This document shows positions 1 to 64,000 of a DNA stretch of 64,000 nucleotides, piece after piece. A program made the position numbers and the translations under genes. Position 1 is the stretch's first letter. Each line of letters starts with the position of its first letter. The DNA lies in contig NZ_AP025592.1 of the NCBI RefSeq assembly GCF_023169965.1, positions 1,984,001 to 2,048,000 of the forward strand, in the 5' to 3' direction. This DNA is from Anaeromyxobacter paludicola (GTDB taxonomy: Bacteria > Myxococcota > Myxococcia > Myxococcales > Anaeromyxobacteraceae). The notes under the pieces were generated by a model. The model was not told the DNA's origin, did no database searches, and was given only the letters and a program-made list of their open reading frames with translations.

Positions 1-1599
1 ATCACCGCCGACGCGGTGGACGACGCGCTGCGCGACATCCGCGTGGCCCTCCTCGAGGCCGACGTCGCCTTCGACGTGGTGAAGCGCTTCGTGGCCCGCG
101 TCCGCGAGAAGGCCGTGGGCGAGGTGGTCGAGACCAAGGTGAAGACCGAGAAGGGGACCCTCAAGGTCACCCCCCAGGACCACTTCATCAAGATCTGCCA
201 CGACGAGCTCGAGGCCCTCATGGGCCCGGTGGACACCTCGCTCAAGACCAACAGCAAGCGTCCGACCGGCGTGATGATGGTCGGCCTCCAGGGCTCGGGC
301 AAGACCACCACCACCGGCAAGCTCGCCAGCCGCTTCCTCAAGGAGGGCAAGAAGCCGCTCCTGGTGGCCGCCGACATCTACCGCCCCGCCGCCGTCGAGC
401 AGCTCAAGGTCCTCGGCGCCCAGCTCGGGGTGCCGGTCTACTCCGAGGAGGGGCTGAAGCCGCCGGAGCTCTGCAAGAAGGCCCAGGACGTCGCCTTCCG
501 CGAGAAGGCCAACGTCATCCTCTACGACACCGCCGGCCGGCTCGCCATCGACGAGCCGCTCATGGAGGAGCTCGAGCAGATCAAGGCGGCGGTCGCGCCG
601 GACAACATCCTGCTCGTCTGCGACGCCATGATCGGCCAGGACGCGGTGAAGACCGCGTCCGAGTTCGACCGGCGGCTCGCCATCGACGGCTTCATCCTCA
701 CGAAGCTCGACGGCGACGCCCGCGGCGGCGCGGCGCTCTCCATCAAGGAGATCACCGGCAAGCCCATCAAGTTCCTCGGCATGGGCGAGTCGCTCGACCG
801 GCTCGAGGAGTTCCGGCCGGAGGGGCTCGCGAGCCGCATCCTCGGGTTCGGCGACATCGTCGGCCTGATGAAGGACTTCGAGCAGCACGTCGACGAGGAT
901 CAGGCGAAGAAGGACGCCGAGAAGATCCTCTCCGGCGACTTCTCGCTCGACGACTTCGTGAACCAGATCCGGCTGGTCCGGAAGATGGGGCCGCTCGGCG
1001 AGCTGATGGAGAAGTTCCCCCTCTTCGGCGAGCTGCCGGAGGGGTTCCAGTTCGACGACAAGCAGCTCACCCGCATCGTGGCGATCGTCGACTCGATGAC
1101 CCGCACCGAGCGGCAGCGGCCCGACACCCTCAACGACGCCCGCATCCGCCGGGTGGCGAAGGGCTCGGGGCGCGACGAGAAGGACGTCCGCGACCTGCTC
1201 AAGCAGTACAACGCGATGCGGGCGGTGATGCGGCAGATCGGCGACGCGCCGGGGCTGCTCTCGCGGCTGCCCGGCGTGAAGCAGCTCGCGCAGCTCCGCA
1301 AGCTGCAGGGCAAGGGCATGGAGGACGTGCTCGGCGGCGACGCGGCCGGCGTGGACCAGCTCCTCGGCGGCGGCATGGGCGTGGACCCGTCGCGCCTCGC
1401 CGGGCAGATGGCCGGGATGCCCAAGGGCTTCCAGCCGCGCATGCCGGCCGGCGCCATGGCCCGGGCCCGACTCATGGGCTACGCGCCCGAGCCGATCGCC
1501 GGCGGCGAGACCCGGGCCGACCGCGAGAAGCGCAAGAAGAAGCACAAGGCGGAGCGCAAGGCGCGCAAGGACGCGCGCAAGCGCAACAAGCGCAAGTGA
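1..1599 (+). CDS. ffh: Signal recognition particle protein Ffh (5' end outside window)
   Basis: GTPase subunit of the signal recognition particle. It binds signal sequences of nascent membrane and secreted proteins together with 4.5S RNA and hands them to FtsY. The frame is open from base 1, and only about 20 N-terminal residues should be missing. The N domain (ALLEADVAFDVV) is followed by the G domain: P-loop GLQGSGKTTTT at 283-315, then ADIYRPAA, DTAGRL, TKLDGDARGGAALS and the closing GMGESLDRLEEF. The methionine-rich M domain follows, with its RNA-binding helices. The C-terminus carries an extra Met/Gly-rich stretch and a strongly basic Lys/Arg tail, longer than in the E. coli protein. The gene ends 23 bp before the Memo-like gene on the same strand, so co-transcription is possible. 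Identity is essentially certain. Confidence 0.97.
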   Translation: MTADAVDDALRDIRVALLEADVAFDVVKRFVARVREKAVGEVVETKVKTEKGTLKVTPQDHFIKICHDELEALMGPVDTSLKTNSKRPTGVMMVGLQGSGKTTTTGKLASRFLKEGKKPLLVAADIYRPAAVEQLKVLGAQLGVPVYSEEGLKPPELCKKAQDVAFREKANVILYDTAGRLAIDEPLMEELEQIKAAVAPDNILLVCDAMIGQDAVKTASEFDRRLAIDGFILTKLDGDARGGAALSIKEITGKPIKFLGMGESLDRLEEFRPEGLASRILGFGDIVGLMKDFEQHVDEDQAKKDAEKILSGDFSLDDFVNQIRLVRKMGPLGELMEKFPLFGELPEGFQFDDKQLTRIVAIVDSMTRTERQRPDTLNDARIRRVAKGSGRDEKDVRDLLKQYNAMRAVMRQIGDAPGLLSRLPGVKQLAQLRKLQGKGMEDVLGGDAAGVDQLLGGGMGVDPSRLAGQMAGMPKGFQPRMPAGAMARARLMGYAPEPIAGGETRADREKRKKKHKAERKARKDARKRNKRK

Positions 1600-1622
1600 G
1601 CCGGGCGCGCTAGGGATCCGGC

Positions 1623-2936
1623 ATGGATCTCGACCCGCGCCCCCGCCTCGTCCCCCTCGAGCCCCGGCTCGTCCAGCTCGAGGACGGCACGCAGGGCGTC
1701 GTCCTGCGCGACCCCACCGGCGTCCTCACGCAGTCCGCGCTGGTGAGCCCGGGCGCCTACCTCGTCCTGGCCCACCTCGACGGCACGCGCACGCTGCCCG
1801 AGGTGGAGCGGGCGCTGGCGCTCCAGGGCCGGCCGGTGCCGCTCCCGGACATCGTGACGCTGGTGCGGCGGCTCGAGGAGTCCGGGCTCGTCCACGGCCC
1901 GGCGCACGAGGCGCTGCGGCGGCGCGCCCTCGAGGCCTTCCGCGCCCTCCCCGCCCGGCCGGCGAGCTGCGCCGGCGGCGCCTATCCGGAAGAGCCGGAG
2001 GCGCTGCGCGCGTTCCTCGACGGGTTCCTCTCGGAGGCCGCGGACCCTCCCGGCCGCCCCTCCCCCGCCCTCCCCGCCCGGCGGGGAGGGAGTGCCCCCG
2101 AGGCCCCGCCAGAATCGATCTCGCAGCGAGCCCCGCGGTCCACCCTCTCCCGCGACGCGGGGGAGGGCCGGGGAGGGGGCGGGCCGGCGAACGGCGACGT
2201 CCGCCTCCTCGTCGCCCCCCACATCGACCTCCACCGCGGCGGCGCCGCCTACGGGCACGCCTACCGCGCCCTCGCCGCGAGCGACGCCGAGCTGTTCGTG
2301 GTCTTCGGCACGGCGCACGCCACGCCGCCGCACCTCTTCACGCTCACCCGGCTCGACTACGACACGCCGCTCGGTCCGGTCCCGACCGACCGCGAGCTGG
2401 CCGGCGCCCTCGCGGAGGAGCTCGGCGAGGAGGAGCTCTTCGCCGACGAGCTCTGCCACCGGCAGGAGCACTCCTGCGAGTTCCAGCTGCTCTGGCTGCG
2501 CCACCTCTTCCCCGACCGGCCCATCCGCGCGCTGCCGGTGCTCTGCTCCTCCATCTCGCACCTCGACGATCCGGACGGGGAGACCCGCGCCTTCCTCGAC
2601 GCCCTCGCCCGGGCGGTCCGGGGGCGCAGGGTCTGCTACGTGGCGGGCGCCGACCTGGCGCACGTCGGGCCGATGTACGGCGACGAGGCGGCGCCGACGC
2701 CCGAGGCGCTGGCCGGCCTCGCGGCCGAGGACCGGCGCACCCTCGCGTTCCTGGAGCGCGGCGACCCGGGCGGCTTCCACCGCGACGCCACCCTCGACGA
2801 CGCGCGCCGGCGGCTCTGCGGGGTCGCGCCCATCTACGCCGCCATGCGCGCGGCCGGCGCCGGGGCGCGGCTCATCCACTACGGCCAGTGGAGCGACGGG
2901 ACCGACTCGGTGAGCTTCGCCGCCGCGGCGGGGTAA
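1623..2936 (+). CDS. Memo-family protein (AmmeMemoRadiSam system protein B type) with an N-terminal PqqD-like region
   Basis: Predicted 437 aa. Residues 1-120 look like a small PqqD-like winged helix (VLAHLDGTRTLPEVERAL, then a helix ending EESGLVHG). The Memo fold follows: GGAYPEEPEALRAFLDGFL leads in, then LVAPHIDLH (His200), VVFGTAHATPP, RQEHSCEFQLLWL and GADLAHVGPMYGD. These are the usual Memo metal-site and core motifs. Memo proteins are class III extradiol-dioxygenase-like folds whose bacterial role is unsettled; in many genomes they sit with an AMMECR1 protein and a radical SAM protein, neither of which is here. Residues about 144-188 are a Pro/Arg/Gly-rich insert encoded by a dispersed hairpin repeat placed in the loop between the first helix and the first core strand. 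ATG 1623 lacks a strong ribosome-binding site; start moderately sure. Confidence 0.85.
   Translation: MDLDPRPRLVPLEPRLVQLEDGTQGVVLRDPTGVLTQSALVSPGAYLVLAHLDGTRTLPEVERALALQGRPVPLPDIVTLVRRLEESGLVHGPAHEALRRRALEAFRALPARPASCAGGAYPEEPEALRAFLDGFLSEAADPPGRPSPALPARRGGSAPEAPPESISQRAPRSTLSRDAGEGRGGGGPANGDVRLLVAPHIDLHRGGAAYGHAYRALAASDAELFVVFGTAHATPPHLFTLTRLDYDTPLGPVPTDRELAGALAEELGEEELFADELCHRQEHSCEFQLLWLRHLFPDRPIRALPVLCSSISHLDDPDGETRAFLDALARAVRGRRVCYVAGADLAHVGPMYGDEAAPTPEALAGLAAEDRRTLAFLERGDPGGFHRDATLDDARRRLCGVAPIYAAMRAAGAGARLIHYGQWSDGTDSVSFAAAAG
2052..2185 (+). repeat. Paired-hairpin dispersed repeat, copy A (inside a coding region)
   Basis: About 134 bp. The left hairpin is CCCTCCCCGCC at 2068-2078 pairing with GGCGGGGAGGG at 2080-2090. 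The right hairpin is CCCTCTCCCGC at 2143-2153 pairing with GCGGGGGAGGG at 2157-2167 (one G-T pair). The outer ends GGCCGCCCC and GGGGCGGGCC are themselves imperfect inverted repeats. The middle 50 bp is not conserved between copies. This copy is read through in frame by the Memo-family gene. Further copies are at 2966-3009 (half), 43324-43463 (opposite orientation) and 57549-57661. Confidence 0.85.
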
Positions 2937-2965
2937 CCCACTCCCCCGCCATGGGCGCAGCCCTG

Positions 2966-3009
2966 CTCCCCTCCCCACCGTGGTGGGGAGGGCCAGGGAG
3001 GGGCGGCCC
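2966..3009 (-). repeat. Half copy of the hairpin repeat, copy B, between convergent genes
   Basis: A single hairpin, CCCTCCCCACC at 2969-2979 with GGTGGGGAGGG at 2982-2992, followed by CAGGGAGGGGCGGCC. On the minus strand this matches the left half of copy A. The loop-proximal base pairs have changed together (GC to AC/GT), which keeps the stem. It lies 30 bp after the Memo stop codon and before the convergent zinc-ribbon gene, so it may also act as a transcription-ending hairpin. No T-run follows on either strand. Confidence 0.7.
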
Positions 3010-3024
3010 GCCACGCCCGGCGGC

Positions 3025-3216
3025 CTACGGCCTCAGCTCCTCCTCGATGCCGCCCGCCGACTCGCCGTACTCGATGGCACAGCGGGGGCAGAACTGGTTG
3101 GGCGGATCGGCCAACGGCACGGCGACGATCGGTCCCTCGGCGCCGCACACCTGGCACTGACCCCGCAGCATCACCTCGCCGCGATCGGCCGGGCTGTCCT
3201 TCGTCGGTTCGCGCAT
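3025..3216 (-). CDS. Small zinc-ribbon protein, 63 aa
   Basis: Two Cys pairs (CQVC at residues 21-24 and CPRC at 43-46) separated by 18 residues give a compact treble-clef or zinc-ribbon, followed by an acidic tail ending EEELRP. No other domain. ATG 3216 is preceded by a strong GGGGGAG ribosome-binding site. The gene starts 17 bp after the stop of the conserved 375-aa protein upstream on the same strand, so the two are probably one transcript. Function unknown; such proteins are often nucleic-acid or protein-binding adaptors. Existence well supported by site, spacing and motif. Confidence 0.75.
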   Translation of the reverse strand: MREPTKDSPADRGEVMLRGQCQVCGAEGPIVAVPLADPPNQFCPRCAIEYGESAGGIEEELRP

Positions 3217-3233
3217 GGCTCCCCCTGCTGCGG

Positions 3234-4361
3234 CTACCGCTGCGGCCGGCCCCGCCGCTTCTTCTTCCGCGCGCCCGGCGCCTTCTTGGGCACCACCAGG
3301 CCGCGGGAGAGCCGGCGCAGGACCTTCATCACCTGCCGCTTCTTGTAACGCTCGTGGCTCGCCTCGCCCACCTCGTTGGCGCGCGCGGTGGCGGCGTCCA
3401 CCACCTGGAACTCCACCAGCGAGAAGACCACCCGGCCGAGGTCCTCGGCGGGGGAGGCGGGCGGCTTCACGAACGCGTCGATCCGGACCGGCAGATCCAC
3501 GACGAAGTTGAGGACCTTGTAGCCCTCGGCGCTGAACTCGTTGAACGGTGCCGTCTCGCCCGCCTCCAGCTCGAGCGGCGCCTGGAGCTGCTGGACGAGG
3601 TCGTCGGCCCTGGGGTGGAGCCCCACGATCTGGCGGAACCTGAGCAGGCTGTTCTGCGTCTGCCCGGGCACCACGTAGTTGAACGGGAAGAGCGTGGAGG
3701 CGAGGTGGCGCACCACCGGCGCCACCTGGTCGGGGCGGGGGGTGACGATCCGGTAGCGGACCCGGTCGAAGACCTGGGCCGCCACGCTCTCGCGCTTCGA
3801 GATGAGCTTGGTGATGAGCGAGGCCCGGGTCTTCACGTTCCCGCTGAACTCGACCACCGGGAAGCCGAGGTGGGCCATCCGCTTCGCCTCGGCCATCACC
3901 CGCCGATCCACCATCTCGGAGAGGTCGGCCTCGCGGATGGGGGTGCGGAAGAGGAGCTCGCGCGCCTCGAGGTGGTGGACCACGTGCATGCACTTGAGCA
4001 CCACGCAGGCGATGCGCCGGTGGCGCGGCTCCTTCGCGCCGGAGGCGAACAGGAACAGGTCCCGGACGTCGGCGGGGTCGGCCACCTGGGCCGCGACCCG
4101 GTAACCGAAGGCGCCGCGCAGGTACTCGACCGCCTGGCCGAGGATCGCCCGCAGCCGGGCCTCGTCGCGCGGGTCGTCGAGCGAGAAGAGGTTCTGGCCG
4201 AGAAAGCCGTCCACCTCCTCCGGCGTCTCGAAGTGGAGCCGCCGCCAGTCGATGACCGAGCCGCCGCGCAGGATGAGCCGCAGCGCCTCGAGGTCACCGA
4301 GGCTCATCCGATCGACCGGCCGGTACTCCGCCGGGTCCAGTCGCTTCATCGTCGCGTCCAC
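3234..4361 (-). CDS. Conserved myxobacterial protein (TIGR04552-like), function unknown
   Basis: About 375 aa, with no transmembrane segment or signal peptide. The sequence resembles the TIGR04552 family I associate with myxobacteria (from memory, not searched): an opening EYRPVDRMSLGDLEALRLILRGG region, a helical middle (ACVVLKCMHVVHHLEAREL), the segment GNVKTRASLITKLISKRES, and a basic Lys/Arg C-terminal tail. GTG 4361 is favoured because GGGAG sits five bases upstream; ATG 4349 is the alternative. It follows the gliding gene gltJ by 113 bp in the same direction, with a GC palindrome (GCCGGGCCCGGC near 4398) between them, so it may be read from the gliding operon or separately. No biochemical role can be assigned. 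Confidence 0.75.
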   Translation of the reverse strand: MDATMKRLDPAEYRPVDRMSLGDLEALRLILRGGSVIDWRRLHFETPEEVDGFLGQNLFSLDDPRDEARLRAILGQAVEYLRGAFGYRVAAQVADPADVRDLFLFASGAKEPRHRRIACVVLKCMHVVHHLEARELLFRTPIREADLSEMVDRRVMAEAKRMAHLGFPVVEFSGNVKTRASLITKLISKRESVAAQVFDRVRYRIVTPRPDQVAPVVRHLASTLFPFNYVVPGQTQNSLLRFRQIVGLHPRADDLVQQLQAPLELEAGETAPFNEFSAEGYKVLNFVVDLPVRIDAFVKPPASPAEDLGRVVFSLVEFQVVDAATARANEVGEASHERYKKRQVMKVLRRLSRGLVVPKKAPGARKKKRRGRPQR

Positions 4362-4474
4362 GGCCGCTCCCGCCCGAAGTGCGGCGTACTCATGCCAGCC
4401 GGGCCCGGCCGGGTCAAGGGGGCCGGGCGGCCGCGGCGCGGGGCCATCGGGGGCGGGTCGGCGGCGCCCGCTCC

Positions 4475-6157
4475 CTAGAACTTGAACGGGAAGATCACCT
4501 CCTGCCCGCCCGCGCGCGACGGCGGGAAGCGGGTGTCCTTCACCACGCCGGCGATGCAGCGCGCGATGGGCTTCCCCGCGAGCTCCTCGGTCACCGGCGC
4601 GGCCTCGCGCACCGCGCCATCGCCGCCGATGACGAGCCGGACCTTGAGCGTGCCCTTGAGCCCCGGCTCCGCGGCGCGCTGGTCGGCGATGCAGCGCTTG
4701 AGGTCGCTCGTCCGCGCCGCCACGGCCCGGTTCACCTGCTCGGGCGTGAGCCGCTCCGGCAGCGCGGGCGCGGCGGCCGCGGGCGCGGCGCTCGCCGTCG
4801 CCCTCGGCGCCGCCGGCGGGACGTAGACGCTCCGCTTCTGGGCGGGCGGTGGCGCGCTGCCGAGCTCGCGGGTGAGCTCGTCGTCGCTCACCGAGTCGAG
4901 GAGCGGGTCGGGCGGCCGGGCGCGGGGCGCGGGCTGCGGGGCCGGCGCGGCGGCGGCCGGCTTCGGCGCCGGCTTCGGGCTCGCGCCGAGCTCGGCGAGC
5001 AGCTCGTCCTCGCTCCGCGGGGGTCGCGAGGGGGGCGGGAGCGCCGGGAGCGCGGGGCGCGGCGCGGCGGCGGCCGAGGCCCCGGCCGTCGCGGAGCTCG
5101 CGGTCGCGGCCGGCTCGACCTTCCCGCTGCCGGCCCGCCGCGCATCCACCTCGGGCGCGGCGGACTTCCGCGGCAGCGCCGCCGTCCGCGGCTCCGGCGC
5201 CCGCGCGCCGGCCTCCGCCCGCTTCGAGCGCGCGCGCACCGCCGGCGCTCGCTCGGCGGCGGGGCTCGCCCGCTTCGCGATCACCGGGCGCTCTCCGGGC
5301 GCCGGCGCGCCGTGCGCGGCCGGGGCAGGCTCCGGCCGCGGCGCCGCGGCCGGACCGGGCGGCGCGGCGGCGACCGGCGCCCCGGCGCTGGCCGGGGGCG
5401 GCGCCGAGGGAGCGCGGGCGAGCGCTCCGGGCTCGGCGCCCGGGCCGGCGGCGGCGCGCGGCGCGGCGGGAGCGCGCTCCGGAGACGGGCGGGAGGCGAG
5501 CCAGGCGGCGCCGGCGCCGAGCGACGCCGCCCCGACGACCGCCAGGGCGAGCGAGGCGTAGAGCACGCGCCGCTCCGGGCTCGGCCCGGCGGCGGGCGGC
5601 CCCGCGGGCCGGGCCCCCTGGGACGGGGTGCCGCGCGGGGTCGGGCCGCGGGGCGCCCCGACGTCCCGCCGCGCGAGCTCGGCCAGCACCGCCGCCGCGG
5701 CGCTCTCGAGCTGCGGCGGCGGCGCGGCGACCGGCAGCGGAGGCGGCGCCCTCGGCACCGCCGAGGCCACGGCCGGGGCCGGCCCCGCCAGCTCCGGGAT
5801 GGCCGAGGCCGGCGTCCAGCCCACGAGCCCCTCGCGCCAGACGAGCGCCGCGGCCGGCAGCTCGCCCGCCGCGAGCTGGCGGCGGACCGCGCCGACCTCG
5901 AGCGGTCCCCGCGCGCTCCCCTCCCCGGCCACGAACCACTCGACCCCGGCGCCCGGCGCGCGAGGCGGCGCCGGCGGGAGCACCGCCACGTTCCGCTCGC
6001 CCGCGGCCCCCTCGACCAGCTCGAGCTCCGCCGCGCTGGGCGGCCGCACCCGGACCACGTGCCCGCACTTCTTGCAGCGCACCCGCACCCCGGCGCGGCC
6101 GAGCCGCTCCTCGGGGATGAGGTACCGCGCTTCGCACGCCTCGCAGCTGAATTGCAT
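4475..6157 (-). CDS. gltJ: Gliding motility protein GltJ (AgmX): zinc ribbon, GYF, one TM, TonB-like C-terminus
   Basis: 560 aa from ATG 6157 (AAGGG site upstream). Order: zinc ribbon with Cys5, Cys8, Cys28 and Cys31; GYF_2-type domain at about 71-122 (EWFVAGEGSARGPLE, GWTPASAIPEL); one transmembrane helix at about 197-221; a long Ala/Pro periplasmic linker; and a TonB-like C-terminal domain at about 469-560 (LTPEQVN to FPFKF). In Myxococcus the GltJ homologue spans the inner membrane, its cytosolic zinc ribbon and GYF part meets the MglA-dependent switch, and its periplasmic end reaches the outer-membrane Glt proteins. It is the last gene of the operon. A second in-frame ATG at 6253, overlapping the gltI stop and with its own GGGAGG site, would add 32 basic residues; the shorter start fits the family. 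Confidence 0.9.
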   Translation of the reverse strand: MQFSCEACEARYLIPEERLGRAGVRVRCKKCGHVVRVRPPSAAELELVEGAAGERNVAVLPPAPPRAPGAGVEWFVAGEGSARGPLEVGAVRRQLAAGELPAAALVWREGLVGWTPASAIPELAGPAPAVASAVPRAPPPLPVAAPPPQLESAAAAVLAELARRDVGAPRGPTPRGTPSQGARPAGPPAAGPSPERRVLYASLALAVVGAASLGAGAAWLASRPSPERAPAAPRAAAGPGAEPGALARAPSAPPPASAGAPVAAAPPGPAAAPRPEPAPAAHGAPAPGERPVIAKRASPAAERAPAVRARSKRAEAGARAPEPRTAALPRKSAAPEVDARRAGSGKVEPAATASSATAGASAAAAPRPALPALPPPSRPPRSEDELLAELGASPKPAPKPAAAAPAPQPAPRARPPDPLLDSVSDDELTRELGSAPPPAQKRSVYVPPAAPRATASAAPAAAAPALPERLTPEQVNRAVAARTSDLKRCIADQRAAEPGLKGTLKVRLVIGGDGAVREAAPVTEELAGKPIARCIAGVVKDTRFPPSRAGGQEVIFPFKF

Positions 6158-6245
6158 GGCACCCTTCGTCCCGCGCGCCGCGGCGCGCACCCGGCCGGCG
6201 CCGCGGGCCCGCGCGGCGCCCTGCTTCCCCTCGGGCAGCTTGTCG

Positions 6246-9200
6246 TCACGCATGGCTCACCCTCCCGCCGCCGAGCCGCGCCGCCGCGGCCCGGAAGACG
6301 GCCTCCACCTCCGGCGCGGCGTCCGGATCCGCCGCGCGCCAGGCCTCGCCGGCCCGCAGGGCCTCCTCGGCGCTGCCGCCCGCGGCCGCGAGCCGCGCCA
6401 GCCCCGCCAGCGCGAGCCGCTGCCCCGGGTCGAGCTCGAGCGCCCGCCGGAACGCCCCCCGCGCCTCCTCGGCGCGCCCGAGCCGCTCGGAGACCCAGCC
6501 GAGCCGGGCCAGGGCCGGCGGCAGCTCCGGCGCGGCGACCTCGCCGGCCGCCCCGAGCCCCTGCACCCGCGCCGCGAGCAGGAGGTGCGCCCGGCTGAGC
6601 TCGCCGAGCGAGAGCGCCAGCTCGGCCGCGAGCCGGAGCGCGTCGAGATCCCCCGGCGCCCGCTCCAGCGCCGCCGCGCAGGCCCGCGCCGCGGCGGCCC
6701 CGTCCTCGCGGTCGAGCCGGCGCGCCGCGAGCCCGAGGTAGAGCGCCGCCGCCTCGGCGGGCGACCCGGCGTGGCGCGCCTCCGCCTCCAGGAGCTGCTC
6801 GGCCCGCTCCCGGTCGCCGCCCGACTCCGCGAGCGCGCGGGCGGCCCGCAGCGCCGGCAGGTGGCCCGGATCCGCCTCCAGCGCCTGCCGGAGCACCGCC
6901 TCCGCGGCCGCCGCGTCCCCGCGCCTCGACGCGTGCAGCTCGCCGAGGCGGGTGAGCGCCGCCGCCCGCGCGGCGCCGTCCGGCGCGAGGGCCGCGAGGC
7001 GCGCCAGGAGCTCCGCCGCCTCGCCGAGGCGGCCGGCGGCCTCGTCGAGCGCGCAGAGCGCGAGGAGCGCCTCCGCGGAGCGGGGCGCCTCGGCGAGCGC
7101 CTCGCGCAGCACCGCGGCGGCGCCGGCGCGGTCGCCGAGGTCGCGCTCGAGGAGGGCGGCGCGCTCGAGCCGCAGCGCCAGCGCCTCCTCGCCCTCCGCC
7201 TCGCGGATCCGCGCCGCGAGGAGCGCGTCGAGCGGCTCGAGGCGGCGCAGGGCCCGGTAGAGCCGCCCGAGGCGGGCCACCGCGGCCGGCTCGCCGGGCC
7301 GGAGCCGCAGCAGCGCCTCCGACGCCGCGACGGCCCGCGGCGCGTCGTGGAGCGCCTCCTCGGCGAGCGCCGCCGCGCGCCCGAGCGCCTCGGCGCGCTC
7401 CCCCGGCTCCGGCGAGAGCGCCGCGAGCCGCTCCAGCGCCTCGCAGGCCTCGGCCTGCCGCCCGGCCGCCGCGTGGAGCGCGGAGAGGGCGCGCCACGGG
7501 CCCGGATCGGCGGGATCGACCGCCGCCGCGTCGCGCCAGGCCGCCACCGCGCCGGCGTCGTCGCGCAGCTCCCGCTGCCGCAGCTCGGCCAGCCGGGCCA
7601 GGAGCGCGCGCCGCGGCTCGCCCGGCGCCGCCGCCTGCGCGGCCCGCGCGAGCAGGTCGGCGAGGTCGCCGAAGCGGCGCTGGCGCGCCAGCAGCCCGGC
7701 GAGCGGCTCGAGGGCGCCCTCCCCCGGATCGAGCTCCCAGGCGCGCCGCAGCGAGCCCTCCGCGCCGGCGCCGTCCGAGAGCCGCTCCTCCTGGAGCGCC
7801 GCCGCCCGCCGCAGGAGGGCCGCCTTCCGCGCCGGCTCGGCGGCCGCCTCGGCCTGCCGCTCCAGCGCCGCGACCAGGCCGGCCGCGTCGCCCCGCGCCT
7901 CCTGCAGCGCCGCGATCGCCTCGAGCGGCGCCGGCTCGCCCGGCGCGGCCTCGGCCGCCGCCTCCCAGGCCGCGAGCGCGCCCGCGTCGTCGCCGAGCCC
8001 CGACCGCCGCAGCTCGCCGAGCGAGAGGAGGAGGCGCGCCCGCTGCGGCCCCGCCGCAGCCTCGGCCAGGTCCTCGACCACGCCGGCGAGCTCCTCCAGC
8101 TGCCCGGTCTCGGTCCCGAGCCGCCGCGCCTCGGCCAGCGCCTCGGCGTCCTCCGGCCACTCCTGGAGCGCGCGGCACCAGCCGAGGAAGGCGAGCGCCG
8201 GCTCCCGGAGCCGCTCCTCCTGCGCCCGCGCCAGCTCGCGCCGCAGCGCGCGCCGCTCGCCAGCCGGCAGCGACGGCAGGAAGGCCTCGTCGAGCGCCGC
8301 CCGCGCCCGCCAGTCGCCCTCGGCCGCGCGGAGCGCCCGCAGCCGCTCCCAGGCCGGCCGGTGCGCCGGGTCGAGCTCGAGCGCCCGGGAGAGCGCCGCC
8401 GCCTCGCGGGCCCCCGCCCCGCCCGCCGCCGCCCAGCGCGCCGCCGCGTCGGCCCAGGCCGCGGCGGTCGCGGCCCGCTCGGCCCGGGCCTCGGCCACCC
8501 GCGCCGCGCCCTCGGCCGAGCCGGCCTCGTCGAAGACGCGCGCCAGCCGGGCCAGCTCCGCCTCGCCGGAGAGCGCCGCCAGCGCCCGCCGCCCCTGCTC
8601 CGCCGCCTCGCGCCGCTCGCCCGAGGAGAGAAGCGCCTCGGCGAGCGCGAGCCGCGCCTCGCCCTCGGCCTCGCCGTCCTCGAGGGCCGCGAGCCGCCGC
8701 AGCACGCCCTGGAGCGCGCCGGGCTCGCCCGCCGCGGCGTGCACCTGCCGCAGCGCCCGGAGCGCCGGCAGGTACTGCGGCTCGGCGAGGAGCGCCTCCC
8801 GCCAGGCCGCGGCGGCCCTCGCCGCTTCGCCGAGCCCGGCCTCGAGCTCGCCGAGGTGGGACCAGCGCTCGGCCCGCGTCGCGGCGGGCCAGCCGCTCGC
8901 GGGCTCCTCGAGCCCGGCGCGCCACCGCTCCGCCGCGCCGGCCGGATCCCCCAGCGCCTCGAGCAGCTCCGCCTCGCGCGCCGCGAGCCCCGCCCGGTCC
9001 GCCGGGTCCGACGCGTGCGCCCGGAGCGCCGCGAGCCGCTCGCAGAGCGAGGCCCGCCGCCCGGCCGCCTCGTCGAGCCGCGCCAGCGCCCGCAGCGCCT
9101 CGAGCGCGTCCGGGTCCGCCGCCCGCGCCGCCTCCCAGGCGCGCAGCGCGTCCTCGGGCCGCCCGAGCCGTTCCTCGTGGAGGCGGGCGAGCCGCATCAA

Positions 9201-11987
9201 GAGCGCCGCCCGGGCCGCGCCCGACGTCCCGCGCGCCTGGGCCTCGAGCACCTCGGCGAGCGGCTCGTGGCGGCTCGCCGCCGCGTGGAGCCGCTCCAGC
9301 GCCGGGAGCGCCCGGGCCGCCGCGCCCGCGTCGAGCGCGCGCGCCTCGGCGTAGGCGCCGCAGGCCCGCTCCGGATCGTCCAGGCGCTCCGCCAGCGCGC
9401 CGAGGGCGAGCGCCAGCTCCGCCCGCGGGGATGGCGGGAGGAGCGCCAGCGCCGCGGCGTAGAGGTCGGCGAGCGCGCCGAGCCGGCCGGTCTCCTCGGC
9501 CAGGGCGGCGAGCCGCTCGCGCAGCGCGCCGTCGCCGGGGTCCTCGCGAAACGCGCCGGCCAGCGCCTCGAAGCGACCGGCCGGGTCGCCGAGCCGCTCG
9601 CGCAGCGCCGCCACCGCGAGGTGGAGCGCCTTGCGCTCGGACGGCGCGGCGGCGGACGCGGCTCGCCGCTCCCGCGCCGCGGCGAGCCCCGCGAGGTCGC
9701 CGGTCCGCTCGCAGGCCCGCTCGAGCGCCGCCGTCGCCACCGGGTGGCCCGGCTCGGCGGCGGCCGCCGCCTCGAGCAGCGCCCGCGCCTCGGCCGCGCC
9801 CGGGTCCTCGTCGAGCACCTGCGCCGCGAGCGCCACCGCGCCCTCGCGGTCGAGGAGGGGGCCCGCCCGCAGGGCCGCGAGCCTGAGCCGCAGCGCCCGG
9901 GCGGCGGCGCGGTCGCCGTCGCGATCGGCGAGCGCGAGCTCCCGCGCGAGCACCTCGGCGAGCTCGGCCTCGCGGCCGGCGGCGGCGCAGAGGGCGTCGA
10001 GGCGCGAGAGCGCGGCCCGGTCCTCGGGCCGCAGGGCGGCGAGCCGCCGCAGGCAGGCGGCGGCGCCGGCGGCGTCCCCCTGTCCCTCGAGCACGGCGGC
10101 CAGCTCGTCGAGCGCCGCCGCCCGGGCGGCCTCCTCCGGCTCGGCCACCTCGAGGGCCCGCAGCGCCTCGGCGAGCGGCTCCGCCTCCGCGCGCGCCCGG
10201 TGCCAGGCGGCGAGCCAGCGCCACGCCTCGAGGTCCTGCGGCAGGTCGCGCAGGAGCCGTCGCCAGGCGTCGGCCGCGTCCTCCGGCGCCGCCGCCGCGA
10301 GGAGCCGCGCCGCCGCGCGCCGCAGCGCCACCTGCCGCTCCGGCGCGCGCGCCCGGGCCGCGCACTCCCCGAAGAGCGCCCGCAGCGAGGCCGGCTGGCC
10401 GGCGGCGGCCGCGAGCGCCTCCACCTGCTCGAGCGCGCCCGCGGCGTCGGGGTCCTCGCGCAGCGCCGCCGCGGCGGCCTCGAGCGCGCCGGGAGCATCG
10501 GAGAGCGGCCCGGCCCGGAGCCGGGAGAGCTCGAGCAGGAGCGCCGCCCGCCGCGCGGGGTCGGTCGCGCGGGCGAGCCGCCAGCCCAGCGCCGCGGCGC
10601 GCCGGTCCGGCCGCCGCTCCGCCGCGAAGATCGGGTCGAGCAGCTCGCAGGCCGGCTCCGCCGCCGGGCCGCCGCCCGCCGCGAGCGCCTCCACCGCGGC
10701 GAGCGCGCCGGGGTGGCGCGGGGCGCGCCGGAGCGCCTCCCTGAGGGCCGCGAGCGCCCCGGGCTCGTCGTCGAGCCGGCCCCGCCGCAGCTCCGCCCGG
10801 CGCACCTCGAGATCCGCGGCCGCCGCGGGATCCCCGCGGCGATCGGCCGCGCGCGCCTCGCGCCCGAGCGCCTCGTCGAGCTCGCTCCAGCGCTCCGAGG
10901 TGCCGAGCAGCCGCGCCAGCAGCGCGGCCGCCTGCGGGTCGTCGGGGGAAACGGCGAGGAGCTGCCGGCAGGCGTCCACCGCGCCCGCCACGTCACCCTG
11001 CTCGGCCCGCATGTCCGCCACCTCCAGCAAGAGCTCGCGCCGCCGGCCGGGGTCGGGCTCGCGCGCCGCCTGCCCCTGCAGCGCCGCGAGCGCGCCGGCC
11101 CGGTCGCCGCGCCGGGCCCGCACCCGCGCCAGCTCGGCGAGCGGCTCCGGCGCGCCCCCCTCCGCGGCGCGGGCGAGCCAGGCCTCCGCCAGGTCGAGCG
11201 CGCCGCGCGCGGCGTGGAGCCGGCCCACCCGCAGGAGCAGCGTCGCCCGGCCCTCGCCGTGCGCGAGCGCGCAGGCCCGCGAGAGCGCCCGGGCCGCGCC
11301 GTCGAGCTCCCCGAGCCGCTCGCAGAGGGCGCCCAGCTCGGCCTGCAGCGGCCCCTCCTCGGCCGGATCGGCCGCCTCGAGCCGGATCGTCAGCACCTGC
11401 GCGAGCCGCCGCGGATCGCCGCTCTCCCGCGCCGCGTCCTCGAGGAGCCGCGCGGCCCCCGCGCGCGCCGGCGCGAGCGAGAGCAGCCGCTCGACGGCCT
11501 GGAGCGACGCCGCCGCCTCGCCGGCGGCCGCGCCGTCCGCGAGCCGCTCGCCGTGGTGGGCGAGGAGCGCGGGCCAGGCGAGCGCGTCGAGGTCCGGCGA
11601 GCCCTCGGCGGCGGCGGCCAGCTCGGCGCGGAGCGGCCGGGCGTCCGCCGCGGGCAGCGCCAGCGCCGCCTCGGCCACCACCCGCGCCCAGGCGAGGCGC
11701 GCGCCGCAGCGCTCGGCGGCGGCGCGCAGGGCGCTCCGCAGCCCGGGGTCCCGGGGCGCCGCGCGGACGGCGCGGGCGAGGGCCACGAAGGCCGGCGCGG
11801 CCTGCTGGAGCTCCTCCTCCCAGATCCGCGCCAGCTGCCGGTCGATCCGGACCCGCTCCTCCGCGCTCGCCGCGCGCCCGCGCTCCTCCTCGAGCCGCCG
11901 CAGCCGGTCCCGCGGCGAGGCCGGCGCCGCCTCGCCGGCGACGGGGCGCAGCACGGTGAGCGGCGGTGGGGAGCGGTGGACGCTCAC
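6246..11987 (-). CDS. gltI: Gliding motility protein GltI (AgmK): giant TPR protein
   Basis: 1913 aa, almost wholly Ala/Leu/Arg/Glu-rich helical repeats of 34-38 residues of TPR type, for example HLGELEAGLGEAARAAAAW and GELRRSGLGDDAGALAAWE. There is no signal peptide or transmembrane helix, so it should be cytosolic. In Myxococcus, AgmK/GltI is a very large TPR scaffold in the gliding complex; as I recall it is close to twice this length. The GTG at 11987 has AAGG five bases upstream. The stop overlaps the alternative start of gltJ, so the two are translationally coupled. Placement between gltH and gltJ matches the known gene order and is the main support for the name, because the repeat sequence is low in complexity. 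Confidence 0.87.
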   Translation of the reverse strand: MSVHRSPPPLTVLRPVAGEAAPASPRDRLRRLEEERGRAASAEERVRIDRQLARIWEEELQQAAPAFVALARAVRAAPRDPGLRSALRAAAERCGARLAWARVVAEAALALPAADARPLRAELAAAAEGSPDLDALAWPALLAHHGERLADGAAAGEAAASLQAVERLLSLAPARAGAARLLEDAARESGDPRRLAQVLTIRLEAADPAEEGPLQAELGALCERLGELDGAARALSRACALAHGEGRATLLLRVGRLHAARGALDLAEAWLARAAEGGAPEPLAELARVRARRGDRAGALAALQGQAAREPDPGRRRELLLEVADMRAEQGDVAGAVDACRQLLAVSPDDPQAAALLARLLGTSERWSELDEALGREARAADRRGDPAAAADLEVRRAELRRGRLDDEPGALAALREALRRAPRHPGALAAVEALAAGGGPAAEPACELLDPIFAAERRPDRRAAALGWRLARATDPARRAALLLELSRLRAGPLSDAPGALEAAAAALREDPDAAGALEQVEALAAAAGQPASLRALFGECAARARAPERQVALRRAAARLLAAAAPEDAADAWRRLLRDLPQDLEAWRWLAAWHRARAEAEPLAEALRALEVAEPEEAARAAALDELAAVLEGQGDAAGAAACLRRLAALRPEDRAALSRLDALCAAAGREAELAEVLARELALADRDGDRAAARALRLRLAALRAGPLLDREGAVALAAQVLDEDPGAAEARALLEAAAAAEPGHPVATAALERACERTGDLAGLAAARERRAASAAAPSERKALHLAVAALRERLGDPAGRFEALAGAFREDPGDGALRERLAALAEETGRLGALADLYAAALALLPPSPRAELALALGALAERLDDPERACGAYAEARALDAGAAARALPALERLHAAASRHEPLAEVLEAQARGTSGAARAALLMRLARLHEERLGRPEDALRAWEAARAADPDALEALRALARLDEAAGRRASLCERLAALRAHASDPADRAGLAAREAELLEALGDPAGAAERWRAGLEEPASGWPAATRAERWSHLGELEAGLGEAARAAAAWREALLAEPQYLPALRALRQVHAAAGEPGALQGVLRRLAALEDGEAEGEARLALAEALLSSGERREAAEQGRRALAALSGEAELARLARVFDEAGSAEGAARVAEARAERAATAAAWADAAARWAAAGGAGAREAAALSRALELDPAHRPAWERLRALRAAEGDWRARAALDEAFLPSLPAGERRALRRELARAQEERLREPALAFLGWCRALQEWPEDAEALAEARRLGTETGQLEELAGVVEDLAEAAAGPQRARLLLSLGELRRSGLGDDAGALAAWEAAAEAAPGEPAPLEAIAALQEARGDAAGLVAALERQAEAAAEPARKAALLRRAAALQEERLSDGAGAEGSLRRAWELDPGEGALEPLAGLLARQRRFGDLADLLARAAQAAAPGEPRRALLARLAELRQRELRDDAGAVAAWRDAAAVDPADPGPWRALSALHAAAGRQAEACEALERLAALSPEPGERAEALGRAAALAEEALHDAPRAVAASEALLRLRPGEPAAVARLGRLYRALRRLEPLDALLAARIREAEGEEALALRLERAALLERDLGDRAGAAAVLREALAEAPRSAEALLALCALDEAAGRLGEAAELLARLAALAPDGAARAAALTRLGELHASRRGDAAAAEAVLRQALEADPGHLPALRAARALAESGGDRERAEQLLEAEARHAGSPAEAAALYLGLAARRLDREDGAAAARACAAALERAPGDLDALRLAAELALSLGELSRAHLLLAARVQGLGAAGEVAAPELPPALARLGWVSERLGRAEEARGAFRRALELDPGQRLALAGLARLAAAGGSAEEALRAGEAWRAADPDAAPEVEAVFRAAAARLGGGRVSHA

Positions 11988-12024
11988 GGATGCCTTCTGG
12001 GCGGCAGGGGAAGGGCCTGCTCCG

Positions 12025-12651
12025 CTAGAAGGTGTAGGTCACGGTCGGCGTGACGGCGAGCCCCGGAGCCCCCGCCGAGACGGCGTAGATCCCGTCCAGC
12101 GCCAGCCCGATCGAGAAGTGGCGCAGGTGCGTGTAGTACTCCAGCCCGGGACCGCCCCCGAGGAGCAGGTCGCTCGACCCGAACAGCCCGTCGGGGCGGG
12201 TGGCGAGCCAGCCGGCCCGCCCGTGCAGGTACAGCAGGAGCCGGTCCACCCCCTGCCGGTCGGCGCCGCGCCAGACGGCGGCGCGCAGGTCGCCCCCGAT
12301 CATCAGGAGGTCGAAGGCTCCGTACGAGGGGCTCGCGCTCGCGTTGCCGACCAGCACCACCCCCGCGAGCGCGAAGCGGTCGCCGAGCTCGGTCCCGAGC
12401 CGCGCCCCGGCGAGCCAGCCGCTGGCGGCGCCGCCCCCGGCGCCGGCGTAGGGGTAGCGCGCGCGGTCGGCGACCCGGGTCTTGAAGAGCGTGAACCAGC
12501 CGGTCTCGAGCGTGGTGAAGGCGCCGTGCTCCACCTCGTGGAAGCGCGGCGCGCGCGGGTCCTCCTCGAGCGGCGGGGCCGGCTCGGCGGCCCGGGCGGC
12601 GGCCGCGGCGAGCAGCACGGCGAGCCCGAGCGCGGCGCGGGTCGGGGTCAT
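12025..12651 (-). CDS. gltH: Outer-membrane beta-barrel protein, GltH by position
   Basis: 208 aa with a signal peptide (cleavage near AARAAEP), alternating-residue strands rich in Gly, Tyr and Leu, and the typical barrel C-terminus TVTYTF ending in Phe. ATG 12651 lies one base after the gltG stop, with GGAGG five bases upstream, so the two genes are translationally coupled. In Myxococcus, GltH is one of the outer-membrane barrels that, with GltA, GltB, GltC and GltK, connect the motor to the cell surface. The name rests on barrel features and on position between gltG and gltI; other small gliding barrels such as the CglE type cannot be excluded. Confidence 0.8.
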   Translation of the reverse strand: MTPTRAALGLAVLLAAAAARAAEPAPPLEEDPRAPRFHEVEHGAFTTLETGWFTLFKTRVADRARYPYAGAGGGAASGWLAGARLGTELGDRFALAGVVLVGNASASPSYGAFDLLMIGGDLRAAVWRGADRQGVDRLLLYLHGRAGWLATRPDGLFGSSDLLLGGGPGLEYYTHLRHFSIGLALDGIYAVSAGAPGLAVTPTVTYTF

Positions 12652-12652
12652 G

Positions 12653-14509
12653 TCAGCCTCCTCCGGAGGAGCGCAGGATCCAGGGGTACTTGATGAGCGC
12701 GATCCCCCCGCCCTTCGGCTTCGGGAAGTCCCAGGTGGCGATGCGCGACAGCATGCAGTCGTGCACCGCGCCGTTCTTGAGCGTGGTCTCGGCCCCCTCC
12801 ACCGAGAGGCGGCTGGCGCGCCCGTCGGGGCCGATCTGCCAGCGCACCGAGACCTTCCCGGCGAGGCGCGGGTCCACCGCGAGCTGCTGCTCGTAGCAGT
12901 AGCGGATCTGGGAGGCGTGGTCGCGGATCACCTTGCGGACCAGCTCCGCGTCCACCGCCCCGAGGACGCGGGCGTCGTCGGTGGCGATGGCCACCGCGCG
13001 ATCGCCCTTCTTGCCGAGCCCGCCCACGCCGTCGCCGTAGCCGGCGAGCCCGCCGCCGCGGCCGCGCGTGCCGACCGCGCCGATGCCGATGGTGTCGCCC
13101 GCGCCGCCGCCGCCCGGGCCGGCGCCCTTGAGCCCGAGCCCGCCGGCCCCGCGGCTGTCGGCCACCACCGGGCCGAAGAGGTTCCCGACGGCGCCCTGGA
13201 GGTCGCCGCCGAGGCCGCCCTGCCCGAAGATGGTCGAGAGGCCGGCCTGGCCGTTGCGCCCGCGCACCGCCGCGAGGAGGCCGAGGTTGCGCACCTGCTC
13301 GCGCGAGCGCGGGTCCACGGCGCGCGGGGCGCTCCGCCCCTCGGTGCGCGGCGCGTCCTTGCGCCCCATCTGCCCCTCGACCCCGCGGTGGCGGGCGGCC
13401 CGCTCGCCCGGATCGCCGGCGCGCTCCGCGGCGCGCTTCAGCTTCTCGACGTACGGGTCGCGCCGCGGCGGCTCGGCCGGCATGACCCAGCGCGCCAGCC
13501 GCTGCGGCGCGGGGCGCTCGTAGCCGCGCGCGTCCCCCTTGGCGTCGCTCACCGCGAGCGCCACCAGCGCCGCCTCGCCGGCGAGGAGCAGCAGGAAGAG
13601 CCGGGCGAACTTGAGCTCGAGCTGCCTCCAGAGCGGCGAGACCGCGGCCCGGGGCGGCGTGCGCGGCCAGGCCTCGAGCGTGAGCCCCGACCCGAGCTCG
13701 ACGCGCACGAAGCCGCGCGCCGGCACCGTCACCGAGCGCACGCCCTCGGCCGCCTCGGGCAGCGCCTCGCCGCGCTCGCAGAGCTCGGCGAGCGGGCGCG
13801 CCCGGCCGTCCTCCAGCCGCGCGCCGGTCATCGCCGCGCCGAAGGAGAGCCGGTGCTCGCCCCCCTCGAAGCGCAGGACCGGGAACTCCGGCTCCGGGAG
13901 GAGCTCGGCCGGCACCTCGATGGCGCAGCGGGGCCCGTCGCCGATGCGCACCGGCTGGGCGGGGCGGGCGAAGGTCCCGCAGGCGAGGAGCGCGTCGCCC
14001 CAGAAGAGCCGGAGCTCGACCCCGGCCCCGCCCTCCGCGGCCGCCGCCGCGTCCCCGGCGCGCGCGGGGGCGGCCTGCTCCGGCACCACCGGCTCCGGCT
14101 CGGGCGGCGGCGCCGGCCGCGGCGGGTCCTCGGGGGCCGGCTGGATGGGCGGGCGCGGCGTCTCCGCCGGCTCCGCGAGGTTCATGGCGGTGTTGGCGGC
14201 GAGGACGATCCGCAGCGCGCCGAGCGTGATCTGGTCGCCCGGCCGGAGCGGGCCGCGGCTCACCCGGCGCCCGTTCACGATGGTCCCGGCGGCGCTGCCC
14301 ATGTCCACGATCGACAGGGCGCCGTCCCCGCCCACCTCGATGACCGAGTGGAGCCGCGCCACCCGCTCGTCCTCGAGCCGGAGGTGGGCGGTGGCGAGCC
14401 GGCCGATCTTGATCACCTGCCGGTCGAACCGCTCGGTCCGGACGAGCTCGTCTCCGCGGTAGACCTCGAGCGTGATGGGGCTCGCCATGGCTGCGCACCG
14501 GGCGCCCAC
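12653..14509 (-). CDS. gltG: Gliding motility protein GltG (PglI): FHA domain, one TM, AgmX/PglI C-terminal domain
   Basis: 618 aa. Cytosolic FHA domain at about 12-110 with Gly36-Arg37, His54 and a TIVNG turn, so phosphothreonine binding looks intact. A Pro-rich linker leads to a second FHA-like beta domain (VELRLFWGDALLACG onward). One transmembrane helix lies at about 302-322 (RLFLLLLAGEAALVALAVS). A Gly-rich periplasmic stretch follows, and a TonB-like AgmX/PglI C-terminal domain closes it (HASQIRYCYEQQLAVDPRL, KVSVRWQIGPDG). The GTG at 14509 follows the gltF stop by one base and has GGAG seven bases upstream; ATG 14488 is a weaker alternative. The Myxococcus homologue is an inner-membrane member of the gliding complex. 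Confidence 0.9.
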   Translation of the reverse strand: MGARCAAMASPITLEVYRGDELVRTERFDRQVIKIGRLATAHLRLEDERVARLHSVIEVGGDGALSIVDMGSAAGTIVNGRRVSRGPLRPGDQITLGALRIVLAANTAMNLAEPAETPRPPIQPAPEDPPRPAPPPEPEPVVPEQAAPARAGDAAAAAEGGAGVELRLFWGDALLACGTFARPAQPVRIGDGPRCAIEVPAELLPEPEFPVLRFEGGEHRLSFGAAMTGARLEDGRARPLAELCERGEALPEAAEGVRSVTVPARGFVRVELGSGLTLEAWPRTPPRAAVSPLWRQLELKFARLFLLLLAGEAALVALAVSDAKGDARGYERPAPQRLARWVMPAEPPRRDPYVEKLKRAAERAGDPGERAARHRGVEGQMGRKDAPRTEGRSAPRAVDPRSREQVRNLGLLAAVRGRNGQAGLSTIFGQGGLGGDLQGAVGNLFGPVVADSRGAGGLGLKGAGPGGGGAGDTIGIGAVGTRGRGGGLAGYGDGVGGLGKKGDRAVAIATDDARVLGAVDAELVRKVIRDHASQIRYCYEQQLAVDPRLAGKVSVRWQIGPDGRASRLSVEGAETTLKNGAVHDCMLSRIATWDFPKPKGGGIALIKYPWILRSSGGG

Positions 14510-14510
14510 G

Positions 14511-14810
14511 TCACAGCTCCGACCCGGCCTGCTTCACCTTCTCCCGCCAGCTCTCCCTGATCCGGATGAGGCTCGAGTGGTCCACCTTCTTGCGGGACTC
14601 CACGTACTCGCCGTCGGGCCGGGTGAGGTCGCCCTGGATGGTGTCGTCGTCGAAGTTGATGACGGTCTTCTTCTCGTACTCGACGCGGGGGGCCGGCCTC
14701 GCCGTCCCCGCCGCCTGCGGCTCCGCCCCGGGCGCCGCGCCGGCCGCCGCCGGAACGCCGAGCCCCACCACCGCCGCCAGCACCGCCGCCCTCGTCCCGA
14801 GCCTCGCCAT
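14511..14810 (-). CDS. gltF: Gliding motility protein GltF-like, small periplasmic protein
   Basis: 99 aa from ATG 14810, with a GGGGAC site upstream. It has a signal peptide (VLAAVVGLGVPAAAGAA) and one small charged domain: RVEYEKKTVINFDDDTIQGD, then RPDGEYVESRKKVDHSSLI and RESWREKVKQAGSEL. The gene lies between gltD and gltG, where gltF is expected. Family biochemistry is unknown; in Myxococcus it belongs to the periplasmic part of the gliding complex. Starting at the upstream GTG 14870 would spoil the signal peptide. The 66 bp before it shows no clear promoter, so it is read with gltD. Confidence 0.78.
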   Translation of the reverse strand: MARLGTRAAVLAAVVGLGVPAAAGAAPGAEPQAAGTARPAPRVEYEKKTVINFDDDTIQGDLTRPDGEYVESRKKVDHSSLIRIRESWREKVKQAGSEL

Positions 14811-14876
14811 GACGTCCCCGCTCCGCGTGATCCGCCCGAAAGTAAGCGCACTGCCGGGCCTGTCCGGCACGGCCGC

Positions 14877-17800
14877 TCAAGGGGCCTTGCCGGCGGCGGC
14901 AGGGCGCTCGTCCTGCCGGGGCCCGCCCGGCTGCCCGCTGCTCGCCACGCGCCGCTCCTCGCACCCCGCGAGGAGCCGGCGCCGGTCGGCCGCCGTCGCC
15001 GGACCGGCCAGCGCGGCGTACCGCTCGAGCTCGGCGCGCGCGGGCTCGCACGCGTGGCGGTCCTGGGCGAGCAGCACGGCGCGGGCGAGGTGGACCTCCG
15101 GCAGCGCGTCCCCGGCGAGCCGCCCGGCCTCCGCGTAGGCCGCGAGCGCCTCCTCCGGCTTGCCCTGGTGTCGCCGCGCGACCCCGAGCGCCAGCCGCGC
15201 CGGGGCGTCGCGCGGGTCGTCCGCCGCGAGGGCCTCGGCGCCCCGGCCCACCTCGCCCCAGGCCTCGCGCGCGAGCGAGAGCCGCACCAGCTCGCGCGAC
15301 AGGACGGGCGCGCCCGGGCCGCTCGCGGCGCGGCGCCAGGTCGCGGCGGCGGCGTTCGCGTCCCCCCGGCGCTCCAGCACCCGCCCCTGGACGAGCGGGA
15401 TCCACGGATCGGCCGGATCGACCTTGGCCGCCTCGAGCGCGAGGAGCCCGGCGAGGTCGAGCTGGCCCTGGGCCAGGGCCGCGCGCGCCAGGAGCGCGTG
15501 CGCCCCCTTCACGCGCGGATCGCGCGCCACCGCCTCCCGCCCGAGCTGCGCCGCGCCCGCCGCGTCGCCGGCGACGAGCCGCGCCAGCCCGCGCCGCACG
15601 CGGTCGGCCGGGGCGTCGCCGACCACCTGCCCCGCCCGCGCTTCCGCCAGGACCCGCTCGGCCGGCGAAGGCGGCGCGTCAAAGGAGGGCCAGGGCACCC
15701 GCTCCGGCGCCGGGGCCGCCGCGTCCGGGTCGAGCTCCCGGAGCGCCGCCGCGGCCCCCCGGGCGCACCCGCTCGCCACGCCGTGCGCCCGGGCCTGCGT
15801 GACCGCGAGGGCGAGCCCCTCCACCGCCTTCTTGCGCGGGGCCGCCGCCTGGGCCGCGAGCTGCGCCCGGTACTCCTTCGCGAGCTCCGGATCGCGCCGG
15901 AGCTCCGCCGGGACCGGCGCCTGGACCAGCGCGGCCGCGAAGTGCTGGTAGCCGGCGCCGATCCGGTACAGCGCGCAGACCGCCGGCGCCGCCGCCTCGA
16001 GCTTCACCACCTCGGTGTAGCGACGCTGCAGGTCGACGAGCCGCCGCCCCTTCTCGGCCACGCGCGCCGCCAGCCGCCGGGCCGGCACCGCGAGGCCGAT
16101 CCGCTCGTACTCCGCGAAGGGCCGATCGAGCTCGTCCACCAGCGCGCCGGCGGCGAGCGCCACCCCGGCCTCGCCGGCCTGGGCGCGCTCCTGCCGCCAG
16201 CGGCGCAGCGCGACGGCGCGATCGCGCCGGGCCCCCGCCGCGTCGCCGGCCTCCTCGCGCAGCCGGGCGATCCACTGCTGCGCCTCGAACCAGGGCCGGC
16301 CCGCGGGCGCCCAGCGCCGCTGGAACGCCTCGAGCTGCCGCGCCGCGCGCCCGTAGGCCTGCTGCCGCTCGTACACGCCCGCGAGCGAGCGGAACACCTG
16401 CGGCGTCTCGCTCGCCTCGGGGAACGCGGCCACGAAGGCGAGCCGGTCCGCCTCGGCGCGCGCGAGCTGGCCCAGCCCCTCGCGGTAGACGCCGGCGTCG
16501 TGCAGGGCGTCCTGCGCCGCCTTCGCCTCGAACCGGGGCTGCGGCGCCGGGGGCGCGTCCCCGCCCCGCCGCGCCCCGCGCCGCGGCCGGGCGGCCCGGT
16601 CGCGCTCGGCCTTCCAGCCCGCGAAGTAGCGCTCGTAGGCGTCGGCCGCGCCGGCGAAGTCGGCGAGCGCCGCGGCGTCGGCGCCGCTCGCGAGGAGCGC
16701 GCGCGCCGCGAGCGGGTGCGCGGGGTGCCGGTCCCAGAGCGCCCGCCGCGCCGCCGTGGCGCGGGGCAGGTCGCCCGCCTTCCCGAAGTCCACCGCCGCG
16801 TCGAAGAGGGCGGTCGGGGCGAGCCCCGAGCCGGGCCAGTCGGTCGCGAAGGCGAGGTAGGCCCTGGCGGCCTCGCCGTAGCGCCCCGCCTTCTCCTCCT
16901 GCTCCACGAGCTTGAAGGCGCTCTGCTCGACCACGCGCACCAGGTCGGCGGCGAGCTCGGGGTGGGCCTCGAGCAGCTCGCGCCGGCCGTAGAGCCTTCG
17001 CGCCCACTCGCCGGTGGCGCGCACGTCGCCGAGCAGGTTCTCGGCGTCGAGCAGGAGGTTGGCCGCGTAGCCCGCGACCGGGTGGCGCGGGTGCTCGAGG
17101 GCGATGGCGGCGAAGAGCGCCGCGGCCTCCTTCGGCTCGTCGTGCCGGTAGCGGAGGCGGGCCGCCTGGTAGGTCGCCTCCACCGCCTTGTCGCCTTTGG
17201 GGAGGCGCGCCGTGTAGCGCAGGCAGGCGTCGAGGAGCTGCCGCTCCTCCTTCGTCCAGGGGCGCGCGGCGTGCGCCTCGGGCTGGCCCGGCGCGGGTCC
17301 GGCGCCGCCCGGCGTCGCCCGGAGCACCGCGTCGTAGGAGAAGATGGCCCCCTCGAGCGCGTCGCCGAGCCAGCGCCCGGGGGCGCCGCCGCGCGCCGAC
17401 GGGTCGAGCGCCGCGACCCGGGCGTAGGCGTCGCCCGCCTCCTGGAACCGGCCCAGCGCGAAGAGCAGCTCGGCGTGGAAGAAGCCCATCTCGTAGGCGC
17501 GCGGCCCCTCGGGGAAGAGCGCGAGGTGGTCGCGGTAGAGGTCGGCGGCGAGCTGCGCGGTGGCCGGCTCCCGGGTCTTGCGCCACTCGTTGTGGTACTG
17601 GACCGCGAGCGTGCGGAGCGTGTTCTCCGCCTCCCGCCGCGCCGCGGCGAGCACCTCGGCCTGCCGCGCGTCCCCGGCCGCCCCGCCCCGCTCCGCGGCG
17701 CGCACCAGGTCCACGAACTTCCCGGCCTGCTGCACCGCGAGCTCCTTCTTCCCGAGCCGGCCGGCGGCGGTCACGATGCGCGACTGGAAGAGCGCGGCGT

Positions 17801-18986
17801 CCGGGGCGCCGGGCCAGCGCTGCACCAGCCGGTGGTGCACCAGGATCGACTCGCGGTCCTTGCCGTCGTCGAAGTAGAGCTGCGCGAGCTGCTTCAGCAT
17901 CTCGCGCCCGTCGCCGCCGCCCACCCGCACGAACTCCTGCTCGGCCGTCTGCGGCTGGCCGACGTGGCCGTAGGTGCGGACGTAGTCGCGGCGCGCCTCG
18001 CGGCCGAGGGCGAGCCGCTTCTCGGCCGGGACGCCGGCGGTGGGCTGCTCGCCGAGCGCGATCACCCGCTCGAACAGCTCGAGCGCGGCGCGGAGCTCGC
18101 CGAGGTTGTAGTCCACCCAGGCCTCCTTGTAGAGCGCGTAGCCCCGCACCGTGCTCTCGGCGGCGGCGGCGCGCCGGTAGGCCTCGCGCGCCGCGAGCAG
18201 CCGGCGCTCCCGGTCCGACTTCTCCGCCTCGTCGAACCACTGCTCGCCGAGGGCCACCCAGGCGTCGGGCACGAAGCGCGACCGCGGGAAGCGCGTGAGG
18301 AGCCGCTTGTAGGCGGCGGCGGCCTGCTTCGGCCGGTGCTGGCGCGAGAGGTTCTCGCCGAGGAAGAAGAGCACCTCGTCCATGCGCGGCCAGGCGGGGT
18401 AGCGCCGAACGATCTCGAGGTAGCGGCCGACCGCGGCCTCCTGCTCGTCGCGGGAGCGGGCCTCGAGGGCGCGCTTCTCGGCGGCGAGCGCGCGCGCCCG
18501 GTCGGCGCCGGTCCCGGGGCGGAGCGCCTCGTCGTCCTTCCGGTTGGCCTCGAAGAAGAGGTGCTGCGCCTCCTCCCAGTGCAGCTCGCCGAGCCGGAAG
18601 AGCCAGCCCGGGAGCTCGGCGTCGGCGCCGCCCAGCCGGATGAGCTCCTCGAGTCCGGCCATCTCCTCGCGCCGCTTGCCCGCCACCTCCACCTCGACCT
18701 GGTGGCGGAAGGCGTCGAAGGCGAGGGCCGGACGCCCCGCCCCCGGCGCGCGCCCCTTCGCCTCGATGCTGCCGGCGAGCGACGGGTCGGGGGCGGCGCT
18801 CCGCTTCCGGCCGAGCAGCTCGAGCGGGCTCGCCGCCGGGTCGGCGCCGCGGCGGGCGCCTCCGGGCGCGGGGGCGGCGACCGGCGCGGGCTCCGCCGCG
18901 CGGGCCGGCTCCGCCTCGGGCGCGCCGCCGGCGGGCGCCGCGGCGTCCCCGGCGGCGAGGAGCAGCGCGAGGAGGGCGGCGCTCAA
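14877..18986 (-). CDS. gltD: Gliding motility protein GltD (AgmU): large periplasmic TPR protein, possibly including a GltE-like part
   Basis: 1369 aa starting at TTG 18986, which overlaps the gltC stop (TTGA) and has GGGGAG about seven bases upstream. An upstream ATG in this frame would run through gltC and is not credible. It has a signal peptide (ALLALLLAAGDAAA), then an Ala/Pro-rich stretch, then many TPR units, for example WLFRLGELHWEEAQHLFFEA and PRSRFVPDAWVALGEQWFDE. The last 300 residues are regular TPRs (LALGVARRHQGKPEEALAAY). Myxococcus AgmU/GltD is periplasmic and, as I recall, about 150 residues shorter. No separate gltE is found between this gene and gltF. Confidence 0.87.
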   Translation of the reverse strand: MSAALLALLLAAGDAAAPAGGAPEAEPARAAEPAPVAAPAPGGARRGADPAASPLELLGRKRSAAPDPSLAGSIEAKGRAPGAGRPALAFDAFRHQVEVEVAGKRREEMAGLEELIRLGGADAELPGWLFRLGELHWEEAQHLFFEANRKDDEALRPGTGADRARALAAEKRALEARSRDEQEAAVGRYLEIVRRYPAWPRMDEVLFFLGENLSRQHRPKQAAAAYKRLLTRFPRSRFVPDAWVALGEQWFDEAEKSDRERRLLAAREAYRRAAAAESTVRGYALYKEAWVDYNLGELRAALELFERVIALGEQPTAGVPAEKRLALGREARRDYVRTYGHVGQPQTAEQEFVRVGGGDGREMLKQLAQLYFDDGKDRESILVHHRLVQRWPGAPDAALFQSRIVTAAGRLGKKELAVQQAGKFVDLVRAAERGGAAGDARQAEVLAAARREAENTLRTLAVQYHNEWRKTREPATAQLAADLYRDHLALFPEGPRAYEMGFFHAELLFALGRFQEAGDAYARVAALDPSARGGAPGRWLGDALEGAIFSYDAVLRATPGGAGPAPGQPEAHAARPWTKEERQLLDACLRYTARLPKGDKAVEATYQAARLRYRHDEPKEAAALFAAIALEHPRHPVAGYAANLLLDAENLLGDVRATGEWARRLYGRRELLEAHPELAADLVRVVEQSAFKLVEQEEKAGRYGEAARAYLAFATDWPGSGLAPTALFDAAVDFGKAGDLPRATAARRALWDRHPAHPLAARALLASGADAAALADFAGAADAYERYFAGWKAERDRAARPRRGARRGGDAPPAPQPRFEAKAAQDALHDAGVYREGLGQLARAEADRLAFVAAFPEASETPQVFRSLAGVYERQQAYGRAARQLEAFQRRWAPAGRPWFEAQQWIARLREEAGDAAGARRDRAVALRRWRQERAQAGEAGVALAAGALVDELDRPFAEYERIGLAVPARRLAARVAEKGRRLVDLQRRYTEVVKLEAAAPAVCALYRIGAGYQHFAAALVQAPVPAELRRDPELAKEYRAQLAAQAAAPRKKAVEGLALAVTQARAHGVASGCARGAAAALRELDPDAAAPAPERVPWPSFDAPPSPAERVLAEARAGQVVGDAPADRVRRGLARLVAGDAAGAAQLGREAVARDPRVKGAHALLARAALAQGQLDLAGLLALEAAKVDPADPWIPLVQGRVLERRGDANAAAATWRRAASGPGAPVLSRELVRLSLAREAWGEVGRGAEALAADDPRDAPARLALGVARRHQGKPEEALAAYAEAGRLAGDALPEVHLARAVLLAQDRHACEPARAELERYAALAGPATAADRRRLLAGCEERRVASSGQPGGPRQDERPAAAGKAP

Positions 18987-20776
18987 CGGCCGCTCCCCTG
19001 CTCCGGCGCGGCGCCCCCTGACTCGACCGGCGCGCGGCAGCCGCGCGTGAGCGTGTAGGTGTAGGTGCCGAGCTCGTCGCGCCAGAACTCGCCGTCGTAG
19101 GGCCAGTAGAGCTGCTCGTCCGAGACCGCGGTCGAGTAGCGGTAGGCGCGCAGCGCGTCGGGCCGCTTGCCGGTGGTGAGCGAGGCCTCGAGCGCCTCGC
19201 GCTCGCGCCGGGTCACCTCGATCCGGATCCGGAGCGCCTGCTGCAGGAGGTCCCGCAGCCCGTCGCGCTCGGCCTCGAGCTGCTGGCGCAGCCGCGCGCC
19301 GCCCTCGGCGGCGAGCCCGGCGCGCACGCCCGCGAGCGCGGCGGCCACCTTGCGCCCCAGCTCCGAGTCGCGGAACCCCGGGGAGAGGCGCGCCAGCCCC
19401 TCGCCGGCCTGGCGGTCGGCGGCGCGCGCGGCGAGGTCGAGCCGGCGCAGGCTGCGGTCGGTGAGCGCCGCCTTCACCACCCGCGGCGACAGCTCCGCCC
19501 CGCCCTCGCGCTCGGCCCGCGCGAAGGCGCCGAAGAGCGCCTCGGGCGGCCCGCTCCGGGCGGCGAGCCGCCCCAGCTCCGCCTGGAGCGGCCCGAAGTC
19601 CTTCGCGAAGTCCTCCAGGATCCGGCGCGCCTCCGGGAACCGGCAGTTCTCGTAGTAGATGATCGCCTTGAGCACGTAGGACTCGGGGAAGTACTCGTCC
19701 TTGAAGTACGAGGACTGGAGCGTGAGCAGGTTCCCGAGCGCCTTCTCGTAGTCGCCGATCCGGTAGTGGGCGTAGGAGGACTCCCAGAGCGCCTCGAGCC
19801 ACTCCTCGCCGCCCCACGGCAGCCGGTCGTAGTAGAAGATCGCGTAGCGGTTCTGCCGGTGCTCGTAGTGGATGCGCGCGAGCTGCAGGAACGCGAGCGA
19901 GCGCAGCCGCGGGTCGGAGGCCTCCCCGCGCCGCGGGTTGGTGATCCGCACCACCTCCTTGAACGACTCGAGCGCCGCCGGCTGATCGTCCTCGGCGTAG
20001 CGGACGAGCCCCTCGACGAAGCGGGCCTCGGCCGCCGCCACCGGCGCCATTCCGGGCCGGCCGGCGAGCCGGAGCGCGTCGGCGTAGCTCTGCCTCGCCT
20101 CCGCCCCGCGCCCCGCCTCCTCGAGCGCGCGCCCCCGCTCGTAGGCCCAGCGCGCCTGGGCCACCTCGAGCCGCCCCTCCGCCGCGGGCGGGAGCTCGAC
20201 CGCCGCCGCCCCGGCGAGCGCCAGCGCCACGCCGTGCTCGTTCGCGTGGTCGCGCTCGCCGAGCGCGACCAGCTCCTGCACCGCGAGCCCGGCGGCGGAG
20301 CCCGGGGCGGGATCGGCGAGGGCCGCCGCGAGCTCGGCCACCGCGACCTGGTCGAGCCCGAGCCCGGCGAGCGCCTGCGCGAGCACCACCGTCGCCTCGA
20401 GCCGCGCGCCGGCGCCGGCCGGGTCGCGCGCCACCGCGAAGGCGGCCTGCGCCCCCTCCTCGTACCGGCGCCGGTCCACGAGCTTCCGCGCCTCGGCGAG
20501 CCGCGGATCGGGGGCGTAGGGTGGGAGGGGCGCGAGCCGGCTCGGCGGCGCCGCGGCGCGCGCGGGCGGGACCGGGACCGCCTTCGGCGGGGGGGCGTCG
20601 GGCGCTCCGGCGCGCGGCCCGGGCTTCGCGGGGGCGGCCTTCGGCGGGCGGGCCTCGGAGGGCGGCGGCGCGGCCGGCTCGGAGAGGTCGAGACCGAGCC
20701 CCTGCGGCAGGGCCAGGCCCGGCGCGAGCGCGGCGGCGAGCGCGACGGCGAGCGGAGCGGTCCTCGGGCGGGTCAT
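18983..20776 (-). CDS. gltC: Gliding motility protein GltC: periplasmic TPR protein
   Basis: 597 aa with a signal peptide (VALAAALAPGLALPQ). The mature start GLDLSEP is followed by a Pro/Ala linker up to about residue 95, then TPR-like helices (YRIGDYEKALGNLLTLQ, ESYVLKAIIYYENCRFPEAR) and a coiled-coil-like segment near 480-530. The C-terminus (YDGEFWRDELGTYTYTLTRG) is distinctive and non-repetitive. There is no lipobox Cys, which argues against the TPR lipoprotein GltE. In Myxococcus, GltC is a periplasmic partner of the outer-membrane barrels GltA and GltB. The gene overlaps gltD by four bases and starts 14 bp after the gltA stop. It shares its GLDLSEP motif with GltB. Confidence 0.85.
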   Translation of the reverse strand: MTRPRTAPLAVALAAALAPGLALPQGLGLDLSEPAAPPPSEARPPKAAPAKPGPRAGAPDAPPPKAVPVPPARAAAPPSRLAPLPPYAPDPRLAEARKLVDRRRYEEGAQAAFAVARDPAGAGARLEATVVLAQALAGLGLDQVAVAELAAALADPAPGSAAGLAVQELVALGERDHANEHGVALALAGAAAVELPPAAEGRLEVAQARWAYERGRALEEAGRGAEARQSYADALRLAGRPGMAPVAAAEARFVEGLVRYAEDDQPAALESFKEVVRITNPRRGEASDPRLRSLAFLQLARIHYEHRQNRYAIFYYDRLPWGGEEWLEALWESSYAHYRIGDYEKALGNLLTLQSSYFKDEYFPESYVLKAIIYYENCRFPEARRILEDFAKDFGPLQAELGRLAARSGPPEALFGAFARAEREGGAELSPRVVKAALTDRSLRRLDLAARAADRQAGEGLARLSPGFRDSELGRKVAAALAGVRAGLAAEGGARLRQQLEAERDGLRDLLQQALRIRIEVTRREREALEASLTTGKRPDALRAYRYSTAVSDEQLYWPYDGEFWRDELGTYTYTLTRGCRAPVESGGAAPEQGSGR

Positions 20777-20789
20777 CTCGCGCCCTCCC

Positions 20790-21515
20790 CTAGCGCCCGC
20801 CGCCGAAGAAGAAGGACAGCCCGAGCTCGGTGAGGAGCTGCGACTGCGTGTCGGTGCGCCCCGCGAGCGGGATCCGGTACAGGTAGTCCTTGAGCTCGAG
20901 CCTGAGCGCCACCGAGCGGCCGAGGAAGACGCGGGCGCCGAGCCCGAGGTGACCGCCCATCGCCGAGTCGGTGGGCGGGGTGGCCCCGGCGGCGGCCGCG
21001 GTCCCGGCGGCGGTGGCGTCGAGCACGCGCCGGTAGGCGACGACGTCGCCGCCGGCGAGGAGCGAGAAGTCGAAGTGGATCACCTGCTCGGCGAAGAGGT
21101 TGAGCTTCCCGTAGATGGGGCTCACCTCGAGCTCCAGCCCGGCGAGCCAGTTCACGTGGCCGGGCACCTGGAACAGCTCGGCGTCGGTGGCGCTCCGGCA
21201 GCCGGCGTTGGAGCGGCAGACGTTGGTGGAGCCGGTGGCGACCGAGGGGCCGGTGGCGAAGCTGGCCGAGAGCCCGAGCAGCTCGGAGAAGTGGTACCCG
21301 CCCCGCAGGCCGAAGAGGTACTTCGAGAAGAAGGCGTCGTTGAGCGAGACCTGCGCGATGGGCGACAGCTCGAACCGCCCGGCCTTGCCGTAGAGCTGCC
21401 CCGCCACCGGGGGGATCCGGTTCTCGAAGGCGTCGGCGGCGCTCGCGCGCGCGGCGGCCGGGGCGAGGGCCAGCGCGGCGGCGAGGAGGGCGATGGGGCG
21501 GAGGCGCGCGGTCAC
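20790..21515 (-). CDS. gltA: Outer-membrane beta-barrel protein GltA (by gene order)
   Basis: 241 aa from GTG 21515, which overlaps the gltB stop as GTGA. Signal peptide LLAAALALAPAAARA. The protein is a small barrel with GGYHFSELLGLSASF and EVSPIYGKLNLFAEQVIHFD, and a C-terminus rich in Phe before Gly-Gly-Gly-Arg. It shares the SPIYGK...HFD...AG signature with the preceding gene, so the two are paralogues of the myxobacterial barrel family (TIGR04565-like). The GltA/GltB assignment follows the order gltK-gltB-gltA-gltC as I recall it for Myxococcus and could be reversed. Two Cys (CRSNAGC) may form a loop disulfide. Confidence 0.82.
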   Translation of the reverse strand: MTARLRPIALLAAALALAPAAARASAADAFENRIPPVAGQLYGKAGRFELSPIAQVSLNDAFFSKYLFGLRGGYHFSELLGLSASFATGPSVATGSTNVCRSNAGCRSATDAELFQVPGHVNWLAGLELEVSPIYGKLNLFAEQVIHFDFSLLAGGDVVAYRRVLDATAAGTAAAAGATPPTDSAMGGHLGLGARVFLGRSVALRLELKDYLYRIPLAGRTDTQSQLLTELGLSFFFGGGR

Positions 21516-22348
21516 GGGGTTCCGTAGTCGAAGCGGGTGGGCAGGAAGAAGGTGACCCCGAGCTGCGCGGTGACGAGCTTCTGGAGGGTGCTCGGCACGG
21601 TCAGGGACGGCTGGTCCGGGTAGAGCGTCGCGTCCACGCCGAGGTCGAGCGAGAGCCAGGAGCTCGGGTAGAAGCGGAACCCGGCGCCCAGGTCGCCGGC
21701 CGGGTGCGGCCCCTCGTTCCGGGGCGAGCCGCTGGTGGCGCTCCAGACCGCGCCCACGCCGGCCGCGAGGTACAGGTCGAAGTGGACGATGCGGCTGCCG
21801 AGCCAGGCCCCCTTGCCGTAGATGGGCGACCAGACGCCGTCGAGCATCGCCTTGGCCCGCAGCTGGCTCTCGAGGAGCTGGCTCTCGAAGGCGAGCTTCC
21901 CCTGGCGCACGTTGCCGGTGCGCACCGACCAGAAGTACCCGCCGTCGAGCTTGAGGGCGAAGCTCTCGGCCAGGTTGTACCCGAGGTGCCCCGCCACCCC
22001 GACCTTCTGGAAGAAGGCGTCGTTGAGCGAGCCCGGCGCGGCGAGCCCGAGCTCGAAGCGGCCGCGCTTGAGGAAGCCCTTGCGCTGCACCGCCTTCACG
22101 CGGTCCTCGAGCGCCGCGTCGCGCTCGCCGGTGTCGCCGATGGGCGAGCGGGCCTCGGCCGCGTCCGCGGCGGCGGGCGCGCGCGCCGGGGCGGGCGGCT
22201 CGTCGGCGCCGGCCTCGGGCGGGGGCGCGGCGCTCGCCGGCGGGCGCTCCGGCTCCGGCTCGGAGAGGTCGAGGCCGGGGACCTCCTGCGCGCGCGCGAG
22301 GAGCGGGAGCGCGAGGAGGAGGAGAGTGGCTGGACCCGCTCGAGGCAA
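21512..22348 (-). CDS. gltB: Outer-membrane beta-barrel protein GltB (by gene order), first gene of the operon
   Basis: 278 aa from TTG 22348 with GGGGGT upstream. Signal peptide LLLLALPLLARA. The mature protein opens with PGLDLSEPEPERP, then an acidic Pro/Ala linker to about residue 85, then a barrel with LKRGRFELGLAAPGSLNDAFF, GYNLAESFALKLDGGYF and SPIYGKGAWLGSRIVHFD. The N-terminal linker is longer than in GltA and may reach through the periplasm. A likely promoter lies 27-55 bp upstream. As the first gene of a nine-gene run it sets expression of the gliding complex. Confidence 0.83.
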   Translation of the reverse strand: MPRAGPATLLLLALPLLARAQEVPGLDLSEPEPERPPASAAPPPEAGADEPPAPARAPAAADAAEARSPIGDTGERDAALEDRVKAVQRKGFLKRGRFELGLAAPGSLNDAFFQKVGVAGHLGYNLAESFALKLDGGYFWSVRTGNVRQGKLAFESQLLESQLRAKAMLDGVWSPIYGKGAWLGSRIVHFDLYLAAGVGAVWSATSGSPRNEGPHPAGDLGAGFRFYPSSWLSLDLGVDATLYPDQPSLTVPSTLQKLVTAQLGVTFFLPTRFDYGTP

Positions 22349-22374
22349 CGCGACCCCCGTTCTGCTTCGGATGG

Positions 22375-22403
22375 ACGGTAGGGTCCGCTCGCGAGGCGGG
22401 CAA
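22375..22403 (-). promoter_or_regulatory. Likely promoter of the glt operon
   Basis: On the minus strand TTGCCC (22403-22398), a 17-bp spacer and TACCGT (22380-22375). The start point would fall near 22368, about 20 bases before the TTG of gltB. Further upstream at 22436-22451 is GAGGGG-AGAG-CCCCTC, a short inverted repeat between the divergent genes that could be an operator. Confidence 0.45.
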
Positions 22404-22495
22404 CGGAGCGGCCCCGCCGCGACCGCGCGCTCCCTGAGGGGAGAGCCCCTCGTTTCCCGACCGTCCGCTCGCCGGCGTGCTGACCTTCAGCGCCG

Positions 22496-22894
22496 ATGGG
22501 TGCTCGGTCGTGGCCGCCAGCCTGGATCGTGCTCGCGGGGGTCGTCCTCGCGTGCCAGCCCCCCGACGTGGGCCAGCCCTGCCCGGTGCACCTGCCGGCG
22601 CAGAACGGCGTGGCGACGAGCTGCGCCAACGTCCAGGGCGACTACCTCGAGACGGGCGTCACCGCCTGCGAGAACCTGGTCTGCATCGTCTCGCCCGCCA
22701 ACGGCGACCGGCGCATCACCTGCAACCCGGGCTACTGCTCGAAGCCCTGCGTCTCGGACGCCGACTGCGACACCTCGGCGACCGGGCTCGTCTGCCGCCA
22801 GGTGGTGCTCGACCCGGCGTTCATCGCCTCGATCCCGCAGAAGTACCTGGGCGACCTCAAGACCACGAGCTGGTGCGCCATCCCGCAGAAGTGA
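22496..22894 (+). CDS. Cys-rich lipoprotein, candidate GltK
   Basis: 132 aa. Lipoprotein signal VLAGVVLAC with lipidated Cys20, then ten further Cys in a mature domain with GYCSKPCVSDADCDTSATGLVC. It is divergent from gltB. In Myxococcus an outer-membrane lipoprotein gene, gltK, adjoins gltB, so position suggests GltK, which joins GltA, GltB, GltC and GltH at the outer membrane; the sequence alone does not prove it. ATG 22496 has no visible ribosome-binding site, but the signal peptide fixes the start. A CglC-type gliding lipoprotein is the alternative. Confidence 0.75.
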   Translation: MGARSWPPAWIVLAGVVLACQPPDVGQPCPVHLPAQNGVATSCANVQGDYLETGVTACENLVCIVSPANGDRRITCNPGYCSKPCVSDADCDTSATGLVCRQVVLDPAFIASIPQKYLGDLKTTSWCAIPQK

Positions 22895-22910
22895 GCGGGG
22901 GCGCCCGCGA

Positions 22911-23288
22911 TCAGTTCCGCTCCTGCGCCACCAGCTTTCGCGCCAGCTCCTCGCCCAGGCTCGCGGCCATGATCCCCTCCACCTTGGCGGCGAAGGCCGA
23001 CCGCGCCCGATCGTCGTCGAAGATGAAGCGGATGCCCATGCCGGTCGGGTCGCTCGCCTCGCCCACGCTGGCCCGGACCACCTCCCCGAGCAGCTCGAGC
23101 GGCTCCGCCTGCGCCGGGAGGGCGAGCCGGAACACGAAGCGGGTGCCGAGCGGGAGCGGGTGGGCGGTGGCGATGAAGGTGCCGCCCTTCGAGATGTTGC
23201 GCGTGTAGTCCGCGAAGAAGCGGTTGAGCCGCTTGTACTCGACCTTGAGCTCGATCGGAGCCCGCGGGTGCACGCGATTCTCTGCCAT
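22911..23288 (-). CDS. PilZ-domain protein of the myxobacterial TIGR02266 type
   Basis: 125 aa, a stand-alone PilZ domain. Both c-di-GMP-binding elements are present: RxxxR at Arg5-Arg9 (RVHPR) and NxSxxG at Asn31-Ser33-Gly36 (NISKGG). The remaining barrel strands (LGTRFVFRLALP, LELLGEVVRA, GMGIRFIF) follow the TIGR02266 pattern that Myxococcus carries in several copies, including the PlpA-type regulators of cell polarity and motility. It converges with the candidate gltK gene 16 bp away. A soluble c-di-GMP effector, and its place beside the gliding genes makes a motility role plausible but unproven. Confidence 0.85.
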   Translation of the reverse strand: MAENRVHPRAPIELKVEYKRLNRFFADYTRNISKGGTFIATAHPLPLGTRFVFRLALPAQAEPLELLGEVVRASVGEASDPTGMGIRFIFDDDRARSAFAAKVEGIMAASLGEELARKLVAQERN

Positions 23289-23337
23289 CAACCGGATGTT
23301 ACCCTGCGGCCTCGCCTCGGGCATAGTTCCTGGCGGA

Positions 23338-25584
23338 ATGGACCCCCTCCGGCTCCTCGGCGTCCCCGGCTTCGAGCTCGGCCTCGCGGGCGCGCTCCTG
23401 GCCGCCCTCGCGGGCGGGCCGCTCGGCGTCGCCGCGGCCCGCCGGCAGCTCGCGCGCGGCGCCCCCTCCCCCGGGGGAGCCCTCGCCTCGGCCACCCTCC
23501 CCCTGCTCGCGCTCGAGGCGCTCCTCTTCGGCGCGAGCGCGCTCCACGCCCGGCTCGCCACCCCCTGCGCCCCGCTCGCCTCGGCGGCGCTCTTCCCCAT
23601 CCTGGCGCTCCCCTCGGCCCTCCTCGCCCCCGCGGTGGGGGTGCTGTGCGGGCTAGTCGCCCGCGGCCGCCGCCGCGTCGGCCTGCCCCTCTACGTCGCC
23701 GTCGTCGCCGGCTCCCTCGCCTGGACCGCCGTCGCGGCCTGGCGCGGGCCGACGGCGACCGCGCAGGACCACTTCCTCGGCGTCTGGCCCGGGCCGCTCT
23801 ACGACGAGGCGATCGCGGTGGACCGCCACCTGGTCCTCTTCCGCGCCGGGACGCTCGGGCTCTGGCTCGCGGCCTGCGCCCTCGCCTCCGCCGCCCGGGG
23901 GTCGCGGGGCGGCGGGTGGCTCGGCGCGGAGGAGCGCCCGGCGCGCGGGCGGGCCGCGGTCGCCCTCGCGCTGGCCGGGCTCCTCGGCGCCTTCGTCGCC
24001 TCGCGCGCCGGGGGCGGCCTCACCCGCCGCTCCGAGCTCGACCGCGTCCTCGGAGGCCGGCTCGACGGCGCCCGCTGCGAGCTCCACTTCCCGCGCGAGA
24101 AGCCGCCGGCCGAGGCCGACCGGCTCCTGCGCGACTGCGAGTACGACGCGGCCGAGGTGGCGCGGCGGCTCGGGCTCCTCGCTCCGCCGCGGGCGCGGGT
24201 CTACGTCTACCGGGACGCGGCGGAGAAGGGGCGGCTCACCGGCGCCGGGCGCACCAACTTCACGAAGCCCTGGCTGGCCGAGATCCACCTCAACGACGGC
24301 CCCACCCCGCACCCGGTGCTGCGTCACGAGCTGGTGCACGCCCTCGCCTCCGCGATCGCGCCCGGCCCACTGCGCGTCCCGGCCCGCGCCGGGGTGCTCG
24401 TCTACGCCGGCCTGGTGGAGGGGCTCGCCGAGGCGGCCGACGCGCCGCACGGCCCGTTCACGCTCCACGAGTGGACCCGGGCCATGCGCGACGCCGGCGT
24501 GATGCCGCCGGTGGAGGCGCTGGTGGGCCCGGCGGGCTTCCTCGGGGCGGCGCCGGCGCGGGCCTACACCGCCGCGGGGAGCTTCCTGCGCTGGCTGCTC
24601 GACACCCGCGGCGCGGCCCCGGTCCGCGCCCTCTACGCGCACGGCGACTTCGCGCGGGCCTTCGGGGCGCCGCTCCCGGCGCTCGCCGCGGAGTGGGGCC
24701 GGTTCCTCGACGGGGTGGCGGTCCCGCCCGAGCTGCGGGCCGCGGCGCAGCTCCGCTTCCGGCGGGGCAGCCTCTTCACCCGGACCTGCGCGCGCGAGGT
24801 GGCCTCGCTCGAGGCGCGCGCCGCCGACCTCGCCCGGGCGCGGCGGCCGGAGGACGCGGCCCCGCTCTACCGGCGCGCCGCCGCCCTCTCCGGCGGTGAC
24901 CCGGCCTACCTGCGCGCCGAGGGCGAGGCGTTCGCGGCCGCCGGGGCGAGCGCGCGCGCCGAGGCGGCGTTCGCCGCCGCCCTCCGGCTGCTCGCCGAAG
25001 GCGCCGAGCCCGGCCTGCGCGGCGCCCTCGAGGCGGAGCTCGGCGATCTGCGGCTCGAGGCCGGCGACGCGGCCGGCGCCGCCGCGCGCTACCGGGCGGC
25101 GCTCGCCCTCGCCCCGGAGCCGGCCGAGCGGCGGCTGCTCGAGGCGAAGCTCTCGGCGACCGTGGACCCCGTCCTGGCGCGCGCCGTGGCCCCGTGGCTC
25201 CTCGGGACGGGGGAGCCGGCCCTGGCGCTCGGGCGGCTCGCCGGCTCCGACGCGCCGCTCGCGCGCTACCTCTACGGCCGCGCCGCCCTCGCCCGCGGCG
25301 CCCCGGCGCTCGCCGCCGCCGAGCTCTCCCGCGCCGGCCCCGGCCTGGGCGACGCCGGCTTCGCCCGCGAGGCGGCCCGGCTCCTCGCCCGCGCCTGGTG
25401 CGAGCTCGGGCGCTACGACGACGCGGCCGCCGGCTACGCCGTGCTGGCGAGCGGCTCGGCCCGGCCGGCCGAGCGCGAGTCGGCCGAGGACGAGGCCCGC
25501 CGCTGCGACTTCGAGCGGACCGAGTTCGGCGTCCCGCCCCCCTCGCCCGGCGACTGGCCGCCCCGGACCGACCCGGTTAAGTGA
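23338..25584 (+). CDS. Membrane metallopeptidase-like protein with TPR tail
   Basis: 748 aa. The first 235 residues hold several hydrophobic helices (LAGALLAALAGGPLGVAAA, LFPILALPSALLAPAVGVLC). A gluzincin-type zinc peptidase domain follows, with HELVH at 330-334 and a downstream Glu in GLVEGLAEAAD (Glu361 or Glu365) as likely third ligand. Residues from about 490 are TPR-like repeats (AARYRAALALAPEPAERRLL). This is the layout of membrane-anchored MA-clan peptidases with TPR partner-binding tails. Substrate unknown. The zinc-site motif is complete, so it may be active. It is followed by a small Pro-rich ORF five bases later. Confidence 0.7.
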   Translation: MDPLRLLGVPGFELGLAGALLAALAGGPLGVAAARRQLARGAPSPGGALASATLPLLALEALLFGASALHARLATPCAPLASAALFPILALPSALLAPAVGVLCGLVARGRRRVGLPLYVAVVAGSLAWTAVAAWRGPTATAQDHFLGVWPGPLYDEAIAVDRHLVLFRAGTLGLWLAACALASAARGSRGGGWLGAEERPARGRAAVALALAGLLGAFVASRAGGGLTRRSELDRVLGGRLDGARCELHFPREKPPAEADRLLRDCEYDAAEVARRLGLLAPPRARVYVYRDAAEKGRLTGAGRTNFTKPWLAEIHLNDGPTPHPVLRHELVHALASAIAPGPLRVPARAGVLVYAGLVEGLAEAADAPHGPFTLHEWTRAMRDAGVMPPVEALVGPAGFLGAAPARAYTAAGSFLRWLLDTRGAAPVRALYAHGDFARAFGAPLPALAAEWGRFLDGVAVPPELRAAAQLRFRRGSLFTRTCAREVASLEARAADLARARRPEDAAPLYRRAAALSGGDPAYLRAEGEAFAAAGASARAEAAFAAALRLLAEGAEPGLRGALEAELGDLRLEAGDAAGAAARYRAALALAPEPAERRLLEAKLSATVDPVLARAVAPWLLGTGEPALALGRLAGSDAPLARYLYGRAALARGAPALAAAELSRAGPGLGDAGFAREAARLLARAWCELGRYDDAAAGYAVLASGSARPAERESAEDEARRCDFERTEFGVPPPSPGDWPPRTDPVK

Positions 25585-25589
25585 GCCGC

Positions 25590-25769
25590 ATGTCGAGCGA
25601 GAAGGAGCGGCGCGGACCACCGGCCCCCGAGCGCGCCCCCGCGCCGCGCGCGCCCGCCCGGGAGCCCGAGCCCCGCGGCCCGTCGAGCGCGCCCGAGATC
25701 CGCGAGCCGCCGCGCGGGCCGGCGACGCAGGCCCCGGTGAAGGACCCGGCGCCGCGGATCGGGGAGTGA
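25590..25769 (+). CDS. Short Pro/Arg/Glu-rich hypothetical protein, doubtful
   Basis: 59 aa, two-thirds Pro, Ala, Arg and Glu (PAPERAPAPRAPAREPEPRG), no fold predicted. It begins five bases after the metallopeptidase stop; a GTG at 25581 overlaps that stop and would add three residues. No clear ribosome-binding site. It could be a disordered tail protein or a chance open frame in GC-rich DNA. Confidence 0.35.
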   Translation: MSSEKERRGPPAPERAPAPRAPAREPEPRGPSSAPEIREPPRGPATQAPVKDPAPRIGE

Positions 25770-25776
25770 GCGCCCG

Positions 25777-26232
25777 CTACTTCCCCCGGAGCCGGTCGAT
25801 GGCGGCCTTGGGGTTCTTCACCCCGTTCTTGAGGAGCCAGAAGGCCACCTTCATCCCGCCGACCGCCAGCACGCCCAGGTAGCCGTGCTGGATGAGCTGC
25901 GTCGTCGGCGCGTCGATGTGGACGCGGGCCTTGAGCGCGGGGTCCTTCTCGAGGACCAGCTTGAAGAAGGCGATGCCGAACTCGCCCACGTCGTCGGTCG
26001 TCATCGAGGTGATCCGCCGGACCGCTCCGTCGGGCAGGGTGAGCGTGAAGTCCGGGGCGGCGGCCGGGCCCTCCTCCACGGTCGGCGCGCCGCCGCGCAG
26101 GGTGAAGTGGGCCGGGCCGGAGTCGAGCGCGAGCCCCACCTCCGCGCCGGCGTGGAGCGGCTGCGTCGCCTTGCGCGCCGCGGGCTGCGTCTCGAAGAAC
26201 CTCTTCAGCGCCTCGAAGCTCTCTCCCGGCAT
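25777..26232 (-). CDS. SCP2 sterol-carrier domain protein
   Basis: 151 aa, single SCP2-like alpha/beta domain: ESFEALKRFFETQP, then HFTLRGG, PDFTLTLPDGAVRRITS and a hydrophobic C-terminal helix region (GYLGVLAVGGMKVAFWLLKN). Such proteins bind lipids or acyl groups non-enzymatically. ATG 26232 has GGAGGG five bases upstream, an excellent site. A good promoter precedes it. Monocistronic by layout; ligand unknown. Confidence 0.85.
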   Translation of the reverse strand: MPGESFEALKRFFETQPAARKATQPLHAGAEVGLALDSGPAHFTLRGGAPTVEEGPAAAPDFTLTLPDGAVRRITSMTTDDVGEFGIAFFKLVLEKDPALKARVHIDAPTTQLIQHGYLGVLAVGGMKVAFWLLKNGVKNPKAAIDRLRGK

Positions 26233-26255
26233 CTCGACCCTCCGCGTGGCCCGGC

Positions 26256-26284
26256 AATGTAGGAGCCGCCGGACGGGCTGGCAA
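26256..26284 (-). promoter_or_regulatory. Likely promoter of the SCP2 gene
   Basis: Minus strand TTGCCA (26284-26279), 17-bp spacer, TACATT (26261-26256). This is among the best matches to the housekeeping consensus in the window. The start point should lie near 26249, leaving a 17-base leader with the GGAGGG site. Confidence 0.55.
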
Positions 26285-26356
26285 GCGCGCGCTTCGGCGC
26301 GAGGCGGGCCGGCGCGCGACGGCGACCTGCCGGGCGAGCCCCGCCCCGCCCGCGCG

Positions 26357-26387
26357 TTGACCACCCCCCGGCCGAGGCTGCTAGCCT
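26357..26387 (+). promoter_or_regulatory. Likely promoter of the trypsin-like protease gene
   Basis: TTGACC at 26357-26362 and TAGCCT at 26382-26387 (19-bp spacer; GCTAGC at 26380 gives 17). The GTG start is only eight bases after the -10 element, so the message would have little or no leader. Confidence 0.4.
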
Positions 26388-26395
26388 GCCTCCCC

Positions 26396-27010
26396 GTGCT
26401 GGTCTCCCTGCTCCTCGCGCTCTCGCTCGGCGCGCCTCGCGATCCCGCGCCCGCCGGGCGCCTGCCCGCTCCCACCACGGTGGAGCTGCGCGGCGGAGGG
26501 TACTACGGCGCCGGGCTGGTCTGGGACGGCCCGGCCGGCCTGGTGCTGACGGCGCTGCACGTGGTCGAGGACATGCCGGCGGTGGAGGCGGTGCTGGCCG
26601 ACGGCCGCACGCTCGCCGCCCGGGTGGTCGATCGGGAGCCGGCGCTCGACCTCGCCCTGGTGCGGCTCGAGGGCTCGCCGGCGGCGCTCGCCGCGGCACC
26701 GCGCGCCAAGGGCCCCCCGCCCGCGGGCACCCTCGTGCACCTCCACGGCTGCCCGCGCCAGCGCTGCGGGGGAGAGGTGCTCGGCGCGGTCCTCTCGCCG
26801 AGCTGGCGCTTCGCCGGGGGCGACTACCTGCGCATCGCCGCCGCGGTGGAGCCGGGCGCGAGCGGCGGCCCCGTGCTCGACGGCGACGGGGCGGTGGTCG
26901 GCGTGGTGGACCTCGCCCTGCTCACGCCGGGCGGCGTGGCCCTGGCCGTGCCCATCGTCCTCGCGGAGCGCCGCTTCGGCGCGCCGGTCGCGCTCGCCGC
27001 CGGCCGCTGA
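26396..27010 (+). CDS. Small trypsin-like serine protease
   Basis: 204 aa with a short hydrophobic export segment (VLVSLLLALSLGAP). One chymotrypsin-fold domain with the triad visible: His in LTALHVVEDM, Asp in ALDLALVRL, Ser in EPGASGGPVLDGDG. The pair HGCPRQRC may form a disulfide. No PDZ domain follows, unlike DegP/HtrA, so it is a stand-alone periplasmic or secreted protease of the Trypsin_2 type. The GTG start is chosen because it begins the hydrophobic segment and lies just after a promoter. The gene ends in a convergent hairpin. Confidence 0.75.
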   Translation: MLVSLLLALSLGAPRDPAPAGRLPAPTTVELRGGGYYGAGLVWDGPAGLVLTALHVVEDMPAVEAVLADGRTLAARVVDREPALDLALVRLEGSPAALAAAPRAKGPPPAGTLVHLHGCPRQRCGGEVLGAVLSPSWRFAGGDYLRIAAAVEPGASGGPVLDGDGAVVGVVDLALLTPGGVALAVPIVLAERRFGAPVALAAGR

Positions 27011-27040
27011 CGGGCCTGCCGCGGCGGCTGGAGCTGGAGC

Positions 27041-27063
27041 GGGAGGGGCGCGAGGCCCCTCCC
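27041..27063. terminator. Convergent hairpin between the protease and lipoprotein genes
   Basis: Perfect 9-bp stem GGGAGGGGC (27041-27049) and GCCCCTCCC (27055-27063) with a 5-base loop, in the 68-bp gap between two convergent genes. No T-run on either side, so strength is uncertain; it could serve both directions. Confidence 0.5.
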
Positions 27064-27078
27064 TCCCCCTCCGCGCCC

Positions 27079-27615
27079 CTACTTCTCGTGGTACTCGCCG
27101 CTGCTGCCCGGCGTCGTCGTGTCGGGCGTGCTGGGGCTCGTGGACGGCGGGGCCATCGAGCCGGGCGGCTGCGGCGTCCCGCCCACGCTGCCCTCGGTGC
27201 CGGGGCGCGTGTTCGAGTCGTTCTTCTGCGGATCGTGCATCGAGCCCGTGTCGTCGCTCTGCGTCCCCTGGCCGCGCACCGGCATCACCTGCTGCGGGTC
27301 GAGGCCGAGCGCCTCGGCGGTCTGGGCGTTGACGTTCCCGGTCGGCGCCAGGTTCACGGAGCGCTGGAAGCTCATGAGCGCGCTCTTGGTGCGATCGTCC
27401 CAGGAGCCGTTGAGGTCGGTCGCGAAGCCCTTGTCGGAGAGCGCGCGCTGGACGAGCCGCACCTGCTCGGCGCTGAGATCGGACGGGCGCGCCACCTCGG
27501 ACCTCGGCTCGGCGGCGCTGGCGCTCTGCATCGACGTGTCGGAGTAGCTCTTCTCGCGGCTGCTGCAGGCCACCAGCGGGGCCGCGAGCGCGAGCACCTG
27601 AAGCATTCTCTTCAT
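27079..27615 (-). CDS. Peptidoglycan-binding lipoprotein
   Basis: 178 aa. Lipobox LVAC with Cys17. A PG_binding_1 three-helix domain follows at about 45-105 (EQVRLVQRALSDKGFATDLN, DDRTKSALMSFQRSVNL, NVNAQTAEALGLDP), then a disordered Ser/Pro/Thr/Gly tail. It should sit in a membrane leaflet and hold the murein. ATG 27615 has a near-perfect AAGGAG site six bases upstream. Lower GC in the tail reflects Ser/Thr/Asn content rather than clear transfer. Monocistronic. Confidence 0.83.
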   Translation of the reverse strand: MKRMLQVLALAAPLVACSSREKSYSDTSMQSASAAEPRSEVARPSDLSAEQVRLVQRALSDKGFATDLNGSWDDRTKSALMSFQRSVNLAPTGNVNAQTAEALGLDPQQVMPVRGQGTQSDDTGSMHDPQKNDSNTRPGTEGSVGGTPQPPGSMAPPSTSPSTPDTTTPGSSGEYHEK

Positions 27616-27723
27616 CGGGATCTCCTTCCGGTTGGGGGATTCAGGCTTGGAACCTTGGCATCGCCGGGTCGTCGGGCGAGCCCCCGGCTGCGCCGCCCGG
27701 GCGCCGCGCCCCGTTCGCCAGGG

Positions 27724-27753
27724 TTGACGCTGCCCGCCGGGCGCGGTTTGAAT
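27724..27753 (+). promoter_or_regulatory. Likely promoter giving a leaderless message
   Basis: TTGACG at 27724-27729 and TTGAAT at 27748-27753 (18-bp spacer). The ATG of the following lipoprotein gene starts at 27759, five bases after the -10 hexamer, where transcription itself should begin. No ribosome-binding site is present. Confidence 0.5.
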
Positions 27754-27758
27754 GCGGC

Positions 27759-28232
27759 ATGCTCGACCGCCGACCCCTCGCCTCCCTGCTCGTCCTCCTG
27801 GCCCTCGGCGGCTGCTCGCCCAAGCGCATCCCCGGCACCGAGATCCGCGACACCGCCGACACCCGCGAGATCGTCGCGGTGATCGACACCTACCGGAAGG
27901 CGGTCGAGGCGAAGGACGCCCGCGCCGTGATGGCGCTCGTGTCGCCGCTCTACTACGACGACGCCGGCACCGCCGATCCCGGGGACGACATGGACTACGC
28001 GCAGCTCGAGCGCGCGCTCCCGCAGGACTTCGACAAGCTCGCCTCGGTGCGCCTCGAGATCGGCGTGAAGCAGGTCACCGTGGAGGGCGACAAGGCCACC
28101 GCCGAGGTGTTCTACGACGGCAAGTTCCGGATCGTGACCCCGCGCGGCGAGGTGGCGAAGGCCGAGGCCGACGTGCAGCGGATGCGCTTCCACCACGAGA
28201 AGAGCGGCTGGAAGTTCGTGAGCGGCCTCTAG
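27759..28232 (+). CDS. NTF2-like lipoprotein
   Basis: 157 aa. Lipobox LGGC with Cys19. The mature domain looks like an NTF2/SnoaL-type cone: EIVAVIDTYRKAVEAKDARA helix, VSPLYYDDAG, a set of strands carrying VKQVTVEGDKATAEVFYDG, and a closing FHHEKSGWKFVSGL. NTF2-like lipoproteins of this kind usually bind a small ligand or partner; no catalytic residues are evident. Probably leaderless. It converges with the homoserine-kinase-like gene 11 bp downstream. Confidence 0.78.
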   Translation: MLDRRPLASLLVLLALGGCSPKRIPGTEIRDTADTREIVAVIDTYRKAVEAKDARAVMALVSPLYYDDAGTADPGDDMDYAQLERALPQDFDKLASVRLEIGVKQVTVEGDKATAEVFYDGKFRIVTPRGEVAKAEADVQRMRFHHEKSGWKFVSGL

Positions 28233-28243
28233 CCGCCGCCCGC

Positions 28244-29209
28244 CTACAGCCCCGCGAAGTCGCGGAAGCCCGCCTCGCCCATGTCGCGGAGCGCGGCCAG
28301 CCGGTCGCGGTAGCGCCGCCAGTCCTTCCACGCGAGCCGGTCCGCCCCGAGCCCGGCGCGGTGGAAGGCGTGGATGCGGGAGGCCGTGTACCGGAGCGCC
28401 GCGTAGCGCGCGAAGGGGTAGAGCGCGTCGCGCGTGGCGTCGTCGAGCGGCCGCTTCGCCCGGTAGCCCTGGAGCAGCGCCCGGCAGAGCTCCGGCCGGA
28501 AGCGCGCGTCGTAGCACCAGGCGTTGACCGCCACGCCGAGGTCGTAGGCGAAGGCGTCCACGCAGCTCATCTCCCAGTCGAGCACCGCGGAGACGCGCCC
28601 GCCGATCCAGTGCACGTTGTCGAGGAAGAGGTCGCCGTGCACGAGGCCGCGCGGCGCGGACGGGAGGGCCGCGGCCCGGGAGAGCTCGTCGCGCAGCATC
28701 GGCAGCGCGGCCGCCACCTCCGGGTCCCCGTCGCCGTCGGTCCCGAGCTCGGCGAGCCAGCCCGCCACCCGGGCGAGCGCGTAGGGGTTGGGGCGGTCGG
28801 CCTCGAACCCGCTCGCGAGCTCGTGGAGGCGGCCGAACTGCTCGCCCATCCGCCGGCACTCGGCCTCGCCGACGTCCTCGCGCCGGAGCTCCTCGCCGGG
28901 CGCGTAGGCGAACAGCATCGCCTGGCGCCCCGCCACCTCCACGTGCGAGGCGCCCTCGGTCGAGCGCACCAGCCGGACGGCGGGGAAGCGCGCCTCCTCG
29001 AGGTAGCGGAGCACGCTCGCCTCGAAGGCCACCTCGGCGTCGGTCTTCCCCTCGTTCAGCCGCAGGAAGTAGCGCTCGCCGCCCGCCCACAGGTGGTAGT
29101 TGGTGTTGATGCTCCCCTTGGGCTCGGGGACCGACCTGTCGAGGGAGAGTCCGTACCGACCCGCGACCTGGGAGAGCTGCTCGGGGCTGAGTGGGGTGTA
29201 GAGGGCCAT
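28244..29209 (-). CDS. Homoserine kinase type II-like (ThrB/aminoglycoside-phosphotransferase fold)
   Basis: 321 aa. Start at ATG 29209 (ALYTPLSPEQLSQVAGRYGL matches the usual opening of this family). Protein-kinase-like fold: SINTNYHLWAGGERYFLRLNE for the nucleotide lobe, LVHGDLFLDNVHWIGG with the catalytic Asp, and SAVLDWEMSCVDAFAYDLGV with the metal-binding Asp. Type II homoserine kinases phosphorylate homoserine in threonine synthesis; related members phosphorylate other small alcohols, so substrate is not certain. Residues upstream of this ATG would overlap the promoter. Confidence 0.78.
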   Translation of the reverse strand: MALYTPLSPEQLSQVAGRYGLSLDRSVPEPKGSINTNYHLWAGGERYFLRLNEGKTDAEVAFEASVLRYLEEARFPAVRLVRSTEGASHVEVAGRQAMLFAYAPGEELRREDVGEAECRRMGEQFGRLHELASGFEADRPNPYALARVAGWLAELGTDGDGDPEVAAALPMLRDELSRAAALPSAPRGLVHGDLFLDNVHWIGGRVSAVLDWEMSCVDAFAYDLGVAVNAWCYDARFRPELCRALLQGYRAKRPLDDATRDALYPFARYAALRYTASRIHAFHRAGLGADRLAWKDWRRYRDRLAALRDMGEAGFRDFAGL

Positions 29210-29230
29210 GCGCGCCTGAATTGGCCGGTC

Positions 29231-29260
29231 AGAATGCACGGTTCGACGCAGCGGGGTCAA
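29231..29260 (-). promoter_or_regulatory. Likely promoter of the homoserine-kinase-like gene
   Basis: Minus strand TTGACC (29260-29255), about 18 bases, CATTCT (29236-29231). The leader would be about 15 bases. It faces away from the TPR gene at 29386. Confidence 0.42.
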
Positions 29261-29297
29261 CCGGTAACCCGCCCTGCCGGTCCCCGGGCGGGACCGG

Positions 29298-29331
29298 GCG
29301 GGCGCCCGCTCCCCGCCGGCGCCCGCTTTTT
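29298..29331 (+). terminator. Intrinsic terminator in the leader of the TPR gene
   Basis: Perfect 9-bp stem GCGGGCGCC (29298-29306) and GGCGCCCGC (29318-29326), 11-base loop, then TTTTT at 29327-29331. It is the only textbook hairpin plus T-run I found. It points in the plus direction and lies about 55 bases before the GTG of the TPR gene rather than after a plus-strand gene, so it may be an attenuator or the end of a short transcript. Confidence 0.6.
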
Positions 29332-29385
29332 CTGGTAGAAGGGCGCCCCCTCCACGCCAAGAACAAGGAATCGGGGCACAAGAAC

Positions 29386-30210
29386 GTGAGCAGCCGGGAC
29401 AAGGACCACATCGCGCTCTCCGACGAGCACAACTCCCGCGGCATCGAGCTGGCCGACCGCGGCTGGCTCGACGAGGCGATCCGAGAGTTCAAGAAGGCCA
29501 TCGAGCTCGACCCCACCTCGGCTCACGCGCACGACAACCTCGCCACCGTCTACTCCGAGAAGAAGCTCTACCGGGAGGCGATGGGCGAGTACCTCACCGC
29601 CATCCAGCTCGAGCCCGACAGCGCGACGGCCCACTACAACCTCGCCTGCTTCCTCGCCACCCACGGCCCGGAGATGGCCATCGCCGAGTACCAGGAGGCG
29701 ATCCAGCTCGACCCCGAGTACCCCGACGCCCACCTCAACCTGGGCCTCACCCTCGCCGACCAGGGCAAGACCGAGGAGGCGGTGAAGGAGCTCGAGACCG
29801 CCATCGCGCTCGACCCGAAGGATCCCTTCCCGCGCCACGAGCTGGCCGCCCTGCAGATGGACGAGGGGGACTACCGGGCCGCCATCACCCACCTCAAGGA
29901 GGTGGTGCGGCTCGAGCCGGAGAACTTCGAGGCCCACCTCGACCTCGGCATCAGCTACGCGCAGAAGGGCTTCTACGCCGAGGCGGAGCGGGCCTACGAC
30001 CGGGCCCGGGCGCTCCAGCCCGAGGACCTCCTCCTCAACTACAACCTCGGGGCGCTCTACGCGCTCTGGGGCAAGCCGGCCGAGGCGCTCGAGGCGCTCA
30101 AGCGCGCCCTCGCGACCGACGCGGCGAAGGTGAAGGGCTGGCTCGCGAGCGATCCGATGTTCGACGCCCTCAAGGGCAACGCCGAGTACGACGAGCTGGC
30201 GCACGGGTAG
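29386..30210 (+). CDS. TPR-repeat protein
   Basis: 274 aa, seven consecutive 34-residue TPRs from about residue 12, for example SRGIELADRGWLDEAIREF, AHYNLACFLATHGPEMAIAE, AHLNLGLTLADQGKTEEAV, LNYNLGALYALWGKPAEAL. No signal peptide, so a cytosolic scaffold. The GTG at 29386 has a loose GGGG about nine bases upstream and is the only start leaving a soluble N-terminus. Codon use is less extreme than in the glt TPR genes. It precedes the two-FHA sigma-54 activator by 64 bp in the same direction; TPR and FHA partners often sit together, but direct interaction is a guess. Confidence 0.8.
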   Translation: MSSRDKDHIALSDEHNSRGIELADRGWLDEAIREFKKAIELDPTSAHAHDNLATVYSEKKLYREAMGEYLTAIQLEPDSATAHYNLACFLATHGPEMAIAEYQEAIQLDPEYPDAHLNLGLTLADQGKTEEAVKELETAIALDPKDPFPRHELAALQMDEGDYRAAITHLKEVVRLEPENFEAHLDLGISYAQKGFYAEAERAYDRARALQPEDLLLNYNLGALYALWGKPAEALEALKRALATDAAKVKGWLASDPMFDALKGNAEYDELAHG

Positions 30211-30274
30211 GATTTTCGCCGTCGCCGTCGCACATCCCCCTTCACAGCATTTCACTTTTGGGTAAGCTCGGCGC

Positions 30275-31933
30275 ATGGCTGAGCTGGCGTTCTTTCGCCA
30301 CGGGGAGGAGCTCCTCCGCGTGGCGCTGGGGGAGAGGATCGCCATCGGGCGCGCGCCCGAGTGCGACGTGACGCTGCCCGACCCTGCCCTGTCCCGGGTG
30401 CAGGCGGTCGTGGAGCGGCGCGCGGAGGGGTACCACCTCGTGGACCGGTCCGGCCGGGGCACGCGGCTCGGCCGCGGCGCCGTCGCCGAGTCGCCGCTGG
30501 AGGACGGGGCCGAGCTCCACCTGGGCGGGTGGCGGGCGCTCTTCCGGCTCGGGCCGGAGGAGCAGGCCGACGACACCCGGCTCGCCGAGGCGACGGTGGC
30601 GCGGCCGCCGGCGCCGGACGGGGGCCGCGCGCCCCCGGTGCGGCTCAAGGTGCGCGAGGGGGGGCTCGAGCGCAGCCACTCCCTGCCGCCCGGCGGGGCC
30701 GCCGTCGGCAAGGACGCCGACAACGACGTGGTGCTCTCCTGCCCCTTCGCCTCGAGCCGCCACCTGCGGATCGAGCCCGAGGGCGGGCGCTGGTGGGTCC
30801 GCGACCTCGGCTCCACCAACGGCACCCGGCTCGGCGGGATCGCGGTGAGCCGGGCCGAGCTCCTCCCCGGGGCGGTGGTCGCAGCGGGCGACGCCGAGCT
30901 CTGGCTCGAGCCGGTCCGCGAGGAGCGGCTCGCGCCCGCGTTCGAGGGCATGTCCTCGCGCGACCTCGCCATGGCGCAGGTCTTCGACCTCGTGCAGCGG
31001 GTCGCGCCGACCGAGGCCGCGGTGACCATCTTCGGCGAGACCGGCACCGGCAAGGAGCTCGTGGCCCGCGCGCTCCACGCCCGCTCCGGGCGGGCCGACG
31101 CCCCCTTCATCCCGGTGAACTGCTCGGCGATCGCCGAGACCCTCATCGAGAGCGAGCTCTTCGGGCACGAGAAGGGGGCCTTCTCCGGCGCCGACCGGCT
31201 CCGGCGCGGCGCCTTCGAGGAGGCGGACGGCGGGACCATCTTCCTCGACGAGATCGGCGAGCTCCCGCTCGACCTGCAGCCCAAGCTCCTGCGCGCGCTC
31301 GAGCTCGGCGAGGTGAAGCGCGTCGGCGCCTCCCGGCCCATCCAGGTGCGGGCGCGGATCGTGGCCGCCACCCACCGCGACCTGCGGGCGCAGGTGCGGG
31401 CGGGCCGCTTCCGCGAGGACCTCTACTACCGGCTCTGCGTGGTCCCGGTGAACGTGCCGCCCCTGCGCGCCCGGCCCCGCGACGTGCGGCCGCTGGCGGA
31501 GGAGTTCCTCGCCCGCGCCGCGCCGCGCGGCCTCTCCCTCGCCTGGTCGGAGGAGGCGCTCGAGAAGCTCGAGGCCTACGACTGGCCGGGCAACGTCCGG
31601 CAGCTCAAGAACACCGTCCAGCGGGCGCTGCTCTTCCGCGGCGAGGGGCGCGTCATCCCGGCGTCGGCCGTCACCTTCGACGACACCCGCGGCGAGGGCT
31701 CGCCCGAGCGCGGCGGCGCCGACGAGGTGCTCCGGGTGAAGGGGCTGACGATGGAGGAGATCGAGCGCGAGGCCATCCGGCTCTCGCTGCGGCGCAACCG
31801 CGGCCGGCGCATGGCGGTGGCGAAGGAGCTCGCCATCGCCAAGAGCACGGTCATGAAGCGCATCGGCCAGTGGGGGCTCCACGCCGAGGGGCGCGGCGCC
31901 GGGGTGGTGGCCGAGGGGGACGACGAGGAGTAG
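30275..31933 (+). CDS. Sigma-54-dependent activator with two FHA domains
   Basis: 552 aa. FHA1 at about 20-95 keeps Gly25-Arg26 but has SRVQ where SRxH is expected and RGTRLG in place of the Asn-Gly turn, so phosphothreonine binding is doubtful. FHA2 at about 135-215 is intact ([21 protein letters not shown]). The AAA+ domain has GETGTGKE (254-261), the sigma-54 loop as GAFSGA (301-306, Ser for Thr), [15 protein letters not shown], and a C-terminal Fis-type helix-turn-helix ([20 protein letters not shown]). No receiver domain, so input is probably Ser/Thr phosphorylation of a partner read by the FHA part, as for several myxobacterial activators. It converges with cpoB eight bases away. Confidence 0.9.
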
Positions 31934-31941
31934 CGGAGGCG

Positions 31942-32793
31942 CTACTGCCGCTTCTTCGGCTTCTTCACCGGCGCCTTCGGCGGGGCGAGCTCGGCCAGCC
32001 TCGCCTTCGCCTTCTTCGCGGCCGCGCTCGACGGGTACTTCTGCACGAGGTCCTGCAGCGCGGCGCGCGCGTCGTCCTTGAGCTCGAGCTGCTGGAGCGT
32101 CTCGGCCATCCGGTAGAGGGCGTCGGGCGCGCGGTCCGACTTCGGGAACTCCTGCACCACCTTCCCGAAGGAGAGGACCGCCTCCCGGTACCGCTTGTCG
32201 CCCGCCTGGAGGTCGCCGGTGCGGTAGAGGGCCTCGGCCGCGCGCGGGTCCTTGGGCCACTTGCGGAGGAACTCGTCGTAGAGCTGCCGGGCCACGGCGC
32301 GGTCGCCGGAGGCCTCCTCCCGCTGCGCCAGGGCGAGGAACGGGGCGGGCTCGGTGGGCCGGGTGAGCTCCTCCGCCCGCCGCTTCGACTGGTACGTCTC
32401 CCAGGCCCCCGTCCCCTTGAGCACCGAGATGGCGGTGGCGTTGTCGGCCTGCAGCGACTTCACCGTGCCCTCGAGCTGCGCCACCCGCTGCTGCTGCTCC
32501 TCGAGCTGCCCCTTGAGGGAGGTGGAGCCCTCCTCGAGCCGATCCTGCCGGACGGCGAGGTCGGCGCCGGTGCGGCGGGCGGCGGCGTTGAGCTCGCCGA
32601 GCTTCTGGTCGAGTTTGCCGATGCCGTCCTGGATGGCGGCCCGCTGCTGCTCGAGCGACTTCTGCTGCGCGTCGGCCTGGTCCTCGACGTCCCGCAGCCG
32701 GGCCTCGAGCCGGTCCACCCGCGAGCTGGTGGCGCAGCCCGCGAGGGCGGTGAGGGCGAGTCCCAGGAGCGCGAGGGGGCGGCGGGCGCTCAC
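31942..32793 (-). CDS. cpoB: Cell division coordinator CpoB/YbgF-like TPR lipoprotein
   Basis: 283 aa from GTG 32793, which overlaps the pal stop (GTGA). Lipobox ALTALAGC with Cys20, a trimerising coiled coil at about 25-115 (RLEARLRDVEDQADAQQKSL, LEEQQQRVAQLEGTVKSL), then three TPRs (ARQLYDEFLRKWPKDPRAAE, AVLSFGKVVQEFPKSDRAPD) and a basic Lys/Pro tail. CpoB links the Tol-Pal system to penicillin-binding proteins in E. coli. The lipobox is unusual for the E. coli protein but common in this phylum's versions. TolA, B, Q and R are not in the window. Confidence 0.85.
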   Translation of the reverse strand: MSARRPLALLGLALTALAGCATSSRVDRLEARLRDVEDQADAQQKSLEQQRAAIQDGIGKLDQKLGELNAAARRTGADLAVRQDRLEEGSTSLKGQLEEQQQRVAQLEGTVKSLQADNATAISVLKGTGAWETYQSKRRAEELTRPTEPAPFLALAQREEASGDRAVARQLYDEFLRKWPKDPRAAEALYRTGDLQAGDKRYREAVLSFGKVVQEFPKSDRAPDALYRMAETLQQLELKDDARAALQDLVQKYPSSAAAKKAKARLAELAPPKAPVKKPKKRQ

Positions 32794-33545
32794 TGGACGA
32801 CCAGCTCCGCCCGGCGGTTCTTCTTCCAGGCGCTCTCGTCGTGGCCCGGGTCGGCCGGGCGCTCCTTGCCGTAGCTGATGGCCTTGAGCTGCCGCGCGTC
32901 GGCGCCGAGCTGCGACAGGTAGCGGCGCACCGACTCGGCCCGCCGCTCGCCCAGGTGCAGGTTGTACTCGGTGGTGCCGCGCTCGTCGCAGTGCCCCTCG
33001 ATGGTGACCTTCTTCACCTTGAGCTGCTGCATGCACTGGAAGTCCTTCTGCAGCGTGGCGGTGTCCTCGGCGTCGAGCGTGGCGCCGTTGAAGTCGAAGT
33101 GGACCGGCTGGAGCCGCCGCCCGCCGCCCTCCGCCTCGCCCGCGAAGCAGGCCGCGGCGGCGGGGGACTCGACGCACTTGCCCGCCTGGCACTCGCGCCC
33201 GCCGGCGCAGGGGTGCTGGTCGTCGCACTCGGCCTTGGGGGCCTCGGTGACCGGCGGCGGGGCGGCCGGGGTCACGCAGCGGCCGCGCTGGCAGTCCTTG
33301 CCGGTGCCGCAGTCGGCGGGCTGCTTGCACTGGACCGGGGCGCACTTGTTGGCCTCGCAGAGGAAGCCCTCCTTGCAGTCCGCGTCCTGGCCGCACTCCT
33401 GGCAAGTGCCGTCCACGCACACGCGCCCGAACCCCTCCTGGTCCGCGCAGTCCTTGCTGGAGGTGCAGCGGCCGGTGGGCTTGGCGCGGCAGCCGGCGAG
33501 GGCGGCGAGTGAGACGAGGGCGAAGAGCATCAGGACGCGGCGCAT
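32790..33545 (-). CDS. pal: Peptidoglycan-associated lipoprotein (Pal) with a Cys-rich N-terminal region
   Basis: 251 aa. Lipobox ALAGC with Cys19. Residues 25-135 hold several Cys-rich repeats of the form CxxxxDC...C...C (GRCTSSKDC, CQECGQDADCKEGFLC, CKQPADCGTGKDC, CDDQHPCAGGREC). The OmpA/Pal domain at about 145-251 has VHFDFNGATLD, EGHCDERGTTEYNLHLGERR and AISYGKERP, the meso-DAP-binding set. Pal ties the outer membrane to murein. Ordinary Pal has a short linker here; the disulfide-rich spacer is unusual. ATG 33545 has GGAGG six bases upstream. cpoB follows, overlapping by four bases. Confidence 0.88.
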   Translation of the reverse strand: MRRVLMLFALVSLAALAGCRAKPTGRCTSSKDCADQEGFGRVCVDGTCQECGQDADCKEGFLCEANKCAPVQCKQPADCGTGKDCQRGRCVTPAAPPPVTEAPKAECDDQHPCAGGRECQAGKCVESPAAAACFAGEAEGGGRRLQPVHFDFNGATLDAEDTATLQKDFQCMQQLKVKKVTIEGHCDERGTTEYNLHLGERRAESVRRYLSQLGADARQLKAISYGKERPADPGHDESAWKKNRRAELVVQ

Positions 33546-33638
33546 CGTGACCTCCAGTGACGGGCAGAGCGGGCTTGGACGCGGATGATCTCGCTCCGTT
33601 GCGGGGGTGAGTCAAAGGAAAATGGGGCCCGGAATAGG

Positions 33639-33708
33639 GGCAACCTCGCCGGGTGTTCCAGCCGAGACTCCTCGCCCCGGCGCCCGCGCCCGGCCCGGCG
33701 GGGTTGCC
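33639..33708. repeat. 15-bp inverted repeat between pal and the penicillin-binding protein gene
   Basis: GGCAACCTCGCCGGG (33639-33653) and CCCGGCGGGGTTGCC (33694-33708): 14 of 15 positions complementary, the odd one a T-G pair, with a 40-bp interval. It lies in a 243-bp divergent gap, upstream of the promoter at 33715. It may be a protein-binding site or a stem in an antisense or divergent transcript. Confidence 0.6.
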
Positions 33709-33714
33709 GGCCCC

Positions 33715-33743
33715 TTGCCGGCGCTGGCGGTTCGGGCTAGACC
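33715..33743 (+). promoter_or_regulatory. Likely promoter of the class A penicillin-binding protein gene
   Basis: TTGCCG at 33715-33720, 17-bp spacer, TAGACC at 33738-33743. Start point near 33750, leaving a leader of about 39 bases. The same TTGCCx/TAxCxx pattern is seen ahead of the glt operon. Confidence 0.45.
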
Positions 33744-33788
33744 CGCGCCTCTGCGGGCCTCCCCCCGGCCCCACGGGTTCACCATCCA

Positions 33789-36497
33789 ATGACCAAGCGT
33801 TCCTCCTCCGAAGACTCCGCGCCCGCCCAGCGGCGCCGCGGCCGCGCGCGCACCGCCGGCCGCGTCGTGCTCGCCCTCCTCGCCGTCACCCTCCTCGGCG
33901 GCGCCGGCGGCGGCGCGCTCTTCCTCGGCTGGACCCACGACCTCCCCGCCTTCGACACGCTCAAGGACTACCACCCGCTCGTCGCCACCCGCGTCTACGG
34001 CAGCGACGGCAGCGAGGTGTTCGAGTTCGCCCGCGAGCGGCGCACCGTCCTCCCCTTCGACCAGATCCCCGAGGTGATGAAGAAGGCGGTGCTCGCGAGC
34101 GAGGACGCCCACTTCTACGAGCACCAGGGCGTGAACTACTGGGCCATCGCCCGCTGCGCCCTCAAGGGCGCCCTCGGCGGGCGCGCCTGCGGCGGCTCCA
34201 CCATCACGCAGCAGGTGGTGAAGACCTTCCTCCTCTCCTCCGAGCGGCGCATCTCCCGCAAGGTGAAGGAGATCGTCCTCGCGCGGCGGCTCGAGCAGAA
34301 CCTCAAGAAGGACGAGATCCTCTACCTGTACCTGAACCAGATCTACTTCGGGCACCGGCGCTACGGCGTCGAGGAGGCGGCCCGCTTCTACTTCGGCAAG
34401 GGCGTGGGCGAGCTCTCGGTGGGCGAGGCGGCGATGATCGCCGGGCTCGTGCAGTCCCCGGAGCGGCTCAGCCCGGTGAAGCACCCCACCGCCGCGAAGG
34501 AGCGCCAGAAGTACGTCCTGCGCCGCATGGAGGAGGAGCGCTTCATCTCGGCGCAGCTCGCCGCCGCCGAGGCTGCGAAGCCGATCAAGGTGGTCTCGCA
34601 CGGCGAGGATCCGCCGGGCGCCTGGTACGCCGACGCGGTCCGCAAGTACCTCGACCAGAAGTACGGCGCCGAGCGCGTCGAGACCGACGGCCTCGAGGTG
34701 CGGGTCGCCATGGATCCGCGGATGCAGAAGGCGGCCGAGGACGCCCTCGAGGCGCAGCTCCGCGCGGTGGACAAGCGCCAGGGCTGGCGCGGCGCGCCCA
34801 TCCACCTCGACCCGAAGCAGCTCGCCCAGGCCGAGAAGGGCTGGCGCGAGCGGCTCAAGGCGGTGGTGCCGCGGCCGGGCGAGGTGCTGGTCTGGGACCT
34901 CGCCAAGGCCTCGCCCGACGACCTCGAGCCGGGCGCGGAGGTGAAGAAGCTCGACCTGCGCCGCGCCGCGCGGGTGCGCCCGCTCCAGCCGGACGGCCTC
35001 TACACCGCCCTCGTCTCGGCGGTCACCGACAAGCAGGCCACCATCGACCTCGGCAACGCCGCCGGCACCCTCGCCCTCCCCGACGTGGGCTGGGCGCGCA
35101 AGTACAACCCGGCCTCCGGCACCGCCGCCCCGAAGAAGATGGGCGACGTCCTCAAGGTGGGCGATCTCGTCCTCGTGCGCGTGCTCGCCGGCAAGGGCCC
35201 GGCCCCGGCCGACCTGGCCCGCCAGGGCAAGCCGCTCCCGCTCGCGCTCGAGCAGGCGCCGCGCGTGCAGGGCGCGCTCGTGGCCATCGACCCCGCCACC
35301 CGCGGCGTGCGCGCGCTGGTGGGCGGCTACGACTTCGCCCTCTCGCAGTTCAACCGCGCCATCCAGGCGAAGCGGCAGCCCGGCTCGGCCTTCAAGCCCT
35401 TCGTCTGGGGCACCGCCATCGAGAGCCGCAAGTACTCGCCGGCGAGCCTGGTCTACGACACCCCCGACGTCTACCGCGACAAGTGGACCGGCAAGGAGTG
35501 GAAGCCGCAGAACTTCGAGCGCGACGAGTACGACGGCCCGCTCCTGCTCAAGGCGGCCCTCGCCCACTCCAAGAACACGGTGGCGGCGAAGCTGGTGGAC
35601 GAGCTCGGCGTGGACGCGGTCAGCGCCTTCGCGAAGCGCGCCGGCGTCTCCTCCGACCTGCCGAAGAACCTGACGCTCGCGCTCGGCACGGGCGAGGTCA
35701 CGCCGATGGAGCTCGTGAACGCCTACGCGACCATCGCCACCGGCGGCTACCGCGCCGAGCCGCTCCTCGTCCTGCAGGTCCGCGACCGCAAGGGGCAGGT
35801 GCTCGAGGAGCACGCGCCGAACGCGCCGCCGGCGCGCGAGGCCGGCAGCCTGCAGGTGGTCTCGGCCCCGGCCGGCGCCGCCGCCGCGGTGCCGGTCCCG
35901 AACGCGCCGGTCGCCGCCCCGGGCGCGCCGCCCTCGGCCCCCTTCGCCGACGGCGCCGACGCCGGGACCCCGGACGGCGGGACCGTCGCCGCGCAGCCCG
36001 CGCCCCCGGCCCAGATCCCGGAGTCGGGGATGGAGCCGCAGGTGGCCTACGTGCTCGCCTCGATGATGCGCGACGTGGTGGAGTACGGCACCGGCGCCGC
36101 CGCCAAGGCCCTCGGCCGCCCGGTGGCCGCCAAGACCGGCACCGCCCAGGAGCACCGCGACGCCTGGTTCGTCGGCTTCACGAGCGACCTCGTGGCCGGC
36201 GTCTGGGTGGGCTTCGACTCCCACGACCCGCTCGGCCCCAGGGAGACCGGCGCCGGCGCCGCGCTCCCGGCGTGGCTCGGCTTCATGCGCCAGGGAGCCG
36301 TGAAGGCCGGGGAGTTCCCGGTGCCCACCGGCGTCACCTTCGCCCGCGTGGACAAGAAGAGCGGGCTCCTCGCGCGCGAGGGGGCCGCCCCGGAGACCAC
36401 CGCGGTGGTGCCGTTCGTGGCCGGCACCGTGCCGGCCCAGGTCGCGGGCGAGCTGCCCCCGGCCGGCTCGGCGCCGCAGAACTTCTTCATGGAGTAG
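33789..36497 (+). CDS. Class A penicillin-binding protein (PBP1A type)
   Basis: 902 aa. One membrane anchor at about 26-48. GT51 glycosyltransferase with catalytic Glu105 in ASEDAHFYEHQGVN, then GGSTITQQVVK, ARRLEQNLKKDEILYLYLNQ and YFGKGVGELSVGEAAMIAG. A spacer of about 130 residues follows, then the transpeptidase with Ser533 in GSAFKPF, SKN in HSKNTVAAK, and KTG in AAKTGTAQEH. It polymerises and cross-links murein in the periplasm. A Pro/Ala/Gly insert with PGAPPSAPFADGADAGTPDG lies between the SxN and KTG motifs. No obvious ribosome-binding site before ATG 33789. Its neighbour pair Pal-CpoB is functionally linked to such enzymes in other bacteria. Confidence 0.94.
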   Translation: MTKRSSSEDSAPAQRRRGRARTAGRVVLALLAVTLLGGAGGGALFLGWTHDLPAFDTLKDYHPLVATRVYGSDGSEVFEFARERRTVLPFDQIPEVMKKAVLASEDAHFYEHQGVNYWAIARCALKGALGGRACGGSTITQQVVKTFLLSSERRISRKVKEIVLARRLEQNLKKDEILYLYLNQIYFGHRRYGVEEAARFYFGKGVGELSVGEAAMIAGLVQSPERLSPVKHPTAAKERQKYVLRRMEEERFISAQLAAAEAAKPIKVVSHGEDPPGAWYADAVRKYLDQKYGAERVETDGLEVRVAMDPRMQKAAEDALEAQLRAVDKRQGWRGAPIHLDPKQLAQAEKGWRERLKAVVPRPGEVLVWDLAKASPDDLEPGAEVKKLDLRRAARVRPLQPDGLYTALVSAVTDKQATIDLGNAAGTLALPDVGWARKYNPASGTAAPKKMGDVLKVGDLVLVRVLAGKGPAPADLARQGKPLPLALEQAPRVQGALVAIDPATRGVRALVGGYDFALSQFNRAIQAKRQPGSAFKPFVWGTAIESRKYSPASLVYDTPDVYRDKWTGKEWKPQNFERDEYDGPLLLKAALAHSKNTVAAKLVDELGVDAVSAFAKRAGVSSDLPKNLTLALGTGEVTPMELVNAYATIATGGYRAEPLLVLQVRDRKGQVLEEHAPNAPPAREAGSLQVVSAPAGAAAAVPVPNAPVAAPGAPPSAPFADGADAGTPDGGTVAAQPAPPAQIPESGMEPQVAYVLASMMRDVVEYGTGAAAKALGRPVAAKTGTAQEHRDAWFVGFTSDLVAGVWVGFDSHDPLGPRETGAGAALPAWLGFMRQGAVKAGEFPVPTGVTFARVDKKSGLLAREGAAPETTAVVPFVAGTVPAQVAGELPPAGSAPQNFFME

Positions 36498-36586
36498 GCG
36501 GGCCGCGGCGCGGCGAGCGGTCGCGGCCCCCGCGGGAGGAGCCGGGACCGTGCCGCCGCCGCCCCCTGCGGGACGCGCAGCCGATC

Positions 36587-36624
36587 GGTTGCGCTTTCGC
36601 TCCCGCGTGGCCACATGTGCAACC
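36587..36624 (+). promoter_or_regulatory. Promoter region with a GGTTGC...GCAACC repeat before the SRPBCC-arsR pair
   Basis: GGTTGC (36587-36592) and GCAACC (36619-36624) flank a possible TTGCGC (36589) / ACATGT (36613) promoter. Inverted arms around a promoter are expected for an autoregulated ArsR gene, which is the second gene here. The arms are only six bases and wide apart. Confidence 0.35.
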
Positions 36625-36636
36625 AGGAGGTTGCTC

Positions 36637-37089
36637 ATGAGCAGCGATCGGATCGAGAAGCGCATCTTCCTTCGCGCCCCGCGCGCGCGGGTGTGGCGGG
36701 CCCTCACCGTCCCGGAGGAGTTCGGGCGCTGGTTCGGGGCCCGCTTCGACGCCGGGACCGTGTTCCAGCCGGCGGCCCGGATCGACGCGGGCATCACCCA
36801 CCCCGGCTACGAGCACTGGCGCTTCCAGATCGTGATCGAGCGCGTGGAGCCGGAGACCCTCTTCTCCTACCGCTGGCACCCCTACCCGAAGCCGGGGGCC
36901 GACCTCTCCGGCGAGCCGATGACGCTCGTCGAGCTCCGCCTCAGCGAGGCGCCGGGCGGCACGGAGCTCTCGGTCGTCGAGTCGGGCTTCGACCAGGTCC
37001 TGCCGGCCCGCCGCGACGAGGCGTTCCGCATGAACGAGGGCGGCTGGGCGGCGCAGCTCGAGAACATCGCGCGGCATGTCGCGAGCTAG
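36637..37089 (+). CDS. SRPBCC/AHSA1-type ligand-binding protein
   Basis: 150 aa helix-grip fold: RIEKRIFLRAPRARVWRALT, PEEFGRWFGARFD, FSYRWHPYP, TLVELRLSEAPGGTELSVVES, and closing GGWAAQLENIARHV. The AHSA1-like group occurs next to ArsR repressors in many soil bacteria; the ligand is unknown. ATG 36637 has AGGAGG seven bases upstream, very strong. The gene overlaps arsR by 14 bases, so they are coupled. Confidence 0.86.
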   Translation: MSSDRIEKRIFLRAPRARVWRALTVPEEFGRWFGARFDAGTVFQPAARIDAGITHPGYEHWRFQIVIERVEPETLFSYRWHPYPKPGADLSGEPMTLVELRLSEAPGGTELSVVESGFDQVLPARRDEAFRMNEGGWAAQLENIARHVAS

Positions 37090-37417
37090 CCAGCGCCCGG
37101 CCGGGCTCGCCCGCTCCGCCCCCGTCTTCGCCGCCCTCGGCGACGAGACGCGGCTCGCCCTGCTCTCCCGGCTCTGCGAGGGCGGCGCGCTCTCGACCGC
37201 GCAGCTCACCGGCGGCACCGACATCAGCCGGCAGGCGGTCACCAAGCACCTCGACGTGCTGGCCGGCGCCGGGCTGGTCCACGACGTCCGGCGCGGGCGC
37301 GAGCGGCGCTGGGAGCTCGCGCCCGGCCGGCTCGCGGAGGCCCGCCGGACGATGGACGAGCTCTCGCGCCGGTGGGACGAGGCGCTCCTGCGGCTCAGGG
37401 CCCTCGTCGAGGAGTGA
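37076..37417 (+). CDS. ArsR-family transcription repressor
   Basis: 113 aa winged helix: FAALGDETRLALLSRLCEGG, then QLTGGTDISRQAVTKHLDVLAGAGLV as recognition helix and wing, with a helical C-terminus for dimerisation. No Cys metal site, so it is a non-metal ArsR of the type paired with AHSA1 proteins. Likely binds its own promoter upstream of 36637. Ends two bases before the convergent acyltransferase gene. Confidence 0.9.
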   Translation: MSRASQRPAGLARSAPVFAALGDETRLALLSRLCEGGALSTAQLTGGTDISRQAVTKHLDVLAGAGLVHDVRRGRERRWELAPGRLAEARRTMDELSRRWDEALLRLRALVEE

Positions 37418-37419
37418 GG

Positions 37420-38595
37420 TCAGTCGGCCGCGCCCGCGTGGCGCAGCACCGGCGCGTCCGCCTGCCAGCGCAGGAGCGCCTCGCGGCGCGCCGGCACCTC
37501 CTGCTCCAGGTGGCGGCGGACGGCGCCGTCGAGCCGCGCGTCGAGGTACAGGTGCGAGGACCAGGTCTCGGCCGGCTCGAAGCCGCGCGCGAGCTTGTGC
37601 TCGCCCCCGGCGCCGCCCTCGAACACCTGCACGCCCCGCCGGATGCACTCCTCCACCGAGTGGTACAGGCAGACGTTGAAGTGCAGGAACGGGTGCTCCT
37701 CCCGGCAGCCCCAGTAGCGGCCGTAGAGGTGGGTGCGCGAGGCGACGTTGAAGGCCGCCGCGATCCGCCGCCCGCCGCGCCGGGCCTCCACGATCTCGAT
37801 CGCGTCCGGCATGCCGGTGAGCAGCCGCTCGAAGAAGTCGCGGTCCACCCACCGCATCCCCCAGGCCATCTGGTCCACGGTGGCGCGGTGCAGGTCCTCG
37901 ACGTCGCGCGCCAGCGCCGCCGCGTCCTCGGCGAGCCGCGGGCCGCGCAGCGTGGCGATCTCGATCCCCTCCCGGCCCGGGGCGGCCCGCTCGCGCCGGA
38001 GCTGGTTGCGCCGCTTGGACGAGAAGCGGGCCAGGAAGTCGTCGTAGGCGCGGTAGCCCCGGTTCGCCCAGTGGTACTGGAAGTCGAGCCGCGCGGCGAG
38101 GCCGAGCGGCGCCAGGGCGCCGGCCTCCTCCTCGAGCGGGAAGAGCACCTGCACGGCGCCGAGCCGCTCCTCCTCCGCGAGCGCCCGCGCCCCCGCGACG
38201 AGCGCCGCCACCGCCGCCGCCCGGTCCACCCCGCGCGCCACCAGGAAGCGGCGCCCCGTCGCCGGGGTGAAGGGGACGGTCAGCACGAGCTTCGGGTAGA
38301 AGCGGACCCGCGCCTGCCGCGCCGCCGCCGCCCACTCCCAGTCGCGCGAGAAGTCGCCCTCCGAGCCGTCCTTCACGTACGCCGGCGCCGCCGCCACGAG
38401 CCGCCGCCCGCGCCAGAGGGTGAGGTGGCGCGGCGCGAAGCCCGCCCCGGCCGCGCAGCCGGACAGCTCGCAGGCGGAGAGGAAGGCGTGGCGCAGGAAC
38501 GGCGTCGCGCGGTCCGGCTCGTGCGCGAGGAGCGCGTCCCAGGAAGCGGCCGGGACGTCGGAGATCGCCTCCAGGATGCGCAGGTCGAAGGACAC
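37420..38595 (-). CDS. FemAB-like/DUF482 GNAT-fold acyltransferase
   Basis: 391 aa, two GNAT-like halves: FRRDWEWAAAA-type middle (here GDFSRDWEWAAAARQARVRF), RFSSKRRNQLRRERAAP, then AFNVASRTHLYGRYWGCREE, FLHFNVCLYHSVEECIRRG and the signature EGGAGGEHKLARGFEP. Members of this family are annotated in peptidoglycan or surface-polymer modification but few have been tested. No signal peptide, so cytosolic. GTG 38595 has no ribosome-binding site; a TTATCT nine bases upstream hints at a near-leaderless message. Confidence 0.85.
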   Translation of the reverse strand: MSFDLRILEAISDVPAASWDALLAHEPDRATPFLRHAFLSACELSGCAAGAGFAPRHLTLWRGRRLVAAAPAYVKDGSEGDFSRDWEWAAAARQARVRFYPKLVLTVPFTPATGRRFLVARGVDRAAAVAALVAGARALAEEERLGAVQVLFPLEEEAGALAPLGLAARLDFQYHWANRGYRAYDDFLARFSSKRRNQLRRERAAPGREGIEIATLRGPRLAEDAAALARDVEDLHRATVDQMAWGMRWVDRDFFERLLTGMPDAIEIVEARRGGRRIAAAFNVASRTHLYGRYWGCREEHPFLHFNVCLYHSVEECIRRGVQVFEGGAGGEHKLARGFEPAETWSSHLYLDARLDGAVRRHLEQEVPARREALLRWQADAPVLRHAGAAD

Positions 38596-38643
38596 CGGGG
38601 GGAGATAACCACGGGGGACGGACGGCGCGAGGGTCGCCGACCT

Positions 38644-41124
38644 CTACCCTCGCCGGCCGCCCCCGATCCGCCAGAACACGCCCGAGGCCGCGAGCGCCAG
38701 GGCCAGCAGCCAGTCGCTCCCGGTGAGCGGGACGATCTCGAACACCTCCGCCGCCGGCCGGAAGTACATGAAGGCCGGCAGGGTGAGCGCCACCGGGCCC
38801 CAGACCAGCCAGAACCGCCAGCCGCGCGGGAGGAGCGCGCCCAGCCACGACCCGCCGACGCCCCGCTCCGCCCAGACGAGCAGCATCGACCCCGCGATGA
38901 CCACGGTGAGCCCCAGGCTCCGCGCGTAGGCCACCCCCATCCCGAGGTGGTCCCGGTAGATCCAGATCGCGCCCACCGTGAGGATCGCGCCCGACAGGAT
39001 CGACTTGAGCGTGAGGGCCCCGGCGAGCAGCGACGCCCCCCGCCGGCGCGGGGGCCGGATCATGAGGTCCGGCGGCGGCGGCTCGGCCTCGAACACCAGC
39101 GCCGAGACCGGGTGCACGATGAGCTCCAGCCAGACCATGTGCACCGGCTGGAACAGGAGCGGCAGCCCGAGCAGCGGGGCCGCCAGCGCCACGCCGATCA
39201 CCGGGATGTGGAAGGCGATGAGGTAGAGGAACGCCCGCTGGATGTTCTGGTAGATGGCCCGGCCCTCGCGGACGGTGGCCACGAGGGAGGTGAAGTCGTC
39301 GTCCAGGAGCACGAGGTCGGCCGCCGCCCGGGCCACCTCGGTGCCCCGCCGCCCGAGCGAGATGCCGATGTCGGCGCGGCGCAGCGCCGGGGCGTCGTTG
39401 ATGCCGTCCCCGGTCATGGCCACCACCTCGCCGTCGCGCGCCAGCGCCTCCACGATGGCGTGCTTCTGCTCCGGCCGGATGCGGGCCAGCACCGCCGCGC
39501 GGCGCAGCGCGGACGCCAGCGCTCCCGGCGCCAGCCGGTCGAGGTCCTCGCCGGTCAGCCCCGGCCCGCCGGCGCCCGGGATCCCGGCCGCCTCGGCGAT
39601 GGCGTGGGCGGTGAGCGCGTGGTCGCCGGTGACGAGCTTCACCTGGATGCCGGCGGTGGCGCACTCGGCGACCGCGGCCGGCACCTCCGGCCGGAGCGGA
39701 TCGCGGAAGCCGAGCAGCCCGAGGAGCCGCAGCCCCGCCTCGTCCTCCTCCCGCGCGCCGCCGCCGGGCGGGCCCTCGCGCCCCGCCACCGCCAGCACCC
39801 GCATCCCCCGCCTCGCCAGCTCGGCGTTCCGGGCCTCGGCCCGCTCCCGCTCCCCGGGCCCGAGCCGGCAGTGCTGCAGGATGCCCTCCAGCGCGCCCTT
39901 GGCCGCGACCCGCTCGCGCGCGCCCCCGGGGACGCGCCAGACGTGGCTCATGTGCTTCCCGACCGGATCGAAGTCGTGATCGCGCACGAGCCGCCAGCCG
40001 CCGCGCGCGCCCACCGCCTCCCGCCGCCGCTCCCCCGCCCGCGCCGCGATGGCCCGCTCCATCGGGTCCACCGGCTCCGGCTCGCAGGCGAGCAGCGCCG
40101 CCTCGAGCAGCGCGTCCTCGCCGACCCCCTCGCCGAGCGGCGCCTGCTCGGCGAGCGTGAACTGCCCGGTGGTGACGGTGCCGGTCTTGTCGGTGCAGAT
40201 GACGGTCGTGGAGCCGAGGGTCTCGATGCTGGCGAGCCTCCGCACCAGCACCCCGCGCCGCGAGAGCCGCCAGGCCCCGAGCGAGAGGAACAGCGTGAAG
40301 ACCAGAGGGAACTCCTCGGGCATCGCCGCCATGGCGAGGCTGACGGCGGCGAGGAGCGACTGCCCCAGCGAGACGCCGCGGCGGAGCTCGAGCGCGAAGA
40401 GGGCCGCCGCGACCGCCAGCGCCACCGCCCCGAGCTGCCGGACCAGGCGGCCGGTGCGGCGCTGCATGGGGGTGGGATCCGGGGCCGACTCGGCCACCAG
40501 CCGGGCGATGGCGCCGAAGCGGGTGCGCGGACCGGTGCGCGTCACCTCGCCCAGCCCGGACCCGGCGAGCACCAGGGATCCGGCGTAGAACCGCTCCGGC
40601 TCGTCGCCCGGCTCTCCCGCGGTCGCCGACTTGGCCTGCGGCTCCGACTCGCCCGTGAGCTGCGACTCGTCCACCGTCAGGTTCCGCGCCCGCCGCACGG
40701 CCCCGTCGGCGTGGAGCACGTCCCCCTCGGCGAGGACCACGAGATCGCCGGGGACGAGCTCCTCGGTGGGCACCTCGCGCTCCTCGCCGCCGCGGATCAC
40801 CCGCGCCCGCGGGCGCACCGCGCCGGCGAGCTTGCGCAGGGCGCTCCGGGAGCGGGCCTCGAGCAGCACGTCCACGCCCATCACCGGCACCAGCGCCGCC
40901 GCCAGGATCACCGCGTCCTTCGTCTTCCCGAGCAGCAGGTAGACGACGGACGCGAAGGCGAGCATGAGCGCCATCGGGTCGGCGACGACCGAGAGCACCT
41001 CCTTGAGCCACGCCCAGCGCTCGACGGCGACGAGCCGGTTGGGACCCACCGCCGCGAGCCGGGCGCGCGCCTCCTCCGGCGAGAGCCCGCGCAGCTGCGC
41101 CTCCTCGACCCGTGCCGGCTCCAT
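38644..41124 (-). CDS. P2-type cation-transporting ATPase, unassigned specificity
   Basis: 826 aa. N-terminal cation-ATPase domain (GLSPEEARARLAAVGPNRL), actuator loop LTGESEP, phosphorylated Asp312 in CTDKTGTVTTG (Val instead of the usual Leu), nucleotide-site segment and hinge TGDGINDAPALRRADIGISL, and the six C-terminal helices of P2 pumps. The ion-binding helix M4 reads MPEEFPLVF rather than the PEGLP of Ca/Na pumps. The fold is certain and the transported ion is not. It could be a divergent Ca2+ or Mg2+ pump. ATG 41124 has a modest GGGGGA site. It is transcribed toward the acyltransferase gene but 48 bp separate them. Confidence 0.9.
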   Translation of the reverse strand: MEPARVEEAQLRGLSPEEARARLAAVGPNRLVAVERWAWLKEVLSVVADPMALMLAFASVVYLLLGKTKDAVILAAALVPVMGVDVLLEARSRSALRKLAGAVRPRARVIRGGEEREVPTEELVPGDLVVLAEGDVLHADGAVRRARNLTVDESQLTGESEPQAKSATAGEPGDEPERFYAGSLVLAGSGLGEVTRTGPRTRFGAIARLVAESAPDPTPMQRRTGRLVRQLGAVALAVAAALFALELRRGVSLGQSLLAAVSLAMAAMPEEFPLVFTLFLSLGAWRLSRRGVLVRRLASIETLGSTTVICTDKTGTVTTGQFTLAEQAPLGEGVGEDALLEAALLACEPEPVDPMERAIAARAGERRREAVGARGGWRLVRDHDFDPVGKHMSHVWRVPGGARERVAAKGALEGILQHCRLGPGERERAEARNAELARRGMRVLAVAGREGPPGGGAREEDEAGLRLLGLLGFRDPLRPEVPAAVAECATAGIQVKLVTGDHALTAHAIAEAAGIPGAGGPGLTGEDLDRLAPGALASALRRAAVLARIRPEQKHAIVEALARDGEVVAMTGDGINDAPALRRADIGISLGRRGTEVARAAADLVLLDDDFTSLVATVREGRAIYQNIQRAFLYLIAFHIPVIGVALAAPLLGLPLLFQPVHMVWLELIVHPVSALVFEAEPPPPDLMIRPPRRRGASLLAGALTLKSILSGAILTVGAIWIYRDHLGMGVAYARSLGLTVVIAGSMLLVWAERGVGGSWLGALLPRGWRFWLVWGPVALTLPAFMYFRPAAEVFEIVPLTGSDWLLALALAASGVFWRIGGGRRG

Positions 41125-41186
41125 GGGTCCCCCGACCCGAGATGCTACGCCTCCGGCGCGAGCCCGGCGGCTATGGTTTGGGGCCC

Positions 41187-41981
41187 ATGAAGCCCTACCT
41201 CGACCTGCCGGGCCCCTGGCTCGTCGCCCACCGGGGCGGCTCCCGCCTCGCGCCGGAGAACACGCTCGCCGCGTTCGACGTCGCGGCCCGGCTCGGCGCC
41301 GACGCCTTCGAGCTCGACGTCCGGCTCACCCGCGAGGGAGCCCTGGTGGTCTTCCACGACGAGGACACCCGGCGCGTGACCGGCGCGCCGGGCCGGGTGC
41401 GCGATCGCTCGCTCGCCGCGCTGAAGGCGCTCGACGCCGGGTTCGCCTTCACGCCCGACGGTGGCCGCACCTTCCCGTTCCGGGGGCGCGGCGTCGCCGT
41501 GCCCACCCTCCGCGAGGTCCTCGACGCGCACCCCGCCACCCGCGTGAACGTGGAGGTGAAGGACGTGGAGCCGGAGGCGGCCGAGGCGCTGGTGCGCGTG
41601 GTGCGGGAGGCGGGCGCCGTCGAGCGGGTCTGCCTCGGCTCCTTCGACGACGCGCAGGGGGAGCGGATCCGGGCGCTCCTGCCCCAGGCCTGCCACTTCA
41701 TCCCGGAGCAGGCCGGCACGGCGCACGTGCTCGCGTCGCGCTGCGGCGCCGACCCGGCGAGCTGCCCCGCCGGCTGGGACGTGGCCGACCTCCCGCTGCG
41801 GACCGAGTCGGGGATCGAGGTGGCCGACGCGACCACCGTCGCCTGGTTCCACGCGCGCGGGCTCGCGGTCTTCGTCTGGACCGTGGACGAGGAGGCCGAC
41901 ATGCGCGCGGTGCTGGCGGCCGGGGCCGACGGCGTCATGACCGACCGGCCCGACCTGCTGGCCCGGGTCCTCGGCCGGTAG
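41187..41981 (+). CDS. Glycerophosphodiester phosphodiesterase
   Basis: 264 aa TIM barrel. Active-site residues seen: His15-Arg16 in VAHRGGS, Glu42 and Asp44 in ELDVRLT, His57 in FHDEDTRR, Glu in VEVKDVE, and the closing WTVDEEADMRAVLAAGADGVMTDRP. It releases glycerol 3-phosphate from deacylated phospholipids. No signal peptide, so the cytosolic UgpQ type. The ATG has only a GGGG close by, and TATGGT ten bases upstream could be the -10 element, so the leader is very short. Confidence 0.92.
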   Translation: MKPYLDLPGPWLVAHRGGSRLAPENTLAAFDVAARLGADAFELDVRLTREGALVVFHDEDTRRVTGAPGRVRDRSLAALKALDAGFAFTPDGGRTFPFRGRGVAVPTLREVLDAHPATRVNVEVKDVEPEAAEALVRVVREAGAVERVCLGSFDDAQGERIRALLPQACHFIPEQAGTAHVLASRCGADPASCPAGWDVADLPLRTESGIEVADATTVAWFHARGLAVFVWTVDEEADMRAVLAAGADGVMTDRPDLLARVLGR

Positions 41982-42045
41982 CCCCGGCCGCGAGTTCGAC
42001 AGCCGGTCCGGGCCGTGCTCTGCTCGCGGGACCCGGATCCCGCGC

Positions 42046-43317
42046 ATGCCAGGCTTCGCCCTCGCCGCCACCGCGCTCTACCTCTCCGCCGCGGCGCTCT
42101 GCGCCGGCGCCGGGATGGCGGCCTGGCGCCGCCGGGAGACCCGCGGGGCCCGCTCCCTCGCGCTGCTCCTCGCCGCCGCTGGATGGTGGGCGCTCTTCGA
42201 CGCGCTCGGCGTGCTCGCGACGGGCCCGCGGCTGAACCTCCTCTGCGCTCAGCTCCTCTACCTCGGCGTCGCGCCGGCGGCCCCGCTCTTCTCGCGCACC
42301 GCCCTCGAGCTCACCCGCGAGGAGCGCTGGCTCGCGCCGCGGCTGCGGGCGGCCGGCTGGGTCGTCCCGCTCCTGACGGTCGCGGTCGCGTTCACGAACC
42401 CGCTCCACCACCTGCTCTGGGCGCGCGTGGTCCCCGCCCCGGCGGGCGGCGGGATCGCGCTCTACTACTACGGGCCCTGGTTCTGGCTCTTCATCGCCGG
42501 CAACTACGCGCACATGGCGATCGGCACGGCCGCCCTCCTGCGCGCCGCCGGCCGCGCCGTGCCGGGCCTGCGCGGTCCGCTCGCGGTGGTGGCGGTCTCG
42601 GCGGTCCTGCCCTGGGCCGGGAGCGCGGTGTACATCGCCAAGCTCGGCCCCTGGCCCGGGATCGACTGGACGGCGCTCGGGGTCGCCGCCATGGGCGCGC
42701 TGCTCGCCTGGGCGGTGCTGCGGCAGGGGCTGCTCGACCTCGTGCCCATCGCGCAGGAGGCGGTGGTGGAGAGCCTCGGCGACGGGGTGCTGCTCGTGGA
42801 CCGCGGCGGGCGGCTCCTCCTGCGGAACCCGGCCGCCCAGGGCGCGCTGGGCCTCGGGCCGGAGGCGACCTCCGGCGAGGTCGCGGCGCTGGCCCGGAGC
42901 TGGGAGCGGGAGCGCGCGCCGGGCGAGCGCTGGCAGGAGGAGCTCGCCCTCGGCGAGGGCGACGGGCGCCGCTGGCTGGAGGTGGCGGCGAGCCCGGTCC
43001 GGACCGCCTTCGGCGAGGAGGCGGGGCGGCTCTACCTCGTGCGCGACGTGACCGGGCGGCGCCGCGCGCGCGAGGAGCGCGAGCGGCTCATCCGCGAGCT
43101 CGAGGACGCGGTCGGCGAGGTGCGCCGGCTCCAGGCGCTGCTCCCGATCTGCTCCTGCTGCCACCAGGTCCGCGACGACCAGGGCTACTGGCGGAAGATC
43201 GAGGCCTACTTCCAGCAGCGCACGGCGGTGCAGTTCACGCATGGCGTCTGCCCGGCCTGCCTGGCGCGGCTCTACCCCGGGGTGAAGCCGCCGCCCGAGG
43301 ATACGGGCGAGGCCTGA
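42046..43317 (+). CDS. 7TM-PAS membrane signalling protein with a Cys-rich end and no kinase
   Basis: 423 aa. Seven membrane helices in the first 230 residues, as in HisKA_7TM sensor modules. A PAS domain at about 240-345 (VVESLGDGVLLVDRGGRLLL) is followed by a short coiled coil. The C-terminus is a compact zinc-site-like motif with Cys369, Cys371 and Cys372 in LPICSCCHQVRDDQGYW and Cys402 and Cys405 in HGVCPACLARLYPG. I recall this motif at the ends of other bacterial signalling proteins. There is no histidine kinase, GGDEF or other output domain, so it must act through a partner or through the Cys motif. Downstream comes a hairpin repeat. Confidence 0.82.
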   Translation: MPGFALAATALYLSAAALCAGAGMAAWRRRETRGARSLALLLAAAGWWALFDALGVLATGPRLNLLCAQLLYLGVAPAAPLFSRTALELTREERWLAPRLRAAGWVVPLLTVAVAFTNPLHHLLWARVVPAPAGGGIALYYYGPWFWLFIAGNYAHMAIGTAALLRAAGRAVPGLRGPLAVVAVSAVLPWAGSAVYIAKLGPWPGIDWTALGVAAMGALLAWAVLRQGLLDLVPIAQEAVVESLGDGVLLVDRGGRLLLRNPAAQGALGLGPEATSGEVAALARSWERERAPGERWQEELALGEGDGRRWLEVAASPVRTAFGEEAGRLYLVRDVTGRRRAREERERLIRELEDAVGEVRRLQALLPICSCCHQVRDDQGYWRKIEAYFQQRTAVQFTHGVCPACLARLYPGVKPPPEDTGEA

Positions 43318-43323
43318 GGGCCC

Positions 43324-43463
43324 GCCGGCCCCCTCCCTGGCCCTCCCCCGCTTCGCGGGAGAGGGGAGGCTTCAGGGCTCGCGACCGGCACGCACCTCAA
43401 TCTCGCGTCGCGCCCCGAGGCACTCCCTCCCCGCCGCGCGGGGAGGGCTGGGGAGGGGCGGCC
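43324..43463 (-). repeat. Paired-hairpin dispersed repeat, copy C (intergenic, reversed)
   Basis: About 140 bp, in the opposite orientation to copies A and D. Read on the minus strand it gives GGCCGCCCCTCCCC, hairpin CCCTCCCCGCG/CGGCGGGGAGGG with small changes, a variable middle, then CCCTCTCCCGC-GAA-GCGGGGGAGGG and CAGGGAGGGGGC. It starts seven bases after the stop of the 7TM-PAS gene and ends before the promoter of the Gly-rich protein gene. Confidence 0.85.
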
Positions 43464-43491
43464 AGGGGCTCCCTGCGGCCGGCTGCCCCCG

Positions 43492-43521
43492 CTGCCCCAC
43501 CCGGCCGGCGCGCCCTACCCT
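43492..43521 (+). promoter_or_regulatory. Likely promoter of the Gly/Thr-rich protein gene
   Basis: CTGCCC at 43492-43497, 18-bp spacer, TACCCT at 43516-43521. Start point near 43528, followed by GGGAGG at 43532 and ATG at 43546. Confidence 0.38.
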
Positions 43522-43545
43522 TCGTGGAGAACGGGAGGCACGGGC

Positions 43546-44064
43546 ATGACCAAGCGGACCTCGAGGATCCTGGCGCTCTGCGCCGCCTGCGCGCTCGCCG
43601 GCGGGCGCGCCCAAGCCCAGGCGGCAGGCGGCGGCGCGGGGACGGCGGGGACCGCCGGCGCCGCGGGCACGGGACCGGGTTCGGGCGCCGGCGCGGGAGT
43701 GGGAGTCGGCGGCGGGACGGAGACCGGCCTGGGGACCAGCGGCTCGACCGGGCTCGGCACCGGCGCGGGCGTCGGCGGCGGGACCGGGACGGGAGTCCAG
43801 GGCAGCCCGGGCACCAGCGGCACCGCGCCGGGCAACTACGGCACCGGCTCGAGCGGCGCGAGCGGCACCCTGGGCAGCGGGACCGGGAGCACCGCTCCGG
43901 GCACCGGCACCGGCAACTTCGGCACCGGCACCGCGCCCAGCTCGCCCTCGACCGGCACCGGCACGCTCGGCGGCACCGGGAGCTCGACCGGCCTCGGTAC
44001 CGGCACCGGCGACGCGGGTACCTTCGGCGCCGGCCAGACCGGCGCCAGCGGGACGAGCCCCTAG
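43546..44064 (+). CDS. Secreted Gly/Thr/Ser-rich low-complexity protein
   Basis: 172 aa. Signal peptide (RILALCAACALAGGRAQAQA), then 150 residues made almost only of Gly, Thr, Ser, Ala and Pro in GTG/GSG-type repeats (GTGTGNFGTGTAPSSPSTG). No Cys in the mature part, no hydrophobic core: a disordered or fibrous exported protein. The good GGGAGG ribosome-binding site and the signal peptide argue that it is real. Its stop codon shares CTAG with the stop of the convergent ferredoxin-like gene. Function unknown; surface or matrix role is a guess. Confidence 0.68.
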   Translation: MTKRTSRILALCAACALAGGRAQAQAAGGGAGTAGTAGAAGTGPGSGAGAGVGVGGGTETGLGTSGSTGLGTGAGVGGGTGTGVQGSPGTSGTAPGNYGTGSSGASGTLGSGTGSTAPGTGTGNFGTGTAPSSPSTGTGTLGGTGSSTGLGTGTGDAGTFGAGQTGASGTSP

Positions 44065-44843
44065 CTCTTCACGTCGCCCTGGACGCCGATGACGACGTCC
44101 TGGAACGGGATCACCTTGCCGGCCTGGGCGAGCGCCTGGCGCGCGGCCATGCTGATCCCGCCGCAGCACGGCACCTCCATCCGCAGCACGGTGACGCTCC
44201 GGATCGAGTTTCCGGCGAAGATCTGGGTGAGCTTGGCGACGTAGGCCTGCAGGTCGTCGAGCTTGGGGCAGCCGACCACGAGCCGCTTCCCGGCGAGGAA
44301 GTCCTCGTGGAAGCGGGCGTAGGCGAAGGGGACGCAGTCGGCGGCGACCAGCAGGTCGGCCCCGGCGAAGTACGGCGCCCTGGTCGGCACGAGGTGGAGC
44401 TGCACCGGCCACTGGCCGAGCTGCGACAGCGCGGCGCCCGGCCCGGGGGGCGGCGGCAGCATCGCCGCGTTGCCGCCGGCGCTCGCCGGGGCGACGAAGG
44501 TCATGGTGCGCGCGCCCGGGCAGCCGCCGCCCGCGGGGGCGGGCTCGGTCGGCACGAGCCGCAGCGACGCGCGGGGCTTCGCGACCGGCGCCGGGGGCGG
44601 CTCCTTGGCGGCGAGGTGCGCCTCCACGGCCTCCTCGTCGAACGCCTCCGCCTCGCGCTCGATGACGGTGATGGCGCCCTGCGGGCACTCGCCGAGGCAG
44701 GCGCCGAGGCCGTCGCAGAGCTGATCCGCGGAGAGGCGGGCCTTCCCGTCCACGAGCTGGATGGCGCCCTCGGCGCAGGACGGGATGCACTGCCCGCAGC
44801 CGTCGCACTTCGCTTCGTCGATCTGCACGATCTTCCGGATCAT
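44061..44843 (-). CDS. 4Fe-4S ferredoxin-type protein with a second Cys-containing domain
   Basis: 260 aa from ATG 44843 (GAGGAG five bases upstream). The first cluster motif is complete: Cys13, Cys16, Cys19, Cys23 in CDGCGQCIPSC. The second reads CDGLGACLGECP, with Leu in place of the second Cys, a common variant. After a Pro/Ala linker, residues 110-260 form another domain with AGADLLVAADCVPFAYARFH, RLVVGCPKLDDLQAY and MEVPCCGGI, which may bind a further cluster or metal. Found in anaerobe-type genomes as a redox carrier of unknown partner. It follows the MFS gene by 41 bp. Confidence 0.8.
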   Translation of the reverse strand: MIRKIVQIDEAKCDGCGQCIPSCAEGAIQLVDGKARLSADQLCDGLGACLGECPQGAITVIEREAEAFDEEAVEAHLAAKEPPPAPVAKPRASLRLVPTEPAPAGGGCPGARTMTFVAPASAGGNAAMLPPPPGPGAALSQLGQWPVQLHLVPTRAPYFAGADLLVAADCVPFAYARFHEDFLAGKRLVVGCPKLDDLQAYVAKLTQIFAGNSIRSVTVLRMEVPCCGGISMAARQALAQAGKVIPFQDVVIGVQGDVKS

Positions 44844-44884
44844 CGGCTCTCCTCGCCCGGCCCCCCCGGCGGGGCGTCCTTTTC

Positions 44885-46087
44885 TCATTTTCTGCGGCAG
44901 AGGAGCAAGTCCGCCAGGAGCCCCGCCCCGAGCGCGCCGCCGCAGCTCGCCGCCACGCCGGGCCAGCCCGCCCGCTGCCAGGCGTGGCCCGGCAGCACCG
45001 AGCCGAGCGTCCCGCCGAGGTAGTAGAACGTGAGGTAGAGCGCGCTGGCGCCCCCCTTGGCCTCCCGCGCGGTCCGGTTCACGAAGGCCGGCGCCACCGC
45101 CTGCGCGGTGAACATGCCGAGGCAGAGCACCACGAGGCCGAGCACCACCAGGGCGAGCGGCCGGGCGAGCGTCAGCGCCACGCCGGCTCCGGCGACCACG
45201 AACCCGGCGGCGATGAGGGCGCGCGAGGGGACCCGGGCCGCGAGCCTCCCCGCCACCGGCGAGACCAGCACGCCGGCCAGGTAGACCACGTAGACGCTCG
45301 AGACCAGCGCGGTCGAGAGGTGGTACGGCGCCGCGGTGAGCCGGTACGGCAGGTAGGTGAAGACGCCGATGAAGGCGAAGAAGAGCGCGAACGCGACCAG
45401 GAAGCCGCCCAGGAGCGGCGGGTCGGCGAGGTGGCGCGCCATCCCGCGGAGGGCGGCGAGCCAGCCCGGACCACCCCGGTGCTCCTTCCTCGGCAGCTCG
45501 CGGGCGAGCCCGAGCGCGCCCGCCAGCGTCACCGCGCCGAAGAGCACGAAGGCGGCGCGCCAGCCGGCCGCCGCCGCGACCATCCCGCTGCCCACCCGCC
45601 CGAGGAGGCCGCCGGCCACGCTCGCGGCGATGACGCCCCCCACCACCGGCGCGAGCTCGGCGGGCGGCAGCTCGTCCCCGCAGAGCGCCACCGAGACGGC
45701 GGTGACCCCCGGGATGAGCAGCCCCTGCGCCGCCCGGAGCGCGAGGAGCTGCGGGAAGGTGCGGGTGAGGGCGCAGCCGAAGGTGGGCACGGCGAGGAGG
45801 AGCGCCGTCCCGACCATCACCCGGCGACGGCCGAGCGCGTCCGAGAGCGGGCCGTAGACGAGCGACCCGAGCGCGATGGCGAGCACCACCGCCGACACGC
45901 TCTCCCCGGCCTGCGCCGGGGTGAGCCCGTACTCCGTCGAGAGGAGCGGGAGCACGGGCTGGGTCACGTACATGTCCGAGTAGACCGCCACCGTGACGAG
46001 GTAGAGGGCCCAGACCCAGCGCCGGCGCTCCTCGGTCCCGCGGAGGGCGGCGCCCGGGGGCGCGGAGCTCGGCCGTCCCTGGTACAC
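44885..46087 (-). CDS. MFS transporter (YnfM/arabinose-efflux-like)
   Basis: 400 aa with 12 predicted helices. Major facilitator signature in the first loop (GPLSDALGRRRVMVGTALLL) and the opening SDMYVTQPVLPLLSTEYGLT typical of drug-efflux-like members. Substrate unknown. The start GTG 46087 lies ten bases after the acyl-CoA synthetase stop, so the two are one operon. The C-terminus ends LLCRRK before TGA. Confidence 0.88.
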   Translation of the reverse strand: MYQGRPSSAPPGAALRGTEERRRWVWALYLVTVAVYSDMYVTQPVLPLLSTEYGLTPAQAGESVSAVVLAIALGSLVYGPLSDALGRRRVMVGTALLLAVPTFGCALTRTFPQLLALRAAQGLLIPGVTAVSVALCGDELPPAELAPVVGGVIAASVAGGLLGRVGSGMVAAAAGWRAAFVLFGAVTLAGALGLARELPRKEHRGGPGWLAALRGMARHLADPPLLGGFLVAFALFFAFIGVFTYLPYRLTAAPYHLSTALVSSVYVVYLAGVLVSPVAGRLAARVPSRALIAAGFVVAGAGVALTLARPLALVVLGLVVLCLGMFTAQAVAPAFVNRTAREAKGGASALYLTFYYLGGTLGSVLPGHAWQRAGWPGVAASCGGALGAGLLADLLLCRRK

Positions 46088-46097
46088 GGCCGGTCGC

Positions 46098-47738
46098 CTA
46101 GGCGGTCTCGATGCTCGCCGCCTGCTGCAGCCCGAGCTCCTCGATGGCCAGCTCCCGCATCTTGTACTTCTGGATCTTGCCGGTGACCGTCATCGGGAAG
46201 CCGTCACAGAACTTCCAGTACCTCGGGATCTTGTAGGTCGCGATCTTGCCCTTGCAGAAGGCGCGCAGCTCCTCGCCGGTCGCCTGGTAGCCGGGCCGGA
46301 GCTTCACCCACGCCATGAGCTCCTCACCGTACTTCGCGTCGGGGACGCCGATCACCTGCACGTCGGCGACCGCTGGGAGCGTGTAGAGGAACTCCTCCAC
46401 CTCGCGCGGGAAGATGTTCTCGCCGCCGCGCAGCACCATGTCCTTGATGCGGCCGACGATCTTCACGTAGCCGTCCTCGTCGATGGTGGCGAGGTCGCCG
46501 GTGTGCATCCAGCGGGCCTGGTCGATCGCCTCGCGGGTGGCGCCGGGGTTGTTCCAGTAGCCGAGCATCACCGAGTAGCCGCGGGTGCAGAGCTCGCCGG
46601 GGACGCCGCGCGGCACGATCTTGCCGGTGGCCGGGTCCACGATCTTGATCTCCGTGTGCGGGTGGATGGTCCCCACCGTCGAGACCCGCTTCTCGAGCGG
46701 GTCGTCGGGGCGGCTCTGGGTGGACACCGGCGAGGTCTCGGTCATCCCGTAGCAGATGGTGACCTCGCGCATGTTCATGTCCTTCTGGACGCGCTTCATC
46801 ACCTCCACCGGGCAGGGCGAGCCGGCCATGATGCCGGTGCGGAGGGAGGAGAAGTCGAAGGACCGGAACTCGGGGTGGTCGAGCTCCGCGATGAACATGG
46901 TCGGCACGCCGTAGAGCGCGGTGCAGCGCTCCTGCTGCACGGTGCGCATGACCGTCGCCGGGTCGAAGCTCTCACCGGGCAGGACCATCGCGGCCCCGTG
47001 GGTGGTGCAGGCCATGTTGGCGAGGACCATGCCGAAGCAGTGGTAGAAGGGCACCGGGATGCAGACCCGGTCCCGCTCGGTGTAGCGCAGCGTCTCGCCG
47101 ATGAAGAAGCCGTTGTTGAGGATGTTGTGGTGCGAGAGCGTGGCGCCCTTGGGGAACCCGGTGGTGCCGCTCGTGTACTGGATGTTGATGGGGTCGTCGA
47201 ACTGGAGCTCCTTCTCGCGCCGGGCGAGCTCCTCCTCCGAGAGCCGGAGGGCGTCGGCGCGCAGCGAGCCCCACTCGTCGTCGATGACGATCACCTGGCG
47301 CAGGGTGTCCACCTTGAGCCGCACCGCGCGGACCATGGCGAGGTAGTCGGCGTTGCGGAAGCTGCGGGAGCAGAGGAGCGTCGAGAGCTCCGACTGCTTC
47401 ACCACGTACTCGAGCTCGTGCTCGCGGTAGGCCGGGTTCACGTTCACGAGGACGGCGCCGATGCGGGCGCTCGCGTACTGCACCACCACCCACTCGAACC
47501 GGTTCTGGGCCCAGATGCCGACCCGGTCGCCCTTCTTGACGCCGCGGTACATGAGGGCCCGCGCGATGAGGCCGGTCTCCTCCCAGAGCTGCCGGTAGGT
47601 GAAGCGGCGCTGCTGGAAGGGGACCACCAGCGCCTCGGCCTCGGGGACCCGCTCGGCGGTGCGGCGCAGGTTCTCGCCGATGGTCTCGCCGAGCAGCGGC
47701 AGGGTGCTCGCGCCGTTGAGGTAGGACGGGACGCTCAT
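46098..47738 (-). CDS. Acyl-CoA synthetase (AMP-forming)
   Basis: 546 aa. ANL-superfamily motifs: A3 [17 protein letters not shown]5 [13 protein letters not shown]7 [16 protein letters not shown]8 [18 protein letters not shown], and the C-terminal catalytic Lys in MTVTGKIQK. It activates a fatty or related acid to its CoA ester via the adenylate; close to the ACSF2-like medium-chain group by the N-terminal pattern, but chain length cannot be read. ATG 47738 has GGAGG six bases upstream. First gene of a three-gene unit with an MFS transporter and a ferredoxin. Confidence 0.93.
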
Positions 47739-47777
47739 GGGGGCCTCCAGGGGAAAGCGGAAAGCGAAAAAGGCGCC

Positions 47778-47807
47778 ATCCTAGCGAAGGCTCGCTCGTC
47801 GCGTCCA
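47778..47807 (-). promoter_or_regulatory. Likely promoter of the acyl-CoA synthetase operon
   Basis: Minus strand TGGACG (47807-47802), 18-bp spacer, TAGGAT (47783-47778). A pyrimidine-rich leader of about 33 bases follows. Confidence 0.42.
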
Positions 47808-47844
47808 TTTCCCCCGGCGAGGCGGGCCGAACACCCCCGGGCTG

Positions 47845-48255
47845 CTACGGGATTCCCTCCGGGCCGCGCGGCGCGTGCTGCCGCACCTCCACCGCCCGGT
47901 TCTCCTCGCGCGCCGCCTCGCGCTGCGCCTCGAACTCCTCTTCCCGGGGATCGCGCGCGCCCCGAGCCGCGCCCGCGTCCTCCGGCTCGGGCGCGATCGC
48001 CTGCGAGGCTTCGACCGCCCCCGGCCCGGCGCCCGTCCCCGGCTCCCCGGCGAGGAGCGCCCGCCCCTGCGCCTGATCGAGCCGCGCCGAGCGGCGCGCG
48101 CCCGCCACCTCCGGCGCCCGCAGCCAGAGCCGCCAGAGCGCCCAGCCGGCCGCCCAGAGCCCGGCGAGCCGGAAGATCCCGCGCCCGAGCGCGGCCCCCA
48201 GCGCGCCGCCCACCGCGATCGGCAGGAGCCCCCAGTCCGCCGCGCGCGCGCTCAC
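47845..48255 (-). CDS. Small membrane protein with an acidic tail
   Basis: 136 aa from GTG 48255, which overlaps the stop of the preceding 63-aa gene (GTGA) and has GGAGG close by. Two hydrophobic stretches (LLPIAVGGALGAALGRGIF, LAGLWAAGWALWRLWLR), then a charged tail of Arg, Glu and Ala (DPREEEFEAQREAAREENRA). Not recognised. The coupled start and the ribosome-binding site support a real gene. Confidence 0.62.
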   Translation of the reverse strand: MSARAADWGLLPIAVGGALGAALGRGIFRLAGLWAAGWALWRLWLRAPEVAGARRSARLDQAQGRALLAGEPGTGAGPGAVEASQAIAPEPEDAGAARGARDPREEEFEAQREAAREENRAVEVRQHAPRGPEGIP

Positions 48256-48443
48256 GGCTCCTCCCCCTCCCGCACCCGCGGCTGCGGCGGGCGCTCGCCC
48301 GGCCGCCCGTCCTGCTCCTCGGGACCGCGGTGCTCCACGCCACCGCTGTCGCCGGCCTCGCTGCCCTCGAACTCGCGCTCGGCCTCGCGCCGCATGCCCT
48401 TCATGAGGTCGCGCGGGTCGTTCGCGTCCCGGCTCGTCGCCAT
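48252..48443 (-). CDS. Small charged hypothetical protein, 63 aa
   Basis: 63 aa (ATSRDANDPRDLMKGMRREA start; acidic, Gly and Pro-rich end with EGSEAGDSGGVEHRGPEEQD), hydrophilic, probably disordered. ATG 48443 has GGAGG five bases upstream, one of the strongest sites in the window. Overlaps the start of the 136-aa membrane protein, so the two are a coupled pair divergent from the polyferredoxin gene. Function unknown. Confidence 0.65.
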   Translation of the reverse strand: MATSRDANDPRDLMKGMRREAEREFEGSEAGDSGGVEHRGPEEQDGRPGERPPQPRVREGEEP

Positions 48444-48537
48444 GTGGCCTCCTCTCCCCAACCATGGCGGCGCGCGACGCCACCGGCAGCGCCAGGGCGA
48501 GCGGCCGGCGTCCCCCTTGCCCGGAGGGGCACGTTGG

Positions 48538-49668
48538 ATGCAAACTCCGCCGCCCGACATGACCGACGTCAACCCGACCGCCGCCGCCACCGAGCCCGAC
48601 AGCGCCCATCCCCAGGCCGATACCGCCTCCGCCGCCGTCGCGCCGCCGCCCGCGAAGAAGAAGCCGGTGCGCCGGAAGGGCGATCGAGCGCAGGTGTTGC
48701 GCCGCGCGGTGCAGCTCGCCTTCCTGGCGCTCAACGTCTGGATCGGCGTCCAGTTCTACCTGTTCGTCCGCTTCTTCGAGACGGGCGGGGCGTCCACCTG
48801 GGCGACGCGGCCGGCGGGCGTGGAGGGCTGGCTGCCCATCGCCGGGCTCATGAACCTGAAGGCCCTGCTGCTCACCGGCTCCATGCCGGAGCTCTACCCG
48901 GCCGGCCTGGTGCTCTTCCTCGCCTTCCTCGCCATCTCGATCGTCTTCCGGAAGGCCTTCTGCAGCTGGCTCTGCCCCGTCGGCACGCTCTCCGAGGCGC
49001 TCTGGAAGGCGGGCCGGCGCCTGCTCGGCCGCAGCTTCCTCCTGCCGCGCTGGCTCGACCTGCCGCTGCGCGGCCTCAAGTACCTCCTGCTCGCCTTCTT
49101 CCTGAAGACCGTCTTCGTGGACATGCCGCTCTTCGCGGTGCAGGCGTTCTTCCAGAACCCCTACGGCCTCACGCTCGACCTGAGGATGCTCGACTTCTTC
49201 CGGCACATGGGCGGGACCGCGGCGGCGGTGGTGGGCGCGCTCGCCGTCGCCTCGCTGCTGGTCCCCAACTTCTGGTGCCGCTACGCCTGCCCCTACGGCG
49301 CGTTCATGGGGCTCGCCGGCTGGCTCTCGCCGCTCCGCATCCGGCGCGATCCCGACCCGTGCATCGACTGCGGCAAGTGCGCCAAGGTCTGCCCGTCGCG
49401 GCTGCCGGTGGACGTGAAGCTGAACGTGCTGAGCCCCGAGTGCACCGGCTGCCTCGAGTGCGTCAGCGCCTGCCCGGTGCAGGGCGCGCTCGACCTCGCC
49501 GCCCCGGTCCGCCGGCGCGTGCCGGCCTGGGTCGTGGCGGCCGGCGTGGCCGGCCTCTTCCTCGCCTTCGTCGGCGTCGCGAAGCTCACCGGCCACTGGG
49601 ACGGCGCGCTGCCGGCCGAGGCCTGGTGGGATCTCGTGCGGACGAGCGCGGGGGCGGCGCACCCGTAG
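48538..49668 (+). CDS. Membrane polyferredoxin (NapH/CcoG-like 4Fe-4S protein)
   Basis: 376 aa from ATG 48538 (GGAGGGG upstream; the ATG at 48559 has none). A cytosolic Pro/Ala segment comes first. The membrane part has about five helices with FCSWLCPVGTLSEALWK and FWCRYACPYGAFMGLAGWL, the CxxxCP pairs typical of NapH, NosR and CcoG proteins. Two 4Fe-4S motifs follow: CIDCGKCAKVCP and CTGCLECVSACP. One more C-terminal helix ends the protein. It should pass electrons across or along the inner membrane. No nap, nos or cco gene is nearby, so the partner is unknown. Confidence 0.87.
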   Translation: MQTPPPDMTDVNPTAAATEPDSAHPQADTASAAVAPPPAKKKPVRRKGDRAQVLRRAVQLAFLALNVWIGVQFYLFVRFFETGGASTWATRPAGVEGWLPIAGLMNLKALLLTGSMPELYPAGLVLFLAFLAISIVFRKAFCSWLCPVGTLSEALWKAGRRLLGRSFLLPRWLDLPLRGLKYLLLAFFLKTVFVDMPLFAVQAFFQNPYGLTLDLRMLDFFRHMGGTAAAVVGALAVASLLVPNFWCRYACPYGAFMGLAGWLSPLRIRRDPDPCIDCGKCAKVCPSRLPVDVKLNVLSPECTGCLECVSACPVQGALDLAAPVRRRVPAWVVAAGVAGLFLAFVGVAKLTGHWDGALPAEAWWDLVRTSAGAAHP

Positions 49669-49683
49669 GCGCGCCCCGCCCGC

Positions 49684-52600
49684 TCAGGCGAAGGTGACGA
49701 GCAGGTCCTCCTTCTCCACCCGCCCGCCCTCCTTCACCCGGACCTCGGCCACCTTGCCGTCGGCCCGCGCCTTCACGCTGGTCTCCATCTTCATGGCCTC
49801 GGTGACGAGGAGCAGATCGCCGGCCTTCACCGCGTCGCCCGGCTTGACCGCGAGCTTCACCACCTTGCCCGGCATGGGCGCGCCGACCTGCCGCGGATCT
49901 CCCCTGGCCGCCTTCACCCGGGCCTCGCCCTTCACCGCCGCCGAGGCGTCCGGGACGGTGACCGCCCGCTGCTCGCCGTTGAGCTCGAAGTAGAGCTCGC
50001 GGGTGCCGTCCTTCTGGAGCGGGCCCACGTTGGTGAGCTTCACGATGAGCGTCTTGCCCGGCTCGATCTCGATCGAGGTCTCCTGCCCCGGCGCGAGCCC
50101 GTAGAAGAAGATCGGCGTCGGGACCACCGAGGTGTCGGAGAAGGCCTGCCGGTGCCGCACCAGCTCGGGGTGGACCTGCGGGTAGAGCAGGTACGAGAGG
50201 AGCTGCTCGTCGTCGAGCTTCTCCCCCACCCTGGCCTCGCCCTCGGCCCGCGCCGCCTCCAGGTCGGCCGGCGGAAGCAGCTCGCCGGGGCGGCAGGTGA
50301 TCGGCTCCTGCCCCTTGAGGATCGCCTGCTGCACCTCGGGCGGGAAGCCGCCGTGCGGCTGCCCCAGCATCCCCTTCATCATCCCCACCACCGACTCGGG
50401 GAAGGTGAGCTCGGCGGCCCGCGGCACCACGTCGCTCACGTCGAGGTCGTTCTTCACCAGGAACATGGCCATGTCGCCCACCACCTTGGAGCTGGGCGTG
50501 ACCTTGACGATGTCGCCGAAGAGCAGGTTCACCTTCCGGTACATCTCCTTGCACTCCTCCCAGCGGTCGAGCAGCCCCAGCCCCGCCACCTGCGGCCGGA
50601 AGTTGGAGTACTGGCCGCCCGGGATCTCGTGCCGGTAGACCTCGGTGGTGCCGCTCTTGAGCCCCGACTCGAAGGGCGCGTAGTGCTCGCGGACCGCCTC
50701 CCAGTAGGCGGCGAGCGACTCCAGCCCGCGCAGGTCGAGGCCGGGGTCGCGCTCGCTGCCGGCCAGCGCCGCGACCAGCGCCTCCAGGGAGGGCTGCGAG
50801 GTCACGCCGGAGAGCGGCGAGAGCGCCGCGTCCACCACGTGCACCCCGGCCGCCGCCGCCTCGAGCAGCGTCGCCCCGCCGTTCCCGGAGGTGTCGTGGG
50901 TGTGGAGGTGGATGGGGAGCCCCACCTCCTCGCGCAGGGCGCGGACGAGCTTGCGGGCCGCGAGCGGCTTGAGGAGCCCCGCCATGTCCTTGATGGCGAG
51001 GAGGTGGGCGCCCATCCGCTCCAGCTCCTTCGCCAGCCCCACGTAGTAGCCGAGCGGGTACTTGTCCCGCTTCGGGTCGGTGAGGTCGCCGGTGTAGCAG
51101 ACGGCGGCCTCCAGCACCGCCCCGCTCCGGCGCACCGCCTCGGCGGCCACCGTCATGCCGCGGGTCCAGTTGAGCGAGTCGAAGACCCGGAACACGTCCA
51201 CGCCCGAGGCCGCCGCCTGCTCCACGAACCGGCGCACCACGTTGTCGGGGTAGTTGGTGTAGCCCACCGCGTTCGAGCCGCGGAGCAGCATCTGGAAGAG
51301 CACGTGGGGGATGGCGGCCCGCAGCCGGCGCAGCCGGTCCCACGGGTCCTCGCGCAGGAAGCGCATCGCCACGTCGAAGGTGGCCCCGCCCCAGAGCTCG
51401 AGCGAGAAGAGCCCCGCCTCGAGGCGGGCGGTGGCCGGCGCCGCGCGGAGCAGGTCGTAGCTGCGCATGCGCGTGGCGAGCAGCGACTGGTGCGCGTCGC
51501 GCATCGTGGTGTCGGTGAGGAGCAGGCGCCCCTGCGCCTTCACCCATCGCGCCAGCCCCTCCGGCCCCTCGGCGCGCAGCACGTCGCGCGTCCCCTGGGG
51601 CGGCGGCCGGGTCAGGTCCACCTTCGGGAGCGGCGGCTCGCGCAGGGCCGCGCTCTCGAGCTTGCGGGCCACGCCCGGCGAGCCGTTCACGGTGACGTCG
51701 CCGAGGAAGGCGAGGAGCTTGCTGCCGCGGTCCTGCCGCCCCTTCACCGTCAGGAGCTCCGGGTGCTGGTCGATGAAGGAGGTGTCGCAGCGCCCGGCCA
51801 GGAAGTCCGGGTGGGTGACGGTGTTCTCGAGGAACGGGATGTTGGTCTTCACCCCGCGCACCCGGAACTCGATGAGCGAGCGGTGCATCACCGCCGCCGC
51901 CGCCGGGAAGGTGAGCCCCCAGGTGCTGAGCTTCACCAGCAGGGAGTCGTAGTGCGGCGTGATCTGCGCGCCGGTATAGGCGCTGCCGGCGTCGAGCCGC
52001 ACCCCGCAGCCGCCCGGGCTGCGGTAGGCCTTGAGCGTGCCGAGGTCGGGCGCGAAGCCGTTCTGCGGGTCCTCGGTGGTGATGCGGCACTGGATGGCGT
52101 AGCCGCGCCGCTGCACCGCCGCCTGGTCCGGGATGTCGATCTCCGGGTCGGAGAGCCGCTTCCCCTCGGCGATCAGGATCTGCGCCTGCACCAGGTTCCG
52201 GCCGGTGATCATCTCGGTCACCGTGTGCTCCACCTGGATGCGCGGGTTCATCTCGATGAAGTACCAGCGCCCCTGCCCGTCGAGCAGGAACTCGACCGTG
52301 CCGGCGCTGCGGTAGCCCACCGAGCGGGCGATGCGCAGCGCCGCCTCGCAGAGCGCGGGGCGCGTCGGCTCGTCGAGCGCCAGCGAGGGGGCGAACTCCA
52401 CCACCTTCTGGTGCCGGCGCTGCACCGAGCAGTCGCGCTCGAACAGGTGGACCAGGTTGCCGTGGTGGTCGCCCAGGACCTGCACCTCGATGTGCTTGGG
52501 CCGGTCGAGGTAGCGCTCCAGGAACACCGCCGGGTTGCCGAACGCGGCCGCCGCCTCGCGCCGCGCGGCCTCGAGCCCCTCGGCGAGCTCGCGGGCGTCC

Positions 52601-53127
52601 CGGGCCACGCGCATGCCGCGCCCGCCGCCGCCGGCGGCCGCCTTCACGATGATCGGGTAGCCGTGCTGGGCGGCGAAGCGGAGCGCCTCCTCCTCGCGGG
52701 TGATCGGCTCGGGCGTGCCCGGGACCACCGGCACGCCGGCCGCGGTCGCCGCCTTGCGCCCCGCCACCTTGTCGCCGAGCCGGCGCTGCATCTCGCCGGT
52801 GGGGCCGATGAAAGCGATGCCGGCCACCTCGCAGGCGTCGGCGAAGTCGGGGTTCTCGGAGAGGAAGCCGTAGCCGGGGTGGATCGCGTCCACCTCCTTC
52901 TCCTTCGCGAGGGCGACGATCTCCTCGATGCCCAGGTAGGCGTCGATGGGCTTCTTGCCCTTGCCCACGAGCCAGGCCTCGTCGGCCTTGTACCGGTGCA
53001 GCGCGAGCCGGTCCTCCTCGGAGTAGATGGCCACCGTGCCGATGCCGAGCTCGGTGCAGGCGCGGAAGATGCGGGTGGCGATCTCGCCGCGGTTGGCGGC
53101 GAGGACCTTGCGGAAGCGGGCGGTCAT
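49684..53127 (-). CDS. pyc: Pyruvate carboxylase
   Basis: 1147 aa, the usual single-chain length. Biotin carboxylase domain at 1-450 (KVLAANRGEIATRIFRA, AAAGGGGRGMRVA, EMNPRIQVEHTVTE), carboxyltransferase domain from about 530 (DTTMRDAHQSLLATRMR, ELWGGATFDVAMRFL, HLHTHDTSGNG), and a biotinyl domain at about 1075-1147 with biotin Lys1113 in EAMKMETS. It makes oxaloacetate from pyruvate and bicarbonate with ATP. ATG 53127 has GGAG six bases upstream. Stand-alone gene, 381 bp from the divergent chemoreceptor. Confidence 0.96.
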   Translation of the reverse strand: MTARFRKVLAANRGEIATRIFRACTELGIGTVAIYSEEDRLALHRYKADEAWLVGKGKKPIDAYLGIEEIVALAKEKEVDAIHPGYGFLSENPDFADACEVAGIAFIGPTGEMQRRLGDKVAGRKAATAAGVPVVPGTPEPITREEEALRFAAQHGYPIIVKAAAGGGGRGMRVARDARELAEGLEAARREAAAAFGNPAVFLERYLDRPKHIEVQVLGDHHGNLVHLFERDCSVQRRHQKVVEFAPSLALDEPTRPALCEAALRIARSVGYRSAGTVEFLLDGQGRWYFIEMNPRIQVEHTVTEMITGRNLVQAQILIAEGKRLSDPEIDIPDQAAVQRRGYAIQCRITTEDPQNGFAPDLGTLKAYRSPGGCGVRLDAGSAYTGAQITPHYDSLLVKLSTWGLTFPAAAAVMHRSLIEFRVRGVKTNIPFLENTVTHPDFLAGRCDTSFIDQHPELLTVKGRQDRGSKLLAFLGDVTVNGSPGVARKLESAALREPPLPKVDLTRPPPQGTRDVLRAEGPEGLARWVKAQGRLLLTDTTMRDAHQSLLATRMRSYDLLRAAPATARLEAGLFSLELWGGATFDVAMRFLREDPWDRLRRLRAAIPHVLFQMLLRGSNAVGYTNYPDNVVRRFVEQAAASGVDVFRVFDSLNWTRGMTVAAEAVRRSGAVLEAAVCYTGDLTDPKRDKYPLGYYVGLAKELERMGAHLLAIKDMAGLLKPLAARKLVRALREEVGLPIHLHTHDTSGNGGATLLEAAAAGVHVVDAALSPLSGVTSQPSLEALVAALAGSERDPGLDLRGLESLAAYWEAVREHYAPFESGLKSGTTEVYRHEIPGGQYSNFRPQVAGLGLLDRWEECKEMYRKVNLLFGDIVKVTPSSKVVGDMAMFLVKNDLDVSDVVPRAAELTFPESVVGMMKGMLGQPHGGFPPEVQQAILKGQEPITCRPGELLPPADLEAARAEGEARVGEKLDDEQLLSYLLYPQVHPELVRHRQAFSDTSVVPTPIFFYGLAPGQETSIEIEPGKTLIVKLTNVGPLQKDGTRELYFELNGEQRAVTVPDASAAVKGEARVKAARGDPRQVGAPMPGKVVKLAVKPGDAVKAGDLLLVTEAMKMETSVKARADGKVAEVRVKEGGRVEKEDLLVTFA

Positions 53128-53508
53128 GCGGGCTCCGGGGGGCTGCGCGGGACGAGCCTTCCAGACACCACACCCGAGGGCCGAAAGGCGAGCCGTCCGG
53201 GTGAGCCCTGCTGGGTCATCGGACTCCGAGCGCTGGCACCGGCAGGGCCTGGGTCCGAACCCGGGAGTGGGTCGCCCCACCTCCAGGCCAACTGACCCCG
53301 ATCAAGGGACAAGCCGCCGTCCCGTCCAGGCCGGCTCTCGGCACGGAACTGATCGTCGTCAACGAACGATTCGTCGATGAATCGAGGCAACTTACATAGC
53401 GCTGCCCCGCCATCTCCGCGAAACCATTCGGTTGCTGCCGCCGGGCCGGCACGCTCCATGAAGACGCGCCTCCCCCGAGAGAGTCACCGCACCCGAGCGA
53501 GGAACGAC
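53128..53508. other. 381-bp divergent region between pyruvate carboxylase and the chemoreceptor
   Basis: No credible gene inside. The half nearest the chemoreceptor (about 53340-53400) is visibly poorer in GC than its surroundings and holds the palindrome and promoter described separately. A GGGTCCGAACCC stretch at 53251-53262 recalls a tRNA T-arm, but no acceptor or anticodon arm goes with it. Confidence 0.6.
53367..53398 (+). promoter_or_regulatory. Palindrome overlapping a likely chemoreceptor promoter
   Basis: CGATTC-GTCGAT-GAATCG (53367-53384) overlaps TTCGTC (53370-53375); a 17-bp spacer leads to TACATA (53393-53398). A repressor or activator binding the palindrome would cover the -35 element. 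Leader of about 100 bases. Confidence 0.4.
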
Positions 53509-56478
53509 ATGGATCGCCCAACCGAGAGCACCCCCGCGCCCGCCACCGGCTGGTTCGCCAACTTGACCCTGCGGGCCCGGATCCTGGCCGGGTTCTGGAT
53601 CGCCATCGGCGTGAGCGTCCTCGTCGGCGCGCTCTCCTGGTACTGCGAGGCGCGCGTCGGCCGGGAGCTGCAGGACGCCGCCGAGCTGCAGCTCCCGAGC
53701 GTCTCGGCCATCGCCACCATGAACGAGGCCAAGTCGGCCGCGGCGCGCGGGTACCTGGCGGTGCTCATCCCCAAGGCCGACGGCGACTACCGGGCCCGGC
53801 TCATCGCCGACGCCGAGGCGGCGCTGGCGCGGCTCGAGCAGGGCCGGGCGGCCTACGAGAAGCTCCCCCACGACCCCGACGCCGAGCGGCTCTGGCAGGC
53901 CACCCTCGAGCCGCTCGGCACCTGGCAGCGCGGCGCGCGGGCCTGCCTCGACGCCGGCAAGGCGCGGGAGCGGCTGCTCTCGGGCGGCCGCGCCGCGGAG
54001 GCGGCGGCCCTGGAGGACTCGGTCTGGGAGACCTGCCGCGCCCCGCGCGCCAGCTTCGGCCCGCTCGCCAAGGCCTTCGAGACCCTGGAGGCGCACCACG
54101 CCGCGGCGGCGAGCGCGGTGGCGGTGCGCGGGCGTCAGGCGGTCGTCACCGGGAACGCGCTCACCTGGCTCGCGGTGCTCGCCGGCGCCGCCGCCGTCCT
54201 GGCCCTCGGAGTGGTGGTCTCGCGGCGGGGAGGCACGATGCTCGAGCAGCTCGGGGCCACCCTCGACCGGATCGCGCGCGGCGACGTCCCGGAGCGCCTC
54301 CGCGACGCCGCCGGCGCCGACTACAACGCGGTCCGCGACAGCCTCAACACCGTGATCGGCACGGTGGAGGGGCTGCTGGCCGAGCTCGGGCGGATGAGCG
54401 CCGCGCACGATCGGGGCGAGCTCGACGTGGTCCTCGACGCCGCCCGGTTCCAGGGCGACTACCGCAAGGTGGCGGAGGCCGTGAACGCCATGGTGGCCGG
54501 CCACCTCGCGGTGAACCGGAAGGCGATGGCCTGCGTGGCCGAGTTCGGGAAGGGCGACTTCGGCGCCCCCCTGGAGCGGTTCCCCGGCCAGAAGGCCTCC
54601 ATCAACGAGACCGTGGAGCAGGTGCGCGGGAACTTGATGTCCTTCCTCGCCGAGATGCAGCGGATGAGCGAGCAGCACGACCAGGGCGAGATCGACGTCC
54701 GGATCGAGGTGGACCGGTTCCAGGGCGGCTGGCGCCGGATGGCCGAGGGCGTGAACGCCATGGTCGCCGGCCACATCGCGGTGAAGAAGAAGGCGATGGC
54801 CTGCGTGGCCGAGTTCGGGAAGGGCAACTTCGACGCCCCGCTGGAGCGGTTCCCCGGCAAGAAGGCCTTCATCAACGACATCGTCGAGGAGGTCCGCGGC
54901 AACCTGAAGGGCTTCATCGCCGAGATGAACCGGATGAGCGCCGAGCACGACCGGGGCGACATCGACGTGGTGATCCCGGCCGAGCGGTTCCACGGCGACT
55001 ACCGGCGGATGGCCGAGGGCGTGAACGCCATGGTCGCCGGCCACATCGCGGTGAAGAAGAAGGCCATGGCCTGCGTGGCCGAGTTCGGCCGCGGCAACTT
55101 CGAGGCGCCCCTGGAGCGGTTCCCCGGCAAGAAGGCCTTCATCAACGAGACCGTCGAGCAGGTCCGCGCCAACCTGAAGGCGGTGATCGCCGACGCCGAC
55201 CACCTCGCGGAGGCGGCGCGCGCCGGCCGGCTCTCGGCCCGGGCCGACGCCTCCCGGCACGGCGGCGACTACCGCCGCATCGTGGAGGGCTTCAACCAGA
55301 CGCTCGAGTGGGTCAACGCGCCGGTGAAGGAGATCGCCGCGGTGCTCGGCGAGCTGGCCGAGGGGCACCTCTCGGCCCGCACCGACGCCTCCCGCTACCA
55401 GGCCGAGGCCCGCGAGATGGCGGAGCGGCTCAACGCCACCCTGGCGGCGCTGCTCGCCCCGGGCGAGGAGGCCCGCCAGGTGCTGGAGCGGCTCTCGGAG
55501 CGCGACCTGACGGCGCGCATGGCGGGCAGCTACCCCGGCGATCACGCCCGCCTGAAGGACGCGGTCAACCGCACCGCGGAGTCGCTCCACGAGGCGCTGG
55601 CCCAGGTGGCGGAGGCGGTGGCGCAGGTCTCGTCGGCGGCCAACCAGATCGCCGCCAGCAGCCAGGCGGTGGCGAGCGGCGCCTCGCAGCAGGCGAGCGC
55701 CATCGAGGAGACCAGCGCCAGCCTGGAGACGGTGGCCGGCATGGCGCGGCAGAGCTCCGACAACGCCCGCGAGGCGGATCAGCTGGCCCAGGGCGCGAAG
55801 AGCAGCGCCGAGTCGGGCGAGGCGGCGGTGGCGCAGATGACCGGGGCCATGGTCAAGATCCGCGCGGCCGCCGAGGGCACCAGCGCCATCATCAAGGACA
55901 TCAACGAGATCGCCTTCCAGACCAACCTGCTCGCGCTCAACGCCGCCGTGGAGGCGGCCCGGGCCGGCGAGGCCGGGCGCGGGTTCGCGGTGGTGGCCGA
56001 GGAGGTCCGGTCGCTGGCGCTCCGCTCCAAGGACGCGGCGCAGAAGACCGAGGCCCTCATCCGCGAGTCGGTGAAGCAGGCCGCCGCGGGCGAGAGCACC
56101 TCGCGCGAGGTGGCGACGCGGCTGGCCGAGATCGCCGGGTCGGTGCAGAAGGTGACCGGGATCGTGGCCGAGATCGCCGCCGCCTCGAAGGAGCAGGCGG
56201 GCGGCATCGCCCAGGTCAACCGGGCGGTGGACGAGATGAACAAGGTGACGCAGCAGAATGCCGCCAGCTCCGAGGAGTCCTCCTCGGCGGCCACCGAGCT
56301 CTCCGGCCAGTCGGAGGAGCTCGCGGCCATGGTGGGCGCGTTCAAGCTGGAGCGGCGGGCGGCCGCCCCCGCCGCGCCGGCGCGGGGCCCGCGCCAGCCG
56401 AGGCCCGCGCTGGCCGGCCGCGCCGCGGCGGACCCGAGGCTGGCCGAGCTCGACCCGCCGGACTTCGCGAGGGCCTAG
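53509..56478 (+). CDS. Methyl-accepting chemotaxis protein with poly-HAMP array
   Basis: 989 aa. Two membrane helices ([40 protein letters not shown]) enclose a periplasmic helical-bundle sensor. Residues 295-564 are three tandem 90-residue HAMP-like modules ([34 protein letters not shown]), followed by two diverged ones ([38 protein letters not shown]). The signalling hairpin ends in [20 protein letters not shown] and [18 protein letters not shown]. It should report to CheA/CheW. No C-terminal CheR tether pentapeptide is seen. ATG 53509 has AGGA upstream. Che genes are not nearby. Confidence 0.93.
54391..55200 (+). repeat. Three tandem 270-bp repeats inside the chemoreceptor gene
   Basis: Units 54391-54660, 54661-54930 and 54931-55200, each starting CGGATGAGC and each 270 bp (90 codons). 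Units share long identical DNA runs, such as the stretch coding [20 protein letters not shown] in units 2 and 3, including synonymous sites. This implies recent duplication or gene conversion. Confidence 0.88.
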
Positions 56479-58712
56479 AGCGCCGGCGCCGCGCCGGGGA
56501 GCCGCTCCAGGGCCCCCGTCGCGGCGCCCCCCGCGCGCACCTCGGCCTGGAGCCGCAGCGTGAACCGATCCTCCGCGCCGAGGCCGTACTTGTAGGGCTC
56601 GCGGCCGCGGAGCAGGTCGTAGCCGCGGGCGCCCTCGCGGATCGCGCCCTCGATCGCCTCGGCGTGGAGCAGGAGCCCCGGGCTGGCGCGCGCGGCGGCG
56701 GGGTCGAGTCCGGAGAGGTAGGCGTAGCCGCGGCCTCGCCAGAGGAACCCGTGCAGCGAGGCCACCACCCGGCCGCCGGCGAGGAGCAGCCGCAGCCGCA
56801 GGGTGCCCTCGCGCGCGGCGGCCCGCGCCGCCTCGGCGTGGAAGCGCCAGAGCAAGGAGGCGCCGAGCACGCCCGCCTCGCCCCGCCCCGCCCAGCGCGC
56901 GCGGTGCAGGCGGAAGGACTCGGCGAGCGCCGCGGTCACCTCGATCCCCGCACCCGCCAGCCGCACCTCCACCGGCCCGAGCCGCTCCAGCCGGCGCCGC
57001 CCCTGCCGCAGGTTGTCGCGGGCCTTCGCCGAGAGCCGCGCGCGCCACGCGGCGGGATCGCCGGGGAGGTCGAGCCCGGGACAGGCCGCCTGGGGCGCGG
57101 CGCCGCCCGCGAGCGACGGCGGCAGCGCCCCCGGCGCGAGGAGCGGCGAGCCGGGCGGGAGCGCCTCGAGGTCGAGCGCGTCGAAGGCCCCCGTGCCCGC
57201 GAGCCGCGCGAGGAGGGTCGCCGCGCCCTCCGGGGCGAGCGACGGATCGAGCAGCAGGTCCTGGTAGTCGGAGACGCCGCCGCCGAGGAGCCCGAGCACC
57301 CGGCGGCCGCCGCGGCGGTAGACGAACGACGGCAGCAGGGCCGCGAGCTCGCGCCCGCGGAAGAGCGCCGCCGCGAGGGGCGGCGCCGGCGGCGCGAGCT
57401 GGCGACCCCAGGCGAGGAGCCACCCGGGCGACTGGAACGGCGTGGCCGCCGGTGCGCGCCGGAAGAGGTCGGCCCAGGCGTCCCGCAGCGCCTCCAGTTC
57501 CGACCAGGAGGTCAGGAGCGCGGGGCGAAGGACCGCGGGGCTCCTCCTGGCCGCCCCTCCCCGGCCCTCCCCGCCCGGCGGGGAGGGTGTCCTCGCGGGT
57601 CCCGGCGCAGAGGCCCTCTTCCCCTCTCCCTGCAAGGGGGAGGGCGAGGGAGGGGGGGACCGCGAAGCGAGGCCGCCGCCGAGCTCCCGGTACAGCGCCA
57701 CGTAGCGCGCCGCCATCTCCCGCCCGTCGAACCGCGCCTCCGCCGCGCGCCGGCACGCGGCGCGATCGAGCCACGCCACCTCGCGCAGGGCCCGCGGCAG
57801 GTCCTCCGGCCCGTCCACGAGGAGCCCGGTCACGCCGTCCTCGACCACCTCCGGCAAGGCGCCGCGGCGGAACGCCACCACCGGCGTCCCGCAGGCGAGC
57901 GCCTCCATCGCCGCCAGCGAGCTCGTCTCCTCCACCAGGCTCGGCACCACGAGGCAGCGCGCCGCGGCGAGGAGGCGGCGCTTGCGCCGGAGCCCCACCG
58001 GCCCGACGTAGCGGCGCGCGGCGTCGAGCCTCGGCCGGAGCTCCGCGTCGAAGTGGCGCTGGTGGGCCGCGTACGGGAAGACCTCGCCGGCGACGAGCAG
58101 CGGGAGCCCGGCCGCGCGGGCCGCGTCGAGCGCGAGGTGGTAGCCCTTCTCGGCGCAGATCCGGCCCAGGCAGAGCGCGAAGCCGGGCGCGGCCGCCCCG
58201 CCACGCCGCGGCCGGAGCAGGTCGAGGGGGACGCCGTTCGGCACGCAGGCCGCGGCGGCGACGCCGGCCGGGAGCCGCGCGCGCTGCGCCTCCGAGACGC
58301 AGACGAGCGCCGTCCGGGGGCGGCTCGCGGCGAGCGCGCCCGGCGGGTAGAGCGCGGGCGGCAGGTGGAGGGTGACGAGGGCCGGCGGCCCGGGCGGCGG
58401 CAGGCACGCCGCGAAGTCGAGCCCGTGCAGGTGGACCACGTCCACCCGCTCCTCCCGGAGCGCCCGCGCGACCACCGCGCGCACCGCCGCCTCGGCGCGC
58501 GCGAGCGCCCCCTCGTCGAGCGGGCCGCGCGCCGCAGGGACGGCGAGGAGCGTCCCCGCGATCCGTGAGCCCTCCTGCGCCACCACCAGGGAGCGGTGCC
58601 CGGCCGCGGCGAGCGCGCGGTCGAGCTGCCAGAGCACCTGCTCCGCCCCGCCCGCGGCGCCCGGCCCCACCGGCGCGAGGGGCCAGGCCACCTGCAGGAC
58701 GGTCAGGGCCAT
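56475..58712 (-). CDS. Fusion of a GT4 glycosyltransferase and a CelD/FemAB-like GNAT acyltransferase
   Basis: 745 aa from ATG 58712, overlapping the stop of the PIG-L gene by ten bases. Residues 1-350 are a GT-B glycosyltransferase of family 4: [39 protein letters not shown], and the donor-site [20 protein letters not shown]. Residues about 351-388 ([24 protein letters not shown]) are encoded by a hairpin repeat. Residues 390-745 are a GNAT-fold acyltransferase of the CelD/BioF2 type ([47 protein letters not shown]). Deacetylase, glycosyltransferase and acyltransferase together suggest glycan building, probably surface or polysaccharide. A sequencing frameshift is not needed to explain it. 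Confidence 0.85.
57549..57661 (+). repeat. Paired-hairpin dispersed repeat, copy D (inside a coding region)
   Basis: About 113 bp. Left hairpin CCCTCCCCGCC at 57565-57575 and GGCGGGGAGGG at 57577-57587, identical to copy A. Right hairpin CCCTCTCCCT at 57622-57631 and AGGGGGAGGG at 57635-57644. The middle is shorter than in A and C. Read in frame on the minus strand as the linker between two enzyme domains. Confidence 0.85.
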
Positions 58713-59527
58713 GGCGCGTTGGGCAGGGACAGCGCGCGCAGCCCCTGGCTCGCCTCGCGCCACCAGCTGTCGAAGGTGCGCCACCCGAGCCACTCGTAGT
58801 GGAGCGGCCCCGGGTGCGGCCGGCGCGAGAAGTCCACCGGCTCGGCGCGCCGGAACCGCTCCTCGCCGGCGGCGAAGGGCGCGAGCACCTCCCGCTGGCT
58901 CTCGTAGAGGCCGAGCATCGCCTCCTTGCGGCGCCGCGCCTCCGGGCCGAGCGGGCGGACCTGCTCCTCCCCTCCCCCGTGGAAGCGCTGCAACGTGAGC
59001 GGCCCCGCTCCCCGCTGGTAGGCGGTCATCTCCACGAGGACCGGCGCCGCCCCCCGCAGGCGCGCCGCCGCCGCCCGGACCGCGAGCGCCGTGGCGTCGT
59101 GGTCGGGGTGGCCGCCCTCGAAGGCGTGGGTGACCACCAGGGCGGGCCGGCGCTCGTCGAGCAGCCGCGCGAGCTCCCGCACCAGCCGGGAGAGCTGCCG
59201 GGTGGCCTCCTGGTCGCGAACGCCGAGGCAGCGGACGGCGGACGCCGGCACGCCCGCCACCGCGAGCGCCTCCAGCGCCTCGCGCCGCCGCAGCGCCGCG
59301 TAACCCTCCCGCGAAGCCGGGGCGCGCGGCGACCAGAGCGCCGGGTCGGCCGGCGCGCCATCGGTCAGGTGGACCACGCCCGCGCCGGGGTGCTCGATGA
59401 GCAGCCCCCCGGCCCCGATGGTCTCGTCGTCCGGATGGGCCGCGACCAGCACCCAGCCCTGCTCGGCCAGCGCGTCGAGGTCGAGCGGCGCCGGGCCGGG
59501 GCGCGCTTGCTTCACCTGAAAGGGCAT
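58703..59527 (-). CDS. PIG-L family deacetylase
   Basis: 274 aa. Zinc-site motif AAHPDDE with His31, Asp33-Asp34, and the later GGHPDHD with its His and Asp. LmbE-like N-acetyl-sugar deacetylases act on GlcNAc-type substrates, often on lipid- or thiol-linked sugars. ATG 59527 has GGGAGG five bases upstream. It overlaps the following glycosyltransferase-acyltransferase gene, so both are translated together and probably act on one glycan. Upstream, AGCACC...GGTGCT (59543-59560) is a short inverted repeat. Confidence 0.92.
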   Translation of the reverse strand: MPFQVKQARPGPAPLDLDALAEQGWVLVAAHPDDETIGAGGLLIEHPGAGVVHLTDGAPADPALWSPRAPASREGYAALRRREALEALAVAGVPASAVRCLGVRDQEATRQLSRLVRELARLLDERRPALVVTHAFEGGHPDHDATALAVRAAAARLRGAAPVLVEMTAYQRGAGPLTLQRFHGGGEEQVRPLGPEARRRKEAMLGLYESQREVLAPFAAGEERFRRAEPVDFSRRPHPGPLHYEWLGWRTFDSWWREASQGLRALSLPNAPWP

Positions 59528-59609
59528 TCGCCTCCCAACGGTAGCACCGGGCAGGGTGCTCGTGCCTACCCGGCTGGGAGAAGCACGCGCCGCCCGGCGA
59601 GCGCCAGCC

Positions 59610-59615
59610 TACAAT
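59610..59615 (+). promoter_or_regulatory. -10-like TACAAT directly before the Cys-rich lipoprotein gene
   Basis: TACAAT at 59610-59615, six bases before the ATG at 59622. No -35 match is seen. If used, the message starts at or next to the ATG. No ribosome-binding site is present. Confidence 0.35.
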
Positions 59616-59621
59616 GAGTGA

Positions 59622-60740
59622 ATGCGCACCCTGCTCGCGTGCCTCGCCGTCGCCCTGCTCGCCGCCTGCGGCGGCACGTCGCCGAAGTGCCCCGCCGGCC
59701 AGGCCCGCTGCGGCGGACAGTGCGTGGACCTCTCCACGGATCCCCTGCAGTGCGGGGCGTGCGGGAACGTCTGTCCCGCCACCGCCACCTGCACCGCCGG
59801 CGCGTGCGTCTGCCCGGGGACCCAGACCTCCTGCGGCAGCCTCTGCGCCGACCTGCAGACCGACGCGCAGCACTGCGGCACCTGCGGCACGAGCTGCGGC
59901 CTCGGCACCTGCCAGGTCGGCGCGTGCGCCTGCAGCCCCGGCGCGACCGACTGCGGCGGACACGCGGGCGTCTGCGCCGACCTGACGCGGGACCCCGGCC
60001 ACTGCGGCGCGTGCGGCACGGCCTGCCCGGCGACCTTCGCCTGCCTCCAGGGCGCCTGCGCCTGCCCCCCGAGCACCACGCAGTGCGGGGCGGCGTGCAG
60101 CGTGCTCGCCACCGACCCGCTCAACTGCGGCGCCTGCGGCCACGCCTGCGGCACCGGGTTCTCCTGCGGCGCCGGCGCGTGCACCTGCTCCGGCCCCGGC
60201 AAGCAGGTCTGCGGGGCGAGCTGCCTCGACACCACCTCCGACCTGAACAACTGCGGCGCCTGCGGCCGGGTCTGCCCGAGCGGCACGCTCTGCAGCGCCG
60301 GCGCCTGCGCCTGCCCGTCGGGGAGCACGGTCTGCGCGAGCGGCGGCGCCTCGACCTGCACCAACCTCAAGACCGACCCGGCGAACTGCGGGGCCTGCGG
60401 CAACGCCTGCGGCGCCGGCGCGGCCTGCTCGAGCGGCGCCTGCGCGAGCTGCCCGGCGCACGACAACGGGCTCGGGCAGCAGTTCCTGGACTGCGCGCCG
60501 CCCGACACCTTCACCCTCACCACCGCGAAGGAGGCCGCAAAGGCCTGGAGCGCGAGCGGGAGCGAGCAGGTGACGACCGGCTGCTCCGGCGGCGGCGCCG
60601 GGTCCACCTGCTTCGGGTGGCAGCGCTCCGACGGGACGTGCGGGATCTGGTGCTACGGCGGGACGCTCGCGGGCGCGGTGTTCCAGAGCTTCAACTTCAC
60701 CTGCGTCTGCTTCAACGGACCGCAGTCCGCCTGGCACTGA
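59622..60740 (+). CDS. Cys-rich repeat lipoprotein (myxobacterial type)
   Basis: 372 aa. Lipobox LLAAC with Cys16. Residues 20-280 are six to seven repeats of about 38 residues with the pattern C..G..C.DL.TDP..CGACG..C and closing GAC.C (for example LSTDPLQCGACGNVCPA, LATDPLNCGACGHACGT). The last 95 residues form a different domain with its own Cys (TCGIWCYGG, FTCVCFNGP). Cys-rich exported repeats of this sort abound in Myxococcales. Surface anchored, disulfide-rich, ligand unknown. Probably leaderless. Confidence 0.82.
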   Translation: MRTLLACLAVALLAACGGTSPKCPAGQARCGGQCVDLSTDPLQCGACGNVCPATATCTAGACVCPGTQTSCGSLCADLQTDAQHCGTCGTSCGLGTCQVGACACSPGATDCGGHAGVCADLTRDPGHCGACGTACPATFACLQGACACPPSTTQCGAACSVLATDPLNCGACGHACGTGFSCGAGACTCSGPGKQVCGASCLDTTSDLNNCGACGRVCPSGTLCSAGACACPSGSTVCASGGASTCTNLKTDPANCGACGNACGAGAACSSGACASCPAHDNGLGQQFLDCAPPDTFTLTTAKEAAKAWSASGSEQVTTGCSGGGAGSTCFGWQRSDGTCGIWCYGGTLAGAVFQSFNFTCVCFNGPQSAWH

Positions 60741-60818
60741 CGCGCGGGAGGGCCCCCGCCCGGAGCCCCCCAGACCGGCCCTCGCCAAGGGCGTCCCGGC
60801 GCGGCATGAAGGGCCGCG

Positions 60819-63272
60819 ATGCCGCGGCGCCTCCTCTGCCTGCACGGGCACTTCTACCAGCCCCCGCGCGAGAACCCCTGGATCGACGAGATCGAGGTGC
60901 AGGACAGCGCCGACCCGTTCCACGACTGGAACGAGCGGATCGCGACCGAGTGCTACGGCCCCAACGCGGCGGCCCGCATCAAGGACGGCGCCGGCCGCAT
61001 CGTGGACATCGTCTCCGGCTACCGGCACCTGAGCTTCAACTTCGGCCCGACGCTGCTCGCCTGGCTGGAGCGCCACCGCCCCGACGTCTACGGGCGCGTG
61101 CTGGAGGCCGACGCCTGGAGCCTGGAGCGGACCGGGCACGGCAACGCGCTCGCCCAGGCCTACCACCACGCCATCCTGCCCCTCTGCTCCCCCCGCGACC
61201 GGCGCACCGAGATCCGGTGGGGGCTGGCCGACTTCCAGCGGCGCTTCCACCGCGCGCCCGAGGGCTTCTGGCTCCCCGAGACCGCCGCCGACTCGCCCAC
61301 GCTCGCGGCGCTCGCGGCCGAGGGGATCCGCTTCACCCTGCTCTCGCCCTACCAGGTCCGGCGCATCCGGCTCGACGAGGGCGACTGGCGCGACGCGACC
61401 GAGGCCCGCTTCGATCCGAGCCGGCCGTACCGCGTCCGCGCCGGCGACCGCGAGCTGGCGGTCTTCTTCTACGACGGCCACATCGCGCGCGACCTCGCCT
61501 TCGGACAGGCCCTCTCCACCCCCGAGGCCCTGCTCTCCCGGCTCGAGGACGGCTACGACGACACCCGCGGCCACGACGAGATCCTGACCGTCGCCATCGA
61601 CGGGGAGACCCTCGGCCACCACAAGAAGGGGGCCGACGAGGTGCTGGCGGCCGCCCTGCGGCGGCTCGCCGCGAAGGGCGAGCCGCGCATCGTCAACCTG
61701 GGCCAGGCGCTCGAGCTCGTGCCGGTGCGCTGGGAGGCCGAGATCGCCGAGGGCTCCTCCTGGAGCTGCGCGCACGGGCTCGAGCGCTGGCGGAGCGACT
61801 GCGGCTGCAACGCCGGCGGCGAGCCCGCGTGGAACCAGGCCTGGCGCGCGCCCCTGCGGAGCGCCCTCGACGGCCTGCGCGACCGGTGCGCCGCGCTGTA
61901 CGAGCGGGCCTCCGCGGGGCTGCTCGCCGACCCCTGGCGCGCCCGCGACCGCTACGTCGAGCTCGTGCTCGACCCCGAGCGGCGCGACGTGGAGCGCTTC
62001 TTCCGGGTCGAGGCGGCCCGGCCGCTCGCGCGCGAGGAGCGGGTCCGCGCGCTGCGCCTCCTCGAGATGGAGCGCCAGGCGCTCCGCATGTACACGAGCT
62101 GCGGCTGGTTCTTCTCGGAGCTCTCGGGGCTCGAGACCGTGCAGGTGCTCAAGTACGCGGCGCGCGCCATCCAGCTCGCCCGCGAGGCGGCCGGCGAGGA
62201 CCTCGAGCCGGAGTTCGCCGAGGCGCTCGGGCGGGCGCCGTCCAACGTGCCGGCGCTCCGCGACGGGCGGCGCGTCTACGAGCAGCTGGTCCGGCCCAGC
62301 GTCGCCTCGCTCGAGCGGGTCGCCGCGCACCTCGCCATCGCCGGACTGGTGCAGCCGCTCCCCGACTCCGGCCGGCTCTTCTGCTACCGCTACCGCGTCC
62401 GTGGGCGCCGGGTCGGCCGCGCCGGGGCGGCCACCCTGGCCCTCGGCCGCCTCGAGCTCGAGAGCCTCGCCACCGGCGAGCGGCTCGACGCGCTCGTCTG
62501 CGTGATGCACTTCGGCGCCGCCGACTTCCGCTGCGGCGTGGAGCCCTGGCCCGGCGAGGCGGCGCAGGCCGCCGTCGAGGAGGCGCTCTTCGCGCGCGGC
62601 GAGGCGGCCTCGCTCCCGGAGCTCCTGCGCGCGGTGGACCGCGCCTTCGGCGGCCGCGACTACACGCTGCGCGATCTCTTCCTCGACGAGCGGCGGCGCG
62701 TCGCCGAGATCCTCCTCGCCGACTCGATGCGGCGCTACGAGTACGACTTCACCCGGATCTTCGAGGACAACCGGCGGCTCATGGAGTTCCTGCGCGAGCT
62801 CGACTCGCCCGTGCCCGGGCCGCTGCGCGCCGCCGCCGACGTCTCGCTGAGCCGCCGCCTCTCGTCCCTCACCCGCCGGATCGGCGCGGGCGAGGTGGCG
62901 CTCCGCGACGGCGAGCCGGAGCTGCGCGGCACCGTCGAGCTCGCGCGCCGGCTCGGGGTGGGGCTGCACCTCGACCCGGTGCGCCGCCAGGTGCTCGAGG
63001 TGGTCGAGGCGCGCATGGCCGACGTCGCCGCCGGCCGGGGCGCGGCGGCGCGGGCGGCCGAGCTCGTCGAGGTGCTCTCGCTCGCGAGCCGGCTCGGCCT
63101 CACGCTCGACCTCTGGGCGGCGCAGAACCGGCTCTGGGACTGGGCCGGCGCGAACGGGGCGGCCCTCGACCGGGACAGCCTGGCCGCGCTGGGGCGCGAG
63201 CTCTGGTTCGACGAGGAGACGCTCCTCGCGCGGGCCGGTTACGCGCCGCTCGCCCCCGAGGCGATCGCCTGA
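60819..63272 (+). CDS. GH57-family glycoside hydrolase with DUF3536
   Basis: 817 aa, no signal peptide. GH57 N-terminal barrel: LCLHGHFYQPPRENPW, ATECYGPNAAARI, FGPTLLAWLERHRPDVYGR, EGFWLPETAADSPTLAALA and VAIDGETLGHHKKG. The DUF3536 region follows (SSWSCAHGLERWRSDCGCN, YTSCGWFFSELSGLETVQVL), then helical segments to the end. GH57 enzymes act on alpha-glucans as amylases or branching enzymes; this subgroup is uncharacterised to my knowledge. AAGGG lies five bases before ATG 60819. It stands alone, with a hairpin after the stop. Confidence 0.88.
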   Translation: MPRRLLCLHGHFYQPPRENPWIDEIEVQDSADPFHDWNERIATECYGPNAAARIKDGAGRIVDIVSGYRHLSFNFGPTLLAWLERHRPDVYGRVLEADAWSLERTGHGNALAQAYHHAILPLCSPRDRRTEIRWGLADFQRRFHRAPEGFWLPETAADSPTLAALAAEGIRFTLLSPYQVRRIRLDEGDWRDATEARFDPSRPYRVRAGDRELAVFFYDGHIARDLAFGQALSTPEALLSRLEDGYDDTRGHDEILTVAIDGETLGHHKKGADEVLAAALRRLAAKGEPRIVNLGQALELVPVRWEAEIAEGSSWSCAHGLERWRSDCGCNAGGEPAWNQAWRAPLRSALDGLRDRCAALYERASAGLLADPWRARDRYVELVLDPERRDVERFFRVEAARPLAREERVRALRLLEMERQALRMYTSCGWFFSELSGLETVQVLKYAARAIQLAREAAGEDLEPEFAEALGRAPSNVPALRDGRRVYEQLVRPSVASLERVAAHLAIAGLVQPLPDSGRLFCYRYRVRGRRVGRAGAATLALGRLELESLATGERLDALVCVMHFGAADFRCGVEPWPGEAAQAAVEEALFARGEAASLPELLRAVDRAFGGRDYTLRDLFLDERRRVAEILLADSMRRYEYDFTRIFEDNRRLMEFLRELDSPVPGPLRAAADVSLSRRLSSLTRRIGAGEVALRDGEPELRGTVELARRLGVGLHLDPVRRQVLEVVEARMADVAAGRGAAARAAELVEVLSLASRLGLTLDLWAAQNRLWDWAGANGAALDRDSLAALGRELWFDEETLLARAGYAPLAPEAIA

Positions 63273-63275
63273 GCG

Positions 63276-63302
63276 GCCCCTGAATTCCCGGAAACCAGGG
63301 GC
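63276..63302 (+). terminator. Hairpin after the GH57 gene
   Basis: GCCCCTG (63276-63282) and CAGGGGC (63296-63302), 13-base AT-richer loop, four bases after the stop codon. No T-run, so possibly a weak terminator or a 3' end stabiliser. Confidence 0.45.
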
Positions 63303-63390
63303 GCCACCTCCGGGGCTCCGCACCGCCGGGCGCGAGGCGCAGGATGTGAGCTTGCGGCGCCACGACGCTTGCCTGGAAGGAGACGCACAC

Positions 63391-63540
63391 ATGGCCGAGC
63401 AGAAGAAACGCGGGTTCCACGCGCTCGAGCAGCGCATCCACCAGATCGAGGAGGAGGACCAGAAGCAGCAGACCGCGAAGCCCAAGGAGCAGCCCCAGGC
63501 GCCCCGCACCGAGCCGAACCAGCCCAAGGGCGGGAAGTAG
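63391..63540 (+). CDS. Small charged hypothetical protein, 49 aa
   Basis: Hydrophilic 49-residue protein, Lys/Gln/Glu-rich with a predicted helix (ALEQRIHQIEEEDQKQQ) and a Pro/Lys tail. ATG 63391 has AAGGAG about nine bases upstream. Not recognised. Codon content is less GC-biased because of Lys and Gln codons, which fits translation rather than noise. Confidence 0.55.
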   Translation: MAEQKKRGFHALEQRIHQIEEEDQKQQTAKPKEQPQAPRTEPNQPKGGK

Positions 63541-63572
63541 TCGAGCGGAGGCGCGCGCCACACCTTCACGGC

Positions 63573-64000
63573 ATGCGCGCGCCTCCTCTCTGCCTCGCCG
63601 CCGCCGTCGCCGTCCTCCCGTCCCTTGCGCTCGCCGGGCCAGCGCCCGCCGAGGCGCCGGCCGGGCGCTCGGCCAGCGGCCCGGCGACCGGGCGCACCAT
63701 CCGGACTCCGGAGGGCTTCCTCCGCGTCGAGGAGCCGGAGGAGCCCGGGCCCGGCGGGACCCTGTCGATCGTCCCGGCCGCCGAGCCGGCGCGACCGCCC
63801 GCCGCCCCGCAGCCCGGCGTGGGCGAGGCGGAGGGACGGACGCAGCCGCCGCCCGCCCCGAGCGCCCTGCCGCGCCGGCCGCGCGGCATGGGGCTCTGCG
63901 AGCCGGAGCGGGCCGCCTTCCTGAAGGAGCTCTTCCGGATCGCCGGCGTGGACGTGGAGGATCCGCTCGCGCTGGTGGCCGCCTTCACCGGCGAGAACGC
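63573..64000 (+). CDS. Exported protein of unknown function (3' end outside window)
   Basis: At least 142 residues. Signal peptide (LCLAAAVAVLPSLALAGPA), then a Pro/Ala/Glu-rich disordered stretch, then the start of a domain (PRRPRGMGLCEPERAAFLKE, VDVEDPLALVAAFTGEN) running off the end. No ribosome-binding site visible. Function cannot be assigned. Confidence 0.5.
   Translation, partial: MRAPPLCLAAAVAVLPSLALAGPAPAEAPAGRSASGPATGRTIRTPEGFLRVEEPEEPGPGGTLSIVPAAEPARPPAAPQPGVGEAEGRTQPPPAPSALPRRPRGMGLCEPERAAFLKELFRIAGVDVEDPLALVAAFTGEN

Follow-up and report, generated by a model that had tools for sequence, protein, structure and literature searches.

The window analysed here, a stretch of 64,000 nucleotides from the genome of Anaeromyxobacter paludicola, contains a gene for a Memo-family protein with a palindromic repeat in its reading frame, which raises the question whether DNA of a repeat family has become protein sequence at this locus. 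Very probably this is the case, and the repeat, termed copy A, is best understood as a genus-restricted, REPIN-like element that was inserted into a loop of the Memo protein, proved neutral with regard to the frame and is apparently translated as a disordered loop.

With regard to the host gene, its assignment to the Memo family in the original prediction is borne out by matches of the 437-aa ORF to PF01875 (Memo; Pfam, 2e-31, 109 bits vs. a cut-off of 27) and TIGR04336 (AmmeMemoRadiSam_B; NCBIfam, 4e-25, 88 bits vs. a cut-off of 26), the latter beginning at residue 112. The best Foldseek matches are human MEMO1 structures, including 3bcz (E 1e-14), and the alignment-invariant residues are retained, among them H200, H232, H279 and H347. 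The nearest named relatives in the Memo search stem from Anaeromyxobacter species and the Myxococcales MAG BP5.bin31. Ahead of the Memo domain, the protein has an additional N-terminal domain of ~110 residues. This extension (window 1623-1950) is widespread in relatives. In structure searches it weakly matches lasso peptide B1 proteins as well as a sactipeptide enzyme (E 0.2-1); judged by these matches, it may resemble RiPP leader-binding domains. Several relatives (L017-L021) possess shorter ORFs without most of the N-terminal domain, and it is conceivable that the gene is split in practice, with translation of the Memo domain starting internally, downstream of the repeat. This is very improbable, as the helix preceding the repeat is itself part of the Memo domain, judged by the start of the TIGR04336 match, and distant relatives keep the domain order (matches spanning residues 6-434).

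Positions 2052-2185 of the window form an uninterrupted in-frame stretch of the Memo gene, and the ORF is open throughout, with coding-like codon usage scores in the same frame on both flanks of copy A. The proposal that the repeat keeps the reading frame is in complete agreement with these findings. Positions 2052-2179 (residues 144-186) are matched by a profile built from element copies, and the closest other genomic copy is 78% identical over about 140 bases (E = 3e-26), such that the repeat originally predicted for this stretch is real. GC-rich coding sequence for proline, glycine and arginine is common in the genome, and the long linker might in principle stem from local low-complexity expansion in a GC-rich gene instead of an insertion. 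The probability of such an origin is negligible, since dispersed copies align with the stretch over its full length and orthologues lack it; the alignment of copies already contradicts this explanation.

In an AlphaFold model derived from 27 sequences (mean pLDDT 89.8), most of the Memo protein scores above 90, the insert has pLDDT values of 33-55, and residues 146-187, nearly all of them below 50, account for almost every residue under this value. The low-scoring stretch sits between helix 125-140 and strand 195-198, and copy A is predicted to constitute a disordered additional loop of the protein. Its position after the helix ALRAFLDGFL is as originally described; this helix, however, is the first of the Memo domain and not of the whole protein.

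The linker between the G-x-YP and PHID motifs comprises 76 residues in A. paludicola, 57 in G001, the sole congener sampled, and 31-48 (median 38) across 29 further sequences. The segment corresponding to copy A is missing in 12 of 12 aligned Memo orthologues from other genera, while the congener contains a shortened, single-hairpin remnant at the same site and in the same frame, in which LSRGAGEGQGGG matches LSRDAGEGRGGG; the half that is left corresponds to the right REP-like unit (Table 1). The alignment with collinear orthologues, proposed as a check on insertion, thus gave the expected outcome, and neither a linker of similar length and sequence outside the genus nor a broken frame, both named beforehand as evidence to the contrary, was encountered. 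Because orthologues carry a low-complexity linker of their own, roughly 10-20 residues long, the net gain amounts to ~38 residues and not exactly to the 45 postulated. The in-frame, repeat-derived stretch as such stands, but the statement that other Memo proteins have only a short turn at this place had to be abandoned.

Table 1. Memo locus, parts of copy A and further repeat copies, given as positions in the window.
Feature	Positions	Strand	Evidence or remark
Memo-family / AmmeMemoRadiSam system protein B gene	1623..2936	+	437 aa; profiles, fold
Copy A, palindromic element, in frame, Memo residues about 144-188	2049..2188	+	absent from other-genus orthologues
Left REP-like unit: 5' tail GGCCGCCCCTCCCC and hairpin CCCTCCCCGC/GCGGGGAGGG	2052..2096	+	alignment, consensus fold
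Variable doublet spacer, unconserved among copies	2097..2138	+	alignment
Right REP-like unit, inverted: hairpin CCCTCTCCCGC/GCGGGGGAGGG and 3' tail complementary to left tail	2139..2179	+	alignment, consensus fold
Degraded left-half copy, ~30 nt downstream of Memo stop codon	2966..3008	-	profile match, 19.0 bits
Copy B, full, intergenic, just after stop of gene 42046-43317 (+)	43329..43466	-	
Copy C, full, in frame, antisense in minus-strand gene 56475-58712, between glycosyltransferase and GNAT domains	57545..57656	+	

The element is a palindrome of ~125 nt with two REP-like hairpins in inverted orientation, i.e., it is REPIN-like. In an alignment of 29 full copies, two conserved blocks with hairpins of 10 bp (left) and 11 bp (right) flank a variable spacer, and weak conservation extends a short distance past both element ends. 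As the reverse complement of the right block resembles the left block, the element represents an inverted doublet of one REP-like unit. In the consensus fold, an outer stem encloses the two hairpins (27 pairs, -54.8 kcal/mol). Compensatory base changes are almost absent from this fold, with one pair only, and folding is therefore supported by complementarity and not by covariation. No Rfam family was matched in the window. Of 49 full copies, 39-44 are free of stop codons in any given one of the six frames, vs. 76% of random 125-mers from the window read in a random frame. Lengths divisible by three are over-represented (28 of 49 full copies); an explanation of this excess by selection was rejected, the copies being related to each other and mostly extragenic. 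In 49 full copies, neither the termini nor the flanking sequences show a conserved GTAG or CTAC, or a conserved CGTC or GACG, CGTC being the tag of the REP group to which RPE-4 and RPE-6 belong. No target-site duplication was apparent, with matches of flanking k-mers of 4-9 nt not exceeding background in 49 copies.

The element model yields at least 112 matches in the genome of origin, a single contig of 4.59 Mb, at least 94 in congener G001 and 0-2 per genome in 22 further Anaeromyxobacteraceae, all of these counts being lower bounds because only part of the candidates was scored. Among 193 Myxococcota genomes, weak matches occurred in only six others (best E 4e-7). The repeat family is restricted to one genus.

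Within a sample comprising the window and 73 genome stretches, which is not a full census, 121 copies were located: 53 full copies, 33 left halves, 15 right halves and 20 others. No gene runs into 39 of the 53 full copies, nine lie in frame inside genes and five at the C-terminal end of a gene. Around those extragenic full copies that could be classified, the flanking genes are convergent 16 times, tandem 16 times and divergent once, compared with 9, 23 and 9, respectively, among the gene pairs of the window, and extragenic copies are biased to gene 3' ends. At the Memo gene, repeat DNA is present both inside the gene (copy A) and just 3' of the stop codon (the half copy at 2966-3008).

A preference for gene 3' ends is also found for REPs, and every unit folds as a stable GC-rich hairpin, as the consensus energy given above illustrates. 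Based on these features, an intragenic repeat could act mainly as nucleic acid, be it as an mRNA hairpin causing pausing or as an attenuator of transcription or translation, the encoded peptide being incidental. We regard this as unlikely: copies inside genes are found in either orientation and in genes unrelated to each other, and with covariation limited to one pair, selection on the RNA level is not demonstrated.

Nine proteins contain full copies in frame, i.e., the Memo protein, a glycosyltransferase-GNAT protein, an M50 peptidase, a double ABC ATPase, a DUF4175 protein, an E2 acyltransferase, an ABC ATPase-permease, a DUF58 protein and an NtrY-like histidine kinase. The names E2, ABC, M50, DUF4175, glycosyltransferase and GNAT are based on Pfam, while those of the ABC ATPase-permease, the DUF58 and the NtrY-like proteins as well as the domain layout of the kinase were read from the sequence and not obtained by profile search. 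An AMP-binding enzyme additionally contains a half copy, and an acidic low-complexity region contains two partial ones. Automatic in-frame calls at L044, L178, L175 and L158 were dropped, as they concerned short ORFs or positions upstream of the start. With both orientations and several frames in use, the element has no dedicated coding frame. Wherever the layout is readable, in-frame copies sit at loops or between domains, e.g., between the lipoyl (4-76) and E3-binding (140-173) domains of the E2 protein and between the two ABC domains of the double ATPase; for the E2, ABC and M50 cases the basis consists of domain layout and codon usage only.

A comparison of four genes, encoding the Memo, DUF58, NtrY-like and glycosyltransferase-GNAT proteins, revealed empty sites for each of them. 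The glycosyltransferase and GNAT domains adjoin without a copy in G003 and G019. For the DUF58 protein, residues 1-193 and 228-334 of the query align on directly adjoining bases of the congener, and the DNA alignment shows a gap between flanks that are 88% and 86% identical. In the kinase, the copy (L172 2019-2107) is located in the dimerisation region after the HEIKNPL helix, where relatives have a short turn: in at least 13 of them the alignment breaks near query residue 195 and resumes at 231-233, with ~3 residues between. The congener kinase carries an altered, differently eroded insert at the same place, in which a 1-nt indel shifts the frame and other indels restore it. Dispersed copies in intergenic as well as in-frame positions, together with orthologues bearing empty sites, speak for counting the family among the protein-coding palindromic repeats.

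In both the Memo protein and the NtrY-like kinase, in-frame occupation of the site predates the divergence of A. paludicola and the congener. That the inserts were kept in two species could reflect a useful function, in which case selection would keep the loop for the sake of Memo function, e.g., for spacing or partner binding. We consider such an exaptation quite unlikely, as the sequence of the insert is not conserved, half of it has been lost from the Memo protein of the congener, the kinase insert has tolerated the frame-shifting indel, the loop is predicted to be disordered and unrelated proteins carry the same element.

According to the preferred reading, i.e., insertion of a repeat into a tolerant loop, copy A would belong to a miniature, non-autonomous REPIN-like family of ~125 nt with two inverted REP-like hairpins, and its entry into the Memo loop that connects helix 125-140 with strand 195-198 would date back to a common ancestor with G001. 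The gene would have stayed open because most copies are free of stop codons in six frames and the length kept the frame. The peptide is probably made, as a disordered loop of about 45 residues rich in proline, glycine and arginine, and copy A would persist, nearly neutral, because its location in a flexible linker does little harm. Selection would have removed copies that break genes or promoters, leaving those at gene 3' ends and in loops.

Movement would be brought about by a transposase acting in trans. The host genome encodes three Y1_Tnp proteins (Y1-transposase, RAYT-like; L072, L073 and L074), two of which are alike. No element copies lie within 1.5 kb of the three genes and, among the copies listed, none within 20 kb. 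An enzyme of the Y1/RAYT type is the leading candidate for mobilising the element, an assignment that we put forward tentatively.

Palindromic repeats that occur in frame have been described for Rickettsia, Wolbachia, enterobacteria, Neisseria and an archaeon (PMC2229807 and references therein). The Rickettsia palindromic elements (RPE; Ogata et al., 2000) measure ~105-146 bp and are located in intergenic positions as well as in frame in conserved protein genes, whose products tolerate them (reviewed in PMC2229807). The parallel drawn to them at the outset is right in kind, as both are palindromic repeats of ~100-150 bp with intergenic copies and copies in frame in protein genes (PMC2229807, PMC3733652). 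In contrast to the RPEs, the element described here is a two-hairpin doublet with variable spacer, most copies are open in six frames, and its host, a GC-rich myxobacterium, has a genome of 4.6 Mb. The element lacks the CGTC tag described at the end of Rickettsia elements (PMC3733652). Because of this and the layout as a REP doublet with variable spacer, the likeness concerns the mode of action and is not evidence of common descent. The repeats appear to form a separate, undescribed family; no report of such repeats was found for Anaeromyxobacter or its relatives in a literature survey covering mainly openly accessible papers.

With GTAG- and CGTC-tagged REPs and REPINs (PMC3733652, PMC3116915), the element shares inverted hairpin doublets with a spacer, singlet remnants and intragenic copies, some of which are ascribed to flexible linkers or loops. 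REPs likewise favour gene 3' ends and convergently oriented genes, and their intragenic occurrence in several other bacteria has been suggested to be tolerated in flexible linkers and loops (PMC3733652). Unlike them, the element has neither GTAG nor CGTC tag and stems of 10-11 bp, and no copy was found next to a RAYT gene. The MITE-like elements ERIC, YPAL/RU-2 and the 107-bp Neisseria element are likewise small, non-autonomous repeats read through in proteins, but are mostly accompanied by a target-site duplication (PMC2229807), which was not detected here.

Double CCCTCCCC-type hairpins, detected in the present analysis and not taken from the literature, are present on plasmids of Azospirillum brasilense (L266 1443-1539, L267 941-1038). 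They feature the same order of outer tails, two hairpins and spacer, with up to 95% identity in the right unit over ~40 nt, whereas the left unit differs and the host, an alphaproteobacterium, belongs to another phylum. The likeness may be due to common origin or to convergence. One of these Azospirillum elements is located at the 3' end, as annotated, of a gene for a P-type ATPase. That the stop-free doublet is a recurrent source of linkers in the genus, some of them functional, and that its architecture has spread between phyla together with its own enzyme, is a speculation to which we assign a low probability.

Copy A and its relatives extend the occurrence of protein-coding palindromic repeats to a GC-rich myxobacterium whose genome is not reduced, and the filled as well as empty sites within one genus make it possible to measure how old such inserts are, how well they are tolerated and at what cost. 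With regard to annotation, low-complexity inserts rich in proline, glycine and arginine in this genus may be repeat DNA and not domains. The window also contains long direct repeats in coding regions (54336-55175 and 59709-60449), with 270-nt units and Cys-rich units spaced ~123-135 nt.
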